Positions 1-64,000 of a DNA stretch of 64,000 bases are shown here, one piece after another (position 1 is the first letter of the stretch; every line of letters begins with the position of its first letter). This DNA comes from Paracoccus fistulariae (GTDB lineage Bacteria > Pseudomonadota > Alphaproteobacteria > Rhodobacterales > Rhodobacteraceae): contig NZ_CP067136.1 of NCBI RefSeq assembly GCF_028553785.1, positions 3,222,501 through 3,286,500 on the forward strand. The letters run 5' to 3'. Made by a program: the position numbers and the translations under genes. The notes under the pieces were generated by a model. It made no database searches. It was not told the origin of the DNA and was given only the letters and a program-made list of their open reading frames with translations.

Positions 1-2310
1 GGCCGCGATGCCCGCATCGTTCAGCCGGGTCAGCGTCTCGCCCAGACCGGTCATGCCGCAATCCAGCGCGTGATTGTTGGCCAGCGTGACGGCGTCGATC
101 CCGGCCTGTTGCAACGCCGCGACCGTGTTATCGGGATCGCACCAGCCCAGATATTTCTTGTTGCCCTGCAAGCCCGCATCGGGGCGCGAGGCAAGTGGCA
201 CTTCAAGGTTTGCGACCGTCAGATGCGACTGCGCCAGAATGCCGCGCAGATTTGCCAGCGAATAGCCGTGACCATGCGTGCCAAGAACCCGTTGCAGATC
301 GGGCAGGCGAGGGTGGCTCATATAGCTTTCGCCAAAGCCGATATCGCCAAGGAACAGCGCGGTGAACTGATCGGGATCGGCGTCCGCGCGCGGCACGGGC
401 TGGGCATGTTCGGCACGCTCTTCGATGATCTGCGGATCCACGACGCCCAGATCCAGCCCAAGCGCCCTGACAGCCGCACCAAGCGCATCGGGATCATCGA
501 CGGGCACGACCCGCTCACCGGCCAGACGCTGGATGGCGGCCGCGACCAGATCGGCGTCCTGCCAGTCCGCGTCGGGCGACAGGATCGCCAGATCGATACG
601 CTCGACGCCCAGACCCTCTTCGACGATCTGGCTGGGGGTCGCCTCGATCACGGCGGCGTCGATCTGCGCGTCCCAGTCCAGCGCCCCGGCATCGGTCAGC
701 CGCCGCAGCGGCGTCACCGTGTCGGATTGCGAGATCAGCGCGACGTTACTTGCCGCCTCGGTGGCGGCGGCCTCGATCCGGCGGCGCATCTGGGCGGTCT
801 GGTCCTGCGTGCCGATCAACGCGATGACCGGCATGCGCGATGGCGCGCCATCCGGGAACAGCATGTCCAGCATCGCATCGGTGATCTGGTGGCCACGGTC
901 GCCCATCGCGTGGATCTGCATATGGATGCCCGGGCGGCTGTTCACCTCGCAAATGGCGGCCTTGTTGTCGCGCCACGAGACCGCGGGATCGGTGCTGATG
1001 AAATCCACCCCGCAGACATCCAGCCGGACGATCCGGGCGGCCTGCACGGCCAGTTCGCGGTTGTCGGGGTGGATCATGTCGGTGATGTCGATGCCTTCCC
1101 CCCCGCGCGAGACGTTGGATTCCCGCCGCAGCAGCACGGTCTGGCCCTTTTTCGGAACGCTGTCAGGTTGCAGCCCCTGTTCGGCCAGCACTTCCAGCGC
1201 GTTGTCATCCAGTTTCAGCAGCCGCATGATCGCCATGCTGCTGGGCAGCACCCGTTCACGTTCGGGGCGAAGGTTTTCACGCTCGATCAGTTTCGCGACG
1301 GTCGAGGTGCCGTCGCCCGTGACCTGCGCGGCGCGGCGATGGCAGGCGGCGACCATGCGGCCATCGATGATCAGCAGGCGATATTCCTCGCCCTCGATCA
1401 GGCTTTCGACCAGCACATGCGGGGACACTTCTTGCGCGCGTTTGAAGGCCCGCGCGAGATGCGCCTCATCCGTGACCCCGACAGTCACGCCGCGCCCCAT
1501 ATTCCCATCGCGCGGCTTCACCACGACGGGAAATCCGATCCGTGCCGCAAATCGCGCCGCCGCGCTTGCGTTCCGGGTGACATATTGCTGCGCCACCGGC
1601 AGGCCCGCCTGTTGCAGAATACGATGCGCAATCCCCTTGTTGCGCGACAGCGCGCCCCCGATCGAAGAGGTATTCGTCGATTCCGACCCCTTGAGCACAT
1701 GTGAGTACTGCCCCAGTCCAAGCTGGATGTAATGCGACTGATGCAGCACCGACCAGGGGATGCCGCGCGCAATGGCGGCCTTTGCGATCTTCAGCGAATC
1801 CGCAGCCGGGGTCTCGCGCCGCGTCGCGGCCATGAAGCCGGTCAGTTCTTCGATGAACAGATCGTAAAGCGCCCGGGCCTTTGCCCCGTCCAGCATGGCC
1901 TGTGCCATCGCGATGGCCACCCTGGCGGCGGCCAGACCCACGCTTTCGGATTTGACTTCGTAAAGCGCGATCCCCTGCCGTTCCAGTTCGGCGGGGCTGG
2001 TGACATAATTGGCTGATGCCGTTTCCCGCCAGGAACAGAACTTGACCGGCCAGAGGGCATATCGCTGTGTCAGGATGGCCAGGACTTCGATGGCACCGGC
2101 CATTGGCACCGGTGCCTTCGCGCGGGCAAGGCGGCGCCAGGCGGGACAGTCGCTGATCGTTGCCTGAAGGCGTCGCAGCATTTTGCCCAGCTCTGCGATC
2201 GCGGCGGGGGGCATTTCAAGATCGGCGGCGCCCTCGATCTGCACGTGAAGCGCAAGGCGGCGGGTATGAATATTTCCCGGCTGGAACAGGCGGCTTTCGA
2301 TAATCTGCAT
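1..2310 (-). CDS. Cyanophycin-synthetase-like ATP-grasp ligase fused to a CapA domain (3' end beyond window)
   Basis: The frame is open from ATG at 2310 to the left edge, 770 codons with no stop. The ATG follows AAGAAAGG at good spacing and lies 29 bases after the HlyD stop. Residues 1 to about 160 resemble the CphA N-terminal domain. Residues about 190-470 are an ATP-grasp domain with PVVVKPRDGNMGRG near 260, the run GGEGIDITDMIHP, and the metal-binding EVNSRPGIHM near 455. From about 490 a shortened Mur-ligase-like part follows, where the usual GTNGKTTT nucleotide loop reads GTQDQTAQ, so that second ATPase site looks dead. From about 650 a CapA-type phosphoesterase-fold domain begins (FLGDIGFGESY) and includes NHALDCG near 745. 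CphA condenses amino acids into a polymer and CapA proteins act in poly-gamma-glutamate capsules. A role in making an amino-acid amide or polymer is inference; the fusion is directly visible. Confidence 0.85.
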   Translation of the reverse strand, partial: MQIIESRLFQPGNIHTRRLALHVQIEGAADLEMPPAAIAELGKMLRRLQATISDCPAWRRLARAKAPVPMAGAIEVLAILTQRYALWPVKFCSWRETASANYVTSPAELERQGIALYEVKSESVGLAAARVAIAMAQAMLDGAKARALYDLFIEELTGFMAATRRETPAADSLKIAKAAIARGIPWSVLHQSHYIQLGLGQYSHVLKGSESTNTSSIGGALSRNKGIAHRILQQAGLPVAQQYVTRNASAAARFAARIGFPVVVKPRDGNMGRGVTVGVTDEAHLARAFKRAQEVSPHVLVESLIEGEEYRLLIIDGRMVAACHRRAAQVTGDGTSTVAKLIERENLRPERERVLPSSMAIMRLLKLDDNALEVLAEQGLQPDSVPKKGQTVLLRRESNVSRGGEGIDITDMIHPDNRELAVQAARIVRLDVCGVDFISTDPAVSWRDNKAAICEVNSRPGIHMQIHAMGDRGHQITDAMLDMLFPDGAPSRMPVIALIGTQDQTAQMRRRIEAAATEAASNVALISQSDTVTPLRRLTDAGALDWDAQIDAAVIEATPSQIVEEGLGVERIDLAILSPDADWQDADLVAAAIQRLAGERVVPVDDPDALGAAVRALGLDLGVVDPQIIEERAEHAQPVPRADADPDQFTALFLGDIGFGESYMSHPRLPDLQRVLGTHGHGYSLANLRGILAQSHLTVANLEVPLASRPDAGLQGNKKYLGWCDPDNTVAALQQAGIDAVTLANNHALDCGMTGLGETLTRLNDAGIAA

Positions 2311-2339
2311 CAGGCAACCTTTCTTGGTGTCAAATATCG

Positions 2340-3671
2340 TCAGCTCTCGCGCATGCCGCGCGAAATGAACTGGGTAATGGGCGAAAGAAGGTAGTCCAAA
2401 GTCGTTCGGGCGCCGGTATGGATCATGACTTCGGCGCTCATCCCCGGCTGGATGGGCACGGTTCCGGTTTCGACATCGCTGCGGTTCAGCGTGACGCGGG
2501 CAAGGTAATAGGGCGCGCCGCTGCGTGGATCGACCAGACGGTCGGCCGAGACGGTCTGCACCACCCCCTCAATCGGGGTCTGACTGCGGCGGTTCAGCGC
2601 GGACAGCCAGACCTGCGCCTCTTGCCCCTGAGAGACCTGATCGATATCCAGCGGATCTATCGTCGCCTGCACCACCAGCTTGTCGCTGACGGGCACGATC
2701 TCCATCAATGTCTGGCCTGCGGCGATCACGCCCCCGACCGTGTGGATTTGCAGGCCGGTGACTACGCCTGTCACGGGGGCGCGGATTTCGGTGCGGCCCA
2801 TCACATCCTGCGCCGCCGCAAGCCGCTGGGCCAGCTCATAGGCGCGGGCGCGGGTGTCGCGCAATTCCTGCACGACCTCGGTGGCCATGCTGTTTTTCAG
2901 CTCGGACCGGCGCAGGGCGGTTTCCTCGATCTTTTGCCGCGCGGTGCCGATGGCGGCGCGATAGCTGGCGATCTCTCCCTGCAGCTCGGCCTGTTGCCGC
3001 TTCAATTGCAGCAGACGCGGGCGGTCGGTCAGGTTGCGGTCATAGAGCGATTGCACATCGGCAATTTCCTGATCCAGCAGGGACAGCCGGCTTTCGGACG
3101 AGGTGATCTGATCCTCCAGCCCCTGAATCTGGGTGTTCAGCCCGCCGATGGTGCGCTGAAAGATGGTCAGACGGTCCTGTAGCAGCGTCCGGCGACTGTC
3201 GAAAATGCTCTCTTGCCCACGCATCACGCCCTGCACGGCCTGATCGCCGATCTTGCGGCTGAGTTCGGGCGGGAAGCTGATCTGATCGTCGCCCTGCTGT
3301 TCGGCGACCAGCCGGGCCTCGGTCGCGCGGGCCTCGAAATATTGCGACTGGATTTCATTGAGGCTGGAGGATGGGACCGTGTTCTGCAGCCGGATCAGGG
3401 GTTGCCCGGCCTCGACCGCATCGCCGTCGCGGACCAGGATCCCGTCCACGATACCGCCTTCCAGATGCTGCACCGTGCGCACATTGGTATCTACGCTGAC
3501 AATGCCCGGCGCGACCACCGCACCTTCCAGTGGCGCGGTCGCCGCCCAAAGATAGAATGTGCCGAAAAACACGGCGATGACGGCGAAACCGCCAAGGGCG
3601 AGACGCCGACCAAAGGGCTGTGCGTCGTCAAAGGGAACAGCCGGGGGCGATGCGCTGTCGGGCAGGGTCAT
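2340..3671 (-). CDS. HlyD-family periplasmic adaptor (membrane fusion protein) of a type I-like exporter
   Basis: The 443-residue protein has a short cytoplasmic N-terminus, one membrane segment at about residues 25-48, a lipoyl-like half (VVAPGIVSVDTNVRTVQHLEGG), a long coiled-coil hairpin at about residues 100-260, the second lipoyl half (RAPVTGVVTGLQIHTVGGVI) and a C-terminal beta-barrel. This is the usual order and length for adaptors of PrtD/HlyB-type exporters, which bridge the inner-membrane ABC pump and a TolC-type outer-membrane channel. Its ATG overlaps the stop of the ABC gene by four bases (ATGA), so the two are translationally coupled. No TolC gene or RTX-type substrate is in the window. 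Confidence 0.92.
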   Translation of the reverse strand: MTLPDSASPPAVPFDDAQPFGRRLALGGFAVIAVFFGTFYLWAATAPLEGAVVAPGIVSVDTNVRTVQHLEGGIVDGILVRDGDAVEAGQPLIRLQNTVPSSSLNEIQSQYFEARATEARLVAEQQGDDQISFPPELSRKIGDQAVQGVMRGQESIFDSRRTLLQDRLTIFQRTIGGLNTQIQGLEDQITSSESRLSLLDQEIADVQSLYDRNLTDRPRLLQLKRQQAELQGEIASYRAAIGTARQKIEETALRRSELKNSMATEVVQELRDTRARAYELAQRLAAAQDVMGRTEIRAPVTGVVTGLQIHTVGGVIAAGQTLMEIVPVSDKLVVQATIDPLDIDQVSQGQEAQVWLSALNRRSQTPIEGVVQTVSADRLVDPRSGAPYYLARVTLNRSDVETGTVPIQPGMSAEVMIHTGARTTLDYLLSPITQFISRGMRES

Positions 3672-5383
3672 GTCACGCTCCTCAGATGGTCGCGTGCACG
3701 GCGCAGCGTGTCATCGCCGGTATTCTCGGTCACCTCATGCGAGCGTTTGCCGCCAAGGATCAGGAAACGATCCGCCATCCGCGCGATCTGCGAGCCGTGG
3801 ATGGATTGGGTGACGATGATCGACGCACCGCCCGATTTCAGATCGGCCACCGCCGTCACCATCAACCGCCGGGACGCGGTGTCCAGATTGGCCGAGGGTT
3901 CGTCCAGCACGATGATGCGCGGGCGGCGGTAAAAGGCCCGGGCCAGCGCGATCCGCTTGCGCTCGCTGCCCGACATGCCAAAGCCATCGCCGCTGATCTG
4001 GGTGTCATAGCCATCGGGCAGGTGGATGATCTTGTCATGGATGCCGACCAGCTTCGCGGCGGCGACCACATCCTCGAAATCGCCCTCGCCCATGCGGGCG
4101 ATGTTCTCGCGGATGGTGCCGGAAAACAGCTCGGTATGCTGGGGCAGAAAGCCGACCATGTCGCAGCGGGCCTCGGGGGCGAGGCGCGACAGTTCGATAT
4201 CGCCCAGTCGGATCTGCCCGTCGCGCGGCGACAGCACGCCGACCAGCAGCCGTGACAGGGTGGTCTTGCCTGTGCCCGCAGTGCCGTTCACGACCAGCAT
4301 TTCGCCCGGGGCAAGGCGCAGCGACAGGCGGTTGAACAGATAGAAGCGTTCGCCCGGGTGACGATAGCTCATCTGATCCAGGATCAGCGCCGCATCCGGC
4401 ACATCCTCGGGGACCGAGGCCTGCGCCATATCCACATCCGCCAGCCGCTTGCGGATCGCCTGATAGGCGGTCAGCGTCTCGCGCAGGTTGCGGTAATTGC
4501 TGATCGCCTCATTGGCCAGCGAAAAGCCGAAGCCCGCCATGATCCGTGCCGCAAAGATGCCGCCGAAGGTCAGTGATCCGATCACCACCAGCCAGACCCC
4601 GACGGCGATCATGGCGATGCGCAGGAATTGCCCGACGCCACGGCGCAGCGTCTTGAACATGATCTGGCGGTCCTGCACCTGCTGCTTTTCCTGCAGCCGC
4701 GCCGTGGCCGTGCGCCGCCATCTTTCCGTCAGCGCGGCGCCCATGGAAAACGCCCCGACGCTTTCGCGGTTCTGGCCCGCCGCCTGCACCAGTGCCGTCT
4801 GTTCGCGATGCGCCACGCCTGACGCGCGACGGCCATCGCGGGTCAGGCTGTCGCTGAGCACGCCGATGATCAGCAGCACCACCAGCGCCGCGACCCCGAT
4901 GATGCCCAGAAGGGGGTGGATCAGAAAGATCGCGATGAAGAAGATCGGGACGAAGATCACGTCCATCCAGGACACCAGCGGTCCCGACACGAAGGCGCGC
5001 AGGGTTTCCAGATAGCCCAGCGATTCAATGATATCGGCGCTGTGTTCGACGGGGCGATGGCCGCCAAGCGCCTGCCCGACCAGTTGCGGGCCAAAGCGCC
5101 GCTCGATCCAGACGCCCCACCTGACCAGCATCCGGCGGCGCAGCACATCCAGCGCCATGCCGCAGCAGATGGCGACAACCGCCATGGCGGTCAGCATGAC
5201 CAGCGTTTCGATGCTGCGGCTGGCGGGCACCCGGTCCAGCGCCTGGATCAGATAAAGCGGCATGGCGAATTTCAGCAGGTTGAAGCAGGTCGTGAAGATC
5301 ATCACGACCACCAGCCCGGGCCGAGAGATCCGCCACGCCGCGCCAAGCGCGGATTCGGTGCCTGCTTTTCTTCGTCTGGCCAT
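3668..5383 (-). CDS. Type I secretion-like ABC transporter (fused permease and ATPase, PrtD family)
   Basis: The 571-residue half-transporter has an N-terminal membrane domain of about six helices (residues 25-300) and a C-terminal ATPase. Walker A is GTAGTGKTT, the Q-loop is FLPQHTELF, and Walker B is IIVLDEPSANLD. Two conserved spots are odd: the signature reads MSGSERKR instead of LSGGQxQR, and the H-loop region reads IIVTQS, with no histidine after the threonine. Family members work as dimers with an HlyD adaptor, encoded directly downstream, to export proteins or peptides in one step. The unknown substrate may be linked to the neighbouring ligase. The adjacent P-loop gene ends 98 bases upstream and is probably co-transcribed. 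Confidence 0.9.
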   Translation of the reverse strand: MARRRKAGTESALGAAWRISRPGLVVVMIFTTCFNLLKFAMPLYLIQALDRVPASRSIETLVMLTAMAVVAICCGMALDVLRRRMLVRWGVWIERRFGPQLVGQALGGHRPVEHSADIIESLGYLETLRAFVSGPLVSWMDVIFVPIFFIAIFLIHPLLGIIGVAALVVLLIIGVLSDSLTRDGRRASGVAHREQTALVQAAGQNRESVGAFSMGAALTERWRRTATARLQEKQQVQDRQIMFKTLRRGVGQFLRIAMIAVGVWLVVIGSLTFGGIFAARIMAGFGFSLANEAISNYRNLRETLTAYQAIRKRLADVDMAQASVPEDVPDAALILDQMSYRHPGERFYLFNRLSLRLAPGEMLVVNGTAGTGKTTLSRLLVGVLSPRDGQIRLGDIELSRLAPEARCDMVGFLPQHTELFSGTIRENIARMGEGDFEDVVAAAKLVGIHDKIIHLPDGYDTQISGDGFGMSGSERKRIALARAFYRRPRIIVLDEPSANLDTASRRLMVTAVADLKSGGASIIVTQSIHGSQIARMADRFLILGGKRSHEVTENTGDDTLRRARDHLRSVT

Positions 5384-5414
5384 TACTTGCTATCACTCGA
5401 TACTTGATCACTGC

Positions 5415-5447
5415 CCTGCCGGCTTCCGGGGAACGGATCCCGGCAGG
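5415..5447 (-). other. Intercistronic inverted repeat
   Basis: CCTGCCGG at 5415-5422 pairs with CCGGCAGG at 5440-5447 around a 17-base loop, in the gap between the P-loop gene and the ABC gene. There is no T-run on the minus strand, so it may tune or protect the transcript rather than end it. Confidence 0.35.
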
Positions 5448-5481
5448 GGTTGGCTGTTGTGGCAGGATGCCGTGGCTGCGC

Positions 5482-7218
5482 CTATTCGGCGGCGGCGATA
5501 TTCACGCGCCGCTGGAAGGCCAGGCCGATATCTGCGCGATCCGCGTCGTTGTCGGCGCGCGCCGTCAGGTCGGGCGCATCGTCCGAGCCATCGTCCTCAT
5601 CCGCGAATTCGTCATCGCCAAGGGCCGGGGGCGGCCATGCGACCCCATCATCCGCGTGCATGCTGCGAAAGCTGGCCTTGCGCAGCATGTCGCGAATGTT
5701 ATCCAGCACCTGATTGATATCCTCATGGCCATGCCGCTGCGTTGTCAGGCTTGCCAGAAGCGATGCGACAGCCTCTGGCAGATCCGCGGCAGGGGCGTCG
5801 ATCACGGCCTTGACGGCGGCAATCGGCGGTGTGGCCGCGCCGAGGAAGGCGGGCTGGTAATCCGTCTTTTTCAGTCGCGGGATGCGCAGCTCGATGGTGC
5901 CGAAATCCGTCACCCAGTCCTGCAACCGGTTGCCGTTGCGCCAGTCGCGGCGATTGCTGTCATGCCTGCCATAGGCGGTGCCGCAGATCTGGTCGGTATC
6001 GGCCTGCATCACGTAATGCGCCGCGCAATCCAGGATATCGCGGGCCAGGGTCGTGCCGCTGGCGCCCATGTGGCGCCCGTCGGCGGTCAGCATCACCATA
6101 TTCCCCAATTCGACCGTCGCCGGGATGACGCCGCGCGACAGGGCTTTCAGCGCAGGCTGCAGGTGACTGTCGGCGCAGCTTCGGGCCGCCCGGTCGCGGA
6201 TCGCGCTCATCAGCGCGCCTTGCTGCAATTCCCAGGGCGAAAACACCCGCAGCCCGGTCGAGGCCTCGGCCTCTCGCACCCCAAGAGGGGAACGGCCCAG
6301 ACGCCCGCTGAGGCCCAGCACCGCGTGTCCGGCGCTGTTCAGCAGATCGACGCCATATTTCGCACCCATGGCGTCATAGGCGGCGAAAACGGTGCCGATG
6401 GTAAAGTCCATGATCCGCTTGCTGTGGATCAATTGCGAGGTTTCCAGCTGTTGCAGACCGTCCGCAATCTCGATCACGGCCACCTCGCAGCCTTGGGCGG
6501 CGGCGTAATTCATCAGTCGGCAGGTGGCGCTTTCGATATCGGCGATGCTGACCAGATAGGTGCTGGCATGGCCCGCATCGGTGAAATCCAGCGACAGATC
6601 GGCGCCGGCATCGCGCACGATCCACATGTCACCGCCCGCCCCGGTACCGGTGATCTTCAGCGCCGCGACCTTGTGGCCCAGCCGCTTGAAGCCGCGCACA
6701 AGCGAGGTCGCCGTCAGCGTCTTGCCCGCATTCATCGAGGTGCCCAGAGACAGCACCGCCGGGATCGAGGGGGCGAAATCCGGCGCAGGCACCGCAAATT
6801 GCATCACGTTCAGCCTTGTGCCGTCGGCATCGCCCAGAATGCCCAGCGGAGTGATCCGCGTCGGCGGTTTCATCCGCTGATGCCGGGACATCTCCAGCGA
6901 GGCGATGCCCCCTGCCGCGACCAGATCGCAAGGCCCCAGATCTGCGCCGATCTGTGCCTCGTACTGGTCCGGGGCATAGCGGTTGCCAAAGCAGACGATG
7001 ATCTCATCGCCCGGAAAAAGATGGGCGCGACGCCCGTCGGTCAGCTCCAGCTTGGTGTGTTTTCCGATCTCATCGATCCGCGCCAGAACCAGATCGCCCG
7101 GGTTGGGGCGCAAATCGCCGGTCAACAATGTCTGATATGCCTTGCGTGGTACCCTTCGGGTGCTGAATGCGCGCTTTGCCCGCGAAATGCGCGGTCTGCC
7201 GATCGTGACGTGGACCAT
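5482..7218 (-). CDS. P-loop NTPase (DUF1611/DgcN-like core) with an IS256-transposase-like C-terminal segment
   Basis: I chose the ATG at 7218 (578 aa) because GGGAGA lies nine bases upstream; an ATG at 7338 would add 40 atypical residues. Residues 20-140 look like small beta domains (GDLVLARIDE, LFPGDEIIV). A P-loop follows at 159-167 (GTSMNAGKT), with VAALKITGTGAGGD after it and an acidic VIEIADG strand at 248-254, resembling the dethiobiotin-synthetase-like fold of DUF1611/DgcN proteins. Residues about 411-461 closely resemble the segment that precedes the catalytic domain in IS256/Mutator transposases (RNGNRLQDWVTDFGTIELRI and PRLKKTDYQPAFLG), but no DDE domain follows. The tail from 520 is acidic and low in complexity. 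It is first gene of the export/ligase operon. No function is claimed. Confidence 0.8.
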   Translation of the reverse strand: MVHVTIGRPRISRAKRAFSTRRVPRKAYQTLLTGDLRPNPGDLVLARIDEIGKHTKLELTDGRRAHLFPGDEIIVCFGNRYAPDQYEAQIGADLGPCDLVAAGGIASLEMSRHQRMKPPTRITPLGILGDADGTRLNVMQFAVPAPDFAPSIPAVLSLGTSMNAGKTLTATSLVRGFKRLGHKVAALKITGTGAGGDMWIVRDAGADLSLDFTDAGHASTYLVSIADIESATCRLMNYAAAQGCEVAVIEIADGLQQLETSQLIHSKRIMDFTIGTVFAAYDAMGAKYGVDLLNSAGHAVLGLSGRLGRSPLGVREAEASTGLRVFSPWELQQGALMSAIRDRAARSCADSHLQPALKALSRGVIPATVELGNMVMLTADGRHMGASGTTLARDILDCAAHYVMQADTDQICGTAYGRHDSNRRDWRNGNRLQDWVTDFGTIELRIPRLKKTDYQPAFLGAATPPIAAVKAVIDAPAADLPEAVASLLASLTTQRHGHEDINQVLDNIRDMLRKASFRSMHADDGVAWPPPALGDDEFADEDDGSDDAPDLTARADNDADRADIGLAFQRRVNIAAAE

Positions 7219-7855
7219 GGACCAAGTCTCCCAAATACTGTGCAAACGGCACCGTGCCGATGCGCTCTCGTTACCTTTCCTTTTCGTTAGCAAGCGCCTC
7301 AATTTGCGTGCAACATCCCGGGGCAGAGGGCGCGTCATGTCGCCGACGTGATCGGATGAACTTTTCAGTCTATTGATTTCAAGGGGTTTTTATACTGGAA
7401 GGTGATTTGACGAATTTCGCCGCTAATTTCTGCGCTGCGGCAAAGACGGCGTTTTTGCGCCGTCTGCATCCGGCCCCCGGGGCGCGTGATTATCGCCCTG
7501 ACGCGGGGTGGAAACAGACACAGGCGGGGCGAAATTTGGCTTCTATCTGAAAGAGGTAATCCGGTCCGGCGCCTTGTTTGATATATACATAACAGGCACG
7601 GGACCACTGCTTGCGCGCAGCGCGGCATTTCCGGTATCGCGCGCCATCACGGCTGGCAGGCGGATCATGGCCTGTAACATTTGTATAGGCTAAATCATGC
7701 CAGATGGGCTGCGGTCCCGACGCGGAAAACTGCCAGTTCGGCGCGTTGGGTCGGTGCCGGTCTGTTGTGGTACGCTGACGGGCTGCGGATAGCCGCCAGA
7801 TCCCCCCCCGGATCCGGGCAAGAGGCCGCGAATCAGGGGTGCCGTGCCTGACCGA
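7219..7855. other. 637-base gene-free region upstream of the export/ligase operon
   Basis: I find no convincing gene here; the few frames have no recognisable content. The stretch is locally AT-rich (7360-7400 and 7560-7600) and must carry the promoter of the minus-strand operon starting at 7218. It holds a perfect hairpin at 7444-7465 (AGACGGCG, loop TTTTTG, CGCCGTCT) and an imperfect dyad at 7670-7690 (GCCTGTA / TGTATAGGC) that could be an operator. I cannot assign a promoter with confidence. Confidence 0.5.
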
Positions 7856-8731
7856 TCAGAACCCCATCGCCCGCCCGATCGTTTGCGCCTGCAGCATGCC
7901 GCGGGCGCTGTGGCCTACATCCTCGGCGCGCACCAGACGCCAGTTGAAGGGCAGGCCCCGGCTTTCGGCGATCTTGCGGGCCATCTCATAGGTGCGTTCA
8001 CCGCGTGTCAGCCGGTTGTCCCCCTGCCGCATCGCCTCATCCGTCGTCACAAGGCTTTTCCGGCCTGTATCCTTCTGGCCCAGATAGATGGTGACGGGCG
8101 CGGCCAGATATTCGCGCAGCCTGCGATCCGGCTGAAAGCTGTCCGGCATGCCGCCATAGCCGTAGGGGATCTGCTCTTCGTCAGTCGGCAGGACATAGGT
8201 CGAGGGGTTGGCGATGATGATACGCGCGACCTCATCGGGCATGGCATAGGCGGCGACGCGCGACAGGAATTGCCCGCCTGCGGAATGGCCGAACAGATAG
8301 ACCGGGGCATCGGGATCGCCGTTCTGTTCCTGCGCCCAATCGACCAGATCCCCGATCATCTCGACCGTCCATTCCTCTTCCGGACGCAGCTTTCCGGCGC
8401 GCAGCAGGCCGCCGCGATGGTAGGCCCAGTTGGGAAAGCTCTCCTTGCTGAAACGCGGCGCATAGACCGAAAAGCAGCCCTCATCCGCCAGCGGGATCGA
8501 GCCCCGAAGATAGGACCGCGCCGTGCGGCTGTTGCCGTGAAAGATGATCAGGATCGAAGGCGCGGCGCAGGCCCGTGGCTGATAGACAAAGACCGGCAGT
8601 TCTTTTCCGTCGATATTGGCCGTGCGCCTGCTGATCTCGGCGGTGTCGGCGCTGGCGATTGTCGTCCAGATGGCCGAGGCCAGAAATCCGGCCCATGTCA
8701 CGATCCTTCCGGTCAGGTCACGATATCCCAT
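7856..8731 (-). CDS. Secreted alpha/beta hydrolase (esterase/PHB-depolymerase-like)
   Basis: The 291-residue protein starts with a hydrophobic export-type segment (residues 10-27, ending near ASADT). The alpha/beta-hydrolase core shows the oxyanion-side motif IIFHGNS, a nucleophile elbow GHSAGGQ, a downstream acidic region and a C-terminal catalytic histidine in DVGHSARG. The layout fits single-domain esterases of the polyhydroxybutyrate depolymerase/feruloyl esterase type. The substrate is unknown. A diverged paralogue starts 54 bases upstream on the same strand, sharing FHGNS, the GxSAG elbow, the PST(Y/H)VLP motif and the terminal HSA. Confidence 0.75.
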   Translation of the reverse strand: MGYRDLTGRIVTWAGFLASAIWTTIASADTAEISRRTANIDGKELPVFVYQPRACAAPSILIIFHGNSRTARSYLRGSIPLADEGCFSVYAPRFSKESFPNWAYHRGGLLRAGKLRPEEEWTVEMIGDLVDWAQEQNGDPDAPVYLFGHSAGGQFLSRVAAYAMPDEVARIIIANPSTYVLPTDEEQIPYGYGGMPDSFQPDRRLREYLAAPVTIYLGQKDTGRKSLVTTDEAMRQGDNRLTRGERTYEMARKIAESRGLPFNWRLVRAEDVGHSARGMLQAQTIGRAMGF

Positions 8732-8785
8732 CTTCCGCCCTTTCCGTCCCAGGAAAACAAAAGATGTGCCTGGCGGGGCGGCGGA

Positions 8786-9673
8786 TCAAGCCGGGTCCGC
8801 TGCGCCGAAGGCGGGTTTTCGCACATGCGCGGCCGGGTCGGCAGGGCAAAGATGCGCGGCAGCGGGCATTTCCAGCATCTGACAGGCACGGCATGGCTGC
8901 AACATGGCCTGCGCCGAATGATCGACGCCGGGCACCAGATCGATCCGCCAGTTGAAGTCGCAGCGCAGCCGCAGCGCGGTCATCGCCGCCAGATTGAAGG
9001 TCCTTGTCGCGCGCGCCAGCCGGTCGCTCCCTTGCCGTTTCGCGGCCAGACTGCGCGACAGGCTGGGATCGGTGGCCTCGCGATCCTCCAGCCCCACGGA
9101 CAGCGTGATCGGACGCTGCAAATAGCGCCGTTGAAGCGCCTGACCAAAGGGTTTGGGAAAGGCGCCGCCCAGCCCGTAAGGCGCAGCTTCGCCCGTCGGA
9201 TAGCGTCCCAGAACCGGCAGGACATGGGTCGAGGGGCTGACGATCACGATCCGCTGCGGCGCGCGTTCAAACCCCTGAAAGGCCGCGACGCGCGACAGGA
9301 ACTGCGCCCCGGCCGAAAAGCCCCATAGCCAATAGGGCGCGTCCCCGGACGGGTGAAACTGCCGGACAATCGGCTCGACAAGGCGCGTGGTCCATTGCTG
9401 GCTGGGGCGCATGCGGCGTCGGCCATCGGTGATATTGCCGCGCTGATAGCGGTCCGGGGGGAAGCGCCGCTTGTCAAACAACGGCGCGGCAACGGTGACG
9501 CCGCAGGCTTCCGATAGAGGGATGGCGAAATCGCGCAGCATTTCTGCATTGGCGCTGTTGCCGTGAAACAGCATCAGCAGCCCGCCGCGATCTTCGGCGG
9601 GGCGATGCGTGAAAACCGTTAGCCTGACCCCCTCCACGCTGACATCCTGCCGCGCCGAGCCTTGCGATATCAC
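8786..9673 (-). CDS. Alpha/beta hydrolase, paralogue of the downstream gene
   Basis: The 295-residue product most likely starts at GTG 9673, with AAGGA about eleven bases upstream. It has LFHGNSA, the nucleophile elbow GFSAGAQ, a SPSTHVLPV strand and the probable catalytic histidine in GVDHSAQAM. Unlike its neighbour it has no signal peptide, so it should stay in the cytoplasm. About 40 residues after the last conserved motif contain several Cys and Ala and look like an extension. Substrate unknown; the pair probably arose by tandem duplication. Confidence 0.7.
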   Translation of the reverse strand: MISQGSARQDVSVEGVRLTVFTHRPAEDRGGLLMLFHGNSANAEMLRDFAIPLSEACGVTVAAPLFDKRRFPPDRYQRGNITDGRRRMRPSQQWTTRLVEPIVRQFHPSGDAPYWLWGFSAGAQFLSRVAAFQGFERAPQRIVIVSPSTHVLPVLGRYPTGEAAPYGLGGAFPKPFGQALQRRYLQRPITLSVGLEDREATDPSLSRSLAAKRQGSDRLARATRTFNLAAMTALRLRCDFNWRIDLVPGVDHSAQAMLQPCRACQMLEMPAAAHLCPADPAAHVRKPAFGAADPA

Positions 9674-9978
9674 CTGTTCATTCCTTCCGCCGCGACCCGT
9701 TCTGCAGATCTGTCCCGCTCTTGCCGCGACAAGAATGTGGGGAATGGCTGCGGCGCTGCAACTCGCAAATCCGCGAGCGATGGTTCCCTGCCGATATGTG
9801 ACGCGACGGACGGCGCAATTCCACCCGGTTGCGGTTTCCTTTGACTTCTGCCGCGCGGACCTGTAGGCCGCCCCCTTCGGCGCTTGAAGATTTCCGAAGA
9901 CGGGCAGGTGGGAGGCTCGTCGACCGGGGGAAAGTGCCGCTTATCCGGTGTTTGGCACCCCCTATTCTGGCGAAGAAG
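9674..9978. other. Divergent intergenic region, hydrolase and helicase promoters
   Basis: This 305-base gap lies between two divergent genes and should hold both promoters. An upstream extension of the helicase frame (from 9829) is open, but its residues are not helicase-like and the ribosome site is at 9971-9977. I see no RNA gene, repeat or clear operator. Confidence 0.4.
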
Positions 9979-11946
9979 ATGACACATGACAAAATTGCCG
10001 CGCCTTTGGCTGCGGCGCTGGCGGACAAGGGCTATGACAGCCTGACCGCCGTTCAAGAGGCTGTTCTGGCCGATGGTCTGGAAGGCCGCGATATGCTGGT
10101 CTCGGCGCAGACCGGTTCGGGCAAGACGGTGGCCTTCGGGCTGGCGATTGCGCCCGATCTGCTGGACGCGTCGCAGGCATTGCCGCCCGCGCAGGAACCG
10201 ATCGGACTGGCCATTGCGCCGACGCGAGAGCTTGCCCTGCAGGTCGCACGCGAGCTTGGCTGGCTCTATGGCAAGGCCGGCGCGCAGGTCGTCACCTGCG
10301 TCGGCGGCATGGATTTCCGCGCCGAAAAGCGCGCGCTGGATCGTGGCGCGCATATCGTGGTCGGCACGCCGGGCCGCCTGCGCGATCATATCGAGCGGGG
10401 ATCGCTGGATATGTCCTGGCTGCAGGTCGCGGTGCTGGACGAAGCGGATGAGATGCTGGATCTGGGCTTTCGCGAGGATCTGGAATTCATCCTGCAATCG
10501 GCCCCCAAAGATCGCCGCACGCTGATGTTCTCGGCCACCGTGCCGCCCGAGATTGAATCGCTGGCCAAGGATTTTCAGCGCGACGCCCAGCGAATCGTCG
10601 CCAAGGGCGAGGCGCGTCAGCATGGCGATATCGAATATCGCGCGCTGAACGTGGCCGCGCGCGACCGCGAACCGGCGATCTTCAACCTGCTGCGCTTTTA
10701 CGAGGCGCGCACCGCCATCATCTTCTGCAAGACGCGGGCCAATGTGACCCATCTGTTGGCGCGGATGTCCAATCGCGGCTTTCGCGCCGTGGCGCTGTCC
10801 GGAGAGCTTAGCCAGCAAGAGCGGACCCATGCCCTGCAATCGCTGCGCGACGGGCGGGCGCAGATCTGCGTGGCGACCGATGTGGCTGCGCGCGGGATCG
10901 ACTTGCCGGGGCTGGATCTGGTGATCCATGCCGATCTTCCGACCAATTCCGAGACCCTGCTCCACCGGTCTGGCCGCACCGGTCGGGCGGGCTCCAAGGG
11001 TGTCTCGGCCATGATCGTCATGCCGTCCGAGCGGAAGAAGGCCCATTCCCTGCTGCGCCGTGCCAAGCTGGATGCGGAATGGGGCGCACCGCCCTCGGCG
11101 GATGAGGTGCTGGCCCGCGATAATGAGCGGATGCTGGAAAGCCCGGTCTTTGAGGCCGATCCCGGCGATGACGCCGAACTGGCCGCCGATCTGCTGCACC
11201 GGTTCGGGCCGGAACGGCTGGCCGCTGCGCTGATCCAGCTGTGGCGCGAGGGTCGCCCCGCGCCCGAGGAACTGACCGTGCTGCAGGACCGTCCGCCGTC
11301 CGAGCCGCGCCAGCGTCCGGAATTCGGCGATTCCGTCTGGTTCCATCTTTCGGTCGGCTATAGCGGGCGGGCCGAGCCGCGCTGGCTGCTGCCCAAGATC
11401 TGCGATGCAGGCGGGATCAACCGCGATGCCATCGGCGCGATCCGCGTCAAGACCGATGACAGCTTCGTGCAGGTCGACGCCAAGATGGCCGAGCGTTTCG
11501 GCGCCATGACCGAGCTTGAACCGGGGCTGGAAATGACCCGTCTGGCCGAGGCCCCCGATCTGGACGCACCGCGCGGCAACAAGCCCGGCCCGCGTCCGGC
11601 CCGCGGCCCGCGTAGCCGTGACGAGCGTCCCTCGGCCCCGCGCCCACCGCGCAAGGATTTTGGCGACCGGACGGACGGGAAGCCCGCGAAAAGCTGGGAC
11701 AAGCCTGCCCGCGTCGCGAAACCCTCGGAAGCGGCCTTCCATGACGCGCCGCCCGCCGATGGCGACAAGCCCCGGAAAAAGCCGCGCTGGACGGCCGAGG
11801 ACAAAGCCAAGCGCAAGCCGCGCGCCGCGGTTCTGTCAGCCGATGACCGCCCCCGCCGCAAATTCGCCAAGGGCGGAAAACCCGGTTTCGCTGCGGGCAA
11901 GCCGCGTGGAGCGAAATCCGGCAAACCGCCGCGCAAGGGGAAATAA
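9979..11946 (+). CDS. DEAD-box ATP-dependent RNA helicase with DbpA-type RNA-binding domain
   Basis: I set the start at ATG 9979 behind GAAGAAG, giving 655 residues. Motifs in order: Walker A AQTGSGKT (about 43-50), PTREL, TPGRL, DEAD (about 154), SAT in FSATVP, and HRSGRTGRAG. A DbpA-like RNA-binding domain follows at about 450-525 (WFHLSVGYSGR ... INRDAIGAIRV). From about 535 the tail is a basic, disordered run rich in Arg, Pro, Lys and Gly, common in alphaproteobacterial DeaD-like helicases. It probably remodels ribosomal or messenger RNA, often in the cold. It is monocistronic and ends at a strong terminator. Confidence 0.93.
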   Translation: MTHDKIAAPLAAALADKGYDSLTAVQEAVLADGLEGRDMLVSAQTGSGKTVAFGLAIAPDLLDASQALPPAQEPIGLAIAPTRELALQVARELGWLYGKAGAQVVTCVGGMDFRAEKRALDRGAHIVVGTPGRLRDHIERGSLDMSWLQVAVLDEADEMLDLGFREDLEFILQSAPKDRRTLMFSATVPPEIESLAKDFQRDAQRIVAKGEARQHGDIEYRALNVAARDREPAIFNLLRFYEARTAIIFCKTRANVTHLLARMSNRGFRAVALSGELSQQERTHALQSLRDGRAQICVATDVAARGIDLPGLDLVIHADLPTNSETLLHRSGRTGRAGSKGVSAMIVMPSERKKAHSLLRRAKLDAEWGAPPSADEVLARDNERMLESPVFEADPGDDAELAADLLHRFGPERLAAALIQLWREGRPAPEELTVLQDRPPSEPRQRPEFGDSVWFHLSVGYSGRAEPRWLLPKICDAGGINRDAIGAIRVKTDDSFVQVDAKMAERFGAMTELEPGLEMTRLAEAPDLDAPRGNKPGPRPARGPRSRDERPSAPRPPRKDFGDRTDGKPAKSWDKPARVAKPSEAAFHDAPPADGDKPRKKPRWTAEDKAKRKPRAAVLSADDRPRRKFAKGGKPGFAAGKPRGAKSGKPPRKGK

Positions 11947-11949
11947 ACC

Positions 11950-11977
11950 AAAGGCCGCCTTCCGGGGCGGCCTTTTT
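11950..11977. terminator. Rho-independent terminator between convergent genes
   Basis: AAGGCCGCC and GGCGGCCTT form a 9-base GC-rich stem with a TTCCGG loop, followed by TTTTT on the plus strand and flanked by A's on the other side. It ends the helicase transcript and may also work for the convergent flavoprotein operon, whose stop codon touches it at 11977. Confidence 0.9.
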
Positions 11978-13221
11978 CATATCACGGCTTTTTCCACAAA
12001 GGGTCGGTTCGCAATGATGCGTTCCACGCCGACCTCGGTGAAATCCAGCGTCTGATAGGCGCCGTGGGTGATCAGTTCGGCCACCGCGCGCCCGGTCGCC
12101 GGGGCCTGTTGCAACCCGTGGCCGGAAAAGCCATTGGCCAGAATGAAATTCGGCAGATCGGAATGCGCACCGACGATCAGATTGTGATCCAGCGTGTTAT
12201 AGGCATAGTGACCGGCCCAGTAATTGACCGGGCGGATCGCCTCGAATGCCGGGGACCTCGCGGACAGCGCGGGCCAGATGATCTCGTCGAATTCATCGTA
12301 ACGGGGTTCGAAATCATCCGGGGCGACAGGCGGATCATGGGCGGGGGGACATCCCGCCAGAAAGCAACTCCCTTCGGGGCGGCAATAGACCCCACCCGGA
12401 TCGATCATCAGCGGCAGCCGCCCCTGATTGATCCGGGCCGAGCCTTCGGGACTGGCGGCACATGTGAAAACGGTGATGCAGCGTTTTCGGGCCTCGACCG
12501 GGATGTCCAGCCCGGCCATGCGGGCCGTCAGCGCCGCGCGCGGACCCGAGGCATTGACCACGTAACCCGCCGCGATCCGCTGCCCCGAGGCCAGCGTCAC
12601 CCCGGTGACCCGCCGCCCCTGACGCTGGATCGCCACGACCTCATCTGTGACGCAATCGGCCCCTTGCGCCCGCGCCTTGTTGCGAAACCCGTTCATCAGC
12701 CCGGTATTGTTGAACCAGCCTTCGCCCGAGCGCCCGTAAGAGGCCAGCGCGATATCCTCGACATTCAGATGGGGAAAGGCATGGGCCAGATCGGCGGGCG
12801 ACATCAACTCGACATCCGCGCCGCAGGCCTTCTGCACCTTGTGATTGTCGCGCAGTATCTGTTCCTGTTCCGCCGTGCGCGCCAGAAACAGATAGCCGCC
12901 GGGATGGAAATTCAGGTCGGGCCGGTCGCTGCCCACCTGCATCAGGTCCGGAAAATCGCGGATCACCTGCGATCCGTACTGGCTGATCTTGACATTGATC
13001 GCGTTGGAAAACTGCGTGCGGATGCCCGAGGCAGACAGAGCGGTCGAGGCGTGGCGATAGGTCGGATCGCGTTCGACAATCAGGACGCGGCCCTTGAAGC
13101 CGTCATTGGCCGTCAGGTAATAGGCGACCGCAGATCCGATCGCCGCCCCGCCGATGATGACCACGTCATAGCTGCTGTCCGAGGCGCGGCAATCCGGTTC
13201 GGGATCAGGCCGCCGCGCCAT
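11977..13221 (-). CDS. FAD-dependent oxidoreductase (DAO/glycine oxidase family)
   Basis: The 414-residue protein has an N-terminal dinucleotide-binding motif, VVIIGGAAIGSAVAYYL (about residues 20-36), and an FAD-contact IVERDP. Near the C-terminus, NGFSGHGLQQAPATGRAVAE is the typical DAO-family flavin-binding end. Family members oxidise secondary amines, sarcosine, glycine or D-amino acids. The substrate cannot be read from sequence. It starts three bases after the stop of a ThDP enzyme, so the two form an operon next to putR; a linked amino-acid breakdown is plausible but unproven. Confidence 0.85.
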   Translation of the reverse strand: MARRPDPEPDCRASDSSYDVVIIGGAAIGSAVAYYLTANDGFKGRVLIVERDPTYRHASTALSASGIRTQFSNAINVKISQYGSQVIRDFPDLMQVGSDRPDLNFHPGGYLFLARTAEQEQILRDNHKVQKACGADVELMSPADLAHAFPHLNVEDIALASYGRSGEGWFNNTGLMNGFRNKARAQGADCVTDEVVAIQRQGRRVTGVTLASGQRIAAGYVVNASGPRAALTARMAGLDIPVEARKRCITVFTCAASPEGSARINQGRLPLMIDPGGVYCRPEGSCFLAGCPPAHDPPVAPDDFEPRYDEFDEIIWPALSARSPAFEAIRPVNYWAGHYAYNTLDHNLIVGAHSDLPNFILANGFSGHGLQQAPATGRAVAELITHGAYQTLDFTEVGVERIIANRPFVEKAVI

Positions 13222-13224
13222 GGG

Positions 13225-14889
13225 TCAGCCCCGTTTCGACAGCGCGGCGTCGCGCATCTGGCTAAGCGTCTGGCGTGGGGTCAGCGCCTCGGGCGAGATG
13301 TTCAGATCCAGCAATGCGCCGCTGTCGGATGCCATCGCGCGGTCAAAGGCATCGGCGAAATCTTCGGTCCGTTCGACCCGTTCGGCGTGAAAGCCATAGG
13401 CGCGGGCGAGGGCGCTGAAATCGGGGTTGATCATGGTCGTGCCCGAGACGCGGTCGGGATAGTTGCGTTCCTGATGCGCGCGGATGGTGCCGTAGATCCC
13501 GTTATTCAGCAGCAGCACGATGGGTTGGGCGCCATGCTGCATGGCGGTCGCCAGTTCCGTGCAGTTCATCTGGAAATCGCCATCGCCCGCAAAGCAGACC
13601 ACCACGCGGTCGGGATCGGAGATCCTGGCGGCAATGGCGGCGGGCAGCCCATATCCCATGGCCCCGGATTGCGGCGCCAGCAGGCGGGCGCGCGGACCGA
13701 ATTTGAAGAATTTATTCGGCCAGACTGTGAAATTCCCCGCGCCATTGGTCAGTACCACATCATCGGGCAGGCGGTCGCGCAGATGCGCCATCACCTTGAC
13801 CATATCCACGGGCGAGGGCTGGTCGGGCGCGGCAAAGGACGCCTCATATGCCGCCCGTCCGGTTGCGCGCCACTCTGCCCAGTCGCCGGTCACCGGGCGC
13901 AGGGCGGCGGCGAATTCGTTCGGACCCGCCTGAATGCCCAGATCGGGCTGATAGATCTTGCCGATCTCCAGATCAGAGCCATGGACATGGATCAGCTTTT
14001 GCTTAGCCTGCGGCGCCGACAGCAGGCTGTAGCCATCGGTCGTCATCTCGCCAAAGCGGATATTCACGGCAAGGATCAGATCGGCATCGCTCAGCAGCTT
14101 GCGGACATGCGGGGGCATGCCGACGCCGGCCTCGCCACAAAAGACGGGCGAGAAATTGTCGAAGCGGTCCTGAAAGCGGAAAACGGCGATGGCGGGAATG
14201 TCCGAGGCCTCGGCAAAGGCCTGAAACGCGGCGCGGCCCGCATCGGTCCAGTTGCACCCGCCCAGCAGGATCAGCGGGCGTTTGGCCTGGGACAGCATCG
14301 CGCGGGCCTTTTCCATCGCCGCAGGAGAGGGCGCGGGTTCGGCGATCTCTGCCGGGCCGGTCAGCGGCGGGGTGTCGGTCAGATCTGTCAGCATGTCTTC
14401 GGGCAGGGCGATCACGACCGGACCGGGGCGGCCCGTGGTCGCGGTTTTCCAGGCGCGGGCGGTGATTTCGGGAATGCGCTCGACCCGGTCGATCTCGACC
14501 GCCCATTTCGCCATGCTGCCAAAAACGGCGCGATAGTCGATTTCCTGAAACGCCTCGCGGCCCCTCATGTCGGTGCCGACCTGACCCACGAAAATCAGCA
14601 TCGGCGCGCTGTCCTGCATCGCCGTATGAATCCCGATCGAGGCATTGGTGACCCCCGGCCCGCGCGTCACAAGGCAGATGCCCGGACTGCCGGTCAGCTT
14701 GCCCCAGGCTGCCGCCATAAAGGCCGCGCCGCCTTCGTTGCGGCACAGGATGAAATCCAGCTTGCCCCGTGTGTCATGCAGCGCGTCCAGCACGGCCAGA
14801 TAGCTTTCGCCGGGAATGCCGAAAGCCTTGGTCGCACCAAGCGCCCTCAGGCTTTCGACCAGAAGCTGTCCGCCATTGCGCTGCGCCAT
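13225..14889 (-). CDS. Thiamine-diphosphate-dependent enzyme (acetolactate synthase large-subunit family)
   Basis: The start is ATG 14889 behind AGGGGGA (554 aa); a longer frame to 14946 has no ribosome site. The Pyr domain includes AFGIPGES and the cofactor-activating Glu in CRNEGGAAFMAAAWG. A central domain follows, then the PP domain with the ThDP/Mg motif starting GDGDFQMNCTELA and ending LLNNGIYG. No regulatory small subunit (ilvN) is adjacent, so catabolic decarboxylation or ligation of a 2-oxo acid is likelier than branched-chain synthesis. It is coupled to the flavoprotein three bases downstream, which could supply a 2-oxo acid or imine. Confidence 0.85.
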   Translation of the reverse strand: MAQRNGGQLLVESLRALGATKAFGIPGESYLAVLDALHDTRGKLDFILCRNEGGAAFMAAAWGKLTGSPGICLVTRGPGVTNASIGIHTAMQDSAPMLIFVGQVGTDMRGREAFQEIDYRAVFGSMAKWAVEIDRVERIPEITARAWKTATTGRPGPVVIALPEDMLTDLTDTPPLTGPAEIAEPAPSPAAMEKARAMLSQAKRPLILLGGCNWTDAGRAAFQAFAEASDIPAIAVFRFQDRFDNFSPVFCGEAGVGMPPHVRKLLSDADLILAVNIRFGEMTTDGYSLLSAPQAKQKLIHVHGSDLEIGKIYQPDLGIQAGPNEFAAALRPVTGDWAEWRATGRAAYEASFAAPDQPSPVDMVKVMAHLRDRLPDDVVLTNGAGNFTVWPNKFFKFGPRARLLAPQSGAMGYGLPAAIAARISDPDRVVVCFAGDGDFQMNCTELATAMQHGAQPIVLLLNNGIYGTIRAHQERNYPDRVSGTTMINPDFSALARAYGFHAERVERTEDFADAFDRAMASDSGALLDLNISPEALTPRQTLSQMRDAALSKRG

Positions 14890-14971
14890 GCTGTCCCCCT
14901 GCGTTGCCCTGCCGTCATGCTGATCGCAGCGCGCGGGAAAATGCAATCCCGTTCAGACAGGTCGCATCCGG

Positions 14972-15436
14972 TCACGAGAGGCTGAAATCCTGCTCGACCA
15001 CCGCCTCCATCGCGACAAAGCTGGCGGTGGAGCTGATATGGGGCAGGGCCGAGATCTGCTCTGCCATGATCTTGCGGAACTCGCTCATATTGCGGGACCG
15101 GACCTTGACCAGATAATCGAAGCCGCCCGCGATCATATAGCATTCCTCGACCTCGGGGATCTTGCGGATCTCGGTATTGAACCGTTCCAGCGCCTTCTGC
15201 CGCGTATCCTCCAGCCGGATCTGCATATAGGCGACATGGGTCAGGCCCAGCTGCAGCGGCGACAGATTGGCGCGGTAGCCGGTGATCAGGCCCATCTCTT
15301 CCATCTGGCGGATGCGCAGGGCGACCGGGGTCTTGGACAGGCCGACCTTTCGGGCAAGCTCGCTGATCGGAATGCGCGCATTGGCGACCAGTTCGGACAG
15401 AATCTTGCGATTCGTGGGGTCAAGCTCGACATTCAT
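14972..15436 (-). CDS. putR: Lrp/AsnC-family activator of proline utilisation
   Basis: ATG at 15436 gives 154 residues, the normal Lrp length. An N-terminal helix-turn-helix (ELARKVGLSKTPVALRIRQM, about 24-43) is followed by an alpha-beta RAM ligand domain (EVEECYMIAGGFDYLVKVR). It is divergent from putA with a 111-base shared region holding a symmetric site, exactly as in Rhodobacter capsulatus, where PutR activates putA in response to proline. The gene name rests on this arrangement and family membership. Confidence 0.88.
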   Translation of the reverse strand: MNVELDPTNRKILSELVANARIPISELARKVGLSKTPVALRIRQMEEMGLITGYRANLSPLQLGLTHVAYMQIRLEDTRQKALERFNTEIRKIPEVEECYMIAGGFDYLVKVRSRNMSEFRKIMAEQISALPHISSTASFVAMEAVVEQDFSLS

Positions 15437-15458
15437 GCAGTATTTCCGTCGAATATTG

Positions 15459-15477
15459 TTCTGATTGCCTATCAGAA
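15459..15477. promoter_or_regulatory. Palindromic operator in the putR-putA intergenic region
   Basis: TTCTGAT (15459-15465) and ATCAGAA (15471-15477) form a perfect 7-base inverted repeat around TGCCT. A related half-site, TTCTGAAT, occurs at 15503-15510, nearer putA. Lrp-family proteins bind such repeated dyads, so these are likely PutR sites controlling both genes. Confidence 0.65.
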
Positions 15478-15547
15478 TTACATTCTTTGGGCGCACCGTC
15501 TATTCTGAATGCGATAGTATACGGCTAGCTGTTTTCTGGAGCCCGCC

Positions 15548-18500
15548 ATGTCCCCGACGTCTCTTGCCGCTTTTACCCTTGATGCCAAATATCGCGACGA
15601 AGCCGATCTTCTGCCGGAACTGATCGCGCAGGCCGATCTGTCCGAGGCCGAGCGGATCGCCATTACCGCCCGCGCCGCCGATCTGGTGCGCCGGATCCGC
15701 AAAGAGGCCAAGCCTTCGCTGATGGAACATTTCCTGTCGGAATACGGGCTGTCCACGCGCGAAGGTGTCGCGCTGATGTGTCTGGCCGAGGCGATGCTGC
15801 GCGTGCCCGACAAGATGACCATCGACGCGCTGATCGAAGACAAGATCGCGCCCTCGGACTGGGGCAAGCATCTGGGTGAGGCGTCCTCGTCGCTGGTCAA
15901 TGCCTCGACCTGGGCGCTGATGCTGACGGGCAAGGTTCTGGACGACGATCAGCCCGGCATTGCAGGCACGCTGCGCGGCGCGATCCGCCGTCTGGGCGAG
16001 CCGGTGATCCGCACCGCCGTGGGTCGGGCGATGCGTGAAATGGGCCGGCAATTCGTGCTGGGCCAGACCATCGACGCCGCGCTGGAAAATGCGCGCGCCT
16101 ATGAAAAGCAGGGCTATACCTACAGCTATGACATGCTGGGCGAGGCGGCGATGACGGCCGAGGATGCCCAGCGTTATGCCCGCGAATATGCCAATGCCAT
16201 CGCCGCCATCGCCAAATCCTGCACCAAGGGCTCGGTCGAGGCCAATCCGGGCATTTCGATCAAGCTGTCGGCGCTGCATCCGCGCTATGAGGTCGCGCAG
16301 GAAGAGCGTGTCCTGCAAGAGCTTGTCCCGGTGGTGCTGGATCTGGCCCGCAAGGCCAAGGCAGGCGGCATGGGGATGAATATCGATGCCGAGGAACAGG
16401 ACCGGCTGGTGATCTCTCTGAAGGTGATCGAGGCGGTTCTGTCCGATCCCTCGCTGGCCGGATGGGACGGGTTCGGCGTGGTCGTGCAGGCCTATGGCAA
16501 GCGCGCGGGCCAGACCATCGACTGGCTGTATCGGACTGCGCAGCGTCTGGATCGCAAGATCATGGTGCGTCTGGTCAAGGGCGCCTATTGGGATACCGAG
16601 ATCAAGCGGGCGCAGGTCGAGGGTTTCCCCGGCTTTACCCTGTTCACCAACAAATCCGCCACCGATGTCAGCTATATCGCCAATGCCCGCAAGCTGATCG
16701 GCTATGCCGACCGGATCTATCCGCAATTTGCCACCCATAACGCGCAAAGCGTGGCCGCGATTCTGGAAATGGTCGGCGGTATCAATTTCGAATTCCAGCG
16801 CCTGCACGGCATGGGAGAGCGCCTGCATGACATCGTGATCCGTGAAACCAAGGGGCGCTGCCGCATCTATGCGCCGGTCGGGGCGCATCGCGATCTGCTG
16901 GCCTATCTGGTGCGCCGCCTGCTGGAAAACGGCGCGAACTCATCCTTCGTGCATCAGATCGTGGATGAGGAGGTGACCCCCGAAGAGGTCGCCCGCGATC
17001 CCTTTGACGAACTGGTCACGGCGCGTCCGCCTGCGACGCTGGTGCAGCCTGACGATCTGTTTGGCGCCGGTCGCGAGAATTCGGCGGGCTTCGATCTGAC
17101 CGATGAAGAGACGCTGGCCCGGATCGAAAAGGCCCGTTCGGGCGATCTGCCCGATGCGGGGCCGCTGACCGCTTCCGATGCCATGGGAACCACCCGCCCC
17201 GTCCTGAACCCGGCCACGGGAGAGAGCGTGGCGCAAGTGACCGAAGCCTCGGCCGAGACGGTCGCGCAGGCGATTGCCGATGCGCGTCCATGGGATGCTC
17301 CGGCCGCTGATCGCGCCGCCGTGCTGCGCCGCGCGGCTGACCTTTACGAAGAAAACTACGGTCCCATCTTTGCCGCCCTTGGCCGCGAGGCCGGGAAATC
17401 GCTGGGCGATGCGGTGGGCGAATTGCGCGAGGCCGTGGATTTCCTGCGCTATTACGCCCAGCAAGGCGAACATCGTACCGAGGCACCGCGCGGCATCATC
17501 ACCGCGATCAGCCCGTGGAACTTTCCGCTGGCCATCTTCACCGGTCAGATCGCCGCGGCGCTGATGGCCGGGAATGCTGTGCTGGCGAAACCGGCCGAGC
17601 AGACGCCGGTGGTCGCGGCCATCGCGACCCGGCTGCTGCATCAGGCCGGTGTGCCTGCCAGCGCCCTGCAACTGCTGCCCGGCGATGGCGCGACGGTGGG
17701 TGCGGCGCTGACCGGCGACGCGCGCATCAATGGCGTCGTCTTTACCGGATCGACCGACACCGCGAAGATCATCGCCCGCAGCATGGCCAAACACATGGCA
17801 CCCGGCACCCCGCTGATCGCGGAAACCGGCGGTCTGAACGCGATGATCGTCGATTCCACCGCGCTGCCGGAACAGGCGGTGCGCGATATCGTCATGTCCT
17901 CGTTCCGCTCTGCCGGTCAGCGCTGCTCGGCGCTGCGCTGCCTCTATGTGCAAGAGGATGTCGCCCCGCATCTGATCCAGATGCTGAAAGGCGCGATGGA
18001 TGAGTTGACGGTGGGCGATCCCTGGCTGCTGTCCACCGATGTCGGCCCGGTGATCGATGATGAGGCGCAGGACGGCATCTCGGATTATCTGAGCAACAAT
18101 GCCAATCGCGTTCTGCACAAGTTGGACGTGCCCGCGCAGGGCCATTTCATCCCGCCGGCCATGTTGCAGGTTTCCGGCATCGAGGATCTGGAACGCGAGA
18201 TCTTTGGTCCGGTCCTGCATGTCGCGACCTATCGTGCCCGCGATTTGGACAAGGTCGTGGCGGCGATCAACGGGCGTGGCTTCGGTCTGACCTTTGGTCT
18301 GCACACCCGGATCGATTCCCGCGTGCAAGAGGTCACCGACGCGATCCATGTCGGCAATATCTATGTGAACCGCAACCAGATCGGCGCCATCGTCGGCAGT
18401 CAGCCCTTTGGCGGCGAAGGCCTGTCGGGCACTGGTCCCAAGGCTGGCGGTCCGCTGTATCTGGCGCGCTTCTTTGCGCCGGAACTGCCGCAGGCCGAGG

Positions 18501-18955
18501 CGACGGAATGGGTGAAGAATGACGATCCCGCCCGGATCGCCAAGGCGCTGCGCGATGCCCGCCCGACTGCCATCACCGAAAATCTCATGCCCGGCCCGAC
18601 CGGCGAACTGAACCGCCTGACCATGCTGACCCGCGCCCCGGTCCTGTGCCTTGGCCCGGGAACCGAGGCCGCGCAGGCGCAGGCCGTGGCGGTTCAGTCT
18701 TTGGGCGGTCAGGCCGTCGCCGCGCAAGGGTCGCTGACGCCCGGGGATCTGCGCGATATTGACGGCCTGTCCGTGGTGCTCTGGTGGGGTGATCGTGAGA
18801 CGGGGCGGACCTATGCCGATGCCCTGGCACAGCGCAGCGGCGATATCGTGCCGCTGGTCTGCTCATTGCCCGATCTGGCCTATATCGCGCATGAGCGCCA
18901 TCTGTGCGTCGATACGACGGCGGCAGGCGGGAACGCCGCCTTGCTGGCTGGCTAA
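15548..18955 (+). CDS. putA: Bifunctional proline dehydrogenase / L-glutamate-gamma-semialdehyde dehydrogenase
   Basis: The 1135-residue enzyme has a proline dehydrogenase barrel (about residues 150-450: SAYHPRYE-like SALHPRYE, RLVKGAYWD) and a P5C dehydrogenase domain from about 500, with PWNFPLAIFTGQ, ETGGLNA (Glu759) and SAGQRCSALR (nucleophile Cys793). It oxidises proline to glutamate through FAD and NAD+, channelling the intermediate. There is no N-terminal ribbon-helix-helix DNA-binding domain, so it is not its own repressor; PutR does this job. Length matches the R. capsulatus protein. GGAG stands ten bases before the ATG. Confidence 0.97.
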   Translation: MSPTSLAAFTLDAKYRDEADLLPELIAQADLSEAERIAITARAADLVRRIRKEAKPSLMEHFLSEYGLSTREGVALMCLAEAMLRVPDKMTIDALIEDKIAPSDWGKHLGEASSSLVNASTWALMLTGKVLDDDQPGIAGTLRGAIRRLGEPVIRTAVGRAMREMGRQFVLGQTIDAALENARAYEKQGYTYSYDMLGEAAMTAEDAQRYAREYANAIAAIAKSCTKGSVEANPGISIKLSALHPRYEVAQEERVLQELVPVVLDLARKAKAGGMGMNIDAEEQDRLVISLKVIEAVLSDPSLAGWDGFGVVVQAYGKRAGQTIDWLYRTAQRLDRKIMVRLVKGAYWDTEIKRAQVEGFPGFTLFTNKSATDVSYIANARKLIGYADRIYPQFATHNAQSVAAILEMVGGINFEFQRLHGMGERLHDIVIRETKGRCRIYAPVGAHRDLLAYLVRRLLENGANSSFVHQIVDEEVTPEEVARDPFDELVTARPPATLVQPDDLFGAGRENSAGFDLTDEETLARIEKARSGDLPDAGPLTASDAMGTTRPVLNPATGESVAQVTEASAETVAQAIADARPWDAPAADRAAVLRRAADLYEENYGPIFAALGREAGKSLGDAVGELREAVDFLRYYAQQGEHRTEAPRGIITAISPWNFPLAIFTGQIAAALMAGNAVLAKPAEQTPVVAAIATRLLHQAGVPASALQLLPGDGATVGAALTGDARINGVVFTGSTDTAKIIARSMAKHMAPGTPLIAETGGLNAMIVDSTALPEQAVRDIVMSSFRSAGQRCSALRCLYVQEDVAPHLIQMLKGAMDELTVGDPWLLSTDVGPVIDDEAQDGISDYLSNNANRVLHKLDVPAQGHFIPPAMLQVSGIEDLEREIFGPVLHVATYRARDLDKVVAAINGRGFGLTFGLHTRIDSRVQEVTDAIHVGNIYVNRNQIGAIVGSQPFGGEGLSGTGPKAGGPLYLARFFAPELPQAEATEWVKNDDPARIAKALRDARPTAITENLMPGPTGELNRLTMLTRAPVLCLGPGTEAAQAQAVAVQSLGGQAVAAQGSLTPGDLRDIDGLSVVLWWGDRETGRTYADALAQRSGDIVPLVCSLPDLAYIAHERHLCVDTTAAGGNAALLAG

Positions 18956-18976
18956 GACAGGTTTGCGGCTGGGCGA

Positions 18977-19858
18977 TCAGTCCAGCCGCAGGTCCCCCAT
19001 GAAGTCCAGAAAGCTGCGCATCGCGGCGGTCATCAGCTTGCCGGTCGGAAACAGGATGCTGATGGGCACATGCGGCATGGTATATTCGGGCAGCAGTGAG
19101 ATCAGCCTGCCCGCGCGGAGATCCTCTTCCACGATGAATTCCGGCAGCAATGTCACCCCCATGCCATCCAGCGCCATGCGGTACAGCAAATCGCCGTTAT
19201 TCGACGCCAGAATGGGCTGGATCTTCTGGTGAATGGTCTCGCCATCGCGCTGAAAGGACCAGGAATCGCCCGTGCGCAGATTGGTGTAATGCAGGCATTT
19301 ATGGTCCTTCAGATCGGCGGGCAGAAGCGGCAGGCCGAACTTTTCGATATAATCCGGCGTTGCCACCAGCATGATCTTGCCCTGATGCAGACGCCGCGCG
19401 TGAAGCGATGAATCGGCCAGATGGCCGACCCGGATCACCGCGTCGAAACCATCGCCGATGATATCGCTGGCACCGTCCTCCAGCAGCAGTTCCAACTGGA
19501 TATCGGGGTAGGTCTCCATGAACCGGCGCAGATGCGGTTGCAGAACCTGCAGCGTATAGGCGACAGGAGATCCGATCTTCAGCGTGCCCGCCGCCTGACC
19601 GACCGCATTGCGCACGCCCTCATGCGCGGCGTCCAGACGGTCCAGAACATCGCGCAACTGGACCCCATAGGCCTCGCCCACCGTCGTCGGCCGTACCGTC
19701 CGCGTCGTGCGCGTCAGCAACCGCGCCCCAAGGCTGTCTTCCAGATCCGAGATGTATTTGCTGGCAAGGCTGCGCGAAATGCCCATGCGACGGGCCGCCG
19801 CGGCGAAACTGCCTTCGTCCAGAATGCTGACGAATGTGCGAAGGACGATAATATCCAT
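18977..19858 (-). CDS. LysR-family transcriptional regulator
   Basis: The 293-residue protein has an N-terminal winged helix-turn-helix (FAAAARRMGISRSLASKYIS, about 18-37) and a periplasmic-binding-like effector domain starting TLKIGSPVAY. It resembles CrgA/DmlR-type regulators. It converges on putA with only 21 bases between the stops, so control of putA is unlikely. The upstream flank holds a terminator and a small secreted protein gene. Target and effector are unknown. Confidence 0.85.
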   Translation of the reverse strand: MDIIVLRTFVSILDEGSFAAAARRMGISRSLASKYISDLEDSLGARLLTRTTRTVRPTTVGEAYGVQLRDVLDRLDAAHEGVRNAVGQAAGTLKIGSPVAYTLQVLQPHLRRFMETYPDIQLELLLEDGASDIIGDGFDAVIRVGHLADSSLHARRLHQGKIMLVATPDYIEKFGLPLLPADLKDHKCLHYTNLRTGDSWSFQRDGETIHQKIQPILASNNGDLLYRMALDGMGVTLLPEFIVEEDLRAGRLISLLPEYTMPHVPISILFPTGKLMTAAMRSFLDFMGDLRLD

Positions 19859-19931
19859 GCGGGGCCTTATCCCGTTGCTTTGAAAGCCTGTTTGTCAGTT
19901 TGCCACAGGTTTCGCCAGAGCGGGATGTACA

Positions 19932-19956
19932 GAAACCGCCCTGATCGGGCGGTTTC
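19932..19956 (-). terminator. Hairpin terminator of the 83-residue protein gene
   Basis: GAAACCGCCC and GGGCGGTTTC make a perfect 10-base stem around TGATC, 60 bases past the stop of the small secreted protein gene. There is no long T-run, so strength is uncertain. Confidence 0.6.
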
Positions 19957-20017
19957 CGGGGTATCTTGACCGATACCAGAGCAGTCAGTGACAGCCTTGC
20001 GGGCCGTCGCAGGCCGC

Positions 20018-20269
20018 TTAGCGGGTGTAGGTATCGACCGGCTTCTCACCCGAGAAATCGGTGATGCTCAGCTGCGTGTCGGCTTTCAGGCCCGAACGGT
20101 CCAGCTCGGCCTGGGTCAGAACGGTGCCGGCGTCAACGGTGACGGCCTGAGCGGCTTCGATCCGGGTCGGGAATGCCTCGGGGCGCTCGTTGTCAGCACC
20201 TGCGGGGGCGGCTGCAACCGAACCGGCGGTCAGGGTCAGGGCGGTCAGAGCAATGGCAAAGCGTTTCAT
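20018..20269 (-). CDS. Small secreted hypothetical protein
   Basis: The 83-residue product begins with a clear Sec signal peptide (MKRFAIALTALTLTAGSVAA, cleavage near AAA). The mature part is about 60 polar residues with a pattern DAGTVLTQAELDRSGLKADTQLSITDF and no cysteines. A good AAGGA lies upstream of the ATG. I do not recognise a family. Its own promoter region and terminator suggest a monocistronic, possibly well-expressed periplasmic protein. Confidence 0.7.
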   Translation of the reverse strand: MKRFAIALTALTLTAGSVAAAPAGADNERPEAFPTRIEAAQAVTVDAGTVLTQAELDRSGLKADTQLSITDFSGEKPVDTYTR

Positions 20270-20540
20270 ATCTTTTTTCCTTCGTGATGTCGGAAGCGTC
20301 TTCGCTTCCTGCTTGGTGAAGGACAGATAAGTTTGTGCCCGAATGGCGGGTAGGTACGATTTATCGATAAGACTGTTCGGGATCGTTCAACAATCACGGC
20401 GCTGTGATGGGGTAGATTGCGCGGAGCTGCCACCAGAGCCTGATGGACAGTTGAGAGGTCAGAAATGGCAGCTTTTAGCCGTTTCCAGTCCGCCGTGGCC
20501 ATGGCTATGCTGGGCCAGCAAAGCTAATCGGAGGCTGAGT

Positions 20541-21792
20541 TTGTCGAATGTCCTGATTCGAACCAATCGCGATTATCGCCTTCTGCTTTCGGCCAGTTCG
20601 GCGTCGAATCTGGCCGACGGGGTCGGATTGGTCGCATTGCCCTGGCTGGCAACGATGCTGACACGTGATCCGATTCTGATTGCCGGGGTCGCGACTGCGC
20701 AGCGCCTGCCGTGGCTGGTGTTCGCACTGCCTGCCGGGGTTTGGACGGATCGTGCGGACCGGCGGTTGCTGATGGTGCGCGCTGATCTGGTGCGGGTGGT
20801 GTTGATGGCATTTACCGTCCTGATGGTTATTTCGCAGTCCGCCCTGCCTGTGCCCGACGGATCCGGTCCACTGGCCATCCTGTCCCTGATGCTCATCGCT
20901 TTCCTCTTCGGTTCCGCCGAGGTGATCCGCGACAATGCCGCCCAAACGATCCTTCCCTCCATTGTCGCGCAGGAAGATCTGGAGCGGGCTAACGGTCAGA
21001 TGTGGAGTGCCGAGCAGATCGCGGGCCAGTTCGTCGGCCCTCCGGTGGCAGGGGTATTGATCGCGTCTTCGGTCGCGCTGCCCTTTGGGATCAACGCGAC
21101 GGTCTATGCCGTTTCTGCTCTGCTCATCTGGCTGATCGCGTTGCCGCCGCGAAAAGCTGCCTTTGCCAACCACTTCCTGCCTGCGCTGCTAGAGGGAATG
21201 GGGTGGATGTGGCGTAATCCGCTGATCTTGCGCCTTGCCATTATGCTTGGGGCGATTAATGCCCGTGTTCATCGGTGGCATGACAGTTCTGGTTCTTTAT
21301 GCGCAGGAGGTTCTGAGCCTGTCCGCAATCGGATACGGGCTGCTGCTGACGTTTGCCGCGATGGGAGGTGTTGTGGGTGGTCTTCTCGCGCCTACTTTGG
21401 CGCGATGGTTGGGCATGAGGCACAGCCTTATCGTAGCACTTGGCGTATTCGTCGTCATCAACCTTATTCTTGGGTTGTCCAGCTCGCCGGTGATGGCTGG
21501 CATTGCCCTGTTTTGCGAGGCAGCGGCAGGAATGCTGTGGAACGTGGTCACGGTCAGCTATCGCCAGCGCCTGATCCCTGACGAATTGCTGGGCAGGGTG
21601 AATTCAGTCTACAGGTTCTTCGGCTGGGGCGCGATGCCGTTTGGTGCGATGGGGGCGGGTGCCTTGGTGACGGCGCTGACACCCGCCGTCGGTCGAGGTG
21701 ATGCCCTTCACGTGCCCTATCTGTTCGCCTCTGGCGTTTGCGGTATGCTGTTGGCCTATACCGCCATGCGCCTTCGCTTCGGCCAAGCGTAA
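20541..21792 (+). pseudogene. MFS exporter gene (EntS/MFS_3-like) interrupted by a +1 frameshift
   Basis: The start is TTG 20541, six bases after a full GGAGG. The first frame reads as MFS helices 1-6 (ASNLADGVGLVALPW, TDRADRRLL at the 2-3 loop) up to MLGAIN near 21258, then loses similarity. The second half continues one base later as VFIGGMTVLVLYAQ and runs to the stop at 21792. Dropping one C from the CCC run at 21262-21264 joins both as MLGAINAVFIGGMTV and gives a normal 416-residue transporter. It is either a recent inactivation or an assembly error. Codon use (CTA, TTG, AT-richer third positions) differs from its neighbours, hinting at acquisition. Confidence 0.85.
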
Positions 21793-21883
21793 GGCTCCGC
21801 AGAGCGGGCGTCCGGGCGTTTGATGGCGGCAGTCTGTTTCCGCCGGAAATGCTAAGCGATCGGCTGCGGCATTGCCGGATCGG

Positions 21884-22882
21884 TCAAGTTCTTGCCATGC
21901 TATCCGTCGCGGTCGGGAAGACGGCTTTGAAGGCATGCGCGATCCGGTCCCATTCCTGACGGTTGCCCGGAACGCCCATGCGCATCCAGCTTTTCGAATA
22001 AGGGAAACGCCGCGTCCAGATATGGTGGCGCGCCAGCGCCGTCTGGGCCGCTTGCGCATCGCTTACATCATACAGGCGGAACAGATGCGTGCCGCCGACG
22101 ACCTGCCATCCGGCCTTCATCGCAAACCGGTCCAGTCTCAGGCTGGCTTCACAGTGATAGCCGATCGCGTCTTCGGCCCATTCACGGTCAGCCATGGCGG
22201 CCGTTGCGATGTCCAGCGCTGGTCCGTTCACGGCCCAGGGGCCTGCCGCCTCGGCCAATCTGGCGAGCAGGTCCGGCTGCGCGATGACAAAACCCAGCCG
22301 CAGTCCGGCCAGACCCCAGAATTTGCCGAAGCTGCGCAGGACCAGCGCATTCCGGGGCAGGGAAGGGATCAGCGACAGATCCGGCCTTGGATCGGCGAAG
22401 CTTTCATCCACCACAAGATGCCCGACCGTCGTGGCCAAGGTCGCAAGTGTCTCAGCCTGCCATTCCCGCCCGTCCGGATTGTTGGGATTGACCAGCACGG
22501 CAAGGTCGAACCCCTCCATCTGGTCGATCCCTGAGACCTCGGATACGGGCCAGCCGGCGTGCCGCAAGCTGGCCGCATGTTCATTATAGGTCGGTGTCAG
22601 AACGGCGGCGCGGCCCGGGGGAAACAGGCGCGGGATCATCTGGATCGCGGCCGAGGCGCCATTCACCGCCAGCAGTCGTGACGGATCGCAACGGTAGCAG
22701 GCGGCAGCGACCCCGATCAGCCTTTGCATCGCGGCGTGGGTTGGCAGACTGCGCCAGGCGGCGTCACTGATGCCGCTGACCGGCCAGGGACGCCGGTTGA
22801 TGCCGGTGGAGAGGTCGATCCAGTCGCCCCCACCATAGGTCGCCATGGCCCAGTCGATATTCCCGCCGTGATCGCGCGCCAT
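21884..22882 (-). CDS. cobC: L-threonine-O-3-phosphate decarboxylase-type cobalamin enzyme
   Basis: I chose ATG 22882 (332 aa) with AGGAG eight bases upstream; a longer frame to 22951 looks non-coding. The fold-type I PLP protein shows NPNNPDG, the aspartate-bearing VVDESFAD, and the Lys-bearing SFGKFWGLAGLRLGF. An opening DHGGNIDWAMATYGGGDWIDLSTGINRR-like start (D-H-G-G ... D-L-S-T-G-I-N) is diagnostic of CobC/CobD, which supply the aminopropanol linker of cobalamin. No other cob gene adjoins it; cobS lies 12.5 kb away. It converges with the broken MFS gene. Confidence 0.88.
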   Translation of the reverse strand: MARDHGGNIDWAMATYGGGDWIDLSTGINRRPWPVSGISDAAWRSLPTHAAMQRLIGVAAACYRCDPSRLLAVNGASAAIQMIPRLFPPGRAAVLTPTYNEHAASLRHAGWPVSEVSGIDQMEGFDLAVLVNPNNPDGREWQAETLATLATTVGHLVVDESFADPRPDLSLIPSLPRNALVLRSFGKFWGLAGLRLGFVIAQPDLLARLAEAAGPWAVNGPALDIATAAMADREWAEDAIGYHCEASLRLDRFAMKAGWQVVGGTHLFRLYDVSDAQAAQTALARHHIWTRRFPYSKSWMRMGVPGNRQEWDRIAHAFKAVFPTATDSMART

Positions 22883-23084
22883 GACGCCTCTCCTGCAAAT
22901 TTGGCTTTGTTTGCTAGGCGTAAGCTGTCCTGTCCGCAATGCGTTTACCAATTTTTACTTTACATGGAGGGAAATCATCGACACGATATGTAGTAAGAAC
23001 ATTCGGGCACCTGTGCCCTGTGTTGTATGAAGACCAAGGGTTAGCGGCGCCAGAATCGCACCCATCAGAGGCAGGACAGAAGCA

Positions 23085-23588
23085 ATGGCACAGAGCGAAC
23101 GATTCGTCGCGGGCGATGAGATTCATCCTATTGATATCGTCGAATCCGTCGCTGCCCATCACGATTGGGAATTCGACAGGCTGGCAGATGACCAGATTGC
23201 CATGGTGGTCGCGGGGCAATGGCGGAATTATTCGCTGACCCTGGCCTGGTCGCCGCGGGAATCCGTGCTGCGCCTGATCTGCACCTTCGACATGGATCCC
23301 CCGGCCGCGCGGCTGCCGCTGATCTACGAGACGATCAATCTGGCGAATGATCAGGTCTGGGATGGCGGCTTTACCTTCTGGTCGCAGCAGCGGCTGATGG
23401 TCTGGCGCTATGGGCTGGTGCTGGCGGGTGACACCTTTGCCTCGCCCGAACAGATCGACCAGATGATCGGAAATGCGCTGATCGCCTGCGAACGCTTCTA
23501 TCCCTCGTTCCAGCTGGTAGGATGGGGCAATACCGATCCGACCGCCGCACTGGACATCGCCATGGGCGAGGCCTACGGACGGGCATAA
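23085..23588 (+). CDS. YbjN-domain protein
   Basis: The 167-residue protein matches the alphaproteobacterial YbjN family: an N-terminal HPIDIVESVAAHHDWEFDRL, a central WSPRESVLRLICTFDM, and the C-terminal ACERFYPSFQLVGWG. The fold is like type III secretion chaperones, and the role is unclear (stress or motility modulation in E. coli). It opens a co-directional run with proC 36 bases downstream. The 202 bases upstream are shared with divergent cobC and should hold both promoters. Confidence 0.8.
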   Translation: MAQSERFVAGDEIHPIDIVESVAAHHDWEFDRLADDQIAMVVAGQWRNYSLTLAWSPRESVLRLICTFDMDPPAARLPLIYETINLANDQVWDGGFTFWSQQRLMVWRYGLVLAGDTFASPEQIDQMIGNALIACERFYPSFQLVGWGNTDPTAALDIAMGEAYGRA

Positions 23589-23624
23589 GGGGGCCGCGCC
23601 CCCGCAAGATTGCTGGGGGAGCAG

Positions 23625-24440
23625 ATGAGCGAATTCGACGACATCAACGAACGTGGCCTTGTGCTGGTCGGCTGTGGCCGCATGGGTGGCGCGATGCTGA
23701 AGGGCTGGCTGGCCCGTGGCTTGCAACCGGGATCGGTGACGGTCATCGACCCGAAGCTTGCGCCCGAATGGCAGGACAAGGGGCTGCGCGTGAATGCGCC
23801 GCTGCCCGATAACGCCGCTGTGCTGGTGCTGGCCGTCAAGCCGCAGATGATGGCCGACGCCCTGGGCGAGGTGCCCTCGCTGACCGATACGCTGGTCGTC
23901 TCGGTCGCGGCGGGCACGACGATTGCCACCTATGAGGCCACTTTCCCCAATGCCGCCGTCGTCCGCGTCATGCCAAATACGCCCTCGGCCATCGGGCAGG
24001 GGATCTCGGCGCTGATCGGCAACCATCGCGCGACCGCCGCCGATTTGGATCTGGCCGAGGCGCTGATGCGGGCCGTGGGCCGCGTGGTGCGGCTGGACAG
24101 CGAAGATCAGATGGATGCGGTCACCGGCCTGTCGGGCAGCGGCCCTGCCTATGTCTTTCACATGATCGAGGCCATGGCCCAGGCGGGCGAGGCCGAGGGG
24201 CTGTCGCCTGACCTTGCGCTGGAGCTGGCGCGGATGACCGTTGCGGGGGCTGGCGCGCTGGCCATTGATGCGGATGAGGATCCGGCAGTGCTGCGCGAAA
24301 ACGTCACCTCGCCCGGCGGGACCACGGCGGCCGGGCTGCGGGTGCTGATGGATGCGCAGGACGGTCTGCGGCCGCTGATGACGCGCACGGTTGCGGCCGC
24401 CGCCGAACGGGGCCGCGAACTGGGCCGCAACGGAAAATGA
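23625..24440 (+). CDS. proC: Pyrroline-5-carboxylate reductase
   Basis: ATG 23625 follows GGGGGAGC (271 aa, standard length). The NAD(P)-binding motif is [10 protein letters not shown] (about 15-24). [12 protein letters not shown] and the family signature [11 protein letters not shown] follow, with MTVAGAGAL and [12 protein letters not shown] near the C-terminus. It makes the last step of proline synthesis, the reverse of PutA. It overlaps csaA by four bases (ATGA). Confidence 0.95.
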
Positions 24441-24769
24441 CCATCTCGTTCGACGATTTCCTGAAGGTCGATATCCGCGTCGCCACCATCACCCGCGCCG
24501 AAGCTTTCCCAGAGGCGCGAAAGCCCGCCATCAAGCTGTGGCTTGATCTGGGGGCGCTTGGGGAACGCAAATCCTCGGCCCAGATTACGCGGCATTACGC
24601 GCCCGAAACGCTGATCGGTAAGCAGGTGCTGTGCGTGGTGAATTTCCCGCCGCGCCAGATTGGCCCCTTCATGTCCGAGGTTCTGGTGCTGGGCGTGCCC
24701 GACCCGGATGATGAGGTGGTGCTGATCACGCCCGATCTGACTGTCCCGAATGGTGGAAGGCTTTATTGA
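24437..24769 (+). CDS. csaA: CsaA-type tRNA-binding domain protein
   Basis: The 110-residue protein is one OB-fold of the kind found at the end of MetRS and in Trbp111: [29 protein letters not shown], and the closing PNGGRLY. CsaA is described as a dimeric chaperone or secretion helper with tRNA-binding ability. Its start overlaps proC by four bases and its TGA overlaps the next ATG by one base, so all three are coupled. Confidence 0.9.
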
Positions 24770-25716
24770 TGAAATTGCTTGTGACCCGACCGATGACGGC
24801 GCGCGCGACGCGGGCGATCTTGGACAGATTTCAGACGGATTTTCACGAAAACCGCCCCTTGACCGAGGCAGAGGCCGCGCAGGCGATGCGCGATTATGAC
24901 GCCATCATCCCGACGCTGGGCGATGCGTTTTCGGCCAGGGCGTTTCAGGGCGACCTGCGCTGCAAAATCCTGGCGAATTTCGGCGCGGGCTATAACCATA
25001 TCGACATCGCGGCGGCGCGCGAGGCCGGGATTACCGTCACCAATACGCCCGATGTGGTGACCGACGCCACCGCCGATATCGCGCTGACGCTGATCCTGAT
25101 GACCATGCGCCGCGCGTCCGAGGGCGAGGCGTTGCTACGCGCGGGCAAATGGACCGGCTGGCATCCGACGCAGCTTCTGGGCGGGCATGTGACCGGTGCG
25201 ACGGTGGGGATCATCGGCATGGGCCGGATCGGTCAGGCCATCGCCCGGCGCTGCCATTTCGGTTTTGGCATGAAGGTGGTGTTCTTCAACCGCTCGACCG
25301 TGACGGGGCTGGACTTTCCCGCCCGCCAGATCCCGGATCTGCATGACATGCTGCATGCGGCGGATGTCGCCGTCGTGGCTGTTCCCGGCGGTGCGGGCAC
25401 CCGCCATCTGATCGCCGGGCCCGAATTGCAGGCGCTTGGGCCGGATGGCTATCTGGTCAATATCGCCCGTGGCGATGTCGTCGCCGAAGCGCCGCTGATC
25501 GCCGCGCTGACCGATGGCACCATCGCCGGCGTCGGGCTGGATGTTTACGAGCGTGAGCCGCTGGTCCCGCAGGCGCTGCTGGACGCGCCGAATGCGACGC
25601 TTCTGCCGCATCTGGGCACGGCGACGGATGAGGTGCGCACCAATATGGCCTTGCGCGCATTGCAGAACGTGATCGCATTTTCAGAAAACCGCAGCCCCGA
25701 GGACGTCGTAAGCTGA
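24769..25716 (+). CDS. D-2-hydroxyacid dehydrogenase (glyoxylate/hydroxypyruvate reductase type)
   Basis: The 315-residue protein starts at ATG 24769 inside TGATG. Features: FGAGYNHID at the substrate loop, the Rossmann motif VGIIGMGRIGQAIARR, the Arg of NIARGDVV, the Glu of DVYEREP and the catalytic His of LLPHLGTATDEVR. Glyoxylate or hydroxypyruvate reduction is likely because a glycerate 2-kinase lies 370 bases downstream, which would consume the glycerate formed. Substrate choice remains inference. Confidence 0.88.
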   Translation: MKLLVTRPMTARATRAILDRFQTDFHENRPLTEAEAAQAMRDYDAIIPTLGDAFSARAFQGDLRCKILANFGAGYNHIDIAAAREAGITVTNTPDVVTDATADIALTLILMTMRRASEGEALLRAGKWTGWHPTQLLGGHVTGATVGIIGMGRIGQAIARRCHFGFGMKVVFFNRSTVTGLDFPARQIPDLHDMLHAADVAVVAVPGGAGTRHLIAGPELQALGPDGYLVNIARGDVVAEAPLIAALTDGTIAGVGLDVYEREPLVPQALLDAPNATLLPHLGTATDEVRTNMALRALQNVIAFSENRSPEDVVS

Positions 25717-25731
25717 CTTTTGATAAGTCAT

Positions 25732-25756
25732 GGAACATCCCATTTTTCGGCACGTT
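25732..25756 (+). promoter_or_regulatory. GGAAC-N16-CGTT promoter-like element upstream of csbD
   Basis: GGAAC at 25732-25736 and CGTT at 25753-25756 are 16 bases apart, 40 bases before the csbD start. This pattern matches the EcfG general-stress promoters of alphaproteobacteria. CsbD is a stress protein, which supports it, but I cannot tell whether this organism has EcfG. Confidence 0.4.
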
Positions 25757-25796
25757 AATGGCTCACAAGACTTAACCTAGTTTTAAGGAGAGTGTT

Positions 25797-25997
25797 ATGA
25801 ACTGGGATGTTGTCCAAGGGAAATGGAAGCAGATCAAAGGCTCGGTCAAGGAAAAATGGGGCGAGCTGACCGATGACGAGCTGGACCAGATCGATGGCGA
25901 CAAGGAACAGCTGTCTGGCAAGCTGCAGGAAAAATACGGCTGGGCCAAGGAAGACGCCGACAAGCAGATCGACGATTACTTCCGCGATCAGGGCTGA
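25797..25997 (+). CDS. CsbD-family stress protein
   Basis: The 66-residue, highly charged protein matches CsbD closely: it opens MNWDVVQGKWKQIKGSVKEK, continues WGELTDDEL, and ends QIDDYFRDQG. Family members are induced by stress (sigma-B in Bacillus) and are abundant, with unknown biochemical role. AAGGAG lies in front of the ATG. It has its own upstream gap and downstream terminator. Confidence 0.93.
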   Translation: MNWDVVQGKWKQIKGSVKEKWGELTDDELDQIDGDKEQLSGKLQEKYGWAKEDADKQIDDYFRDQG

Positions 25998-26025
25998 TAT
26001 CACTGCCGCGTGATGGATTAAGGAA

Positions 26026-26050
26026 AGGGTGCCTTCGGGCGCCCTTTTTC
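26026..26050 (+). terminator. Rho-independent terminator after csbD
   Basis: GGGTGCC pairs with GGCGCCC (one G-T pair) around a TTCG-type loop, followed by TTTTT, 30 bases past the csbD stop. Confidence 0.8.
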
Positions 26051-26087
26051 GCTTTCTCTTGCCTCTGACCGCGCCTAGCATCGCGCC

Positions 26088-27326
26088 ATGTCACAGATCA
26101 CAGACCCTCTTGCCCTGCGCGCGCTGGACCTGATTCAGGCGGGCATTCGTGCCGCCGATCCTGAACATGCGACCAGCGCTGCCTTGCCCGACCTGCTGGC
26201 CAATCCGCCCGCTGGCGGTGGTGTCTGGCACATCATCGCCCTGGGCAAGGCCGCCCGCGCCATGGCCAAGGCGGCGCTGGACGCGTTGCCACAGGCGCGG
26301 GCGCTGGTGGTGACCAATGCCGGAAATGATGCACGACTGCCCCGCGCCGAAATTCTGGTTTCAGGTCACCCCGTTCCCGATGCCGCAGGCGAGGCTGCGG
26401 CCCGCCGGGTCGAAGACGTTCTTGCAGGCGCCAAGCCCGGCGACCGGGTGCTGGCGCTGATCTCGGGCGGTGGATCGGCCATGCTGCCAGCGCCGGTCGA
26501 AGGCGTCAGCCTTGCGCAAAAGCAAGAGGTCAATCGTATCCTGCTGGGCGCGGGGGCTGATATCGCGCAGATGAACCTGATCCGTCAGGCCCTGTCCCGG
26601 CTGAAGGGCGGGGGCTGGCTGCGCGCCAGCCGCGCACCGGTCACGGCGCTGATCCTGTCGGATGTGCCGGGCGACGATCTGCGGGTCATCGCCTCGGGGC
26701 CGACCGTGGCGCCCATCGGCTCGGTTGCGCAGGCGGCGGATATGGCGCGCGAGTTGCAGATCTGGGATGATCTGCCAGACGCGGTTCAGACGGCCTTGCA
26801 GCGCCCGCAGGATAGGCGCGCCCTGCCGCCCGCGACGAATATCCTGATCGGCTCGAACGCGCAAAGCGTCGCGGCCATCATCGCGGCGGGCGCGCGCGAT
26901 GGTGGAGCCGAACTGACGGGCGATGTCGAAGATTGCGCCCGGGCGTTGGTCCGCGCGGCGCAATCGGTAAAGCCGGGCGAGGCGCTGGTTTTTGGCGGCG
27001 AAACCACCGTGCGGCTGACCGGCGACGGGCAGGGCGGACGCAATCAGGAACTGGCCCTGCGTTTCGCCCGTGCCGCAACCGATCTGCCGGGGAACTGGGC
27101 TTTCGCCGCCATCGGCAGCGACGGGCGCGACGGGCCGGGCGAGGCCGCAGGGGGTGTTGTCGGCCCCGAAACGCTGCAACGCATCCGCGATGCCGGGATC
27201 GATCTGGATCAGGCCCTGTCGCGCAATGATTCCGGACCCGTGCTGCAGGCCGCTGGCGGGTTGGTTGTGACCGGTGCGACCGGCACGAATGTGGCCGATC
27301 TGGCGCTTTTCATCCGCGAAAGCTAG
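26088..27326 (+). CDS. Glycerate 2-kinase (MOFRL family)
   Basis: The 412-residue protein matches the GckA/TtuD type: N-terminal HIIALGKAARAMAKAA, the glycine loop LISGGGSAMLPAP, SRLKGGGWL, ILSDVPGDDLRVIASGP, and the MOFRL-domain GGRNQELAL with AIGSDGRDGPGEAAGG. It phosphorylates D-glycerate to 2-phosphoglycerate. With the upstream hydroxyacid dehydrogenase it could return glyoxylate, hydroxypyruvate or tartrate carbon to glycolysis. Confidence 0.92.
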   Translation: MSQITDPLALRALDLIQAGIRAADPEHATSAALPDLLANPPAGGGVWHIIALGKAARAMAKAALDALPQARALVVTNAGNDARLPRAEILVSGHPVPDAAGEAAARRVEDVLAGAKPGDRVLALISGGGSAMLPAPVEGVSLAQKQEVNRILLGAGADIAQMNLIRQALSRLKGGGWLRASRAPVTALILSDVPGDDLRVIASGPTVAPIGSVAQAADMARELQIWDDLPDAVQTALQRPQDRRALPPATNILIGSNAQSVAAIIAAGARDGGAELTGDVEDCARALVRAAQSVKPGEALVFGGETTVRLTGDGQGGRNQELALRFARAATDLPGNWAFAAIGSDGRDGPGEAAGGVVGPETLQRIRDAGIDLDQALSRNDSGPVLQAAGGLVVTGATGTNVADLALFIRES

Positions 27327-27336
27327 GCGGCGCGGT

Positions 27337-27621
27337 CTACATCTGGTCGATCAGGTCCAGCATCTCGGGCGGCAATTGCTGCTCGTGCAGGGTGAAGCTG
27401 TGGCTGTGCCGCGCCTCATCCGTGACCGTGATGTGATAGGTCATGCGGTCGGCGCCACTGCCATAGGGTTGCTGTGACAGGCGCTCCAACTCATCCGGTT
27501 CGAACGCATCCGAAAGTTCCTGCCGCATGGGTGCGGCTTGCTGGTCGACGTCAATTGTCTTGTTCAGGCCAGAGGCGACAATGCCGCCAAAGCCGCCTTT
27601 TGCTGCGATTTCGATAATCAT
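27337..27621 (-). CDS. Emfourin-like inhibitor of the adjacent M4 protease
   Basis: The 94-residue, acidic protein opens MIIEIAAKGGFGGIVASG and contains YHITVTDEARHSHSFTLHEQ, the pattern of emfourin, the proteinaceous inhibitor of protealysin described in Serratia. It has no signal peptide. It starts 40 bases after the stop of a protealysin-like protease on the same strand, the arrangement seen for emfourin pairs. It probably holds the protease inactive inside the cell. Confidence 0.85.
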   Translation of the reverse strand: MIIEIAAKGGFGGIVASGLNKTIDVDQQAAPMRQELSDAFEPDELERLSQQPYGSGADRMTYHITVTDEARHSHSFTLHEQQLPPEMLDLIDQM

Positions 27622-27661
27622 GGCATCTGCCCACAGGATTACGCTACCGCATAATCTAGGG

Positions 27662-28759
27662 TCAGATCGCGATTCCTACAAGTTTCCATGCGCGGCGCAG
27701 CATCACCGCCTCGGTCGAGCCATTGCCGGTCAGTTCATTCGCGGATTGGATGGTCTGATCGGCCCAGTCCAGAAAGGTCGCCATCGGATTATTCAGCGAT
27801 TGCAGCGCGTGATACCAGATCCGGCCCGGCGCCTCCCACGCGTTCCCGCCCAGATAAGAGGCGAAGAGGTAGAAGGCGTGGTTGGGAATGCCGGAATTGA
27901 TATGCACGCCGCCATTATCCTCGGGCGTGGTGACGAAGTGATCCATGTGCCAGGGCTGCGGATCCTGGCCCAGAAGATTGTCGGAATAGGCGGTGCCGGG
28001 CGCCTTCATGCTGCGCAGCGCCTGACCGTTGATGCCGGGACCAAGGATGCCGCGCCCGACCAGCCAATCCGCCTCATGCGCCTGCTGACCAAGCGCGCGT
28101 TGCAGCGTCAGGCTGCCAAAGACATCCGCAATGCTTTCATTCAGCGCGCCCGATTGGTTCTCATAGATCAGGCCGCCGGAATACTGGATCACGCCATGGG
28201 CCATCTCATGCCCGACCACCGACAGTTCCAGAAAGGTGCGGAACAGCCTGCCATCCCCGGTGCCATAGGCCATCTGCCTGCCGTCCCAGAAGGCGTTGTT
28301 GTAATCTCGCCGGTGGTGGACCGTGGCGATCAGCGGCATGCCGTCGCCATCCAGTGAATCGCGGCCATATTCCTCTGCAAACAGAGAGAACACTTCGCCC
28401 GCGGCGTCATAGGCGGTATCGGCATCGGCGATGCCGGTGTTCGGATCGCCCTCGGACCGGACCAGAAGGCCGGGCAGGGCGGCGCGATACTGGCCATCGT
28501 GGATCTGGCGGTTGGGCTTGACGCTGCCATCGGGCAACGCCGCTGCACGCCCCAGCGGCGTGGCGGAGATTTCGTGCGGGGGCAGGCCCGGATGGGTCAT
28601 CTCTGCCCGCTCTTCGCGCACCTTCTCATTCTGTTTCAGCAGGCGGCGGGCCATCGTCGCCACGGCCTCGTCTCCGCGCATCTCAAGGACACGCAGCATA
28701 TAGGGCGGCACGATGCAGTTCAGCGGATGATGGTGAGAGCAAGCGAGCGAAAAACACAT
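27662..28759 (-). CDS. Protealysin-like M4 metalloprotease
   Basis: The 365-residue thermolysin-family protease carries a short protealysin propeptide (residues 1-50, with NCIVPPYMLR) in place of a long FTP/PepSY one. It has no Sec signal. The zinc site is HEMAH (184-188) with the third ligand in GALNESIADVF (Glu208). A substrate-binding Asn/Ala segment precedes it (RDYNNAFWDG), and a catalytic His lies near the C-terminus (HINSGIPNHAFY). Such proteases are autoprocessed, and in Serratia protealysin is linked to host invasion. The next gene encodes its likely inhibitor. Confidence 0.93.
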   Translation of the reverse strand: MCFSLACSHHHPLNCIVPPYMLRVLEMRGDEAVATMARRLLKQNEKVREERAEMTHPGLPPHEISATPLGRAAALPDGSVKPNRQIHDGQYRAALPGLLVRSEGDPNTGIADADTAYDAAGEVFSLFAEEYGRDSLDGDGMPLIATVHHRRDYNNAFWDGRQMAYGTGDGRLFRTFLELSVVGHEMAHGVIQYSGGLIYENQSGALNESIADVFGSLTLQRALGQQAHEADWLVGRGILGPGINGQALRSMKAPGTAYSDNLLGQDPQPWHMDHFVTTPEDNGGVHINSGIPNHAFYLFASYLGGNAWEAPGRIWYHALQSLNNPMATFLDWADQTIQSANELTGNGSTEAVMLRRAWKLVGIAI

Positions 28760-28865
28760 GTGACGAATCCATTCTGAATGATTCTTACACTACCATAGGA
28801 CGAACAAGAACAAAACAGGAACAATTTTCACGAAGCAGAAATAGACGCGTGTTCGGCGCCGCAGG

Positions 28866-29873
28866 TCAGTCGATCCTGCGGCCTGTTTCCGCTTGGAAAA
28901 GATGCAATGAGCCGGGCCGGTAATTCAGCCGCAGGACGTCGGACAGCTGCGCATCTGACGGCATCGTGATGGTGATCTGCTCATTGCCGATCTGCCCGTG
29001 AACCAGACGCTGCGCGCCAAGTTCCTCGACCGCGCCGACCTTCATCTCGATCGGGCCGTCGGGGCTGACCGACAGATCCTCGGGTCGGATGCCGATTGTG
29101 CCCGCATGGGCGCTGCCGGGCAGATGCGGGACCGAACTGGCCTTGATCAGGTTCATCGCCGGGCTGCCGATAAAGCCCGCCACGAAGGTCGAGGCAGGCT
29201 TGCGATACACCTCCAGCGGGGTGCCGATCTGCTCGACCTTGCCCGCGCTGAGGACCACCAGCCGGTCGGCCAGCGTCATTGCCTCAAGCTGGTCATGCGT
29301 CACGTAAAGCGAGGTCGTGCCAAGGCGTTTCTGCAGATCCTTGATTTCCAGCCGCATGGTGATGCGCAGCTTGGCGTCCAGATTGGACAGCGGTTCATCG
29401 AACAGAAAGGCCGCCGGTTCGCGCACGATGGCCCGGCCCATGGCGACGCGCTGACGCTGCCCGCCAGACAGGGCACGCGGCTTTCGATCCAGAAAGGCGC
29501 CGATCTGCAGGATCTCGGCTGCCTCGGCCACGCGGCGGTCGATCTCGGCCTTGGGGGTGCGGCGGTTCTTCAGCCCATAGGCCAGATTCTGGCGCACCGA
29601 CATATGCGGGTAAAGCGCGTAGTTCTGAAAAACCATGGCGATGTCGCGGTCCATCGGCTCGACATCATTGACCACGCGGTCACCGATGCGGATCTGGCCT
29701 TCGGTGATGCTTTCCAGCCCGGCCACCATCCGCAGCAGGGTGGATTTCCCGCAGCCCGAGGGGCCGACCAGCACGATGAATTCGCCATCCGCAATGTCGA
29801 TATTCACATCGCCAATCGCGCGGGTGCCGCCGGGATAGATCTTGCCGACATTGTCGAGGGTGATTGAAGCCAC
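28866..29873 (-). CDS. ugpC: sn-Glycerol-3-phosphate ABC transporter ATPase
   Basis: I chose GTG 29873 (reads [16 protein letters not shown]) with GGAG ten bases upstream, 4 bases after ugpE; the frame also opens further inside ugpE. Walker [10 protein letters not shown], signature LSGGQRQR, Walker [12 protein letters not shown] and the switch His in YVTHDQ are all intact. A C-terminal OB-type regulatory domain (TIGIRPEDL) follows. At 335 residues it is a normal UgpC/MsmK-type ATPase. Confidence 0.92.
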
Positions 29874-29877
29874 GTTA

Positions 29878-30726
29878 TTATTTCTCCGTCTCGACAAGAC
29901 CTTTGACGAACAGTCTTTGCATGAAGATCACGACCAGCAGCGGCGGCAGCATCGCCAGCACGGCGGTCGCCATGATATAGTTCCACTGCGGATCGGTATC
30001 GGCCACCGTGGACATGCGCTTGATGCCCGCGACGATGGTATACATGTCCGATCCCGTCGTGATCAGCAGCGGCCACAGATATTGGTTCCAGCCATAAATG
30101 AACATGATCACGAACAGCGCCGCGATATTCGTGCGCGACAGCGGCAGCAGGATATCCCAGAAGAATTTCAGCGGTCCGGCGCCGTCGATGCGGGCGGCCT
30201 CGGTCAGCTCATCCGGCATGGTCAGAAAGACCTGCCGGAACAGGAAGGTCGCCGTGGCCGATGCGATCAGCGGAACGATCAGGCCAGGATAGGTGTTCAG
30301 CATGCCCAGATCCGCCACCACCTGAAAGGTCGGCACGATGCGCACCTCGACCGGCAGCATCAGGGTCGAGAAGATGATCCAGAAGGCGACCATGCGGAAG
30401 GGAAAGCGGAAATAGACGATGGCGAAGGCCGAGAGGACCGAAATGGCGATCTTTCCGACCGCGATGCCAAGCGCCATGATCAGTGAGTTCAGCATCATCC
30501 AGCCCACCGGCGGCATGCCCGAGGTCGAGATCCCGCTGTTCAGCATCCGGCTGTAATTTTCCCAGGCCTGATCCCCGAACCACATGGGGACCACGCCGCC
30601 GAGGAAATCGTTGGATGCATGGGTCGATGCCACCAACGCGACCCAGACCGGCAGCGCCACGATGGCGACACCGACGATCAGCACCAGATGGGCCAGCACA
30701 TTCAGAAAGGGGCGATTTTCAACCAT
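29878..30726 (-). CDS. ugpE: sn-Glycerol-3-phosphate ABC transporter permease
   Basis: The 282-residue inner-membrane protein has six predicted helices and the EAA loop [20 protein letters not shown]. It fits MalG/UgpE-type permeases in length and the FMYGWNQY-like [14 protein letters not shown] segment. Its ATG overlaps the ugpA stop by one base (TGATG). Confidence 0.92.
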
Positions 30727-31604
30727 CAGTAAGCCACCTTCTTTTCGACAAAGCGGAACTGGATCACCGTCAGCAGGATGACAATGGCCATCAGGATCAC
30801 CGACTGCGCCGCCGAGGATCCCAGATTCTGGCCGATAAAGCCGTCCTGATACACCTTGTAGACCAGAATATTGGTCGATTGCGCGGGTCCGCCCAGCGTC
30901 GTCGCGTCGATCACCGCAAAGGTTTCGAACAGCGCATAGACCAGATTGACCACCATCAGGAAAAACGTCGTCGGTGAAAGCAAGGGCAGGGTGATGGTGA
31001 AAAATCTTTTCACAGGCCCCGCGCCGTCAATGGCCGCCGCCTCGCGCAGGCTGGCGGGGATGGATTGCAGGCCCGCGATGAAGAACAGGAAGGAATAGGA
31101 AATCCGGCTCCAGGCCGAGGCGATGACGACAAAGATCATCGCGTCGGTCGGGTCGAAGATCCAGTTGAAGTTGATGCCAAGCTGTCTCAGCACATAAGGC
31201 AGAATGCCGATCGAGGGGTTGAAGATGAACCACCACAGGATCCCCGCGACGGCAGGGGCGACCGCATAGGGCCAGATCAGCAGCGTCGTATAGACCTTTT
31301 CCGATTTGATCAGCCGGTCCACGGCCACCGCCATCAGCAGCGCAAAGACCATGGTGACCACCGTGACCGAGACGGTGAAGATCAGCGTCACCGAAAAGCT
31401 GTTCAGATATTCCGGGCTTTTGAAGAGCGCCTTGTAATTGCCAAGCCCGATGAATTCGGTCTTCAGGCCAAAGGCGTCTTCGCGCAGAAAGCTTTGCCAG
31501 ACGGCCTGACCCGCAGGCCACAGAAAGAAAATCGCCGTGACGATCAATTGCGGTGCCAGCAGCAGCAGCGGCAGAAGTTTATTGTTGAAGACGACCTTTT
31601 TCAT
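30726..31604 (-). CDS. ugpA: sn-Glycerol-3-phosphate ABC transporter permease
   Basis: The 292-residue protein has six helices and the EAA motif [20 protein letters not shown], typical of UgpA. It pairs with UgpE to form the translocation path. Translation is coupled to ugpE. A hairpin separates it from ugpB. Confidence 0.92.
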
Positions 31605-31624
31605 CGCTGGCTCCGGCAGGGAAA

Positions 31625-31652
31625 GACGCCCGCAAGCAAAGCTGCGGGCGTC
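31625..31652 (-). other. Intercistronic hairpin between ugpB and ugpA
   Basis: GACGCCCGCA (31625-31634) and TGCGGGCGTC (31643-31652) form a perfect 10-base stem with an 8-base loop, followed on the minus strand by TTTCC. Such structures often stabilise binding-protein mRNA and reduce read-through to the permeases. Confidence 0.7.
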
Positions 31653-31662
31653 CCACGTTCGG

Positions 31663-32982
31663 TTACTGGTTCTGTGCCTGGAACTCTTCGATCAGGGCAT
31701 TGCCGCGGCTGACAACCGCATCCAAGGCGCCCTGCGCGTCCTTGCTGCCACCCAGAAGCGCCTCGAACTCTTCGTCGATGATGGTGCGAACCTGCACGTA
31801 ATTGCCAAAGCGCAGACCTTTGGAATTCGCCGTCGGCTCATTCAGCGTGATCTGCTTGATCGCGGTATCGGCGCCCGGATTGGCCTCGTAATAGCCCTGT
31901 TCCTGCGACAGCTCATAGGCCGCGGTCGTGATCGGCAGATAGCCCGAGAACTGGTGCCAGTCGGCCTGCACCTCGGGTGAGGAGAGATAGGTGAAGAACT
32001 TTGCTACACCCTGATATTCCTCATTCGCGCGGCCTTGCAGCACCCACAGGGTCGCGCCGCCGATGATCGAGTTCTGCGGTGCGCCCTCGACATCGTCGTA
32101 ATAGGGCAGCATGGCGAAGCCCAGATCGAAATCCTTCGAGTTTTCAACGACCGAGGCGCGCGAACCGGAAGTGTTCATCATCATCGCGCATTCCTGCCCG
32201 TAGAACATCGGCGGGGCGTTATCGCCGCCCAGCGGACCGGCATATTTATAAAGGCCCTCATCGGCCCATTTCTTCATGTTTTCCCAATGCTTGACCTGCA
32301 CCGGCCCGTTGACCGTCAGGCGCGCATCCAGTCCGCCAAAGCCGTTTTCCAGCGTGCCGATGGGCTGGTTGTGCCAGGCCGAGAAATTTTCGGTCTGGAT
32401 CCAGCTGACCCAACCGGTCGTGAAGCCACAGCTTGCCGCACCCGATTCGACGATTTTGCGCGAAGCCTCTTCCATCTCGGCCCAGGTCTTGGGCGGCGAT
32501 TCAGGATCCAGCCCGGCCTTTTCGAAGGCGGTCTTGTTGTAATACATGATCGGGGTCGAGCTGTTGAAGGGCATCGACAGCATATTGCCACTGGTGTCGG
32601 TGTAATAGCCGGCCACGGCGGGCAGATAGGCGGCCGGATCGAACGGCTCTTCATTGTCGGCCATCAGTTGATAGACCGGATAGATCGCGCCTTCGGCGGC
32701 GATCATGGTGCCGGTGCCGACCTCGAAGACCTGCACGATGGCGGGCTGCTGCTTGGCGCGGAAGGCGGCAATCGCGGCGGTCATCGTCTCGACATAATTG
32801 CCCTTGTAGGACGGGACGATGTTATATTCGTCCTGGCTTTCGTTGAAATTCGTGGCGATTTCTTCCAGCTTCGCGCCCAGTTCCCCGCCCATGGCATGCC
32901 ACCACTGGATGTCGGTTTTTGCCTGCGCGGCAGAGAGCGATGCGATCAGCGCCATTGCGGACGCGGCGAACATTTTGGTCAT
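31663..32982 (-). CDS. ugpB: sn-Glycerol-3-phosphate-binding protein
   Basis: ATG 32982 behind GGGAGGAAAG gives 439 residues. A Sec signal peptide (to about residue 22, SAAQA) precedes the mature [12 protein letters not shown] start, typical of UgpB. Other family landmarks are [31 protein letters not shown], and FSGYLPIT. It captures glycerol-3-phosphate or its diesters in the periplasm and is the first gene of ugpBAEC. No PhoB box was confirmed in the upstream 212 bases. Confidence 0.95.
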
Positions 32983-33075
32983 TCTTTCCTCCCTATGGAG
33001 TTGTTTTGCGACACCGGGCCTAACGGCCATTGGTGACGGCGACGCAACAATCCTGTGAGGGAAATGTGACAGCCT

Positions 33076-33091
33076 TTGACCGACTGGTCAA
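33076..33091. promoter_or_regulatory. Palindrome upstream of the ugp operon
   Basis: TTGACC and GGTCAA form a perfect 6-base inverted repeat with a GACT spacer, about 95 bases before the ugpB start. It looks like a dimeric regulator site; which protein binds is unknown. Confidence 0.4.
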
Positions 33092-33194
33092 CGACATGTT
33101 TTTTCTTTCCGCGCCAGCTGCTTTTCGCGAATGTTCCCGGATATTCGTTCCTGCCAATGGCCTGATCGCTGCCGGAATTTGCTGTCGGTCCCGA

Positions 33195-34202
33195 TCAGGC
33201 CTTGTCGGTGCTGCCGAACATGCCCCGGACCGCGCCGATCAGCGGCACGATCGTGGCATTCAGCACCGGGTTGATGACATATTTGACGACCGGGATCAGG
33301 ATCAGGCCAAGCGCCAGACCGAAGATCCCGTCAAAGAAGGCCGTGGTGGCCCAGGCCACAAGCCCCGGGGCCTGCGGGACGGCCGCGGCTGCGGCCTCGG
33401 ACATGTGGTGGATCCAGTCATAGGGCGCGCTGAACCCCATTTCGGACAGCCCGTGCAGGATGATCTGACCGCCCACCCAGATCATGGCGGCAGTGCCCAC
33501 GATGGTCAGCGCCTTCATGAAGCCGGGCATGAACTTCACGATTCCCCGGCCCAGCGATGCCAGAAAGCCGTCATTCCTGCTGGCCAGATGGACGCCGACA
33601 TCATCGGCCTTCACGATCACGGCGACAAAGCCATAGACGGCCACCGTGATGCCAATGCCCACGACCGCCAGAATCAGCGCCTTCATCCAGATCGGATCGT
33701 CGGCGGGGATGGTCGACAGCGCGATGGTCATGATCTCGGCCGAGAGGATGAAATCGGTCTTGATCGCACCGGCCACGCGCGTTTCTTCCAGCGCGGCACC
33801 GTCGCCCTTGGGATTGGTGTGCTTTTCGCTGTCATGGGTATCGCCGCCCCAGCCAAGCGCATGGGCGACCTTCTCGGCGCCCTCGTAACACAGATAGCCG
33901 CCACCCAGCATCAGCAGGGGCGCGATCAGCCAGGGCGCGAAGATCGACAGCAGCAGCGCCACCGGCAGCAGGACGATCAGCTTGTTGAAAAAGGAACCCC
34001 GGGCGATTTTCCAGACGATGGGCAGTTCTCGGCTGGCGTCGAACCCCTGCACATATTTCGGCGTCACGGCAGCATCGTCGATGACCGCGCCGGCCGCCTT
34101 GGCCCCGGCCTTGGCGGCCTGACCGGCCACGTCGTCGATAGAGGCCGCCGCGACCTTCGAGATGGAGGCGACGTCGTCGAGAAGTGCCAGAAGACCGCTC
34201 AT
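33195..34202 (-). CDS. DUF808 (YedI-like) membrane protein
   Basis: The 335-residue protein opens MSGLLALLDDVASISKVAAA and contains AVVIDDAAVTP-like AGAVIDDAAVTPKYVQGF, both hallmarks of DUF808. About six to eight hydrophobic segments follow (for example LIVLLPVALLLSIFAPW and IFGLALGLILIPVVKYV). It is an inner-membrane protein of unknown function. It lies downstream of, and in line with, the sigma-factor fusion, across a 167-base gap. Confidence 0.9.
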   Translation of the reverse strand: MSGLLALLDDVASISKVAAASIDDVAGQAAKAGAKAAGAVIDDAAVTPKYVQGFDASRELPIVWKIARGSFFNKLIVLLPVALLLSIFAPWLIAPLLMLGGGYLCYEGAEKVAHALGWGGDTHDSEKHTNPKGDGAALEETRVAGAIKTDFILSAEIMTIALSTIPADDPIWMKALILAVVGIGITVAVYGFVAVIVKADDVGVHLASRNDGFLASLGRGIVKFMPGFMKALTIVGTAAMIWVGGQIILHGLSEMGFSAPYDWIHHMSEAAAAAVPQAPGLVAWATTAFFDGIFGLALGLILIPVVKYVINPVLNATIVPLIGAVRGMFGSTDKA

Positions 34203-34369
34203 GTGGTTCCTTTACAGATCTGTTCAGGGTTGGGCCGCTCACGGGATTGTCAGCGAAGCATATGGCGCGAAACGCAAAAAGGGGCGAAGAAGTTCACCGC
34301 TTTGCCGGAATTCGACAGAATTGGCCCGGCGCGCGGGGGGATTGGACGCGTTTCGACCGTGAATTCCGG

Positions 34370-35251
34370 CTACCAGATATAGGCCAGACCTGCCGCTGCG
34401 GCCAGTGCAAGCAGCGCGATCAGCAGCCGCCTCAGATAGCGCGGGTTCTGTTCATTCGGATCTTCGGCCAGAGGCGCGGCGATCAGGCCCAGCGTCTCGC
34501 GCGTGCGCTGCCGCGCGCGGGCAGGGGCCATGATGGGTGTCAGGCCGGCTGTCAGCGGCGCAAGATTTTCCTTCCACCCGCCCACGATGGCCCGCAGGTC
34601 GGGCTCGTCCGCCTTGCGGTTCAGCGTCGCCTCGGTCGTCTCTTCATCCAGCAGGCCCAGCACAAGTTCGGCCGCCAGCAACTGGTCGGCCTGCGCGGGC
34701 GACAATGTTTCGGCAGATTCCGCGGGCAGGCACAGCAGATCCGACTTCAGCATCTCGCGCTCGGTCCGGGGCGAACTGCCGTTCCGCGCCGCCAGATCGT
34801 CATAGGTCAGCCCGCGCAGATAGATTTCGCGCAGGTTTTGCAGCCGCTCCATGTCCAGCCTTGCCAGAGGCCCCTGATCGGGGCGCAGGATGGCGGAACC
34901 CTCCGCATCGCCCTGTGTCGGCGCGGTAAGCTGCACCACGGGTTTCGTGTCGGGCCTGCGCTCGCTGCGCCTTGCATTGCGCAGCCGCGACAGCGCGCGA
35001 TTGCGCGTGATGTCGATCAGCCATGTCATCGGCTGCAGTTTGAAATCGACAAAATTATGCGACTGCTTCCAGACCGCGACATAGACATCCTGCAGGGTTT
35101 CCTCGGCTGCGGGCCTGTCATTCAGCATCATGACGCAAAGCGCATGGATCCGGGCCGAGGTCATGTCGTAGAATGTTTCAAAGGCCGCGCGATCGCCCTT
35201 GGCGATCTGCGCAATCAGTCTTTCCAGCTGCTCGTTCTGCGCGTCTGCCAC
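34370..35251 (-). CDS. ECF-type sigma factor fused to an anti-sigma-like, membrane-anchored tail
   Basis: The 293-residue protein starts at GTG 35251 behind AGGACCAGGA. Residues 5-100 are sigma region 2 (FETFYDMTSARIHALCVMML, AAEETLQDVYVAVWKQ, RNRALSRLR). Residues about 130-175 are a weak region 4 helix-turn-helix (GLTYDDLAARNGSSPRTERE). From about 185, AELVLGLLDEETTEATLNRK followed by LRAIVGGWKENLAPL matches the start of RskA-type anti-sigma factors. The protein ends in one membrane helix (LRRLLIALLALAAAAGLAYIW region). A sigma factor and its inhibitor in one chain implies membrane tethering, perhaps released by proteolysis; that is inference. It is divergent from cobS. Confidence 0.75.
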   Translation of the reverse strand: MADAQNEQLERLIAQIAKGDRAAFETFYDMTSARIHALCVMMLNDRPAAEETLQDVYVAVWKQSHNFVDFKLQPMTWLIDITRNRALSRLRNARRSERRPDTKPVVQLTAPTQGDAEGSAILRPDQGPLARLDMERLQNLREIYLRGLTYDDLAARNGSSPRTEREMLKSDLLCLPAESAETLSPAQADQLLAAELVLGLLDEETTEATLNRKADEPDLRAIVGGWKENLAPLTAGLTPIMAPARARQRTRETLGLIAAPLAEDPNEQNPRYLRRLLIALLALAAAAGLAYIW

Positions 35252-35385
35252 GTCCTGGTCCTGCTGTTTTGCCGCAGTTAAGGATTAACTCTATGTAGCG
35301 CGGCAGGCGCCGTCAACGCGAGGGCCGCTTGCACCCGCGCCACATATGCGCGATCAATGGCGCGTTGCGAGGAAAGGGCCCGACG

Positions 35386-36357
35386 ATGCTGGACATGAAC
35401 GCCAAACCCACCGAAGAGATCGACCTGCGCGAGACGTTCGGTCTGGACAGCGATATGAAGGTCAAGGGTTTCGCCGAACGCAGCGACCGCGTGCCCGAGA
35501 TCGACAGCACCTACAAGTTCGATCCCGACACCACGATGGCGATTCTGGCGGGCTTTGCCTATAACCGCCGGGTGATGATCCAGGGCTATCACGGCACCGG
35601 GAAATCCACCCATATCGAACAGATCGCCGCCCGCCTGAACTGGCCCTGCGTGCGGGTAAACCTGGACAGCCATGTCAGCCGGATCGACCTGATCGGCAAG
35701 GACGCGATCAAGCTGGTCGATGGCAAGCAGGTGACGGTCTTCCACGAAGGCATCCTGCCCTGGGCGCTGCGCAACCCGACCGCGATCGTCTTTGACGAAT
35801 ATGATGCAGGCCGCGCCGATGTGATGTTCGTGATTCAGCGCGTGCTGGAGGCTGATGGCAAGCTGACCCTGCTGGATCAGAACGAGGTCATCACCCCGAA
35901 TCCCTATTTCCGCCTGTTCGCCACCGCCAATACGGTCGGTCTGGGCGACACGACCGGGCTGTATCACGGCACCCAGCAGATCAACCAGGGCCAGATGGAC
36001 CGCTGGTCGCTGGTCAGCACGCTGAACTATCTGTCCCATGATGCAGAGGCCGCCATCGTCCTGGCCAAGAACCCGAATTACAACAACGAAAAGGGCCGCA
36101 AGACCATCAACCAGATGGTGACGCTGGCTGATCTGACCCGCACCGCCTTCATGCAGGGCGATCTGTCCACGGTCATGTCGCCGCGCACGGTGATCTCTTG
36201 GGCGCAGAATGCCCGCATCTTCGACAATGTCGGCTATGCCTTCCGCCTGACCTTCCTGAACAAATGCGATGAATTGGAGCGTCAGACGGTCGCCGAATTC
36301 TATCAGCGCCTGTTCGATGAGGAACTGCCGGAAAGTGCTGCTGCGAAGGCAAGCTGA
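35386..36357 (+). CDS. cobS: Aerobic cobaltochelatase, CobS AAA+ subunit
   Basis: ATG 35386 follows AGGAAAGG (323 aa). Walker A is GYHGTGKST (67-75), Walker B is AIVFDEYD, and sensor regions [21 protein letters not shown] and [12 protein letters not shown] match CobS. With CobT it forms the ATPase ring that drives CobN to insert cobalt into hydrogenobyrinic acid diamide. cobT is usually nearby but is not within the next 8 kb here. Confidence 0.96.
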
Positions 36358-36405
36358 TCGCGTTACCGTCCGGCAAGGCGTCCCGTAGGGATAGTGAGGC
36401 GTCCG

Positions 36406-36636
36406 TTACCGCTGTAACCCGTCCAGCACGAACAGCCGCACCGCCGTTGCCAGCCCGACTTCGGGCGGGCGGGCGTGGTCGATCTGGCCGATCAGCCGGG
36501 CGCGGGTCGTGCCGCGCGCCTTTGCGATCGTGCCAAGCGCGGTCCAGAAGGCATCCTCCAGCGAGACCGAGGTGCTGTGCCCGTCAATCGTGACCGAGCG
36601 TTTGACCGGCGGGCTCATCGGCGGAAAGTCACTCAT
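36406..36636 (-). CDS. Ribbon-helix-helix domain protein
   Basis: The start is ATG 36636, overlapping the DUF4169 gene by eight bases; the longer frame to 36717 is a shadow of that gene. The 76-residue protein shows KRSVTIDGHSTSVSLEDAFW then LGTIAKARGTTRARLIGQID, the beta-helix-helix pattern of RHH_4 regulators. Its partner gene and position next to fumC are conserved in Rhodobacteraceae. DNA target unknown. Confidence 0.85.
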   Translation of the reverse strand: MSDFPPMSPPVKRSVTIDGHSTSVSLEDAFWTALGTIAKARGTTRARLIGQIDHARPPEVGLATAVRLFVLDGLQR

Positions 36637-36808
36637 CCTCTGTGCGATGCGCTTCCAGCGCGCGCGTGGCGCGCTCGGTTTCGGCCTTGCGCAGGTTCTT
36701 CTGCGCCTTGGCTTCACCGAATTTCACGGAATTGGCGTCCCCTGCCGCGCGTTTTTCAGCGCGGGCGCGGTCCTTACGGGCCTGTCGCAGGTTCACTACC
36801 TTGGTCAT
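36629..36808 (-). CDS. DUF4169 small basic protein
   Basis: A 59-residue frame from ATG 36808 to TGA at 36629 reads MTKVVNLRQARKDRARAEKR, then SVKFGEAKAQKNLRKAE, ending RTEDE. This is the DUF4169 pattern: very basic, helical, without cysteines. It is too short for usual ORF cut-offs but overlaps and is coupled to the ribbon-helix-helix gene. Function unknown. Confidence 0.85.
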   Translation of the reverse strand: MTKVVNLRQARKDRARAEKRAAGDANSVKFGEAKAQKNLRKAETERATRALEAHRTEDE

Positions 36809-36904
36809 GGCCGCAGGTTATCGCGACGCTTGCCGGAAAAAAAGTCCGTTTCCATTTCGCCGCCCTTCGGGTCTACTGACATTTCCTGGTAAAAGAGGTT
36901 CGAT

Positions 36905-37159
36905 ATGCGCGAATTCTTTATTGACTGGTCAGAGCGCCTGATCGCGGTCTTTGTCATCGTGGCGGGAATCGGGGTCATCTTCGCCAGCCTGGCGGCGATG
37001 TTTTCGGGGATACCCGGAGGGTTCCTGCAGGGGCTGCTCATCCTGATCGGCGGCTGCATCTACCTGATCATCATGGGCGGGATGCTGTATGTCGCCTTTG
37101 GCATTTACCGCAACACGCTTGAAACCAACCGTCTGCTGGCGGAAATGCTGCGTAAATAG
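36905..37159 (+). CDS. Small two-helix membrane protein
   Basis: The 84-residue protein has two strong membrane segments, about residues 11-35 (LIAVFVIVAGIGVIFASLAA) and 42-66 (LQGLLILIGGCIYLIIMGGM), and a charged tail ending LLAEMLRK. AGAGG lies upstream of the ATG. I do not recognise the family. It converges with fumC at a shared terminator. Confidence 0.75.
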   Translation: MREFFIDWSERLIAVFVIVAGIGVIFASLAAMFSGIPGGFLQGLLILIGGCIYLIIMGGMLYVAFGIYRNTLETNRLLAEMLRK

Positions 37160-37172
37160 GCGCCTGAGCGTG

Positions 37173-37201
37173 AAAGGCGCGTGCCCATGGGACGCGCCTT
37201 T
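37173..37201. terminator. Bidirectional terminator between the small membrane protein and fumC
   Basis: AAAGGCGCGT and ACGCGCCTTT form a perfect 10-base stem with a GCCCATGGG loop. A's on one side and T's on the other suit convergent transcripts. Confidence 0.8.
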
Positions 37202-37218
37202 CCGTTATCCTGGGTCGA

Positions 37219-38613
37219 TCAGCCCTTGGGGCCGATCATGTCTTCGGGACGCACGACCTTGTCGAAGGTCTCGCCATCGACCAGCCCCAGATTGATCGCC
37301 TCTTCGCGCAGGGTGGTGCCGTTCTTATGCGCGGTCTTGGCGACCTTGGTGGCATTGTCATAGCCGATGGTCGGCGCCAGTGCCGTCACCAGCATCAGCG
37401 ATTCCTTCATCAGCTTGTCGATCCGTTCGACATTGGCCTTGGTGCCGACGACCATATTGTCGGTAAAGCTGCTGGCCGCATCGCCCAGAAGCTGCATCGA
37501 CTGGATGACATTATAGGACATCATAGGGTTATAGACGTTCAGTTCGAAATGACCCTGCGAGCCCGCAAAGGTCACGGCGGCGTCATTGCCCATGACATGC
37601 GCGCAAACCATGGTCAGCGCCTCGGCCTGGGTCGGGTTCACCTTGCCCGGCATGATCGAGGAGCCGGGCTCGTTTTCCGGCAGGATCAACTCGCCCAGAC
37701 CCGAGCGCGGGCCGGATCCCAGCAGGCGCATGTCATTGGCGATCTTGAACAGCGAGGCCGCGACCGTTTTCAGCGCGCCCGAGAAGAAGACCATGGCATC
37801 ATGGGCGGCCAGCGCCTCGAATTTGTTCGGCGCGGTGACGAAGGGCAGATCGGTGATCCGGGCGATTTCGGCCGCGATGTCGGTATCCCAGCCCTTGCGC
37901 GTGTTCAGCCCGGTGCCCACGGCGGTTCCGCCCTGCGCCAGTTCGTAGATATCGCCAAGGGCCAGCTTCACCCGCTCGATGCCCTTTTCGACCTGATAGG
38001 CATAGCCGCCGAATTCCTGGCCAAGCGTCAGCGGCGTCGCATCCTGCGTATGGGTGCGGCCGATCTTGATGATGTCCTTGAACTCTTCCGACTTCGCGGC
38101 CAGCGCCTTTTGCAGCTTTTCCAGCCCCGGGATCAGCACATCGCGGGCCTGCATGGCGATGCCGATATGCATCGCGGTCGGGAAGGTGTCGTTCGAGGAC
38201 TGCCCCATATTCACGTGGTCATTGGGATGGACCGGGGTCTTGCTGCCCAATTCGCCGCCCAGAATCTGGATGGCGCGGTTCGAGATGACCTCATTCGCGT
38301 TCATATTGGACTGCGTGCCCGAGCCGGTCTGCCAGACGACCAGCGGGAAATTGTCGTCAAACTTGCCTTCGAACACCTCGGTGGCGGCCTGTTCCATCGC
38401 CTTGGCGACATCGTCGCCCAGCTTGCCGTCCCGGTGATTGATCCGCGCCGCCGCCAGCTTGATCGCCCCAAGCGCACGGATGATCGGCACCGGCTGATGT
38501 TCCCAGCCGATCGGGAAGTTCAGGATCGAACGCTGCGTCTGCGCGCCCCAGTATTTCGAGGCGTCAACCTCTAGCGGGCCGAAGCTGTCGGTTTCGGTGC
38601 GGGTGTTGGTCAT
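37219..38613 (-). CDS. fumC: Fumarate hydratase, class II
   Basis: ATG 38613 after GAGGAGC gives 464 residues, the usual class II length; the frame extends upstream but has no start signal. Landmarks are [37 protein letters not shown] and the signature [13 protein letters not shown]. It interconverts fumarate and malate in the TCA cycle as an iron-free tetramer. Confidence 0.97.
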
Positions 38614-38705
38614 CGCGTGCTCCTCACGGTTTCGCGCAGTTTTTAGCGGCTGTGCGCCCCGTCCGCAATTCGTATACCAAAGTATGCTAACGCCAACATC
38701 GGTAT

Positions 38706-39614
38706 TTATGCGCCTTGCAGGCTGTCCAATGCTGCGCGCAGGCGGTCCAGCTGGCTGTCGGGCAGCGGCAGAACCGGCCGTGGCGGCTGCGCCTGCGTCA
38801 CCGACATCAGATGCGCCAGCGAATAGATCACCCGCAGGCTGCCATATTCGCGAAACAGCGCCCAAAGCGGGGCCATGACCTGTTGAAGGCGTGCGACCTC
38901 GGCCCTGTCGCCCTGTCTGGCAGCCTGCGTCAACTTCAGCGCGGGCAGGGGCAGCAGCCCGGCAATGACGCTGAACCAGCTGTCAGCCCCGGCCAGAAGC
39001 GCGTCCGGGCACAGCCAGTCGCCGCTATAGCCGATCACGAAACCGTCTGGCGTGGCATCGCGCAATGCCGCGATCTCGCCTGCGAAGTCTCCATCCGCGG
39101 GCAGGGGCATCTTGACCGCGTGAATGGTCGGGATCTGCGCCAGACGCTGCAAGAGCTTGACCGAGAAGGTAAAATTCGTGGTCGAGGGGTTATTATAGAT
39201 GCACAGCGGCAGGTCTGTGGCCGAGGCAACAGTGGCATAATGCTGATAGACCTCTTCTTCGGTCAGCGGCGTGTAAGAGACCGGCGCCAGAAGCAGCCCG
39301 TCCGCCCCGTTCGCGGCCGCGTGACAGGCCAGATCCTGCGCGTGATCGGTGCGCAGGGCGCCGATGCCGACGATCAGCGGCAAACGCCCCGCCACGACAT
39401 CGCGCCCGGTTTCCAGCACGCGCCTACGCTGAGCCAGCGACAGATAGGGATAGCTGCCGGTGCTGCCCAGAAGGCAGATCGAATCGAGCGTGATCTGATC
39501 GCTCCGCGCCTCGGTCAGATCCGTCAGCAGGCGCGTGAAATCAGCCTCGATCAGTCCGCCGTCGGGATCCGAGAGGGTAGGGGGAAAGGCCGAAAGCCCG
39601 GAAAAGACAGACAT
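38706..39614 (-). CDS. Dihydrodipicolinate synthase family aldolase
   Basis: The 302-residue TIM-barrel protein has the family tyrosine in [11 protein letters not shown], the Schiff-base lysine in HAVKMPLP, and [19 protein letters not shown] at the 4-hydroxy-carboxylate loop. True DapA enzymes keep GTTGE, so the GSTGS variant suggests another pyruvate-dependent lyase or hydratase. Substrate unknown. It is monocistronic, between fumC and an inverted-repeat element. Confidence 0.85.
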
Positions 39615-39703
39615 GTAACGCGCTCCTTATCCTCGTGCTGATCCTTACCGGCAGAAGGGCATGGCGCCAAGACAAAGGCAAGCGGCTTGGCGGGCGCCGA
39701 TTG

Positions 39704-39867
39704 TTAGAGCGTTTCGGGTTTAGGTTGATACATATCCGCTCAGCCTGCCTGTCGCGCCAGCGGCAGGCACGCGTCCGCCCGCCCCACGGCGGGCGCGTTC
39801 CGCGCCCACCCGGGCAGACGCTCAACGCGAAGCGAGACTGCCTCAACCTTAACCTGAAAAGCTTTAG
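39704..39867. repeat. MITE-like element with imperfect 25-base terminal inverted repeats
   Basis: The left end 39704-39728 (TTAGAGCGTTTCGGGTT plus TAGGTTGA) and the reverse complement of the right end 39843-39867 (CTAAAGCTTTTCAGGTT plus AAGGTTGA) agree at about 20 of 25 positions. Between them lie two further GC-rich hairpins (CCTGCC/GGCAGG near 39745-39768, and GCCCGCC/GGCGGGC near 39777-39794). There is no reading frame. The right end contains the marR stop codon, so insertion may have replaced the original gene end. Confidence 0.6.
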
Positions 39868-40319
39868 GTCTGGGGAACGTCCCCCTCAAGCCGCGCGGTC
39901 ATCCTCTGCAGCACCAAAAGCGTCGTTTCATATTCGGCGGGATCAAGATCGCCGCAGGTATCCCTGATGACCCCGCCGATGATCCGCGTCACCGGATCGC
40001 GCAGCTCCTGCCCCTTCTCGGTCGCCGCAATCTGTACCACGCGCCGGTCGTCGGCTCTGGCATGCCGATCGACCAGCTCCTTGCGGGTCAGCCGGTCGAT
40101 AAGGCGGGTGACGGTGGTCCGATCCCGGCTGGTCAGCCGGGCAAGCGCCGTCATGGTCTGGGGTCCGTCCTGCCACAGGATCATCATCAGCGACCATTCT
40201 TCGGCGGTCAGCATCAGCCCCTGTTGCTGCAGGCGCGACGTCGCCTCGGCCCGCAAGGCCTGCGCGGCCCGGTTGATCCAATGTGGCAGCGCCGCGCGGA
40301 AATCAAAGTTTGCATTCAT
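39864..40319 (-). CDS. MarR-family transcriptional regulator
   Basis: The 151-residue protein has the winged helix-turn-helix (MTALARLTSRDRTTVTRLIDRL, about 56-77) and the wing DRHARADDRRVVQIAATEKG. It is divergent from an uncharacterised 240-residue protein, with a 45-base gap holding a small palindrome. It most likely represses itself and that gene. Its stop codon and last bases lie inside an inverted-repeat element. Confidence 0.9.
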   Translation of the reverse strand: MNANFDFRAALPHWINRAAQALRAEATSRLQQQGLMLTAEEWSLMMILWQDGPQTMTALARLTSRDRTTVTRLIDRLTRKELVDRHARADDRRVVQIAATEKGQELRDPVTRIIGGVIRDTCGDLDPAEYETTLLVLQRMTARLEGDVPQT

Positions 40320-40320
40320 G

Positions 40321-40331
40321 TGCTATTAGCA
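40321..40331. promoter_or_regulatory. Candidate MarR operator
   Basis: TGCTATTAGCA is a perfect 11-base palindrome two bases from the marR start. A second loose dyad (GCAA-N10-TTGC) overlaps it. The spot is right for autorepression and control of the divergent gene. Confidence 0.5.
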
Positions 40332-40364
40332 ATATGTGTATTTTGCACTTATTGGAGTCTCCCC

Positions 40365-41087
40365 ATGGCGTCTCTTACCATTGTTGGACCATCCGGGCGA
40401 TATCGTCACGTGACTTTGTCAGAGCCCGATCCCCGTCAGGCGCTGGTTCTGGCCTTTGACAGCAATGCCCCGCGGTTTCGGCGCGCCCGGCATTACAGGA
40501 CCCTGACCGCCGGTCTGAATGCGCTGGCCGACAGGTTGCGTGCCATGCCCGGCGCGGCAGAGGTCGTGCTGTTCAAATCGATCCTGACCCCGCCCGGGCG
40601 CGGTCATCTGCCGGGGATCGGTCGGGTGACATTCGATCTGGTGCTGCTGATCTGGTGCCATGATGTCGAAGCCGCCGCCCGGATCGAGGCCAGCGATGCC
40701 TTTCAGGCGATGCGCGATCAGGCAGGCAGCCGCGCCGTGATCTTTCAGGCGCGAAACGTCCGCCGCATCGGGCCGGTGGATCACAGCCGTCCGGGCGTTT
40801 TCCTGTTCAACTGGTTCGCGGCGCAGGACGTGGCGCAGAATCTGGCGGTCTGGGAACATACGGCGGGGTGGTTTCAGGATGTGACCCATCTGGATAACTC
40901 AACCGTACTGCAGCCGATCACGCCGATAGAGGGGCTGTCGATCGTCAATCACTGCAGATGGGACAGGCTGCGTGATATCCTGCCCGCGCTGATCTTCCGG
41001 CGCTCTTTCCGCAGCTTCGTACTGGCGAATTTCGCGGCCAACCGGGTGGCTGCGCGCCCGATCCTGTACCGCATGGTCACGCGCTAA
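40365..41087 (+). CDS. Uncharacterised protein divergent from marR
   Basis: ATG 40365 follows GGAG (240 aa). I do not recognise a family by eye. The sequence has two alpha/beta stretches of similar plan (AEVVLFKSILTPPG ... FDLVLLIWCH, and GVFLFNWFAA ... DNSTVLQPI), which could be ferredoxin-like halves as in Dabb or EthD proteins. A basic, aromatic C-terminus follows (ALIFRRSFRSFVLANF). There is no signal peptide. Control by the divergent MarR suggests a response to an aromatic or toxic compound. Confidence 0.7.
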   Translation: MASLTIVGPSGRYRHVTLSEPDPRQALVLAFDSNAPRFRRARHYRTLTAGLNALADRLRAMPGAAEVVLFKSILTPPGRGHLPGIGRVTFDLVLLIWCHDVEAAARIEASDAFQAMRDQAGSRAVIFQARNVRRIGPVDHSRPGVFLFNWFAAQDVAQNLAVWEHTAGWFQDVTHLDNSTVLQPITPIEGLSIVNHCRWDRLRDILPALIFRRSFRSFVLANFAANRVAARPILYRMVTR

Positions 41088-41097
41088 GGCGCAGGGA

Positions 41098-41577
41098 TCA
41101 CTTGCGCCACTTGTCCAGGCTGACGACCTCTCCGCCGCCCTTGGGTTCATCGCCGGGGCCGTCTTCTTCCTGGGCCTCGTCACCGAATTCTTCGGTCTCG
41201 TCATCCTCGTCTTCGTCGCTGTCCTGCGTTTCAAAGCGCAGGCCGAATTCGACGGAAGGGTCGACAAAGGTGCGCAGCGAGTCAAAGGGGATGCGCATGG
41301 GCTCGGGCGAATTGCCGAAATTCAGCGTGATGGTAAAACCATCCTCATCGACCGACAGATTGTCGAACCAGTGCTGGATGACGATGGTCATTTCCTCGGG
41401 ATAGCGTTCGCGCAGCCAATCGGCCATTTCGACCCCGTCTTCGCGGGTGTCGAAGGTGATGAAAAAGTGGTGCTCGCCGGGCAGGCCATGTGCCGCGACC
41501 TCTTCCAGAACATCTGCAATCAGACCTTGCATCGCACGATGCATCATCCTGCCATAGTCGATTTCAGACCGTGCCAT
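41098..41577 (-). CDS. sspB: SspB-type ClpXP adaptor
   Basis: ATG 41577 behind GAGGGG gives 159 residues; the listed upstream extension is unlikely. The substrate-binding core has GLPGEHHFFITFDT and LRERYPEEMTIVIQHWF. An acidic linker (about 118-145, rich in Asp and Glu) leads to a C-terminal GGEVVSLDKWRK, the ClpX-binding peptide. This is the alphaproteobacterial form. It delivers ssrA-tagged proteins to ClpXP; the tmRNA gene that makes the tag is next upstream. Confidence 0.93.
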   Translation of the reverse strand: MARSEIDYGRMMHRAMQGLIADVLEEVAAHGLPGEHHFFITFDTREDGVEMADWLRERYPEEMTIVIQHWFDNLSVDEDGFTITLNFGNSPEPMRIPFDSLRTFVDPSVEFGLRFETQDSDEDEDDETEEFGDEAQEEDGPGDEPKGGGEVVSLDKWRK

Positions 41578-41714
41578 CGCGTCTACCCCTCGTAGTTGCC
41601 ACCACCATAGGGATATGCGCCGAGATAAAAAAGGGGGCTGTTTTCCGCCGGATGAAGAAAGCAATTCCGGTCAGGCGGATCGCGCGCTTTTGTCGCGTCT
41701 GAGGTGGGGAAGGT

Positions 41715-42026
41715 GCAGGATTCTGTTGCAAGGCTCCTGCGGGCCCCGCCTTACGCTGCTAGGCGCAAGGAGTTAGGTTTCGGTTACCCGAGCTGCTTAC
41801 GCAGCCAGAGCGACCGGAGCACGGTTGTCGTTGGCAACTGTACAATTTGCACCGATGACGGTGGTAGCTCACCGAGACAAAGCAAACATCTTTAGACGTT
41901 CGTCGATCCTGTTTCGGCCCCATGATCCCCCAACGAAGGCGATTTGGTGGAGCCGCCGGGTACCGCCCCCGGGTCCGATCCGCTTATTACATGCGCGTTT
42001 ATGTCCATAGCCCGGCTTGCGCCGAA
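41715..42026 (-). ncRNA. ssrA: Circularly permuted two-piece tmRNA
   Basis: Reading down the minus strand: the acceptor piece (about 42026-41945) ends in a T-arm-like CCGGGGGCGGTACCCGG and CGGCTCCACCA. A 23-base spacer (41944-41922) follows. The coding piece starts GGGGCCGAAACAGGATCGACG at 41921 (first 20 bases described). GGGGCCG pairs fully with CGGCUCC to form the acceptor stem. The tag frame, 41835-41797, reads ANDNRAPVALAA-stop. The coding piece probably ends near the hairpin GCAGGA/TCCTGC at 41714-41739. The permuted form is typical of alphaproteobacteria. It rescues stalled ribosomes. Outer ends are approximate; the tag and acceptor are certain. Confidence 0.95.
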
Positions 42027-42033
42027 CGGTTTG

Positions 42034-42062
42034 AATATAGGCGGTCCGGCTGGGCTTCGCAA
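42034..42062 (-). promoter_or_regulatory. Promoter of the tmRNA gene
   Basis: On the minus strand TTGCGA (42062-42057) and TATATT (42039-42034) are 17 bases apart, a near-consensus housekeeping promoter. The expected start is about 42026, just before the acceptor piece. Confidence 0.75.
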
Positions 42063-42126
42063 CGGGGGTGGCGGGAATACCCGCCGCGCCAGTCGGCTTT
42101 GCCACGATGCGGGCGGGCAGGGTCAT

Positions 42127-42161
42127 GAAAAAGCCGCGCGACCCATCGGGCCGCGCGGCTG
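42127..42161 (-). terminator. Terminator of katG
   Basis: On the minus strand AGCCGCGCG and CGCGCGGCT form a 9-base stem around an 11-base loop, followed by TTTTT, 22 bases after the katG stop. Confidence 0.88.
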
Positions 42162-42182
42162 GTTTGTTCAGGGAATGCCCGA

Positions 42183-44712
<2,530 letters not shown>

Positions 44713-45747
44713 TTACAGACTCATGCAAGAGGCCCGTTCGACAAATTCGGGGAAAATCCTCACCCTGGGCTCTTGGATCGGCAGTCCCTTGAGGCGCTGC
44801 ACCAACAATTCTGCGGCGATCCTGCCCTGAGCGCCTGCATCGTTGCGCACGGTGGTCAGTGGGGGGGCGATATATGCCGCGAAAGGCAGGTCGTCGAAAC
44901 CGACGACCGAGACGTCATCGGGCACCGAAAGCCCGAGGCTGTTCAGCGCGCCGATCACACCAAGCGCAATCGTGTCATTCCCGGCAAAGATTGCGGTCAG
45001 GTCAGGATTATCCTCCATCAGGGAAATGGTGGCGGCGTAACCGCTTTCGGCGCTGTAATCCGCGTGGATGATCGCGCGCGGGTTCAGCGCAATTTCGTGT
45101 GCAGCAAGCGCGCTTTTCAGCTGGGTCAGGCGGGCCTCGGCGGCGGCGAACTCGATGGGGGCGAAGGGAATGCAGCCGATACGGCGATGCCCCAGGCCCA
45201 CGACATGCGCCACGCTGGCGTCAATGCTCTCCGCAGTTTCCGAGAAAACGCAGACCTCATCGGGGTGTCCGATTGATCCGATCATCACCACGGGAAAGCC
45301 GCTTTCAATGAGATTGCGCAGATCCGCGTCACCGTGATGCGGACTGAGAACCAGCAACCCGTCGATGCGCCGTGAAACCACCAGATCGTTATAGGGGTTC
45401 ACGCCCTCGCGCCGTTCGAATGTTTCCAGCAGAAGGCTGTAACCTTCGCGGCGCAGCACGTCCGCGATGGCGTAGTGCAACATCGGGATAAAACCATCGA
45501 CGCGCAGCGAATCCCGGTCGGTGATCAGCAGCCCCACCGTATCCGTCGTCCCTTTCTTCAGCATCAGCGCCGCGGAATTTGGCCGATAGCCAAGGACACG
45601 CGCCGCTTTGCGCACCTTTTCCTTGGTCTCATCGCTGAGGCTGACCGCGTTCGAGCCGTTCAGCACATGCGATACGGTCGAGCGGGAAACGCCGGCCAGC
45701 TTAGCGACGTCATGGCTGGTAACCGATTTCTCTTTCATATGCGGCAT
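44713..45747 (-). CDS. LacI-family repressor of the alpha-galactoside operon
   Basis: The 344-residue protein has the N-terminal LacI helix-turn-helix and hinge (TSHDVAKLAGVSRSTVSHVL, then ARVLGYRPNSAALMLKKG) and a periplasmic-binding-like sugar domain (AIFAGNDTIALGVIGAL, VSVVGFDDLPFAAYI). A start three codons later (ATG 45738) is possible. It is divergent from the transporter operon with two palindromic operators between. Likely inducers are melibiose or raffinose. Confidence 0.92.
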   Translation of the reverse strand: MPHMKEKSVTSHDVAKLAGVSRSTVSHVLNGSNAVSLSDETKEKVRKAARVLGYRPNSAALMLKKGTTDTVGLLITDRDSLRVDGFIPMLHYAIADVLRREGYSLLLETFERREGVNPYNDLVVSRRIDGLLVLSPHHGDADLRNLIESGFPVVMIGSIGHPDEVCVFSETAESIDASVAHVVGLGHRRIGCIPFAPIEFAAAEARLTQLKSALAAHEIALNPRAIIHADYSAESGYAATISLMEDNPDLTAIFAGNDTIALGVIGALNSLGLSVPDDVSVVGFDDLPFAAYIAPPLTTVRNDAGAQGRIAAELLVQRLKGLPIQEPRVRIFPEFVERASCMSL

Positions 45748-45757
45748 TTACCAAGAG

Positions 45758-45767
45758 AACACGTGTT
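45758..45767. promoter_or_regulatory. Operator copy near the lacI-type start
   Basis: AACACGTGTT is the perfect core of the second, longer operator, 52 bases away. It lies 11 bases from the repressor start, suited to autoregulation. Confidence 0.75.
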
Positions 45768-45782
45768 AGTCAAATATTTGAA

Positions 45783-45825
45783 TTGACTTATCGCGACTGT
45801 TTTCGCATTACTAACACGTGTTAGT
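45783..45825 (+). promoter_or_regulatory. Promoter with overlapping 16-base palindromic operator
   Basis: TTGACT (45783-45788) is a good -35 box; 17 bases on, CATTAC can serve as -10. The perfect palindrome ACTAACACGTGTTAGT at 45810-45825 overlaps the -10 and start site. The spacing lets the LacI-type protein block the promoter directly; the two sites could form a loop. Confidence 0.75.
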
Positions 45826-45879
45826 ATGCCGCCGAGTCGCCTCTGGCCATTCGCGGCATGGGAAACAGGAGGGGGAATC

Positions 45880-46809
45880 ATGAGTGGAAGAGCCGACTCG
45901 TCGCCGCGAAACGCAAAGACGCCGACACGCCGCAGCGCCTTGCGGCGCAAAGAGGCCGTTGTCGGCTATCTCTTCATCCTGCCGGCATTGATCGGGCTGG
46001 TCCTGTTTTACGTGCTGCCAACCATTCGCGCCGCGCAGATCAGCATGACCAACTGGAACCTGATGCGTCCGGCGAAATGGGTCGCGCTTGAAAATTACAC
46101 GAAGCTGTGGGGTGACGGACAGTTCTGGGACTCGATGTGGATCACGCTGCTTTACGTGCTTTACAATATTCCCGTTCAGACTGCGCTTGGCCTGCTGATC
46201 GCCGTACTGGCCGACCGGCTGGCGAAATCGGTGACATTTCGGGCCGTGATCATCGCGCCCTATCTGATTTCCAACGTGGTCGCGGGCCTTGTCTGGTTGC
46301 TGATGCTGGATCCGCTGATCGGGATTACCAACAGCTTCCTGTCGATGATCGGCATCGGTCAGCAGGCCTTTCTCAGTTCGCCCGATCAGGCGCTGGTGTC
46401 GGTTGCGGCCATTTCGATCTGGCGGCATGTCGGCTTTACCGCGCTGCTGTTCTATGCCGGGCTGCAATCCATTCCAAAGGACCTCTACGAGGCCGCGCGG
46501 CTGGATGGTGCATCGGAATTCGCGATGTTTCGGCTGATCACCATGCCGCTGCTGCGCCCGGTGCTTGTCTTCGTGCTGGTCACCAGCGTTGTCGGCTCGT
46601 TTCAGGTCTTTGACGTGATCGCCGTGACGACGCAGGGCGGGCCTGCCGGATCAACCCGCGCGGTGCTTTGGTACATCTATGAAAACGCCTTCAAATTCAG
46701 CCGTATGGGCTATGCCTCGGCGATGTCGATGGTGCTGTTCGTCATCCTCATTCTGGTGACGTTGCTGCAGATGAAACTGCTGCGCGGCGACCAGTCGGAC
46801 CTCGGGTAA
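45880..46809 (+). CDS. Sugar ABC transporter permease (alpha-galactoside)
   Basis: ATG 45880 follows the strong AGGAGGGGG (309 aa). After a polar, basic N-terminus there are six helices (YLFILPALIGLVLFYVLP first) and the EAA motif EAARLDGASEFAMFRLITMP. It is a MalF/UgpA-type subunit, first gene of the induced operon and 11 bases before the second permease. Confidence 0.92.
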   Translation: MSGRADSSPRNAKTPTRRSALRRKEAVVGYLFILPALIGLVLFYVLPTIRAAQISMTNWNLMRPAKWVALENYTKLWGDGQFWDSMWITLLYVLYNIPVQTALGLLIAVLADRLAKSVTFRAVIIAPYLISNVVAGLVWLLMLDPLIGITNSFLSMIGIGQQAFLSSPDQALVSVAAISIWRHVGFTALLFYAGLQSIPKDLYEAARLDGASEFAMFRLITMPLLRPVLVFVLVTSVVGSFQVFDVIAVTTQGGPAGSTRAVLWYIYENAFKFSRMGYASAMSMVLFVILILVTLLQMKLLRGDQSDLG

Positions 46810-46820
46810 GGAGACGCGCC

Positions 46821-47696
46821 ATGCTGAGAACCATGACCCTGAACAAGGCCATCGGATATGCCGTTCTGGCAATGATCTGCATCGCCTCGCTGCTGCCGAT
46901 CTGGATGGCCTTCAAGACCGCCATTACCTTCCCTTCGGATGTCTTTGCCAGTGCCGACCGGCTGTGGCTGGATCGCCTGACCTTCGGCAATTTCCCCCGC
47001 GTTCTGGGGCTGCCCAGCAGCGTCGAGCCGCCGGCAAACAGCGGTCAGCCGATCAACTTCATGATCGCGTTGCGCAACAGCGTCATCTATACCGGCCTGC
47101 TGGTGACGGGGCAGTTGTTCTTTTCCTCGCTGGCCGCCTATGCCTTTGCCCGGCTGCGCTTTCCCGGTCGCGATACGCTGTTCTACATGATCATCGCGGC
47201 GACCATGATCCCTTCGATCGTGCTGTTCATCCCGAATTTCGTGCTGGTGCGTCAGTTGGGCTTGCTGAACACCTTCGCCGGGATGGTCGCACCCAGCATC
47301 CTAATGCTGCCCTTCGCCGTGTTTTTCCTGCGCCAGTTCTTTCTGACCACCCCGAAAGAACTGGAGGAGGCCGCCCGGCTGGATGGGCTGAACTGGTTCC
47401 AGGTCTATTGGCACATCGCGCTGCCGCTGCAGCGCGGGCCGATGGCGACGCTGGCGATCCTGCTGTCCATTCAGGCATGGAATGACTTTTTCTGGCCCTT
47501 CCTCGTCGGCCAGGGCGAAAGCGTGCAGGTGATGGCCGTTGCGCTGGCCAATTTCCAAAGCCAGGCGGGGCAGGGCCAGCCCGACTGGACCGGCCTGATG
47601 GCGGCGGTGATGCTGTCGATCATCCCCGTCCTGTTCCTGCTGATCTTCTTTGGCCGCCGCATCGTGGAATCGCTGCAAACAAGCGGCATGAAGTGA
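46821..47696 (+). CDS. Sugar ABC transporter permease (alpha-galactoside)
   Basis: The 291-residue MalG-type subunit has six helices and the EAA motif EEAARLDGLNWFQVYWHIALP. Near the end AWNDFFWPFLV is the usual signature. AAGGAGACGC lies in front of the ATG. It pairs with the previous gene product. Confidence 0.92.
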   Translation: MLRTMTLNKAIGYAVLAMICIASLLPIWMAFKTAITFPSDVFASADRLWLDRLTFGNFPRVLGLPSSVEPPANSGQPINFMIALRNSVIYTGLLVTGQLFFSSLAAYAFARLRFPGRDTLFYMIIAATMIPSIVLFIPNFVLVRQLGLLNTFAGMVAPSILMLPFAVFFLRQFFLTTPKELEEAARLDGLNWFQVYWHIALPLQRGPMATLAILLSIQAWNDFFWPFLVGQGESVQVMAVALANFQSQAGQGQPDWTGLMAAVMLSIIPVLFLLIFFGRRIVESLQTSGMK

Positions 47697-47725
47697 CCTG
47701 AGACATCTTGATGGGAGAGAGAGTG

Positions 47726-49024
47726 ATGAAACTGACCATGCTTGCCCTGCTGACCGGAACCGCGCTTGTGCCGGTGGCCGCCTCGGCGCAGGACACCGTG
47801 CAATACTGGATGTGGGACGGCCAGCAGGCCCCCGTTTACCAGCAATGCGCCGCAGCCTTCGAGGCTGTGAACCCCGATATCAGGATCGAGATCACGCAGA
47901 ATGGCTGGGACCAGTACTGGACCGCGCTGACCACCGCGATGATTTCGGGCGATGCGCCGGACGTATTCGTGAACCACGTGACGCGCTTGCCGGAAATGTC
48001 GGCCAATCAGGTCATCACCGATCTCGCCCCGCTGATCGCCGAGGCATCCTATGACACTTCGGGCTATCTGCCCGGTCTGCTGGACAACTGGTCGCGTGAT
48101 GGCGCCGTTTACGGCCTGCCCAAGGACTGGGCGACCGTTGCGCTTGGCGTGGATACCGAAAAGCTGCAGGCCGCGGGCCTGAGCATGGAGGATCTGGCGG
48201 ATCTGAGCTGGAACCCCGAGGATGGTGGCAGCTTTCAGCAGGTCATTGCCAGGCTGACCGTCGACAGCAATGGCGTGCATGGCGATCAGGACGGCTTTGA
48301 CGGCAATTCGGTCGAGACCTTCGGCCTTGTCATCAATCCGCTGAGCCCCGGCGGCGAAACGGAATGGAGCTATCTGGCCGCCAGCACCGGCTGGCAATTC
48401 ATCGACGCGCCCTGGGCCACCGAATACCGCTTTGACGATCCGCGTCTGGCCGCCACGCTTGGCTGGCTGCGCGATCTGGGCCGCAAGCATCATTTCATGC
48501 CGATGCAGGAACAGACCGGCAAGCTGGGGGCGGAAACGCTGATGTTCTCGGACAAGGGGGCGATGACGGTCGTCGGCTCCTGGCTGATCGGGCAATACAA
48601 CCAGACCAAGCCCTCGATCGCCTTCGCGCCCGTGCCGGCGGGCCCAAAGGGCCGCAAGTCGATGTTCAACGGGCTGGCCGATTCCATCTGGACGGGCAGC
48701 GATGTGCCGGACGCGTCGTGGAAATGGGTGCAGTTTCTTGGCTCGGACGAATGCCAGTCGATCGTGGCCGAGGCTGGCGTGGTCTTTCCGGCGCAGGCCG
48801 ATCAGGTCGACAAGACCGTCGCCGCCTATGAGGCGCGCGGGATCGACGTGTCGGCCTTTACCGCGGTCGCCACGCCCGAAACCACCTTTGCCTTTCCGAT
48901 CACCGATTACGGCAACGAGATCGACGCCATCATCCGCGCGGCCTTTGACCGCGTGATGCTGGGCGATGGCGACCCGGCAGAGATCCTGCAGCAGGCGAAT
49001 GACGAGGTGAATTCGCTGTTCTGA
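47726..49024 (+). CDS. Sugar-binding protein of the alpha-galactoside transporter
   Basis: ATG 47726 (432 aa) follows GGGAGAG. The signal peptide [20 protein letters not shown] precedes mature [16 protein letters not shown]. Cluster D family 1 landmarks include [31 protein letters not shown] and [12 protein letters not shown]. It is periplasmic. Sugar specificity is inferred from the downstream alpha-galactosidase. Confidence 0.92.
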
Positions 49025-49088
49025 CGCCTTTGCTGCGGGGCGCGCCCCGTCGCGCCTCGCCGACCGCTTTCTTAGGGAGGACAACCGA

Positions 49089-50174
<1,086 letters not shown>

Positions 50175-50189
50175 TGGCGCCGACGGATC

Positions 50190-50224
50190 GCGGGGCGCGT
50201 GAACACCTCCCCCACGCGCCCCGC
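50190..50224 (+). other. Strong intercistronic hairpin before the alpha-galactosidase gene
   Basis: GCGGGGCGCGTG and CACGCGCCCCGC form a perfect 12-base stem with an 11-base loop, and no T-run follows. It may stabilise upstream mRNA or lower expression of the enzyme relative to the transporter. Confidence 0.65.
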
Positions 50225-50266
50225 AAAACCTTGCCCTCGTGACCCAATATCCTTGAAAGCCGCCAC

Positions 50267-52339
50267 ATGACGACGAATTTTCACCGTATCGATACATCCG
50301 CGCAAACGCTGATCCTGCGTATTCGCGACGACAGGATGGCCGAAGCGATCTATTGGGGCGTCGCTTTACCTGCCGATGAAGATCTGCAGATGCTGTCCGC
50401 GTCGCATGAGATCGACATGACCGGCGGCATGCTGGATGCCATTGCCCCGCTGTCGATCTGCCCCGAAGCCTCGGCCTCGTTCCATGGCCAGCCGGGATTG
50501 GCCCTGTCCGGTGCAGATGGCCCGCTTTTGCCGCGCTTTCGCTTTCAGGGGACGGTGGCGGGTGACGGTCTGGCGCTGCGCTTTGCCGACCCGGATCTGG
50601 GCCTGACCTACACGGCGCGTTTCCGGGGCGAGGGCGACGTGATTACGGCCTCGTCCTCGCTGCGGGCTGAGACTGCGATCCTCTGTCACTGGCTTGCCGC
50701 GCCCGTGCTGCCCGCGCCGCAGCTGTCCGATGAGATCCACGACTGGCACGGCACATGGCTGCGCGAATATCAGCGTCAGATCACGCCCTGGTCATATGGG
50801 ATCCGCCTGCGCGAATCGCGCAGCGGTCGCTCGGGGCACGAACACCCGCCGGTCGCGCTTATCCCCGTGCGAGGCGCCGGCAAGACGGGTGGCGAGGTTC
50901 ACGCCCTGCAGCTTGCCTGGTCAGGCGGACATCGCTTCGTGGCCGAGGCGCTGCCGGACGGGCGCCGTCAGTTGCAGATGGGAAAGGCCTGGGATTCCGA
51001 ACGCCCGGGCACGCTGTTTCATTCGGGCGATCTGGTTCTGGCCGTATCCACGACCGGAGAGGCGGGAATTGCCCGTGCCTATCAGCGCCATATCCGCGAT
51101 CATGTCGTCACATGGCCCAATCCCACGCGCCCCCGCCCGGTGCATTATAACTGCTGGGAGGCGACCTATTTCGACCATTCCCTCGATACGCTGTCACAGA
51201 TCGCCGAACGCGCCGCTCAGCTTGGCGCCGAACGCTTTGTGCTGGACGATGGCTGGTTCGGCAAGCGCGACGACGACACCACCTCGCTGGGCGACTGGAC
51301 CATCGACCGGCGGAAATGGCCCCAGGGTCTGACGCCGCTGATCGACAAGGTGCAGGCCCTCGGCATGAGTTTCGGCCTCTGGGTCGAGCCCGAGATGGTC
51401 AACCGCGACAGCGATCTGTTCCGCGCTCATCCCAACTGGCTGCTGGGCCCTGACGATCAACTGACGGGACGCAACCAATACCTGCTGGACATTGCCCGGC
51501 CGGACGTGCGCGATTACCTGTTCGACGCGCTGGATGCCCTGCTGCGCGCGCATGGGATCGACTATCTGAAATGGGACCACAATCGCCTGCTGCCGATCAC
51601 GGATGCGGCGCAGGCGGACGGTCTGTATGCGCTGCTGGACCGCTTGCGGGCCGCCCATCCGGCGGTCGAGATCGAAAGCTGCGCCTCGGGTGGGGGACGG
51701 ATCGACATGGGTGTTCTGGCGCACACGCATCGGGTCTGGCTGTCTGATTCCAACGACGCCATCGAGCGGCTGCGCATCCAGCATGATGCGGCCCTCTTCA
51801 TCCCGCCCGCAGTGACCGGCAGCCATGTCGGCGCATATAAAAGCCACACCTCGGGTCGCATTCTGCCGATGTCCTTCCGTGCATGGGTCGCCGCGCAGCG
51901 CCATATGGGGTTCGAGATGGATCCCCGCGACCTGACCGCAGAAGAGGCCGAAATCCTCACCCGCGTGACCCGCTGGTGGAAGGACACCCGCGACTGGCGC
52001 ATGGCGGGCGATACGATCCCGCTGGACAGCGCCGATCCCTCGGTCACATCGGAAATTCAGATCGCCGCCGATGGCAGCCGCTTTGTGCTGTTTGCCGGAC
52101 GCCACGCGACCTCGGTGCAATCGCTGCCCATCGCGCAGCGACTGACCGGGCTGGACCCCGACGCCCGCTATCGCCTGCGGCTGCTGAACCCCGAGGACCG
52201 CCCCCCGCAATCGCGCGGCAAGGTGGCGCTTGAGACCGGAGACATCACCCTGTCCGGCGGCGTCCTGATGTCGCGTGGCGTGAACCTGCCGCTGTCATGG
52301 CCCGCCACGATGTGGGTGGTCGAGGCAGAGCGGATCTAG
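50267..52339 (+). CDS. Alpha-galactosidase (GH36)
   Basis: The 690-residue enzyme has an N-terminal beta-sandwich, a barrel from about residue 290, and a C-terminal beta domain. FVLDDGWFG and WVEPEMVNRDSDL line the site. The nucleophile is Asp437 in YLKWDHNR and the acid/base Asp is in LSDSNDAIER (about 494). There is no signal peptide, so raffinose-type sugars are imported whole by the preceding transporter and cut inside the cell. It closes the operon. Confidence 0.95.
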   Translation: MTTNFHRIDTSAQTLILRIRDDRMAEAIYWGVALPADEDLQMLSASHEIDMTGGMLDAIAPLSICPEASASFHGQPGLALSGADGPLLPRFRFQGTVAGDGLALRFADPDLGLTYTARFRGEGDVITASSSLRAETAILCHWLAAPVLPAPQLSDEIHDWHGTWLREYQRQITPWSYGIRLRESRSGRSGHEHPPVALIPVRGAGKTGGEVHALQLAWSGGHRFVAEALPDGRRQLQMGKAWDSERPGTLFHSGDLVLAVSTTGEAGIARAYQRHIRDHVVTWPNPTRPRPVHYNCWEATYFDHSLDTLSQIAERAAQLGAERFVLDDGWFGKRDDDTTSLGDWTIDRRKWPQGLTPLIDKVQALGMSFGLWVEPEMVNRDSDLFRAHPNWLLGPDDQLTGRNQYLLDIARPDVRDYLFDALDALLRAHGIDYLKWDHNRLLPITDAAQADGLYALLDRLRAAHPAVEIESCASGGGRIDMGVLAHTHRVWLSDSNDAIERLRIQHDAALFIPPAVTGSHVGAYKSHTSGRILPMSFRAWVAAQRHMGFEMDPRDLTAEEAEILTRVTRWWKDTRDWRMAGDTIPLDSADPSVTSEIQIAADGSRFVLFAGRHATSVQSLPIAQRLTGLDPDARYRLRLLNPEDRPPQSRGKVALETGDITLSGGVLMSRGVNLPLSWPATMWVVEAERI

Positions 52340-52467
52340 CTGTTAGCTTTCAGCAGGTTTTCCATTCGGACCTGAGATAGGTCGTTTCGACGCAAGGAAT
52401 TTCACCCGGGTGTAGGGTGTGTTTCAAGCTGGCATCTGCGATGGAGACCAGCTTGGCACGAGACCTT

Positions 52468-52602
52468 ATGTCGGACGAGGGATGTGTGTTCTTTGAGCGC
52501 TTCATCCTCGCCCTCCGCGCCCCGAACAGACGCAAAGCCACCAACCATCGCCTCGTCCTTGATGGGATTTTCTGGATTGCCCGAACCGGGGCGCCAAGGA
52601 GC
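52468..52602 (+). pseudogene. IS5-family transposase remnant (5' part only)
   Basis: From ATG 52468 the frame reads MSDEGCVFFERFILALRAPN, then RKATNHRLVLDGIFWIARTGAP, the start of IS5/IS427-type transposases. Similarity stops at about 52600, where WRDLP would be expected; no DDE domain follows. The frame then runs into the end of the opposite-strand ThDP enzyme gene. The rest of the 283-base gap (52340-52622) shows no other gene. It marks a past insertion and deletion. Confidence 0.75.
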
Positions 52603-52622
52603 GGCCTGCAACCTGCACGTTT

Positions 52623-54230
52623 CTACATCGTCAGCGACCAGCCCTGCGCGGTGGCGTCGTCGATTTCAATGAGGGTGGGGCGGTCGGCGGACAGGGATTT
52701 TTCCAGCGCGCTCATCAGTTCCTCAGGCGTACCCACACGGACGGCATGGCATCCGAACCCGCGGGCGATGGTCTGGAAATCGGGCGTCAGGATGTCGACG
52801 CCGATTTCGGGGATCTGGCGGTCGCGCATATAGGTCTTGATCTCGCCATAGCCGCGATTGTTCCACAGCAGGATGGGCAAGGGCAGCCGCAATTCCACCG
52901 CGGTTGCCAGTTCAGCGATCGAGAATTGCAAGCCACCATCGCCGATCAACCCGATGACCGGACGATCGGGGCAAGCGATCTTTGCGCCGATAGCGGCAGG
53001 CAGCCCGTAGCCAAGCGTGCCGTAACCGGTCGAGGAGTTGAACCAGCCACGAGGGCCCGGTGCGTCATAGGTCAAATTGGCGCCATAGACGGGCTGCGTG
53101 GAATCCCCGGCAACGATCAGGTCTGGCCAGCGATCAGCGATCATATCAAAAATCCGGCCATGGATTTGATAGGCATCGGGGATGGAGCCCCAGGCGGCCT
53201 TTCTCAGCCGGGCGGCGCGGTCCACGCCGTTGCTGCGGGGTGCGGCGTTGGCCTCTTCGGCCAGGGCGGCGCAGAAATTCCCGGCATCCGCCACGATCCC
53301 CAGATCGGCAGTCGCATTGCGGCTGAGCTGCTCGGCCTCGATATCGACACGGATCAGCATGCCCTCGATCTTCGGTCGATCGCCAAACAGCAACGTGTCC
53401 GTCTCGCCCAGTTCGGTGCCAATGGCCAGAACCACATCCGCCTCGCGCAAGGCATCCAGCACCGGCTGTTGCGGCAGAAGCGTGCCGACCAGCAGCGGAT
53501 GGCGTGGTGGCAGCACCCCCTTGGCATTGATCGTCAGAAGGGTCGGCGCGCCCAATGCCTCGACCATGCGCTGCGCCTCATCGGCGGCGCCCGCCGTGCC
53601 GCCGCCCAGAATGACCAGCGGGGCCTCTGCACCGCTGAGCCAATCGGCGACCTGGATGACAGCCTCGGATGAGGGGGACGGGCGCAGGGGATGGGGGCGG
53701 GCGTCAGGCAGCAGATGATCGGCCGGGGCCACGATGACATCCAGCGGCAATTCGATATGCACGGGACGCGGGCGTGCCGCGTGAAACACCGCGGCGGCGC
53801 GGTCCAGCACGGCGGGAAGCTCATCCCGCGACATGACGGTATGGCTGAAGGCGGCCACGCCCTCGACCAGCGCGCTTTGGTTCTTGAGCTCGTGCAGGCG
53901 CCCCTCGCCACGGCCAAGCTCGTTTCTGTTCAGAACGCTGGAGATGACCAGCATCGGCACCGAATCCGCATAGGCCTGACCCATGGCGGTGGCGATATTG
54001 GTCATGCCCGGCCCCGAGATGATGAAACAGGCTGCGGGCCGTCCCGTGGCCCGGGCATAGCCGTCGGCCATGAAGCCCGCGCCCTGTTCGTGGCGGGGCG
54101 TGATATGGGTCAGCGCGGTGTCGGGCATGCCGCGATAGAGTTCGACCGTATGGACGCCGGGAATGCCGAATACCGTGTCGAAACCATGCGCCTCAAGCAG
54201 GCGTGGAAGGATCTCACCCAGAGTTGTCAT
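52623..54230 (-). CDS. aruI: ThDP-dependent 2-oxo acid decarboxylase, probable 5-guanidino-2-oxopentanoate decarboxylase
   Basis: The 535-residue protein has the activating Glu48 in ITPRHEQGAGFMADGYARA and a PP-domain motif starting GDGGLQFSIAELA and ending LLWNNRGYGE. Overall it resembles acetolactate-synthase-like enzymes; AruI of the arginine transaminase pathway is a close family. The ureohydrolase and aldehyde dehydrogenase nearby fit that assignment: 2-ketoarginine to 4-guanidinobutyraldehyde plus carbon dioxide. No arginine:pyruvate transaminase (AruH) is in view. ATGA overlap with the uspA-type gene. Confidence 0.75.
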   Translation of the reverse strand: MTTLGEILPRLLEAHGFDTVFGIPGVHTVELYRGMPDTALTHITPRHEQGAGFMADGYARATGRPAACFIISGPGMTNIATAMGQAYADSVPMLVISSVLNRNELGRGEGRLHELKNQSALVEGVAAFSHTVMSRDELPAVLDRAAAVFHAARPRPVHIELPLDVIVAPADHLLPDARPHPLRPSPSSEAVIQVADWLSGAEAPLVILGGGTAGAADEAQRMVEALGAPTLLTINAKGVLPPRHPLLVGTLLPQQPVLDALREADVVLAIGTELGETDTLLFGDRPKIEGMLIRVDIEAEQLSRNATADLGIVADAGNFCAALAEEANAAPRSNGVDRAARLRKAAWGSIPDAYQIHGRIFDMIADRWPDLIVAGDSTQPVYGANLTYDAPGPRGWFNSSTGYGTLGYGLPAAIGAKIACPDRPVIGLIGDGGLQFSIAELATAVELRLPLPILLWNNRGYGEIKTYMRDRQIPEIGVDILTPDFQTIARGFGCHAVRVGTPEELMSALEKSLSADRPTLIEIDDATAQGWSLTM

Positions 54231-54679
54231 TCTGACGCTCCATCATTGCGGATCACAAGGACCGACGCCTGCGCGTGATTGACCACCCGCGATGCGACCG
54301 AGCCCAAGGCGTAAGACGCGACGCCCGGGCGCCGCGCGCGCATCACGATCAGATCAGCACTGATTTCCTCGGCGGTATCGATGATCGTGCCGGCCACAGG
54401 GCCATATCTGACCAGGCGCTGGTCGCTGGGCAGGTCGGGCCAGCGCTGTGACAACATCGCGGCCTGCTCGTGCGTTGCGTGTTTGATCATCGTCTCGATC
54501 ATGCCTTCGGGATCCGTCACGGTGGACATGAACAGTTCCGGCACGACGGTCAGAAACACGATGCTGGCATCGCCCGACAGTGCCTGCTGTTCGACGAAAT
54601 CGAAGAACCGGCTGCGGTTATGCTCTGACGAGGAATCCAGCGGCACAAGGATCTTGCGTGGTGAAGTGGCTGACGTCAT
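54227..54679 (-). CDS. Universal stress protein (UspA family)
   Basis: The 150-residue single-domain protein opens KILVPLDSSSEHNRSRFFDF and contains LIVMRARRPGVASYALGSVASRVVNHA and ASVLVIRN. The ATP-binding G-2x-G-9x-G(S/T) pattern is only partly kept, so nucleotide binding is uncertain. It sits between the transporter and decarboxylase genes with short gaps or overlap, so it is expressed with them. Confidence 0.9.
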   Translation of the reverse strand: MTSATSPRKILVPLDSSSEHNRSRFFDFVEQQALSGDASIVFLTVVPELFMSTVTDPEGMIETMIKHATHEQAAMLSQRWPDLPSDQRLVRYGPVAGTIIDTAEEISADLIVMRARRPGVASYALGSVASRVVNHAQASVLVIRNDGASE

Positions 54680-54695
54680 GGTGCTTTCCCTGTTC

Positions 54696-56048
54696 TCAGA
54701 AGACAAGCTTGGCCAGAAGGATGGCAAGAGGTGTCGCGATGATGGTGCGGATCACGAAGATCATGACCAGATGGCCCAGATGCAGCCCAAGATTGGCTCG
54801 CAGCAGCAATGCGCCCACCTCGGACATGTAGATCAGCTGCGATACCGACAGGATGGCGATCAGGAAACGGGTTTCCTGGCTTGGGATATCGGCTCCGATC
54901 AGCGCCGGCAGATACATGTCGGCAAAACCGATGATCATGCCGGGGGCGGCTGCCTGGGCATCGGCAACGCCCGCCCATTCCAGAATTGGCACGAAGGGGG
55001 TCGAAAGCCAGGTAAACAAGGGCGTGTATTCGGCCACGATCAGCGACATCATTGCAATGGCCAGTGTCGCGGGGACAAGGCCGAACCAGATGCCGATCAG
55101 GTTATGAAGACCCTTGCTCAGAAATCCTGCGAAGCCGGGCGCCTCGGACGCACGGGCCAGCGCCATGCGGGTTCCGGCCTGCATCGCCGTTTCACCCGGC
55201 TTCAGCACGTCGTCTTCATGCGGCGTCACGCCGGGGGCATAGCTGTCGGGAATCCAGGTCAGCGGCGGAATGCGGGGCAGGATCAGCGCGCAGACAAAGC
55301 CGATCAGCATGACCGATCCGTAATAGCTGAAAAAGACGTCCTGCAGGCCGACGACCTTGGCGATGACATAACAGAACGGCACGGACACGATCGAGAAGGT
55401 CGTGGCGACAGTGGCGGCCTGACGTCGGCTGTAGACGCCCATGTCATATTGCTGCACCGTCAGCATGACGCCCACCGGCGCCGCGCCCAACCACGAGGCC
55501 AGCCCGTCGATGGCCGAGCGTCCCGGCAACCGGAACAGCCGCTTGAAGGCGCGCGACAGGAAAGAGCCCACGAATTCCATGAAGCCGTAATCCGTCAGCA
55601 GCGGCAGCGCCAGCGCGGCAAAGAAGAACAGCGCCAGCAGGTTCTTCATCAGAAAGCCGACGACGGTTCCTCCCGTCGCGCCCGAGGTGATGAATTCGGG
55701 GCCGATCCCGGTGAAGTAAAGCACGCAGAACACCGCGCCCAGAACCCGCAGGATCAGCCAGGTCGGGGATACCCGGAAGACCTTCTTGATGAAGGCAGAC
55801 CCCACATCCAGCCGGAAGGTCGAGAATGCAATCGTCAGGGCGGCGGACAATACGGTCACGGCGATCAGCAATCCGCTGACAAGCGTGCTTAAATTCTCGT
55901 TCACCCAGTCGATCAGGATGCCGAAAGGAATGGTGAAGCTTTCCCCGTTCGGGACGGGAAAGAGAAAAACGATAGCGCCCAGCAATGAGGGCAGGATGAA
56001 TTTCAGCCACAGGCTGCGCGGCGCTGTCGAAACGATGGTGTCGTTCAT
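54696..56048 (-). CDS. YjiH-family membrane transporter
   Basis: ATG 56048 behind AGGAGG gives 450 residues. It has about ten hydrophobic helices and two nucleoside-recognition (Gate) style regions (ASWLGAAPVGVMLTVQQYDM and MIIGFADMYLPALIGADIPS). The YjiH family has no proven substrate. Placement between a ureohydrolase and a ketoarginine decarboxylase suggests uptake or exchange of a guanidino compound or its product. Confidence 0.85.
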   Translation of the reverse strand: MNDTIVSTAPRSLWLKFILPSLLGAIVFLFPVPNGESFTIPFGILIDWVNENLSTLVSGLLIAVTVLSAALTIAFSTFRLDVGSAFIKKVFRVSPTWLILRVLGAVFCVLYFTGIGPEFITSGATGGTVVGFLMKNLLALFFFAALALPLLTDYGFMEFVGSFLSRAFKRLFRLPGRSAIDGLASWLGAAPVGVMLTVQQYDMGVYSRRQAATVATTFSIVSVPFCYVIAKVVGLQDVFFSYYGSVMLIGFVCALILPRIPPLTWIPDSYAPGVTPHEDDVLKPGETAMQAGTRMALARASEAPGFAGFLSKGLHNLIGIWFGLVPATLAIAMMSLIVAEYTPLFTWLSTPFVPILEWAGVADAQAAAPGMIIGFADMYLPALIGADIPSQETRFLIAILSVSQLIYMSEVGALLLRANLGLHLGHLVMIFVIRTIIATPLAILLAKLVF

Positions 56049-56068
56049 ACCTTGAACCTCCTGTACTT

Positions 56069-57022
56069 TCAGCCGCGCCGGTCCGGCAGGACGCACAGCA
56101 TCTCGTAAAGAAGATTTGCGGCGATCAGGGCGGTATTGCCGCTGGGATCGTAGGGCGGAGAGACCTCGACCAGATCGCAGCCGACAAGGTTCAGACCCGC
56201 ACAGCCGCGCACGATTTCATAGGCTTGCCAGATCGACAATCCGCCCGGTTCGACCGTGCCGGTGCCGGGGGCGAAGGCCGGATCGAGACTGTCGATATCG
56301 AAGGTCAGATAGACCGGCGCATCGCCGATACGCTCGCGGATCTCGGCCATCAGCGGGGCCAGCGACTTGTACCAGCATTCCTCGGCTTGAACGACGCGCC
56401 AGCCCTTGGAGCGGCCCCAGTCAAAATCATCGGGCGCATAGCCGGTCGTCCGGACCCCGATCTGCGTCACCTTGTCGTTCTGCAGGCAGCCATCTTCCCA
56501 GGCGCGGCGGAAGGGGCAGCCATGGGCGACGGTTTCGCCGAACATGTGTTCATTGGTATCGGAATGGGCATCGACATGGATCAGCGCGACCGGGCCGTGC
56601 TTCTTCGCGATGGCCTTCAGGATCGGCCAGCTCAGCGTATGATCGCCGCCCAGGGTCAGCGGGATCGCGTCATGCGACAAAAGCTCGTCATAGAAATCTT
56701 CGATGATGGCGACGGATTTCTTTAGATCGAAGGTGTTGATCGGCACATCGCCAATATCGGCGACCTGCATCCGCGCGAAGGGGGCCGCGCCCGTGGCCAT
56801 GTTGAAGGGCCGGATCATGCGGCTTTCATCACGGATCTGACGCGGGCCGTGACGCGTACCGGCCCGGTTCGAGGCGCCGATATCCATGGGAATGCCCACG
56901 AAACAGGCGTCCAGACCGGCCGCATTGGGCGCGCTTGGCAGGCGCATCATCGTGGCCGGTCCGCCAAAGCGCGGCATCTGATTGCCGCCCAGCGGCTGGT
57001 TGAAATTCGGGTCGTCCGTCAT
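56069..57022 (-). CDS. Ureohydrolase (agmatinase/guanidinobutyrase family)
   Basis: ATG 57022 behind GGAGGAG gives 317 residues. The binuclear manganese site is complete: GGDHT, DAHSDTN and DIDSLDPAFAPGTGTVEPGG. The family cleaves guanidino groups to amine plus urea. The 2-ketoarginine decarboxylase-like neighbour favours 4-guanidinobutyrate as substrate (giving GABA), but agmatine cannot be excluded, especially with the basic amino acid decarboxylase at the right edge. Confidence 0.9.
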   Translation of the reverse strand: MTDDPNFNQPLGGNQMPRFGGPATMMRLPSAPNAAGLDACFVGIPMDIGASNRAGTRHGPRQIRDESRMIRPFNMATGAAPFARMQVADIGDVPINTFDLKKSVAIIEDFYDELLSHDAIPLTLGGDHTLSWPILKAIAKKHGPVALIHVDAHSDTNEHMFGETVAHGCPFRRAWEDGCLQNDKVTQIGVRTTGYAPDDFDWGRSKGWRVVQAEECWYKSLAPLMAEIRERIGDAPVYLTFDIDSLDPAFAPGTGTVEPGGLSIWQAYEIVRGCAGLNLVGCDLVEVSPPYDPSGNTALIAANLLYEMLCVLPDRRG

Positions 57023-57232
57023 CCTGCGCTCTCCTCCGCTAACTGTCCGCCGCCGCCTTGTCCGAACGATACCTTTGCCCGCTTTCGGCTCAAATGCATG
57101 CGTGCCGGGCCGACCGGAACATCGCGGTCGGCGGGGTGGCTGCCTCCTCGACCCATTTTTAAATTCCTTGCCAAGATCGGAAAACCATGGATGCATTGGG
57201 GCTTGAGATCGAAAAAAATAGCGGTATCGAAA

Positions 57233-58138
57233 ATGCTCAAGCAAGTCCGTGATGCGGATATCCATCTTTTGAGGGTTTTCGTGGCGGTTGCCGAAAGCGG
57301 CGGCTTTGCCGCGGCGCAGGATCGGCTGAATGTCGCGGCCTCGACGATCAGCACCCAGATCTCGAATCTGGAGACCCGGCTTGGCTTTCGTCTGTGCGAT
57401 CGCGGGCGCGCGGGCTTTGCGCTGACCAATCAGGGAGAGATCGTGCTGACCTCGACCTACAAGCTATTGCGTGACCTTGGCGAGTTTGTCAGCACGGTCG
57501 AGGCCGCGCAGGAAGATCTGGTCGGGGTGATCCGCATCTATCTGATCGACAACATCCTGTCGCATCCGGAATTTCGGCTGGCCGATGCGCTCAGGACATT
57601 ACGGACCGAACATCCTTTTCTGCATTTCGAGATCCGGCAGATGGCCCCGGGGCGCATTGATGTCGCCCTTATGAAACGCGAGGCGGATATCGCTGTGGGG
57701 TGGTTCAACACGGTCATGCCCAGCCTTAAATACGAACAGCTGTTCCGGGAACGGCACAAGATCTATTGCGGCCGGGGCCATCCGCTGTTCGACCTGGCGC
57801 CGGACGGGGTCGATCCGCTGGTGCTTGAACAATCCGACTGGGTGTCGCGTGCCTATGATCTGCCCCAGACCATCCATTTCGCGCATCCGCCCGTCACCAC
57901 CGTGACAGCGCATTACATGGAAGGTGTCGCCTATTTCCTGCTGGCGGGCACGCATGTCGGCTATCTGCCCGACCATGTTGCCGCGAAATGGGTCGAGAAG
58001 GACGAATTGCGCGCCATCCTGCCCGACAGATATGTCCATGAACTGCCGATGAGCGTGGCCGCCCGCGAAGATATCGCACGCGAACGCAGGGTCCATACGG
58101 TCCGGCAGGCGATCCTTGAGGCGCATCGATCGGCATGA
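57233..58138 (+). CDS. LysR-family regulator, divergent from the ureohydrolase operon
   Basis: ATG 57233 gives 301 residues; the longer open frame upstream is non-coding leader. Helix-turn-helix: GGFAAAQDRLNVAASTISTQ, about 24-43. An effector domain follows (VIRIYLIDNILSHPEF). It is divergent from the ureohydrolase-yjiH-usp-aruI operon (210-base gap) and co-directional with the aldehyde dehydrogenase, so it probably controls both in response to a pathway intermediate. Confidence 0.88.
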   Translation: MLKQVRDADIHLLRVFVAVAESGGFAAAQDRLNVAASTISTQISNLETRLGFRLCDRGRAGFALTNQGEIVLTSTYKLLRDLGEFVSTVEAAQEDLVGVIRIYLIDNILSHPEFRLADALRTLRTEHPFLHFEIRQMAPGRIDVALMKREADIAVGWFNTVMPSLKYEQLFRERHKIYCGRGHPLFDLAPDGVDPLVLEQSDWVSRAYDLPQTIHFAHPPVTTVTAHYMEGVAYFLLAGTHVGYLPDHVAAKWVEKDELRAILPDRYVHELPMSVAAREDIARERRVHTVRQAILEAHRSA

Positions 58139-58277
58139 AGGGGCACGCCTGACGCCTGACAGAGCGCGGTGCCGGGTTATGATGCGTCGATTTCCGTCGA
58201 TGAAACACGTGGGGCGTTCGTGATCCTTTCCCATCCTGCCATGCCGGATAGTAGGGCAAAGGATGAAAGGGACGATC

Positions 58278-59729
58278 ATGGCCGATGCATTGCTTGAACG
58301 CGAAAAGACAGTTTTCATTGGCGGGGAATGGCAGCATGGCCGGGGCAGCGATCCTTTACAGGTGATCGACCCCAGTACCGGCGCTGTCCTGTCGCGGCTG
58401 GTGCCGGGCAATGCCGGGGATGTTCAGCAGGCGGCCCGGGCTGCGGCGATGGCCTTTCCGGGCTGGAAACGACTGCCCGGCGACCGGCGCGCGCGCTATC
58501 TGCGCGGCTTTGCGCGCGGGCTGGAGGCCCGCAAGACATATCTTGTCCGCGTTCAGATGCACAACAACGGCAAACCCCGCATCGAGGCAGAGATCGACGT
58601 CGACGATGCCATCGCCACCTTCGACTATTACGCCGGTCTGGCCGACGGTCTGGACGAGCGGCAGGATGCGCGCGTCGATCACATGGGCGGCGCGCATTTC
58701 GGGCTGGTTCGGCATGAACCGGTCGGCCCGGTCGGCCTGATCGTTCCGTGGAACTTTCCGCTTGTCACCAGCGCCTGGAAGATCGCGCCCGCGCTGGCCG
58801 CGGGCTGCACCGCGGTGATGAAAACCAGCGAGATGACCCCGCTGAACGAACTGGTCTATGGCGAGATCGCCGAGGAAATCGGTCTGCCCGCCGGGGTGCT
58901 GAATATCGTGACCGGCGCGGCAGAGGTCGGCGTTGCACTGACCCATGCGCCCGAACTGCGCAAGATCAGCTTTACCGGGTCAAACATGATCGGCGCCAGG
59001 GTGATGGAGGCCGTCTCGGCGCGCTGTCTGCCGGTGTCGCTGGAACTGGGCGGCAAATCCTCGATCATCGTGACCGCCGATGCCGATCTGGATCAGGCGA
59101 TCGATTGCATCATGGGCGGCATCTTTTTCAACAGCGGTCAGATGTGTTCGGCGACCTCGCGCCTGATCGTCGATCGTGCGATCGAAGCCGATCTGGTCGA
59201 GGCGCTTGTGGCCAGAACAAATGCGCTGAAGATCGGCTCTCCCTTTGAAGACGGGACAGAGATGGGGCCGATGACCACGAATGCGCAATACCGCAAGGTC
59301 CTGTCCTTCATCGCCGAGGCCAGATCCGACGGTCTGAGCCTTTTGACCGGCGGCGACAGGATCGACCGTCATGGGGATTTCATCGCACCGACGATCTTTC
59401 GCGATGTCCCAAGAGATCACGTCTTGTGGCGTGATGAGATCTTTGGCCCGGTGCTGGCGACAACCTCGGTCGCGTCCGAGGACGAGGCGGTCGCGGCGGC
59501 CAATGACACGATCTTTGGCCTTGTCGGATCCGTGGTCAGCGGCGACTGGGCCCGCGCCAAGGGGATTGCCGATCAGATCGAGGCGGGCCAGATCTGGATC
59601 AACACGCCGCAGATCGTCTATCCCGACAGTGCCTGGGGCGGCTTCAAGCAAAGCGGGATCGGGCGGGAACTGGGACCTTGGGGCCTGTCGGGCTATCAGG
59701 GCGTGAAACACATCCTGTCTGAGGTCTGA
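58278..59729 (+). CDS. Aldehyde dehydrogenase, probable 4-guanidinobutyraldehyde/aminobutyraldehyde type
   Basis: I prefer ATG 58278 (483 aa) with AAAGGGA spaced correctly; ATG 58263 is too close to its purine run. Key motifs are VPWNFPLVTSAWK, the Gly-rich FTGSNMIG, the catalytic Glu in LELGGKS and Cys in FFNSGQMCSATSR, and EIFGPVL. It resembles betaine-aldehyde/gamma-aminobutyraldehyde enzymes such as KauB. In this cluster it would oxidise the AruI-type product. It converges with the C45 hydrolase gene. Confidence 0.87.
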   Translation: MADALLEREKTVFIGGEWQHGRGSDPLQVIDPSTGAVLSRLVPGNAGDVQQAARAAAMAFPGWKRLPGDRRARYLRGFARGLEARKTYLVRVQMHNNGKPRIEAEIDVDDAIATFDYYAGLADGLDERQDARVDHMGGAHFGLVRHEPVGPVGLIVPWNFPLVTSAWKIAPALAAGCTAVMKTSEMTPLNELVYGEIAEEIGLPAGVLNIVTGAAEVGVALTHAPELRKISFTGSNMIGARVMEAVSARCLPVSLELGGKSSIIVTADADLDQAIDCIMGGIFFNSGQMCSATSRLIVDRAIEADLVEALVARTNALKIGSPFEDGTEMGPMTTNAQYRKVLSFIAEARSDGLSLLTGGDRIDRHGDFIAPTIFRDVPRDHVLWRDEIFGPVLATTSVASEDEAVAAANDTIFGLVGSVVSGDWARAKGIADQIEAGQIWINTPQIVYPDSAWGGFKQSGIGRELGPWGLSGYQGVKHILSEV

Positions 59730-59773
59730 TCCCCGCGACGGGCGGCGACTACTGCGGACGGGCGGACGCTGGG

Positions 59774-60769
59774 TCAGGCCGGTTTTTGCTGCGCGACGGG
59801 CGCGGGCACGTGAATGCTGCGCGTCTCATCGACGAAACCATTGAAGCGCATCGGCCAGCGCGCGCCCGGCCAGCGCAGTTCCGCCTCGCCCTTTCTTGGC
59901 CTGTAGACCGCCGTGTAAAGCGTGCCAAAGCCACGATCGAAGGCGGTCGAATAGATCGGCGGTTTCAGAAAGGCGCCGATGAATTTTTCCTCGGGCTCGA
60001 CATGCAGGGTCAGGCGTTGCAGCAGGAAACGCTCACGCTCGACCGTGGCGGTCATACGGGCATGGGCCTCCCACTCGACCCGTTCCTGATGATTGGTCGC
60101 GACGGCATTATGCGACACGATGGCCGGGCGGTCCGGCGCCATATAGACCGTCGCGAAGCGGCGCTTTCGGTCCAGCACCGTCACGTTATAGCTCATATGC
60201 GTCGGAATGCGCGCCAGCACATCGGATGCCTCTGCCGCCGTCTCGCAGGTCTGCAGCACATAGCGCAGGATCAGCGGCACGCCAAACCCATCGCCAACGA
60301 TCCGGCGCCCGCCGAAGGTCAAGGACACGGCAAGACCGGCATCGTTCATCCCGTCGACAAGCCCCCACAACCCGTCCGAGCTGCCCATCACCCGCCGGCC
60401 ATGCCAGCCCGTGTTCAGGAAGATCGCATCGAAAGCCAGCGGGTTATAGTCGTAATTGCGCACGATGACCGGCTCTTTCCCCGGCCAGATCGCCTGACTG
60501 CAGCCCGACAGATAGGGCGGAGGTCGATAGAAGGACAGAAATCGCGACGACAGATCGCCCCCGCCCGCCAGATCGCACAGCGCCTCGTAAAGCGGCATGA
60601 TCTCTGGCATGTGCTGTTGCAGGGCCGTCCGGCATTCAAGATAGGTCGGCCGTGCATCCGCACCTTCGGACAGGAACCAGCGGCGATAGGCGGGCCAATA
60701 TTGGGCAAACAACCCGGCCCAAATCGGACCGGGTGTCGTTTCGCTTATCGCTCGCCATGCAATCTGCAT
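59774..60769 (-). CDS. C45-family Ntn-hydrolase (acyl-CoA:6-APA acyltransferase-like)
   Basis: The 331-residue protein has the family core: Cys90 in LSGCSQAIW, followed by VIVRNYDYNPL and SSDGLWGLVDGMNDAGLAVS. In this family the precursor cuts itself before the Cys to free the nucleophile, then cleaves or transfers acyl groups at amide bonds. There is no signal peptide. It is the third gene of a tight operon (7-base gap) after an ATP-grasp enzyme and a decarboxylase, so it probably acts on an amide made from a decarboxylated amino acid. Confidence 0.82.
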   Translation of the reverse strand: MQIAWRAISETTPGPIWAGLFAQYWPAYRRWFLSEGADARPTYLECRTALQQHMPEIMPLYEALCDLAGGGDLSSRFLSFYRPPPYLSGCSQAIWPGKEPVIVRNYDYNPLAFDAIFLNTGWHGRRVMGSSDGLWGLVDGMNDAGLAVSLTFGGRRIVGDGFGVPLILRYVLQTCETAAEASDVLARIPTHMSYNVTVLDRKRRFATVYMAPDRPAIVSHNAVATNHQERVEWEAHARMTATVERERFLLQRLTLHVEPEEKFIGAFLKPPIYSTAFDRGFGTLYTAVYRPRKGEAELRWPGARWPMRFNGFVDETRSIHVPAPVAQQKPA

Positions 60770-60776
60770 TCTGTCG

Positions 60777-62231
60777 CTACAGGATCTTGAACGCCGGATC
60801 GGACAGCTCTGGTCCTGCCGTCACCTCGGGCAGGGGGCGGGCCTGGAACTGCGACTTGATGCCGTGGATCCAGCGCTTTGCGCGCTCATTCAGCTTGAAA
60901 CCGTTGGTCATAGACCGTCCCCGCGTCACCAGAATCCCCAGATCGGCGCCCTCATAGCGGAAATCCCCCGGCTTCTGGATGCGCAGGAAAAACGCCTCGC
61001 TTTCGCTTTCGACCGCGCGGCGGTGATAGTCGAAGCGGTCAAAGACCACGCTGCCATCCTCGCGCATCTTGTAGATCCCGGTCGGAGGCGCCTCGGTGAT
61101 GATATCGACATTATCCTCGGTATATTTGATCACCATCTGGGACCAACTGTCGATCATGTTGGGATCGGCCCAGCGGGCGTTCAATTCGTCCACGTCCAGC
61201 TTGAACTGCGCCTTGGAAAATTCCAGCAGATGGAACAGGAACAGCGGCGCATCGGCATGGGCGAAGGCCGCGTGGTTGGTCATGGAACTGCAGCCCGTGA
61301 TACGCGGGTTCAGCTCTCCCAGCCACAGGTCGCCGGTCTTCTTGTCGATCAGGAAATCCAGCTCGAAATAGCCGCGATAGCCTTGCTTGCGCAGTTGCTC
61401 GCCGAATTTGAAGGTCAGGTCGCGGGCCTTCTGGCGCGCCTTGGGCGGAAAGGCGGTCGCGAAGATCTCGTTCCCGCACCATCCGCCGCGATAGGGGGTC
61501 AGTTCCTTGAAGCCGACCAGTTCCGTCATCAGCGGGCCGACAATGGTGCCCTGACTGGTCGCGCAGGCCTCGATGGCCGATCCGCGGCAGTCGATCCGCT
61601 TCATGATCTTGATCTCGCCTTCGCCGACGATCTCATGCTCGTGCTTGCGGAAATCGGCTTCGGATTTGATGAAGAACGTAGTGTGCCCGCTGTCACCAAA
61701 GGCCGATTGCAACACCAGATCATGGCCGATCCCTGCCTTTTCGCAGGTGTTTCTCAGATCCTCATAGGATTTCACCTCGGCCAGCACGTTCGGGACCGAG
61801 GGCACGCCCGCCTTGTTGCCGATGCGCACGGTCTCGATCTTGTTGTCGCATTTCGTCCGCAGCTTCGCCTTGGGGAACCAGACCTCGCCGCCCAGTTCCT
61901 TGACCAGCCGTTCGGTTTCCTCATCGAACATCAGAAAGACGAATTTGGGCTTGCCGCCGCGCCGCTTCACAAGGTCGACCACCTCTTTGTGCTGCAGCAG
62001 GTAATTGTTGATATCTTCAATGGACTGGAATTCGGAATGCGGCTGCTCGGTCGGGCAGAACACGTTCGGATGCTTGCCGTCATAGCAATCCAGATAGCAG
62101 ATATATTTGAAATTCTTCGACCATTCATCGATGCCAAGCAGATTGAAATTCGTCGCCGAGACGAAATAGATCGGCTCTTCGTTGCGGTGGAAGTAACGGC
62201 GGATCTCCGAGATGTTGTTGAGTTTCGGCAT
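60777..62231 (-). CDS. ATP-grasp enzyme (biotin-carboxylase-like), substrate unknown
   Basis: The 484-residue protein has a preATP-grasp N-terminal part (FVFLMFDEETERLVKELGGE) and an ATP-grasp core: NKIETVRIGNKAGVPSVPN, DLVLQSAFGDSGHTTFFI, MKRIDCRGSAIEACA, and metal-binding FELDFLIDK ... LWLGELNPRITGCSS. No biotin-carrier or carboxyltransferase domain is present, so despite the common label it should ligate a carboxylate to an amine or similar. Its 18-base gap to the decarboxylase gene suggests it uses that product. Charged C-terminal 100 residues are of unknown fold. Confidence 0.85.
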   Translation of the reverse strand: MPKLNNISEIRRYFHRNEEPIYFVSATNFNLLGIDEWSKNFKYICYLDCYDGKHPNVFCPTEQPHSEFQSIEDINNYLLQHKEVVDLVKRRGGKPKFVFLMFDEETERLVKELGGEVWFPKAKLRTKCDNKIETVRIGNKAGVPSVPNVLAEVKSYEDLRNTCEKAGIGHDLVLQSAFGDSGHTTFFIKSEADFRKHEHEIVGEGEIKIMKRIDCRGSAIEACATSQGTIVGPLMTELVGFKELTPYRGGWCGNEIFATAFPPKARQKARDLTFKFGEQLRKQGYRGYFELDFLIDKKTGDLWLGELNPRITGCSSMTNHAAFAHADAPLFLFHLLEFSKAQFKLDVDELNARWADPNMIDSWSQMVIKYTEDNVDIITEAPPTGIYKMREDGSVVFDRFDYHRRAVESESEAFFLRIQKPGDFRYEGADLGILVTRGRSMTNGFKLNERAKRWIHGIKSQFQARPLPEVTAGPELSDPAFKIL

Positions 62232-62249
62232 GGTTCGTCTGTCCTTCCC

Positions 62250-64000
62250 CTATTCTGCTGCAGTCGCAAGTTTTCTGGTCTGTCCGACCAGAGCTTCGTC
62301 CGTAAAGACACGCAGGCCAAGCTCTGCGCGGTAACCGTGTATTTCGTTCACATCCAGGGCACGCATGAAGGCCAGGATTTCGCGGCTGACAGTCTGGCCG
62401 GGCACCAAAATCGGAAAGCCCGGCGGATAGGGGATGATGAAAGAGGCTGAAACCACCTCTCGGCCGGCATCCATGGCCGCCTCGATCCCGCCATCCAGTT
62501 CCATATAGTCGCAATTGTTTTCGTCATAGGCCAGGAAAAAGGCCGCGCGGATGTCGCCCTCGCCTGTTTCCGGGTCAAGACAGAATGCTTCGTGAAAACG
62601 AGAGAAATCCGGCAGCGGCGGCAGATCCTGCATCAGGTTCTTGACGCGCCGGTCGAAGGCCAGACGTTCCATCCGCGAGGCATCGTCCAGCAGATCGTCC
62701 AGACCTTTCGCGATCTCGACCAGAACCTCGATCAGATAGGCGACCGAGGACCGCGTGGTGCCGATATTGGTCATGAACAGCACGGTGTTGCGCGAGGTCT
62801 TGTTGATCTGGATGCCGTATTTATCCATCAGGATCTGGGTCTTGAAGGTGTCGCCATCCCAGCCGGTGCCGCCGACCGCCAGGGTGACGCGGGTGGCGTC
62901 AAGGACAAATTCGTCCTTTTCCCAACAATCCCAGGTGTCGGTCCAGCCCTGTTCGGAATCGTAATAGCTTTCGACGCCCGAGGCACGATATTCGGCCGGG
63001 ATCATGTCCCCGGCAGTCAGCACGCGGAAATATTTCCGCAGCAGGGGGTGGGTCGAAATCGCCCGGCGCATGGACATGGCGGCCTCGACCTGGCGTTGCA
63101 CCAGTTCGAAGCCCTCAAGCTCGACCTGACGGCGGCCGACATCCAGCGATGCGATGATCTGGTAATTCGGGCTGGTCGAGGTATGCGTCATATAGGCTTC
63201 GTGGAAGCTGGCCTCGACCTCTCCCTTGAAGTCCTGATCGTTGACATGGATCATCGACCCCTGCCGCAAAGAGGTCAGCGTCTTGTGGGTCGATTGCGTC
63301 GTATAGACCCTGACCCGCGCGGCCGGCGGCGGCAGAAGCTGCGTTTTCAGCAAGGTCGCGTCATCGGCATCCTTCAGCTTCGCCTGCTGCTTCTCATAGG
63401 CCTTGGCATGCGCTTGCGAGCGCAGGCGTTCGCGCAGGTTGTTGGCCGCGCTCATCCCGGTCCGGTGACGATAGGTCGGGCCGAAACGGGCAAATGCAAA
63501 CCATGCCTCATCCCAGAGGAAGATCAGGTCCGGCTTGATGGCAAGGCATTCCTCCATCACGCGTTCGACATTATAGACGACGCCGTCAAAGGTGCAGTTG
63601 GTCAGCAGCAGCATCCGCACCTGATCCAGCTTGCCCGCCGCCTTCAGTTTCAGCAGTTGATGCTTGATTTCGCGGATCGGGACAGCCCCGTACATCGAAT
63701 ATTCGTTCAGCGGATAGCTGTCGAGATAGCGCACCTGCGCCCCCGCCAGCACCATGCCGTAATGGTGCGACTTGTGGCAATCGCGGTCCACCAGAACGAT
63801 ATCGCCCGGTCGCACCAACGCCTGCACCACGATCTTGTTGCAGGTCGAGGTGCCGTTCGTGGCAAAGAAGGTCTGCTTCGATCCGAAGGCGCGGGCTGCA
63901 AGCTCTTGCGCTTCCTTGATCGGGCCGTGCGGTTCCAGCAGGCTGTCCAGCCCCCCGGACGTCGCCGATGTCTCGGCCAGAAAGATGTTCGGCCCGTAAA
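62250..64000 (-). CDS. Orn/Lys/Arg decarboxylase (5' end beyond window)
   Basis: The frame stays open to the right edge, about 583 codons; the GTG at 63830 is internal. The edge segment reads FLAETSATSGGLDSLLEPHG and TFFATNGTSTCNKIVVQA, both family hallmarks. The PLP-binding lysine is in TTQSTHKTLTS. The C-terminal domain has SFIIPYPPGFPILVPG. The enzyme decarboxylates arginine, lysine or ornithine; which one cannot be told, though agmatine would connect to the ureohydrolase 5 kb away. It leads the operon with the ATP-grasp and C45 genes. Confidence 0.92.
   Translation of the reverse strand, partial: YGPNIFLAETSATSGGLDSLLEPHGPIKEAQELAARAFGSKQTFFATNGTSTCNKIVVQALVRPGDIVLVDRDCHKSHHYGMVLAGAQVRYLDSYPLNEYSMYGAVPIREIKHQLLKLKAAGKLDQVRMLLLTNCTFDGVVYNVERVMEECLAIKPDLIFLWDEAWFAFARFGPTYRHRTGMSAANNLRERLRSQAHAKAYEKQQAKLKDADDATLLKTQLLPPPAARVRVYTTQSTHKTLTSLRQGSMIHVNDQDFKGEVEASFHEAYMTHTSTSPNYQIIASLDVGRRQVELEGFELVQRQVEAAMSMRRAISTHPLLRKYFRVLTAGDMIPAEYRASGVESYYDSEQGWTDTWDCWEKDEFVLDATRVTLAVGGTGWDGDTFKTQILMDKYGIQINKTSRNTVLFMTNIGTTRSSVAYLIEVLVEIAKGLDDLLDDASRMERLAFDRRVKNLMQDLPPLPDFSRFHEAFCLDPETGEGDIRAAFFLAYDENNCDYMELDGGIEAAMDAGREVVSASFIIPYPPGFPILVPGQTVSREILAFMRALDVNEIHGYRAELGLRVFTDEALVGQTRKLATAAE

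Follow-up and report, generated by a model that had tools for sequence, protein, structure and literature searches.

A six-gene locus of Paracoccus fistulariae as a candidate unit for synthesis, export and turnover of an aspartate-type polyamide or oligoamide

Six co-directional genes of Paracoccus fistulariae may serve as a unit to make, export and turn over an aspartate-type polyamide or oligoamide, a reading to which we assign a probability of about one half. The genes lie at the start of the window, i.e., the whole 64 kb stretch of DNA that was analysed. A preliminary description of positions 1..7218 had reported four co-directional genes, encoding a P-loop protein, an ABC pump, an HlyD adaptor and a ligase–CapA fusion, which might make and export an amino-acid polymer or amide. 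Open reading frames and the assembly place all four on the minus strand, and the spacings reported agree exactly with the sequence (98 bases between the P-loop and ABC genes, a four-base overlap of ABC and HlyD, and 29 bases between HlyD and ligase–CapA). The extent of the unit was drawn too small, as two co-directional upstream genes for PahZ1-like alpha/beta hydrolases (7856–8731 and 8786–9673) belong with the locus. These hydrolases, the Mur remnant of the ligase and the IS256-like tail of the P-loop protein went without mention in that description. The features are as follows.

1..2310, minus strand (713 more bases outside the window): ligase–CapA fusion with CphA-like N and ATP-grasp domains, an apparently dead Mur remnant and a CapA/PGA_cap domain
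841..1800, minus strand: ATP-grasp (G) domain of the ligase, about residues 171–490 (alignments, residue table)
451..843, minus strand: truncated Mur-ligase (M domain) remnant (alignment, residue table)
1..357, minus strand: first part of the CapA/PGA_cap domain (residues 652–909, mostly outside the window; Pfam, motifs)
2340..3671, minus strand: HlyD-type membrane fusion protein, 443 aa (TIGR01843, 405 bits)
3668..5383, minus strand: ABC exporter, fused TMD–NBD, PrtD-like, 571 aa (PF00005/PF00664; TIGR01842 below cut-off)
5482..7218, minus strand: P-loop NTPase of apparent SIMIBI fold, weakly DUF1611-like, 578 aa (sequence and fold model)
6718..6744, minus strand: P-loop GTSMNAGKT of the NTPase (alignment of homologues)
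5821..6054, minus strand: IS256/Mutator-transposase-derived domain in the NTPase C-terminal tail (PF00872, E 1.4e-9)
7856..8731, minus strand: hydrolase H1, PahZ1-like alpha/beta, 291 aa (PDB match, triad alignment)
8786..9673, minus strand: hydrolase H2, PahZ1-like alpha/beta, 295 aa (PDB match, triad alignment)

The ligase–CapA gene is whole in the assembly, encoding 1007 aa with its stop 713 bases beyond the window edge, and the P-loop gene start at 7218 is backed by the N-termini of homologues. Upstream of the NTPase gene lies a gap of 637 bases, which is poorly conserved among five loci.

The ligase and its fused CapA domain

Residues 1–577 of the ligase match PRK14016/CphA in a profile search (compare TIGR02068), and the alignment with CphA starts at residue 1 and covers the entire ATP-grasp part. 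The best PDB match is CphA1 (283.9 bits), followed at about 181 bits by 7ta5 and 8fxh, chains which we take to be of the type of CphA2, a polymerase of beta-Asp-Arg dipeptides; the ligase is thus less similar to CphA2 than to CphA1 (181 vs. 284 bits). Like CphA1 (PDB 7lg5, 7wac), it has N and ATP-grasp domains, the phosphate and Mg residues (K265, R311, R325, E455 and N457) and N399, as listed in a residue table that leaves out the Lys220 and Asp431 equivalents. Among the 20 modules of the fusion clade, equivalents of Arg309 and Arg323 are present in all and that of Asn394 in 19. In TeCphA1, Arg323 and Asn394 bind the beta-carboxylate of the incoming Asp (PMC9427784, in excerpt).

Other CphA1 features are lost. 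M271 of the ligase occupies the CphA His267 column (numbering verified on the TeCphA1 alignment); His267 is absent from 20/20 fusion-clade modules and present in 22/22 CphA1. The Arg458 column, occupied by H463, is changed in 19 of the 20 modules and highly variable across them. Both residues are needed for Asp addition in CphA, so that the monomer may not be Asp. The M-domain P-loop is found in 0/20 modules vs. 22/22 CphA1, the GTNGKTT of CphA1 reading GTQDQTA here, and the primer-making HxxEH motif of the N domain, which this ligase also lacks, in 0/20 vs. 18/22. The protein therefore looks, from its residues, like a cyanophycin synthetase descendant with one live-looking ATP-grasp site, its Arg-adding Mur site apparently dead and truncated. 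A single working site, here predicted, is likewise described for CphA2 in the excerpted text of PMC10206079, whereas the CapA fusion and the linked exporter and hydrolases set the present ligase apart from CphA2, and from CphA1 as regards the fusion and the exporter. In a tree built without CphA2 sequences, the fusion-clade ligases form a separate clade (support 100/99). The ligases of the system are not one group in the tree, at least two label changes being needed across 31 rows, which suggests repeated recruitment or divergence of the ligase type, unless the root or long branches mislead.

Where the rest of the Mur domain stands in CphA1, a CapA domain is fused (PGA_cap, PF09587, residues 652–909; E 8.7e-50, 170 bits vs. 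a cut-off of 27), which keeps the metal motifs GD, NLE, NNHxxD, HWG and GHGAH. Hydropathy revealed no TM segment in the fusion protein, so its CapA should be cytosolic. The MslH type has two His/Asp dyads and four metal ligands. Five of these eight residues (aligned to Glu44, Asn87, His88, Asp91 and His295 of the lasso-peptide epimerase MslH, PDB 8gq9) are present, the counterparts of Asp11 and His259 being assessed by motif alone. MslH His261 is not kept: it aligns to Gly in a cyanobacterial CapA (L107), whose HWG motif the present protein shares. In contrast to CapA and MslH, this domain is a predicted cytosolic fusion to an ATP-grasp ligase. Cap/Pgs systems comprise a Mur-type ligase (CapB/PgsB), a membrane protein (CapC/PgsC) and a membrane-bound CapA. 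No CapB/PgsB or CapC/PgsC gene lies between the six genes, and here CapA is part of a protein without a TM segment. The view that the unit differs from standard type I secretion and Cap/Pgs systems is supported, and it is no standard CphA system either. Graspetide loci share an ATP-grasp ligase with ABC and HlyD genes (PMC8939145, in excerpt), whereas the ligase here is CphA-type rather than graspetide-type; a further mark of such loci is a precursor-peptide gene next to the ligase.

Hydrolases, exporter and co-inheritance

In the PDB, H1 and H2 match PahZ1, poly(aspartic acid) hydrolase-1 (6ve6, 9o7u), at E 1.7e-37 and 7.4e-28, respectively, and a profile match reaches 1.5e-65. H1 shares 37% identity with the KT-1 PahZ1 piece over all 242 residues and keeps the Ser–Asp–His triad, and its hydrophobic N-terminus resembles a signal peptide by eye and hydropathy. 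H2 has Glu in the triad Asp column, and no signal peptide was seen in it. At E ≤ 0.001, PahZ1 and LpqC are the only PDB matches of either protein, and LpqC, described as a putative PHB depolymerase, comes almost as close as PahZ1. In one relative (G371), H1 is broken into two frames. Similarity to PahZ1 being no proof of function, PahZ1 activity of H1 and H2 is putative. According to excerpts of PMC4456602, PahZ1 cuts the amide bonds joining Asp units, the enzymes were isolated through degradation of synthetic polyaspartate, and PahZ1 of strain KP-2 cuts beta but not alpha bonds and requires a minimum of three Asp units. H1 and H2, in contrast, lie inside a candidate biosynthesis and export locus.

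The HlyD protein has one hydrophobic segment, at residue 23, by hydropathy, and the ABC protein scores 414 bits on the PrtD model TIGR01842, below the cut-off of 510. The ABC plus HlyD pair of type I secretion is present, and TolC-family (OEP) matches fall in two places elsewhere in the genome. The P-loop protein matches DUF1611 (PF07755) at E 0.005 and 16.6 bits vs. a gathering cut-off of 25, so that its earlier label as DUF1611-type was stronger than this match warrants, and the proposed link to DgcN and D-glutamate finds no support beyond it. A structure model (pLDDT 71) suggests that it is a SIMIBI NTPase, a fold type shared with DUF1611/DgcN and MobB proteins; a homologue (L107) matches both MobB and DUF1611 under the curated cut-offs. 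In contrast to those proteins, the NTPase has an ABC partner: the ABC gene adjoins it in 69/78 loci across phyla, vs. 11/269 genes more than 6 kb away. No function for this NTPase–exporter pair was described in the literature searched. The IS256 domain of the NTPase tail, about 31–47% identical to IS256 transposases among the plasmid matches listed, recurs as an IS256-like tail in 11 of 12 fetched relatives.

Across 101 genomes of the genus, the ligase query matches 15 (11 with the CapA part), the P-loop protein 21 (11 at ≥67% identity) and the H1-like hydrolase 11. Ligase–CapA, the P-loop protein at ≥67% identity and the H1-like hydrolase occupy the identical 11 genomes (Fisher p 6e-15, uncorrected for kinship or shared locus). 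With Sphingomonas PahZ1 as an outside query, 20/101 genomes match, 19 of them among the 21 with the P-loop protein (p 2.5e-17). Conservation of gene order in relatives had been set beforehand as the main test of the proposed unit. Eleven fetched relatives share the order NTPase–ABC–HlyD–ligase–CapA, as do 13 of 78 named loci, a set that largely overlaps with them; seven more of the 78 keep it without CapA, reaching another proteobacterial class, and the unit thereby escapes the principal objection foreseen. The close form of the locus is rare in the genus, family and class samples: the full fusion occurs in 2/295 genomes of the family sample, this one included, and a search of the class sample (384 genomes) at 1e-30 gave no other. 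A PahZ1-like gene stands in 18/20 named ligase loci, the remaining two ending at contig ends, and at the NTPase locus of 17/20 selected genomes.

Proposed function and alternatives

CphA-lineage enzymes build a poly-aspartate backbone (PMC10206079, in excerpt), and the presence of this lineage and of PahZ1, unrelated families whose characterised members act on poly-aspartate chains, in one locus favours an aspartate backbone. In the scheme that we infer, the cytosolic ATP-grasp site would activate a carboxylate and add an acidic amino acid, presumably aspartate, without cyanophycin Arg side chains, to a chain that might be short or long and alpha- or beta-linked. The chain would be a substrate of the fused CapA domain, whose most likely role is that of a metal-dependent epimerase or hydrolase that modifies it. 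Export would fall to the ABC/HlyD pair, probably joined by a TolC whose gene lies outside the locus. The SIMIBI NTPase would partner the pump in gating or priming, and a periplasmic H1 and a cytosolic H2 would trim or degrade the product. Of the original idea, a conserved, dedicated ligase and exporter unit is retained, and aspartate rather than D-glutamate is indicated. Several points count against the aspartate-polyamide reading, among them the changed His267 and Arg458 columns, the scatter of the system ligases in the tree, the closeness of LpqC, the Glu in the H2 triad, the broken H1 of G371 and the genomes with an NTPase gene but no CphA-like ligase described below. In addition, CphA adds Asp via the backbone carboxylate at the chain's C-terminus (PMC10206079, PMC9427784, in excerpt), whereas KP-2 PahZ1 cleaves beta bonds.

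It is possible, though we are doubtful, that the product is instead a specialised metabolite, small and peptide-like rather than polymeric, to which each of one or two ATP-grasp modules adds a single residue, with export by ABC/HlyD and with the hydrolases serving maturation or self-protection. The number of modules does vary: G322, G327 and G344 have a tandem pair ahead of CapA, the remaining eight fetched relatives have a single module, and G365 carries three additional solitary ligases. The variable Arg458 column is as expected of changing monomers, FemAB/LPG_synthase_C-like genes adjoin some loci (two confirmed by Pfam, others by tblastn), and the genus distribution is patchy (11/101). However, the three-unit minimum of KP-2 PahZ1, relatives of which accompany nearly all ligase loci, and the alignment with CphA across the full ATP-grasp part speak against such a product.

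At E ≤ 1e-25, 12 of the 20 selected genomes with an NTPase gene gave no CphA-like ligase, so that NTPase, pump and hydrolase may share some other substrate. A core of these three handling an ester or other polymer, which the CphA-derived ligase and CapA would decorate in this clade, would also fit the scores of the L117 hydrolase (E 1.6e-11) and H1 (E 5e-7) on the PHA-depolymerase model NF050058, both below its cut-off. It is nevertheless unlikely, as the hydrolase near the NTPase in Crocosphaera (L115), where the core is present, shares 47% identity with the characterised KT-1 PahZ1.

Type I secretion of a cargo protein modified by the ligase, suggested by an ABC/HlyD pair of the PrtD/TIGR01843 kind, is decidedly improbable. 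As previously reported, the locus has no RTX protein: neither the 64 kb window nor the adjoining 10 kb on its left contains an RTX-rich frame, the maximum being two GGxGxD motifs in an 88-codon open frame, and the ABC protein scores under the PrtD cut-off and is linked to an amide ligase. RTX-rich frames were seen close to a full locus (L059, genome G378) and to a locus with a solitary ligase (L065, genome G365), where an RTX substrate is therefore conceivable; of the 78 named loci, only L080 (14 motifs; judged by length, on the contig of L059) and L111 (9 motifs) exceed three motifs in an open frame within the fetched flanks. A cyanophycin or CphA2-like system making a beta-Asp-Arg polymer is the least probable of all despite the top PDB matches to CphA1, 7ta5 and 8fxh and the sufficiency of a single active site in CphA2 (PMC10206079, in excerpt), given the lost His267, the distinct ligase clade (in the tree without CphA2) and the lack of a second CphA-like match in this genome at E ≤ 1e-40.

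Returning to the aspartate-type polyamide or oligoamide, a bolder version, which we hold only tentatively, is that bacteria make a natural poly- or oligo-aspartate, which may be beta-linked and partly D as determined by the fused CapA, and secrete it through a dedicated ABC/HlyD pump that has an NTPase of its own, that PahZ1 hydrolases are the native turnover enzymes of such polymers, and that the cassette extends from Cyanobacteria to Proteobacteria. Other points of interest are a CapA that would work in the cytosol as part of its ligase, a conserved NTPase–exporter pair, and a one-site descendant of cyanophycin synthetase that might make an Arg-free polymer. The co-inheritance of PahZ1 relatives with a neighbouring CphA-derived ligase and exporter would give PahZ1 a testable natural role.

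Layout and co-inheritance of the unit

In the own genome (G000, 3.7 Mb; window G000:C1:3222501-3286500), the unit consists of six genes, one of which contains a transposase-related piece:

8786-9673, minus strand: alpha/beta hydrolase H2, upstream of H1
7856-8731, minus strand: alpha/beta hydrolase H1, just upstream of the NTPase gene
5482-7218, minus strand: P-loop NTPase, its start at 7218 backed by homologues
5821-6054, minus strand: segment from the N-terminal region of an IS256/Mutator transposase, forming a C-terminal domain of the NTPase that is conserved across Microvirga and the fusion clade of Rhodobacterales
3668-5383, minus strand: ABC exporter
2340-3671, minus strand: HlyD adaptor
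Start at 2310, end 713 bases past the window edge, minus strand: ligase-CapA fusion, 1007 aa

H1 and H2 are 54 bases apart, and 637 bases separate H1 from the NTPase gene. The preliminary description of a four-gene unit, from the NTPase to the fusion, is confirmed and the intergenic gaps it gave are exact; the unit is, however, larger and better defined than described there. In a promoter and terminator scan, the site count was not above that of shuffles. Eleven fetched relatives share the gene order of the unit, NTPase-ABC-HlyD-ligase(s)-CapA, and the twelfth, locus L070, has a stand-alone CapA with no ligase between HlyD and CapA. Two ligase modules precede CapA in genomes G322, G327 and G344, and three extra solitary ligases are present in G365.

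Among 101 genus genomes, the ligase query at 1e-40 matched 15, 11 of which carry the CapA fusion. The NTPase was found in 21/101 (11 at 67% identity or more, the remaining matches at 40-45%), and an H1-like hydrolase at 1e-20 in 11/101; the ligase-CapA, high-identity NTPase and H1-like sets are the identical 11 genomes. An outside query, the poly(aspartic acid) hydrolase-1 (PahZ1) of Sphingomonas at 1e-6, matched 20 of the 101 genomes, 19 of them among the 21 NTPase genomes (Fisher p = 2.5e-17, uncorrected for kinship). The NTPase and PahZ1 matches lie 111-2371 bases apart in 19 pairs from 18 genomes (two pairs in G378), with 18 of the 19 distances below 720 bases. The exceptions are G306 and G381, which have the NTPase without a PahZ1 match, G312, which has a weak PahZ1 match without the NTPase, and G375, where the two are on separate contigs.

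Ligase, CapA part and hydrolases

Residues 1-577 of the ligase match positions 1-571 of the 871-position cyanophycin synthetase profile (NCBIfam). Its best PDB matches are chains of the cyanophycin synthetase CphA1 (283.9 bits), and the next two chains, at about 181 bits, are presumably of the CphA2 type. With residue numbering checked on an alignment to TeCphA1 (7wac), the own ligase keeps K265, R311, R325, N399, S401, E455 and N457, and has Met271 at CphA His267 and His463 at CphA Arg458. Conservation was counted after aligning 20 modules of the fusion clade (ligases of the own kind, including the G365 solitary ligases and both modules of tandem proteins), 11 other system ligases, i.e., ligases of such loci, and 22 canonical CphA1 sequences, from which L007 and L017, labelled CphA1 in the tree but non-canonical, were excluded.

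Table. Conservation of ligase residues and motifs (fusion-clade modules; other system ligases; canonical CphA1)
His267: 0/20; 0/11; 22/22
M-domain P-loop: 0/20; 0/11; 22/22
HxxEH of the N-terminal region: 0/20; 1/11; 18/22
Arg309: 20/20; 10/11; 22/22
Arg323: 20/20; 8/11; 22/22
Arg458: 1/20; 3/11; 22/22

According to a CphA1 study (PMC9427784), His267 sits between the gamma-phosphate of ATP and the end of the chain, Arg458 is near the alpha-carboxylate of the incoming Asp, and Arg323 and Asn394 are near its beta-carboxylate. Given these roles of His267 and Arg458 and the pattern of kept and lost residues, the single ATP-grasp site of the ligase looks alive, with a chemistry unlike that of CphA1. 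Cyanophycin production is rejected, since the M domain is dead and a search of the own genome at E ≤ 1e-40 gave no second CphA-like match. The tree groups the 20 fusion-clade ligases in a single clade (support 100/99), and all 31 system ligases together are not a single group, at least two label changes being needed.

FemAB-like/LPG_synthase_C genes lie next to the ligase loci L062 and L069 (by Pfam) and L063, L074, L089, L094 and L099 (by tblastn), where they might add residues from aminoacyl-tRNA. RTX-repeat frames were seen near the full locus L059 (1-1747) and, in reverse orientation, near a solitary ligase at L065 (~16050-17747).

The CapA part matches Pfam PGA_cap at residues 652-909, and its GD, NLE, NNHxxD, HWG and GHGAH motifs are all complete; some relatives' CapA parts miss one or more of these patterns. 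A PDB search with it at E ≤ 0.01 retrieved only chains of MslH, a peptide epimerase that depends on calcium (PMC10406935); MslH His261 is apparently not retained in the CapA family of the unit. Because hydropathy gives no TM segment in the fusion protein, its CapA part should be cytosolic.

At E ≤ 0.001, a hydrolase profile built from 25 chosen relatives has no PDB matches other than two PahZ1 sequences (1.5e-65 and 4.1e-60) and LpqC (8.4e-56), and the single-sequence matches to PahZ1 have E-values of 1.7e-37 for H1 and 7.4e-28 for H2. All 25 hydrolases have the catalytic Ser and His, and 24 of them the Asp, which is replaced by Glu in H2. As judged by eye and hydropathy, a moderately hydrophobic N-terminal stretch is present in H1 and missing from H2. 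PahZ1 of Pedobacter KP-2 cleaves beta-amide, not alpha, bonds between Asp units and prefers L-Asp/D-Asp junctions (PMC4456602).

At locus L056 (genome G371), an H1 homologue is broken into two reading frames (~2916-3733). One gene family accompanies the hydrolase in ten loci (L117, L121, L126, L129, L132, L136, L137, L138, L144 and L145), its L117 member being a phosphate-selective porin O/P (PF07396).

The NTPase and its IS256-derived tail

The AlphaFold model of the NTPase is of moderate confidence (pLDDT 71), and its Foldseek neighbours are SRP GTPases, dethiobiotin synthetase, HypB, MeaB and CTP synthetase, members of the SIMIBI class. The predicted fold places the NTPase among these SIMIBI NTPases, a claim limited to the class level by the confidence of the model. 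Its DUF1611 match is under the cut-off, and the D-glutamate/DgcN link proposed earlier, which rests on that sub-threshold match, finds no support.

A domain of the NTPase in fusion-clade and Microvirga loci shares homology with the N-terminal portion of IS256 transposases. As this C-terminal tail is in frame and present in 11 of the 12 fetched relatives (absent from the most distant, L070), it is a captured domain rather than a fresh insertion; on the same grounds, an IS256 remnant disrupting the NTPase gene is ruled out. The NTPase copy of Microvirga ossetica carries the annotation 'transposase'.

Wider distribution and proposed function

In broader sampling, the unit turned up only rarely. 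In the family sample, the ligase matched in 24/295 genomes, the full fusion is present in two (the own genome and G066) and G253 has a CapA part; a class-wide search with the CapA part at 1e-30 gave no further case among 384 other genomes. The NTPase alignment against an 84,980-species collection returned at least 528 relatives, and the 78 named loci that were kept span Cyanobacteria, Alpha-, Beta- and Gammaproteobacteria, Desulfobacterales and Bdellovibrionales, among others. The full order occurs in 13 of the 78, and a same-strand NTPase-ABC-HlyD-ligase without CapA in 7 more; named loci and fetched relatives overlap largely for full-order loci, and the two sets are not summed.

An ABC gene adjoins the NTPase in 69/78 loci versus 11/269 genes more than 6 kb off, as counted with an HMM from four ABC proteins of this study (same-strand genes up to 1500 bases downstream, or divergent genes upstream), which superseded a stricter motif (18/78 downstream and 4 divergent). 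Of the nine misses, L112 and L113 retain less than 1.4 kb of sequence, pieces of an ABC gene occur about 1 kb downstream in L133, L146 and L148, and in L130 an ABC gene lies some 3 kb upstream. An H1/H2-like hydrolase is present in 48/78 loci. In 20 genomes picked from the 78, mostly with a hydrolase already seen, PahZ1 matched in 18, in 17 of which a match lay at the locus by coordinate mapping. No CphA-like ligase was found at 1e-25 in 12 of these 20 genomes, while the matches in the other eight may be canonical CphA or other types. Thus, the core cassette of NTPase, pump and hydrolase is not dependent on a CphA-like ligase, and its general substrate may be a different one.

On plasmids, 302 records match the NTPase query; among the best 40 listed, the match extends over the NTPase part in 8, and a PahZ1-like gene lies within about 100-620 bases of it in 7 of those. 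Seven further records have a PahZ1-like match, the NTPase not being among the matches listed, and on the three of them that were inspected (Agarilytica, Nostoc and Rhizobium plasmids) no cassette was found beside that match. A Microvirga plasmid encodes a 1004-aa ligase-CapA annotated 'CapA family protein' and an NTPase annotated 'transposase', while TPR, HlyD and ABC genes lie on the opposite strand.

On the Paracoccus plasmids L149 and L150, sister cassettes (hydrolase, NTPase, ABC) adjoin an annotated S8 peptidase and RNA polymerase sigma factor; by motif and clustering only, similar-looking gene families lie near L097, L101, L109, L128, L141, L142, L143 and L147. In Chlorogloeopsis and Nostoc (L107, L105, L108, L110), the NTPase and ABC genes follow, by eye, an apparent two-component system, L107 additionally having a stand-alone CapA (PF09587).

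Literature searches returned no listing that described the unit. From Arg323 and Asn394, the ancestry of the ligase and the hydrolase, we infer Asp as the monomer, with reserve even where the ligase is present, because His267 and Arg458 are lost. The main rival explanation is a small peptide product. The best-supported mechanism, at about even odds, is that the unit makes, exports and turns over an aspartate-type polyamide.
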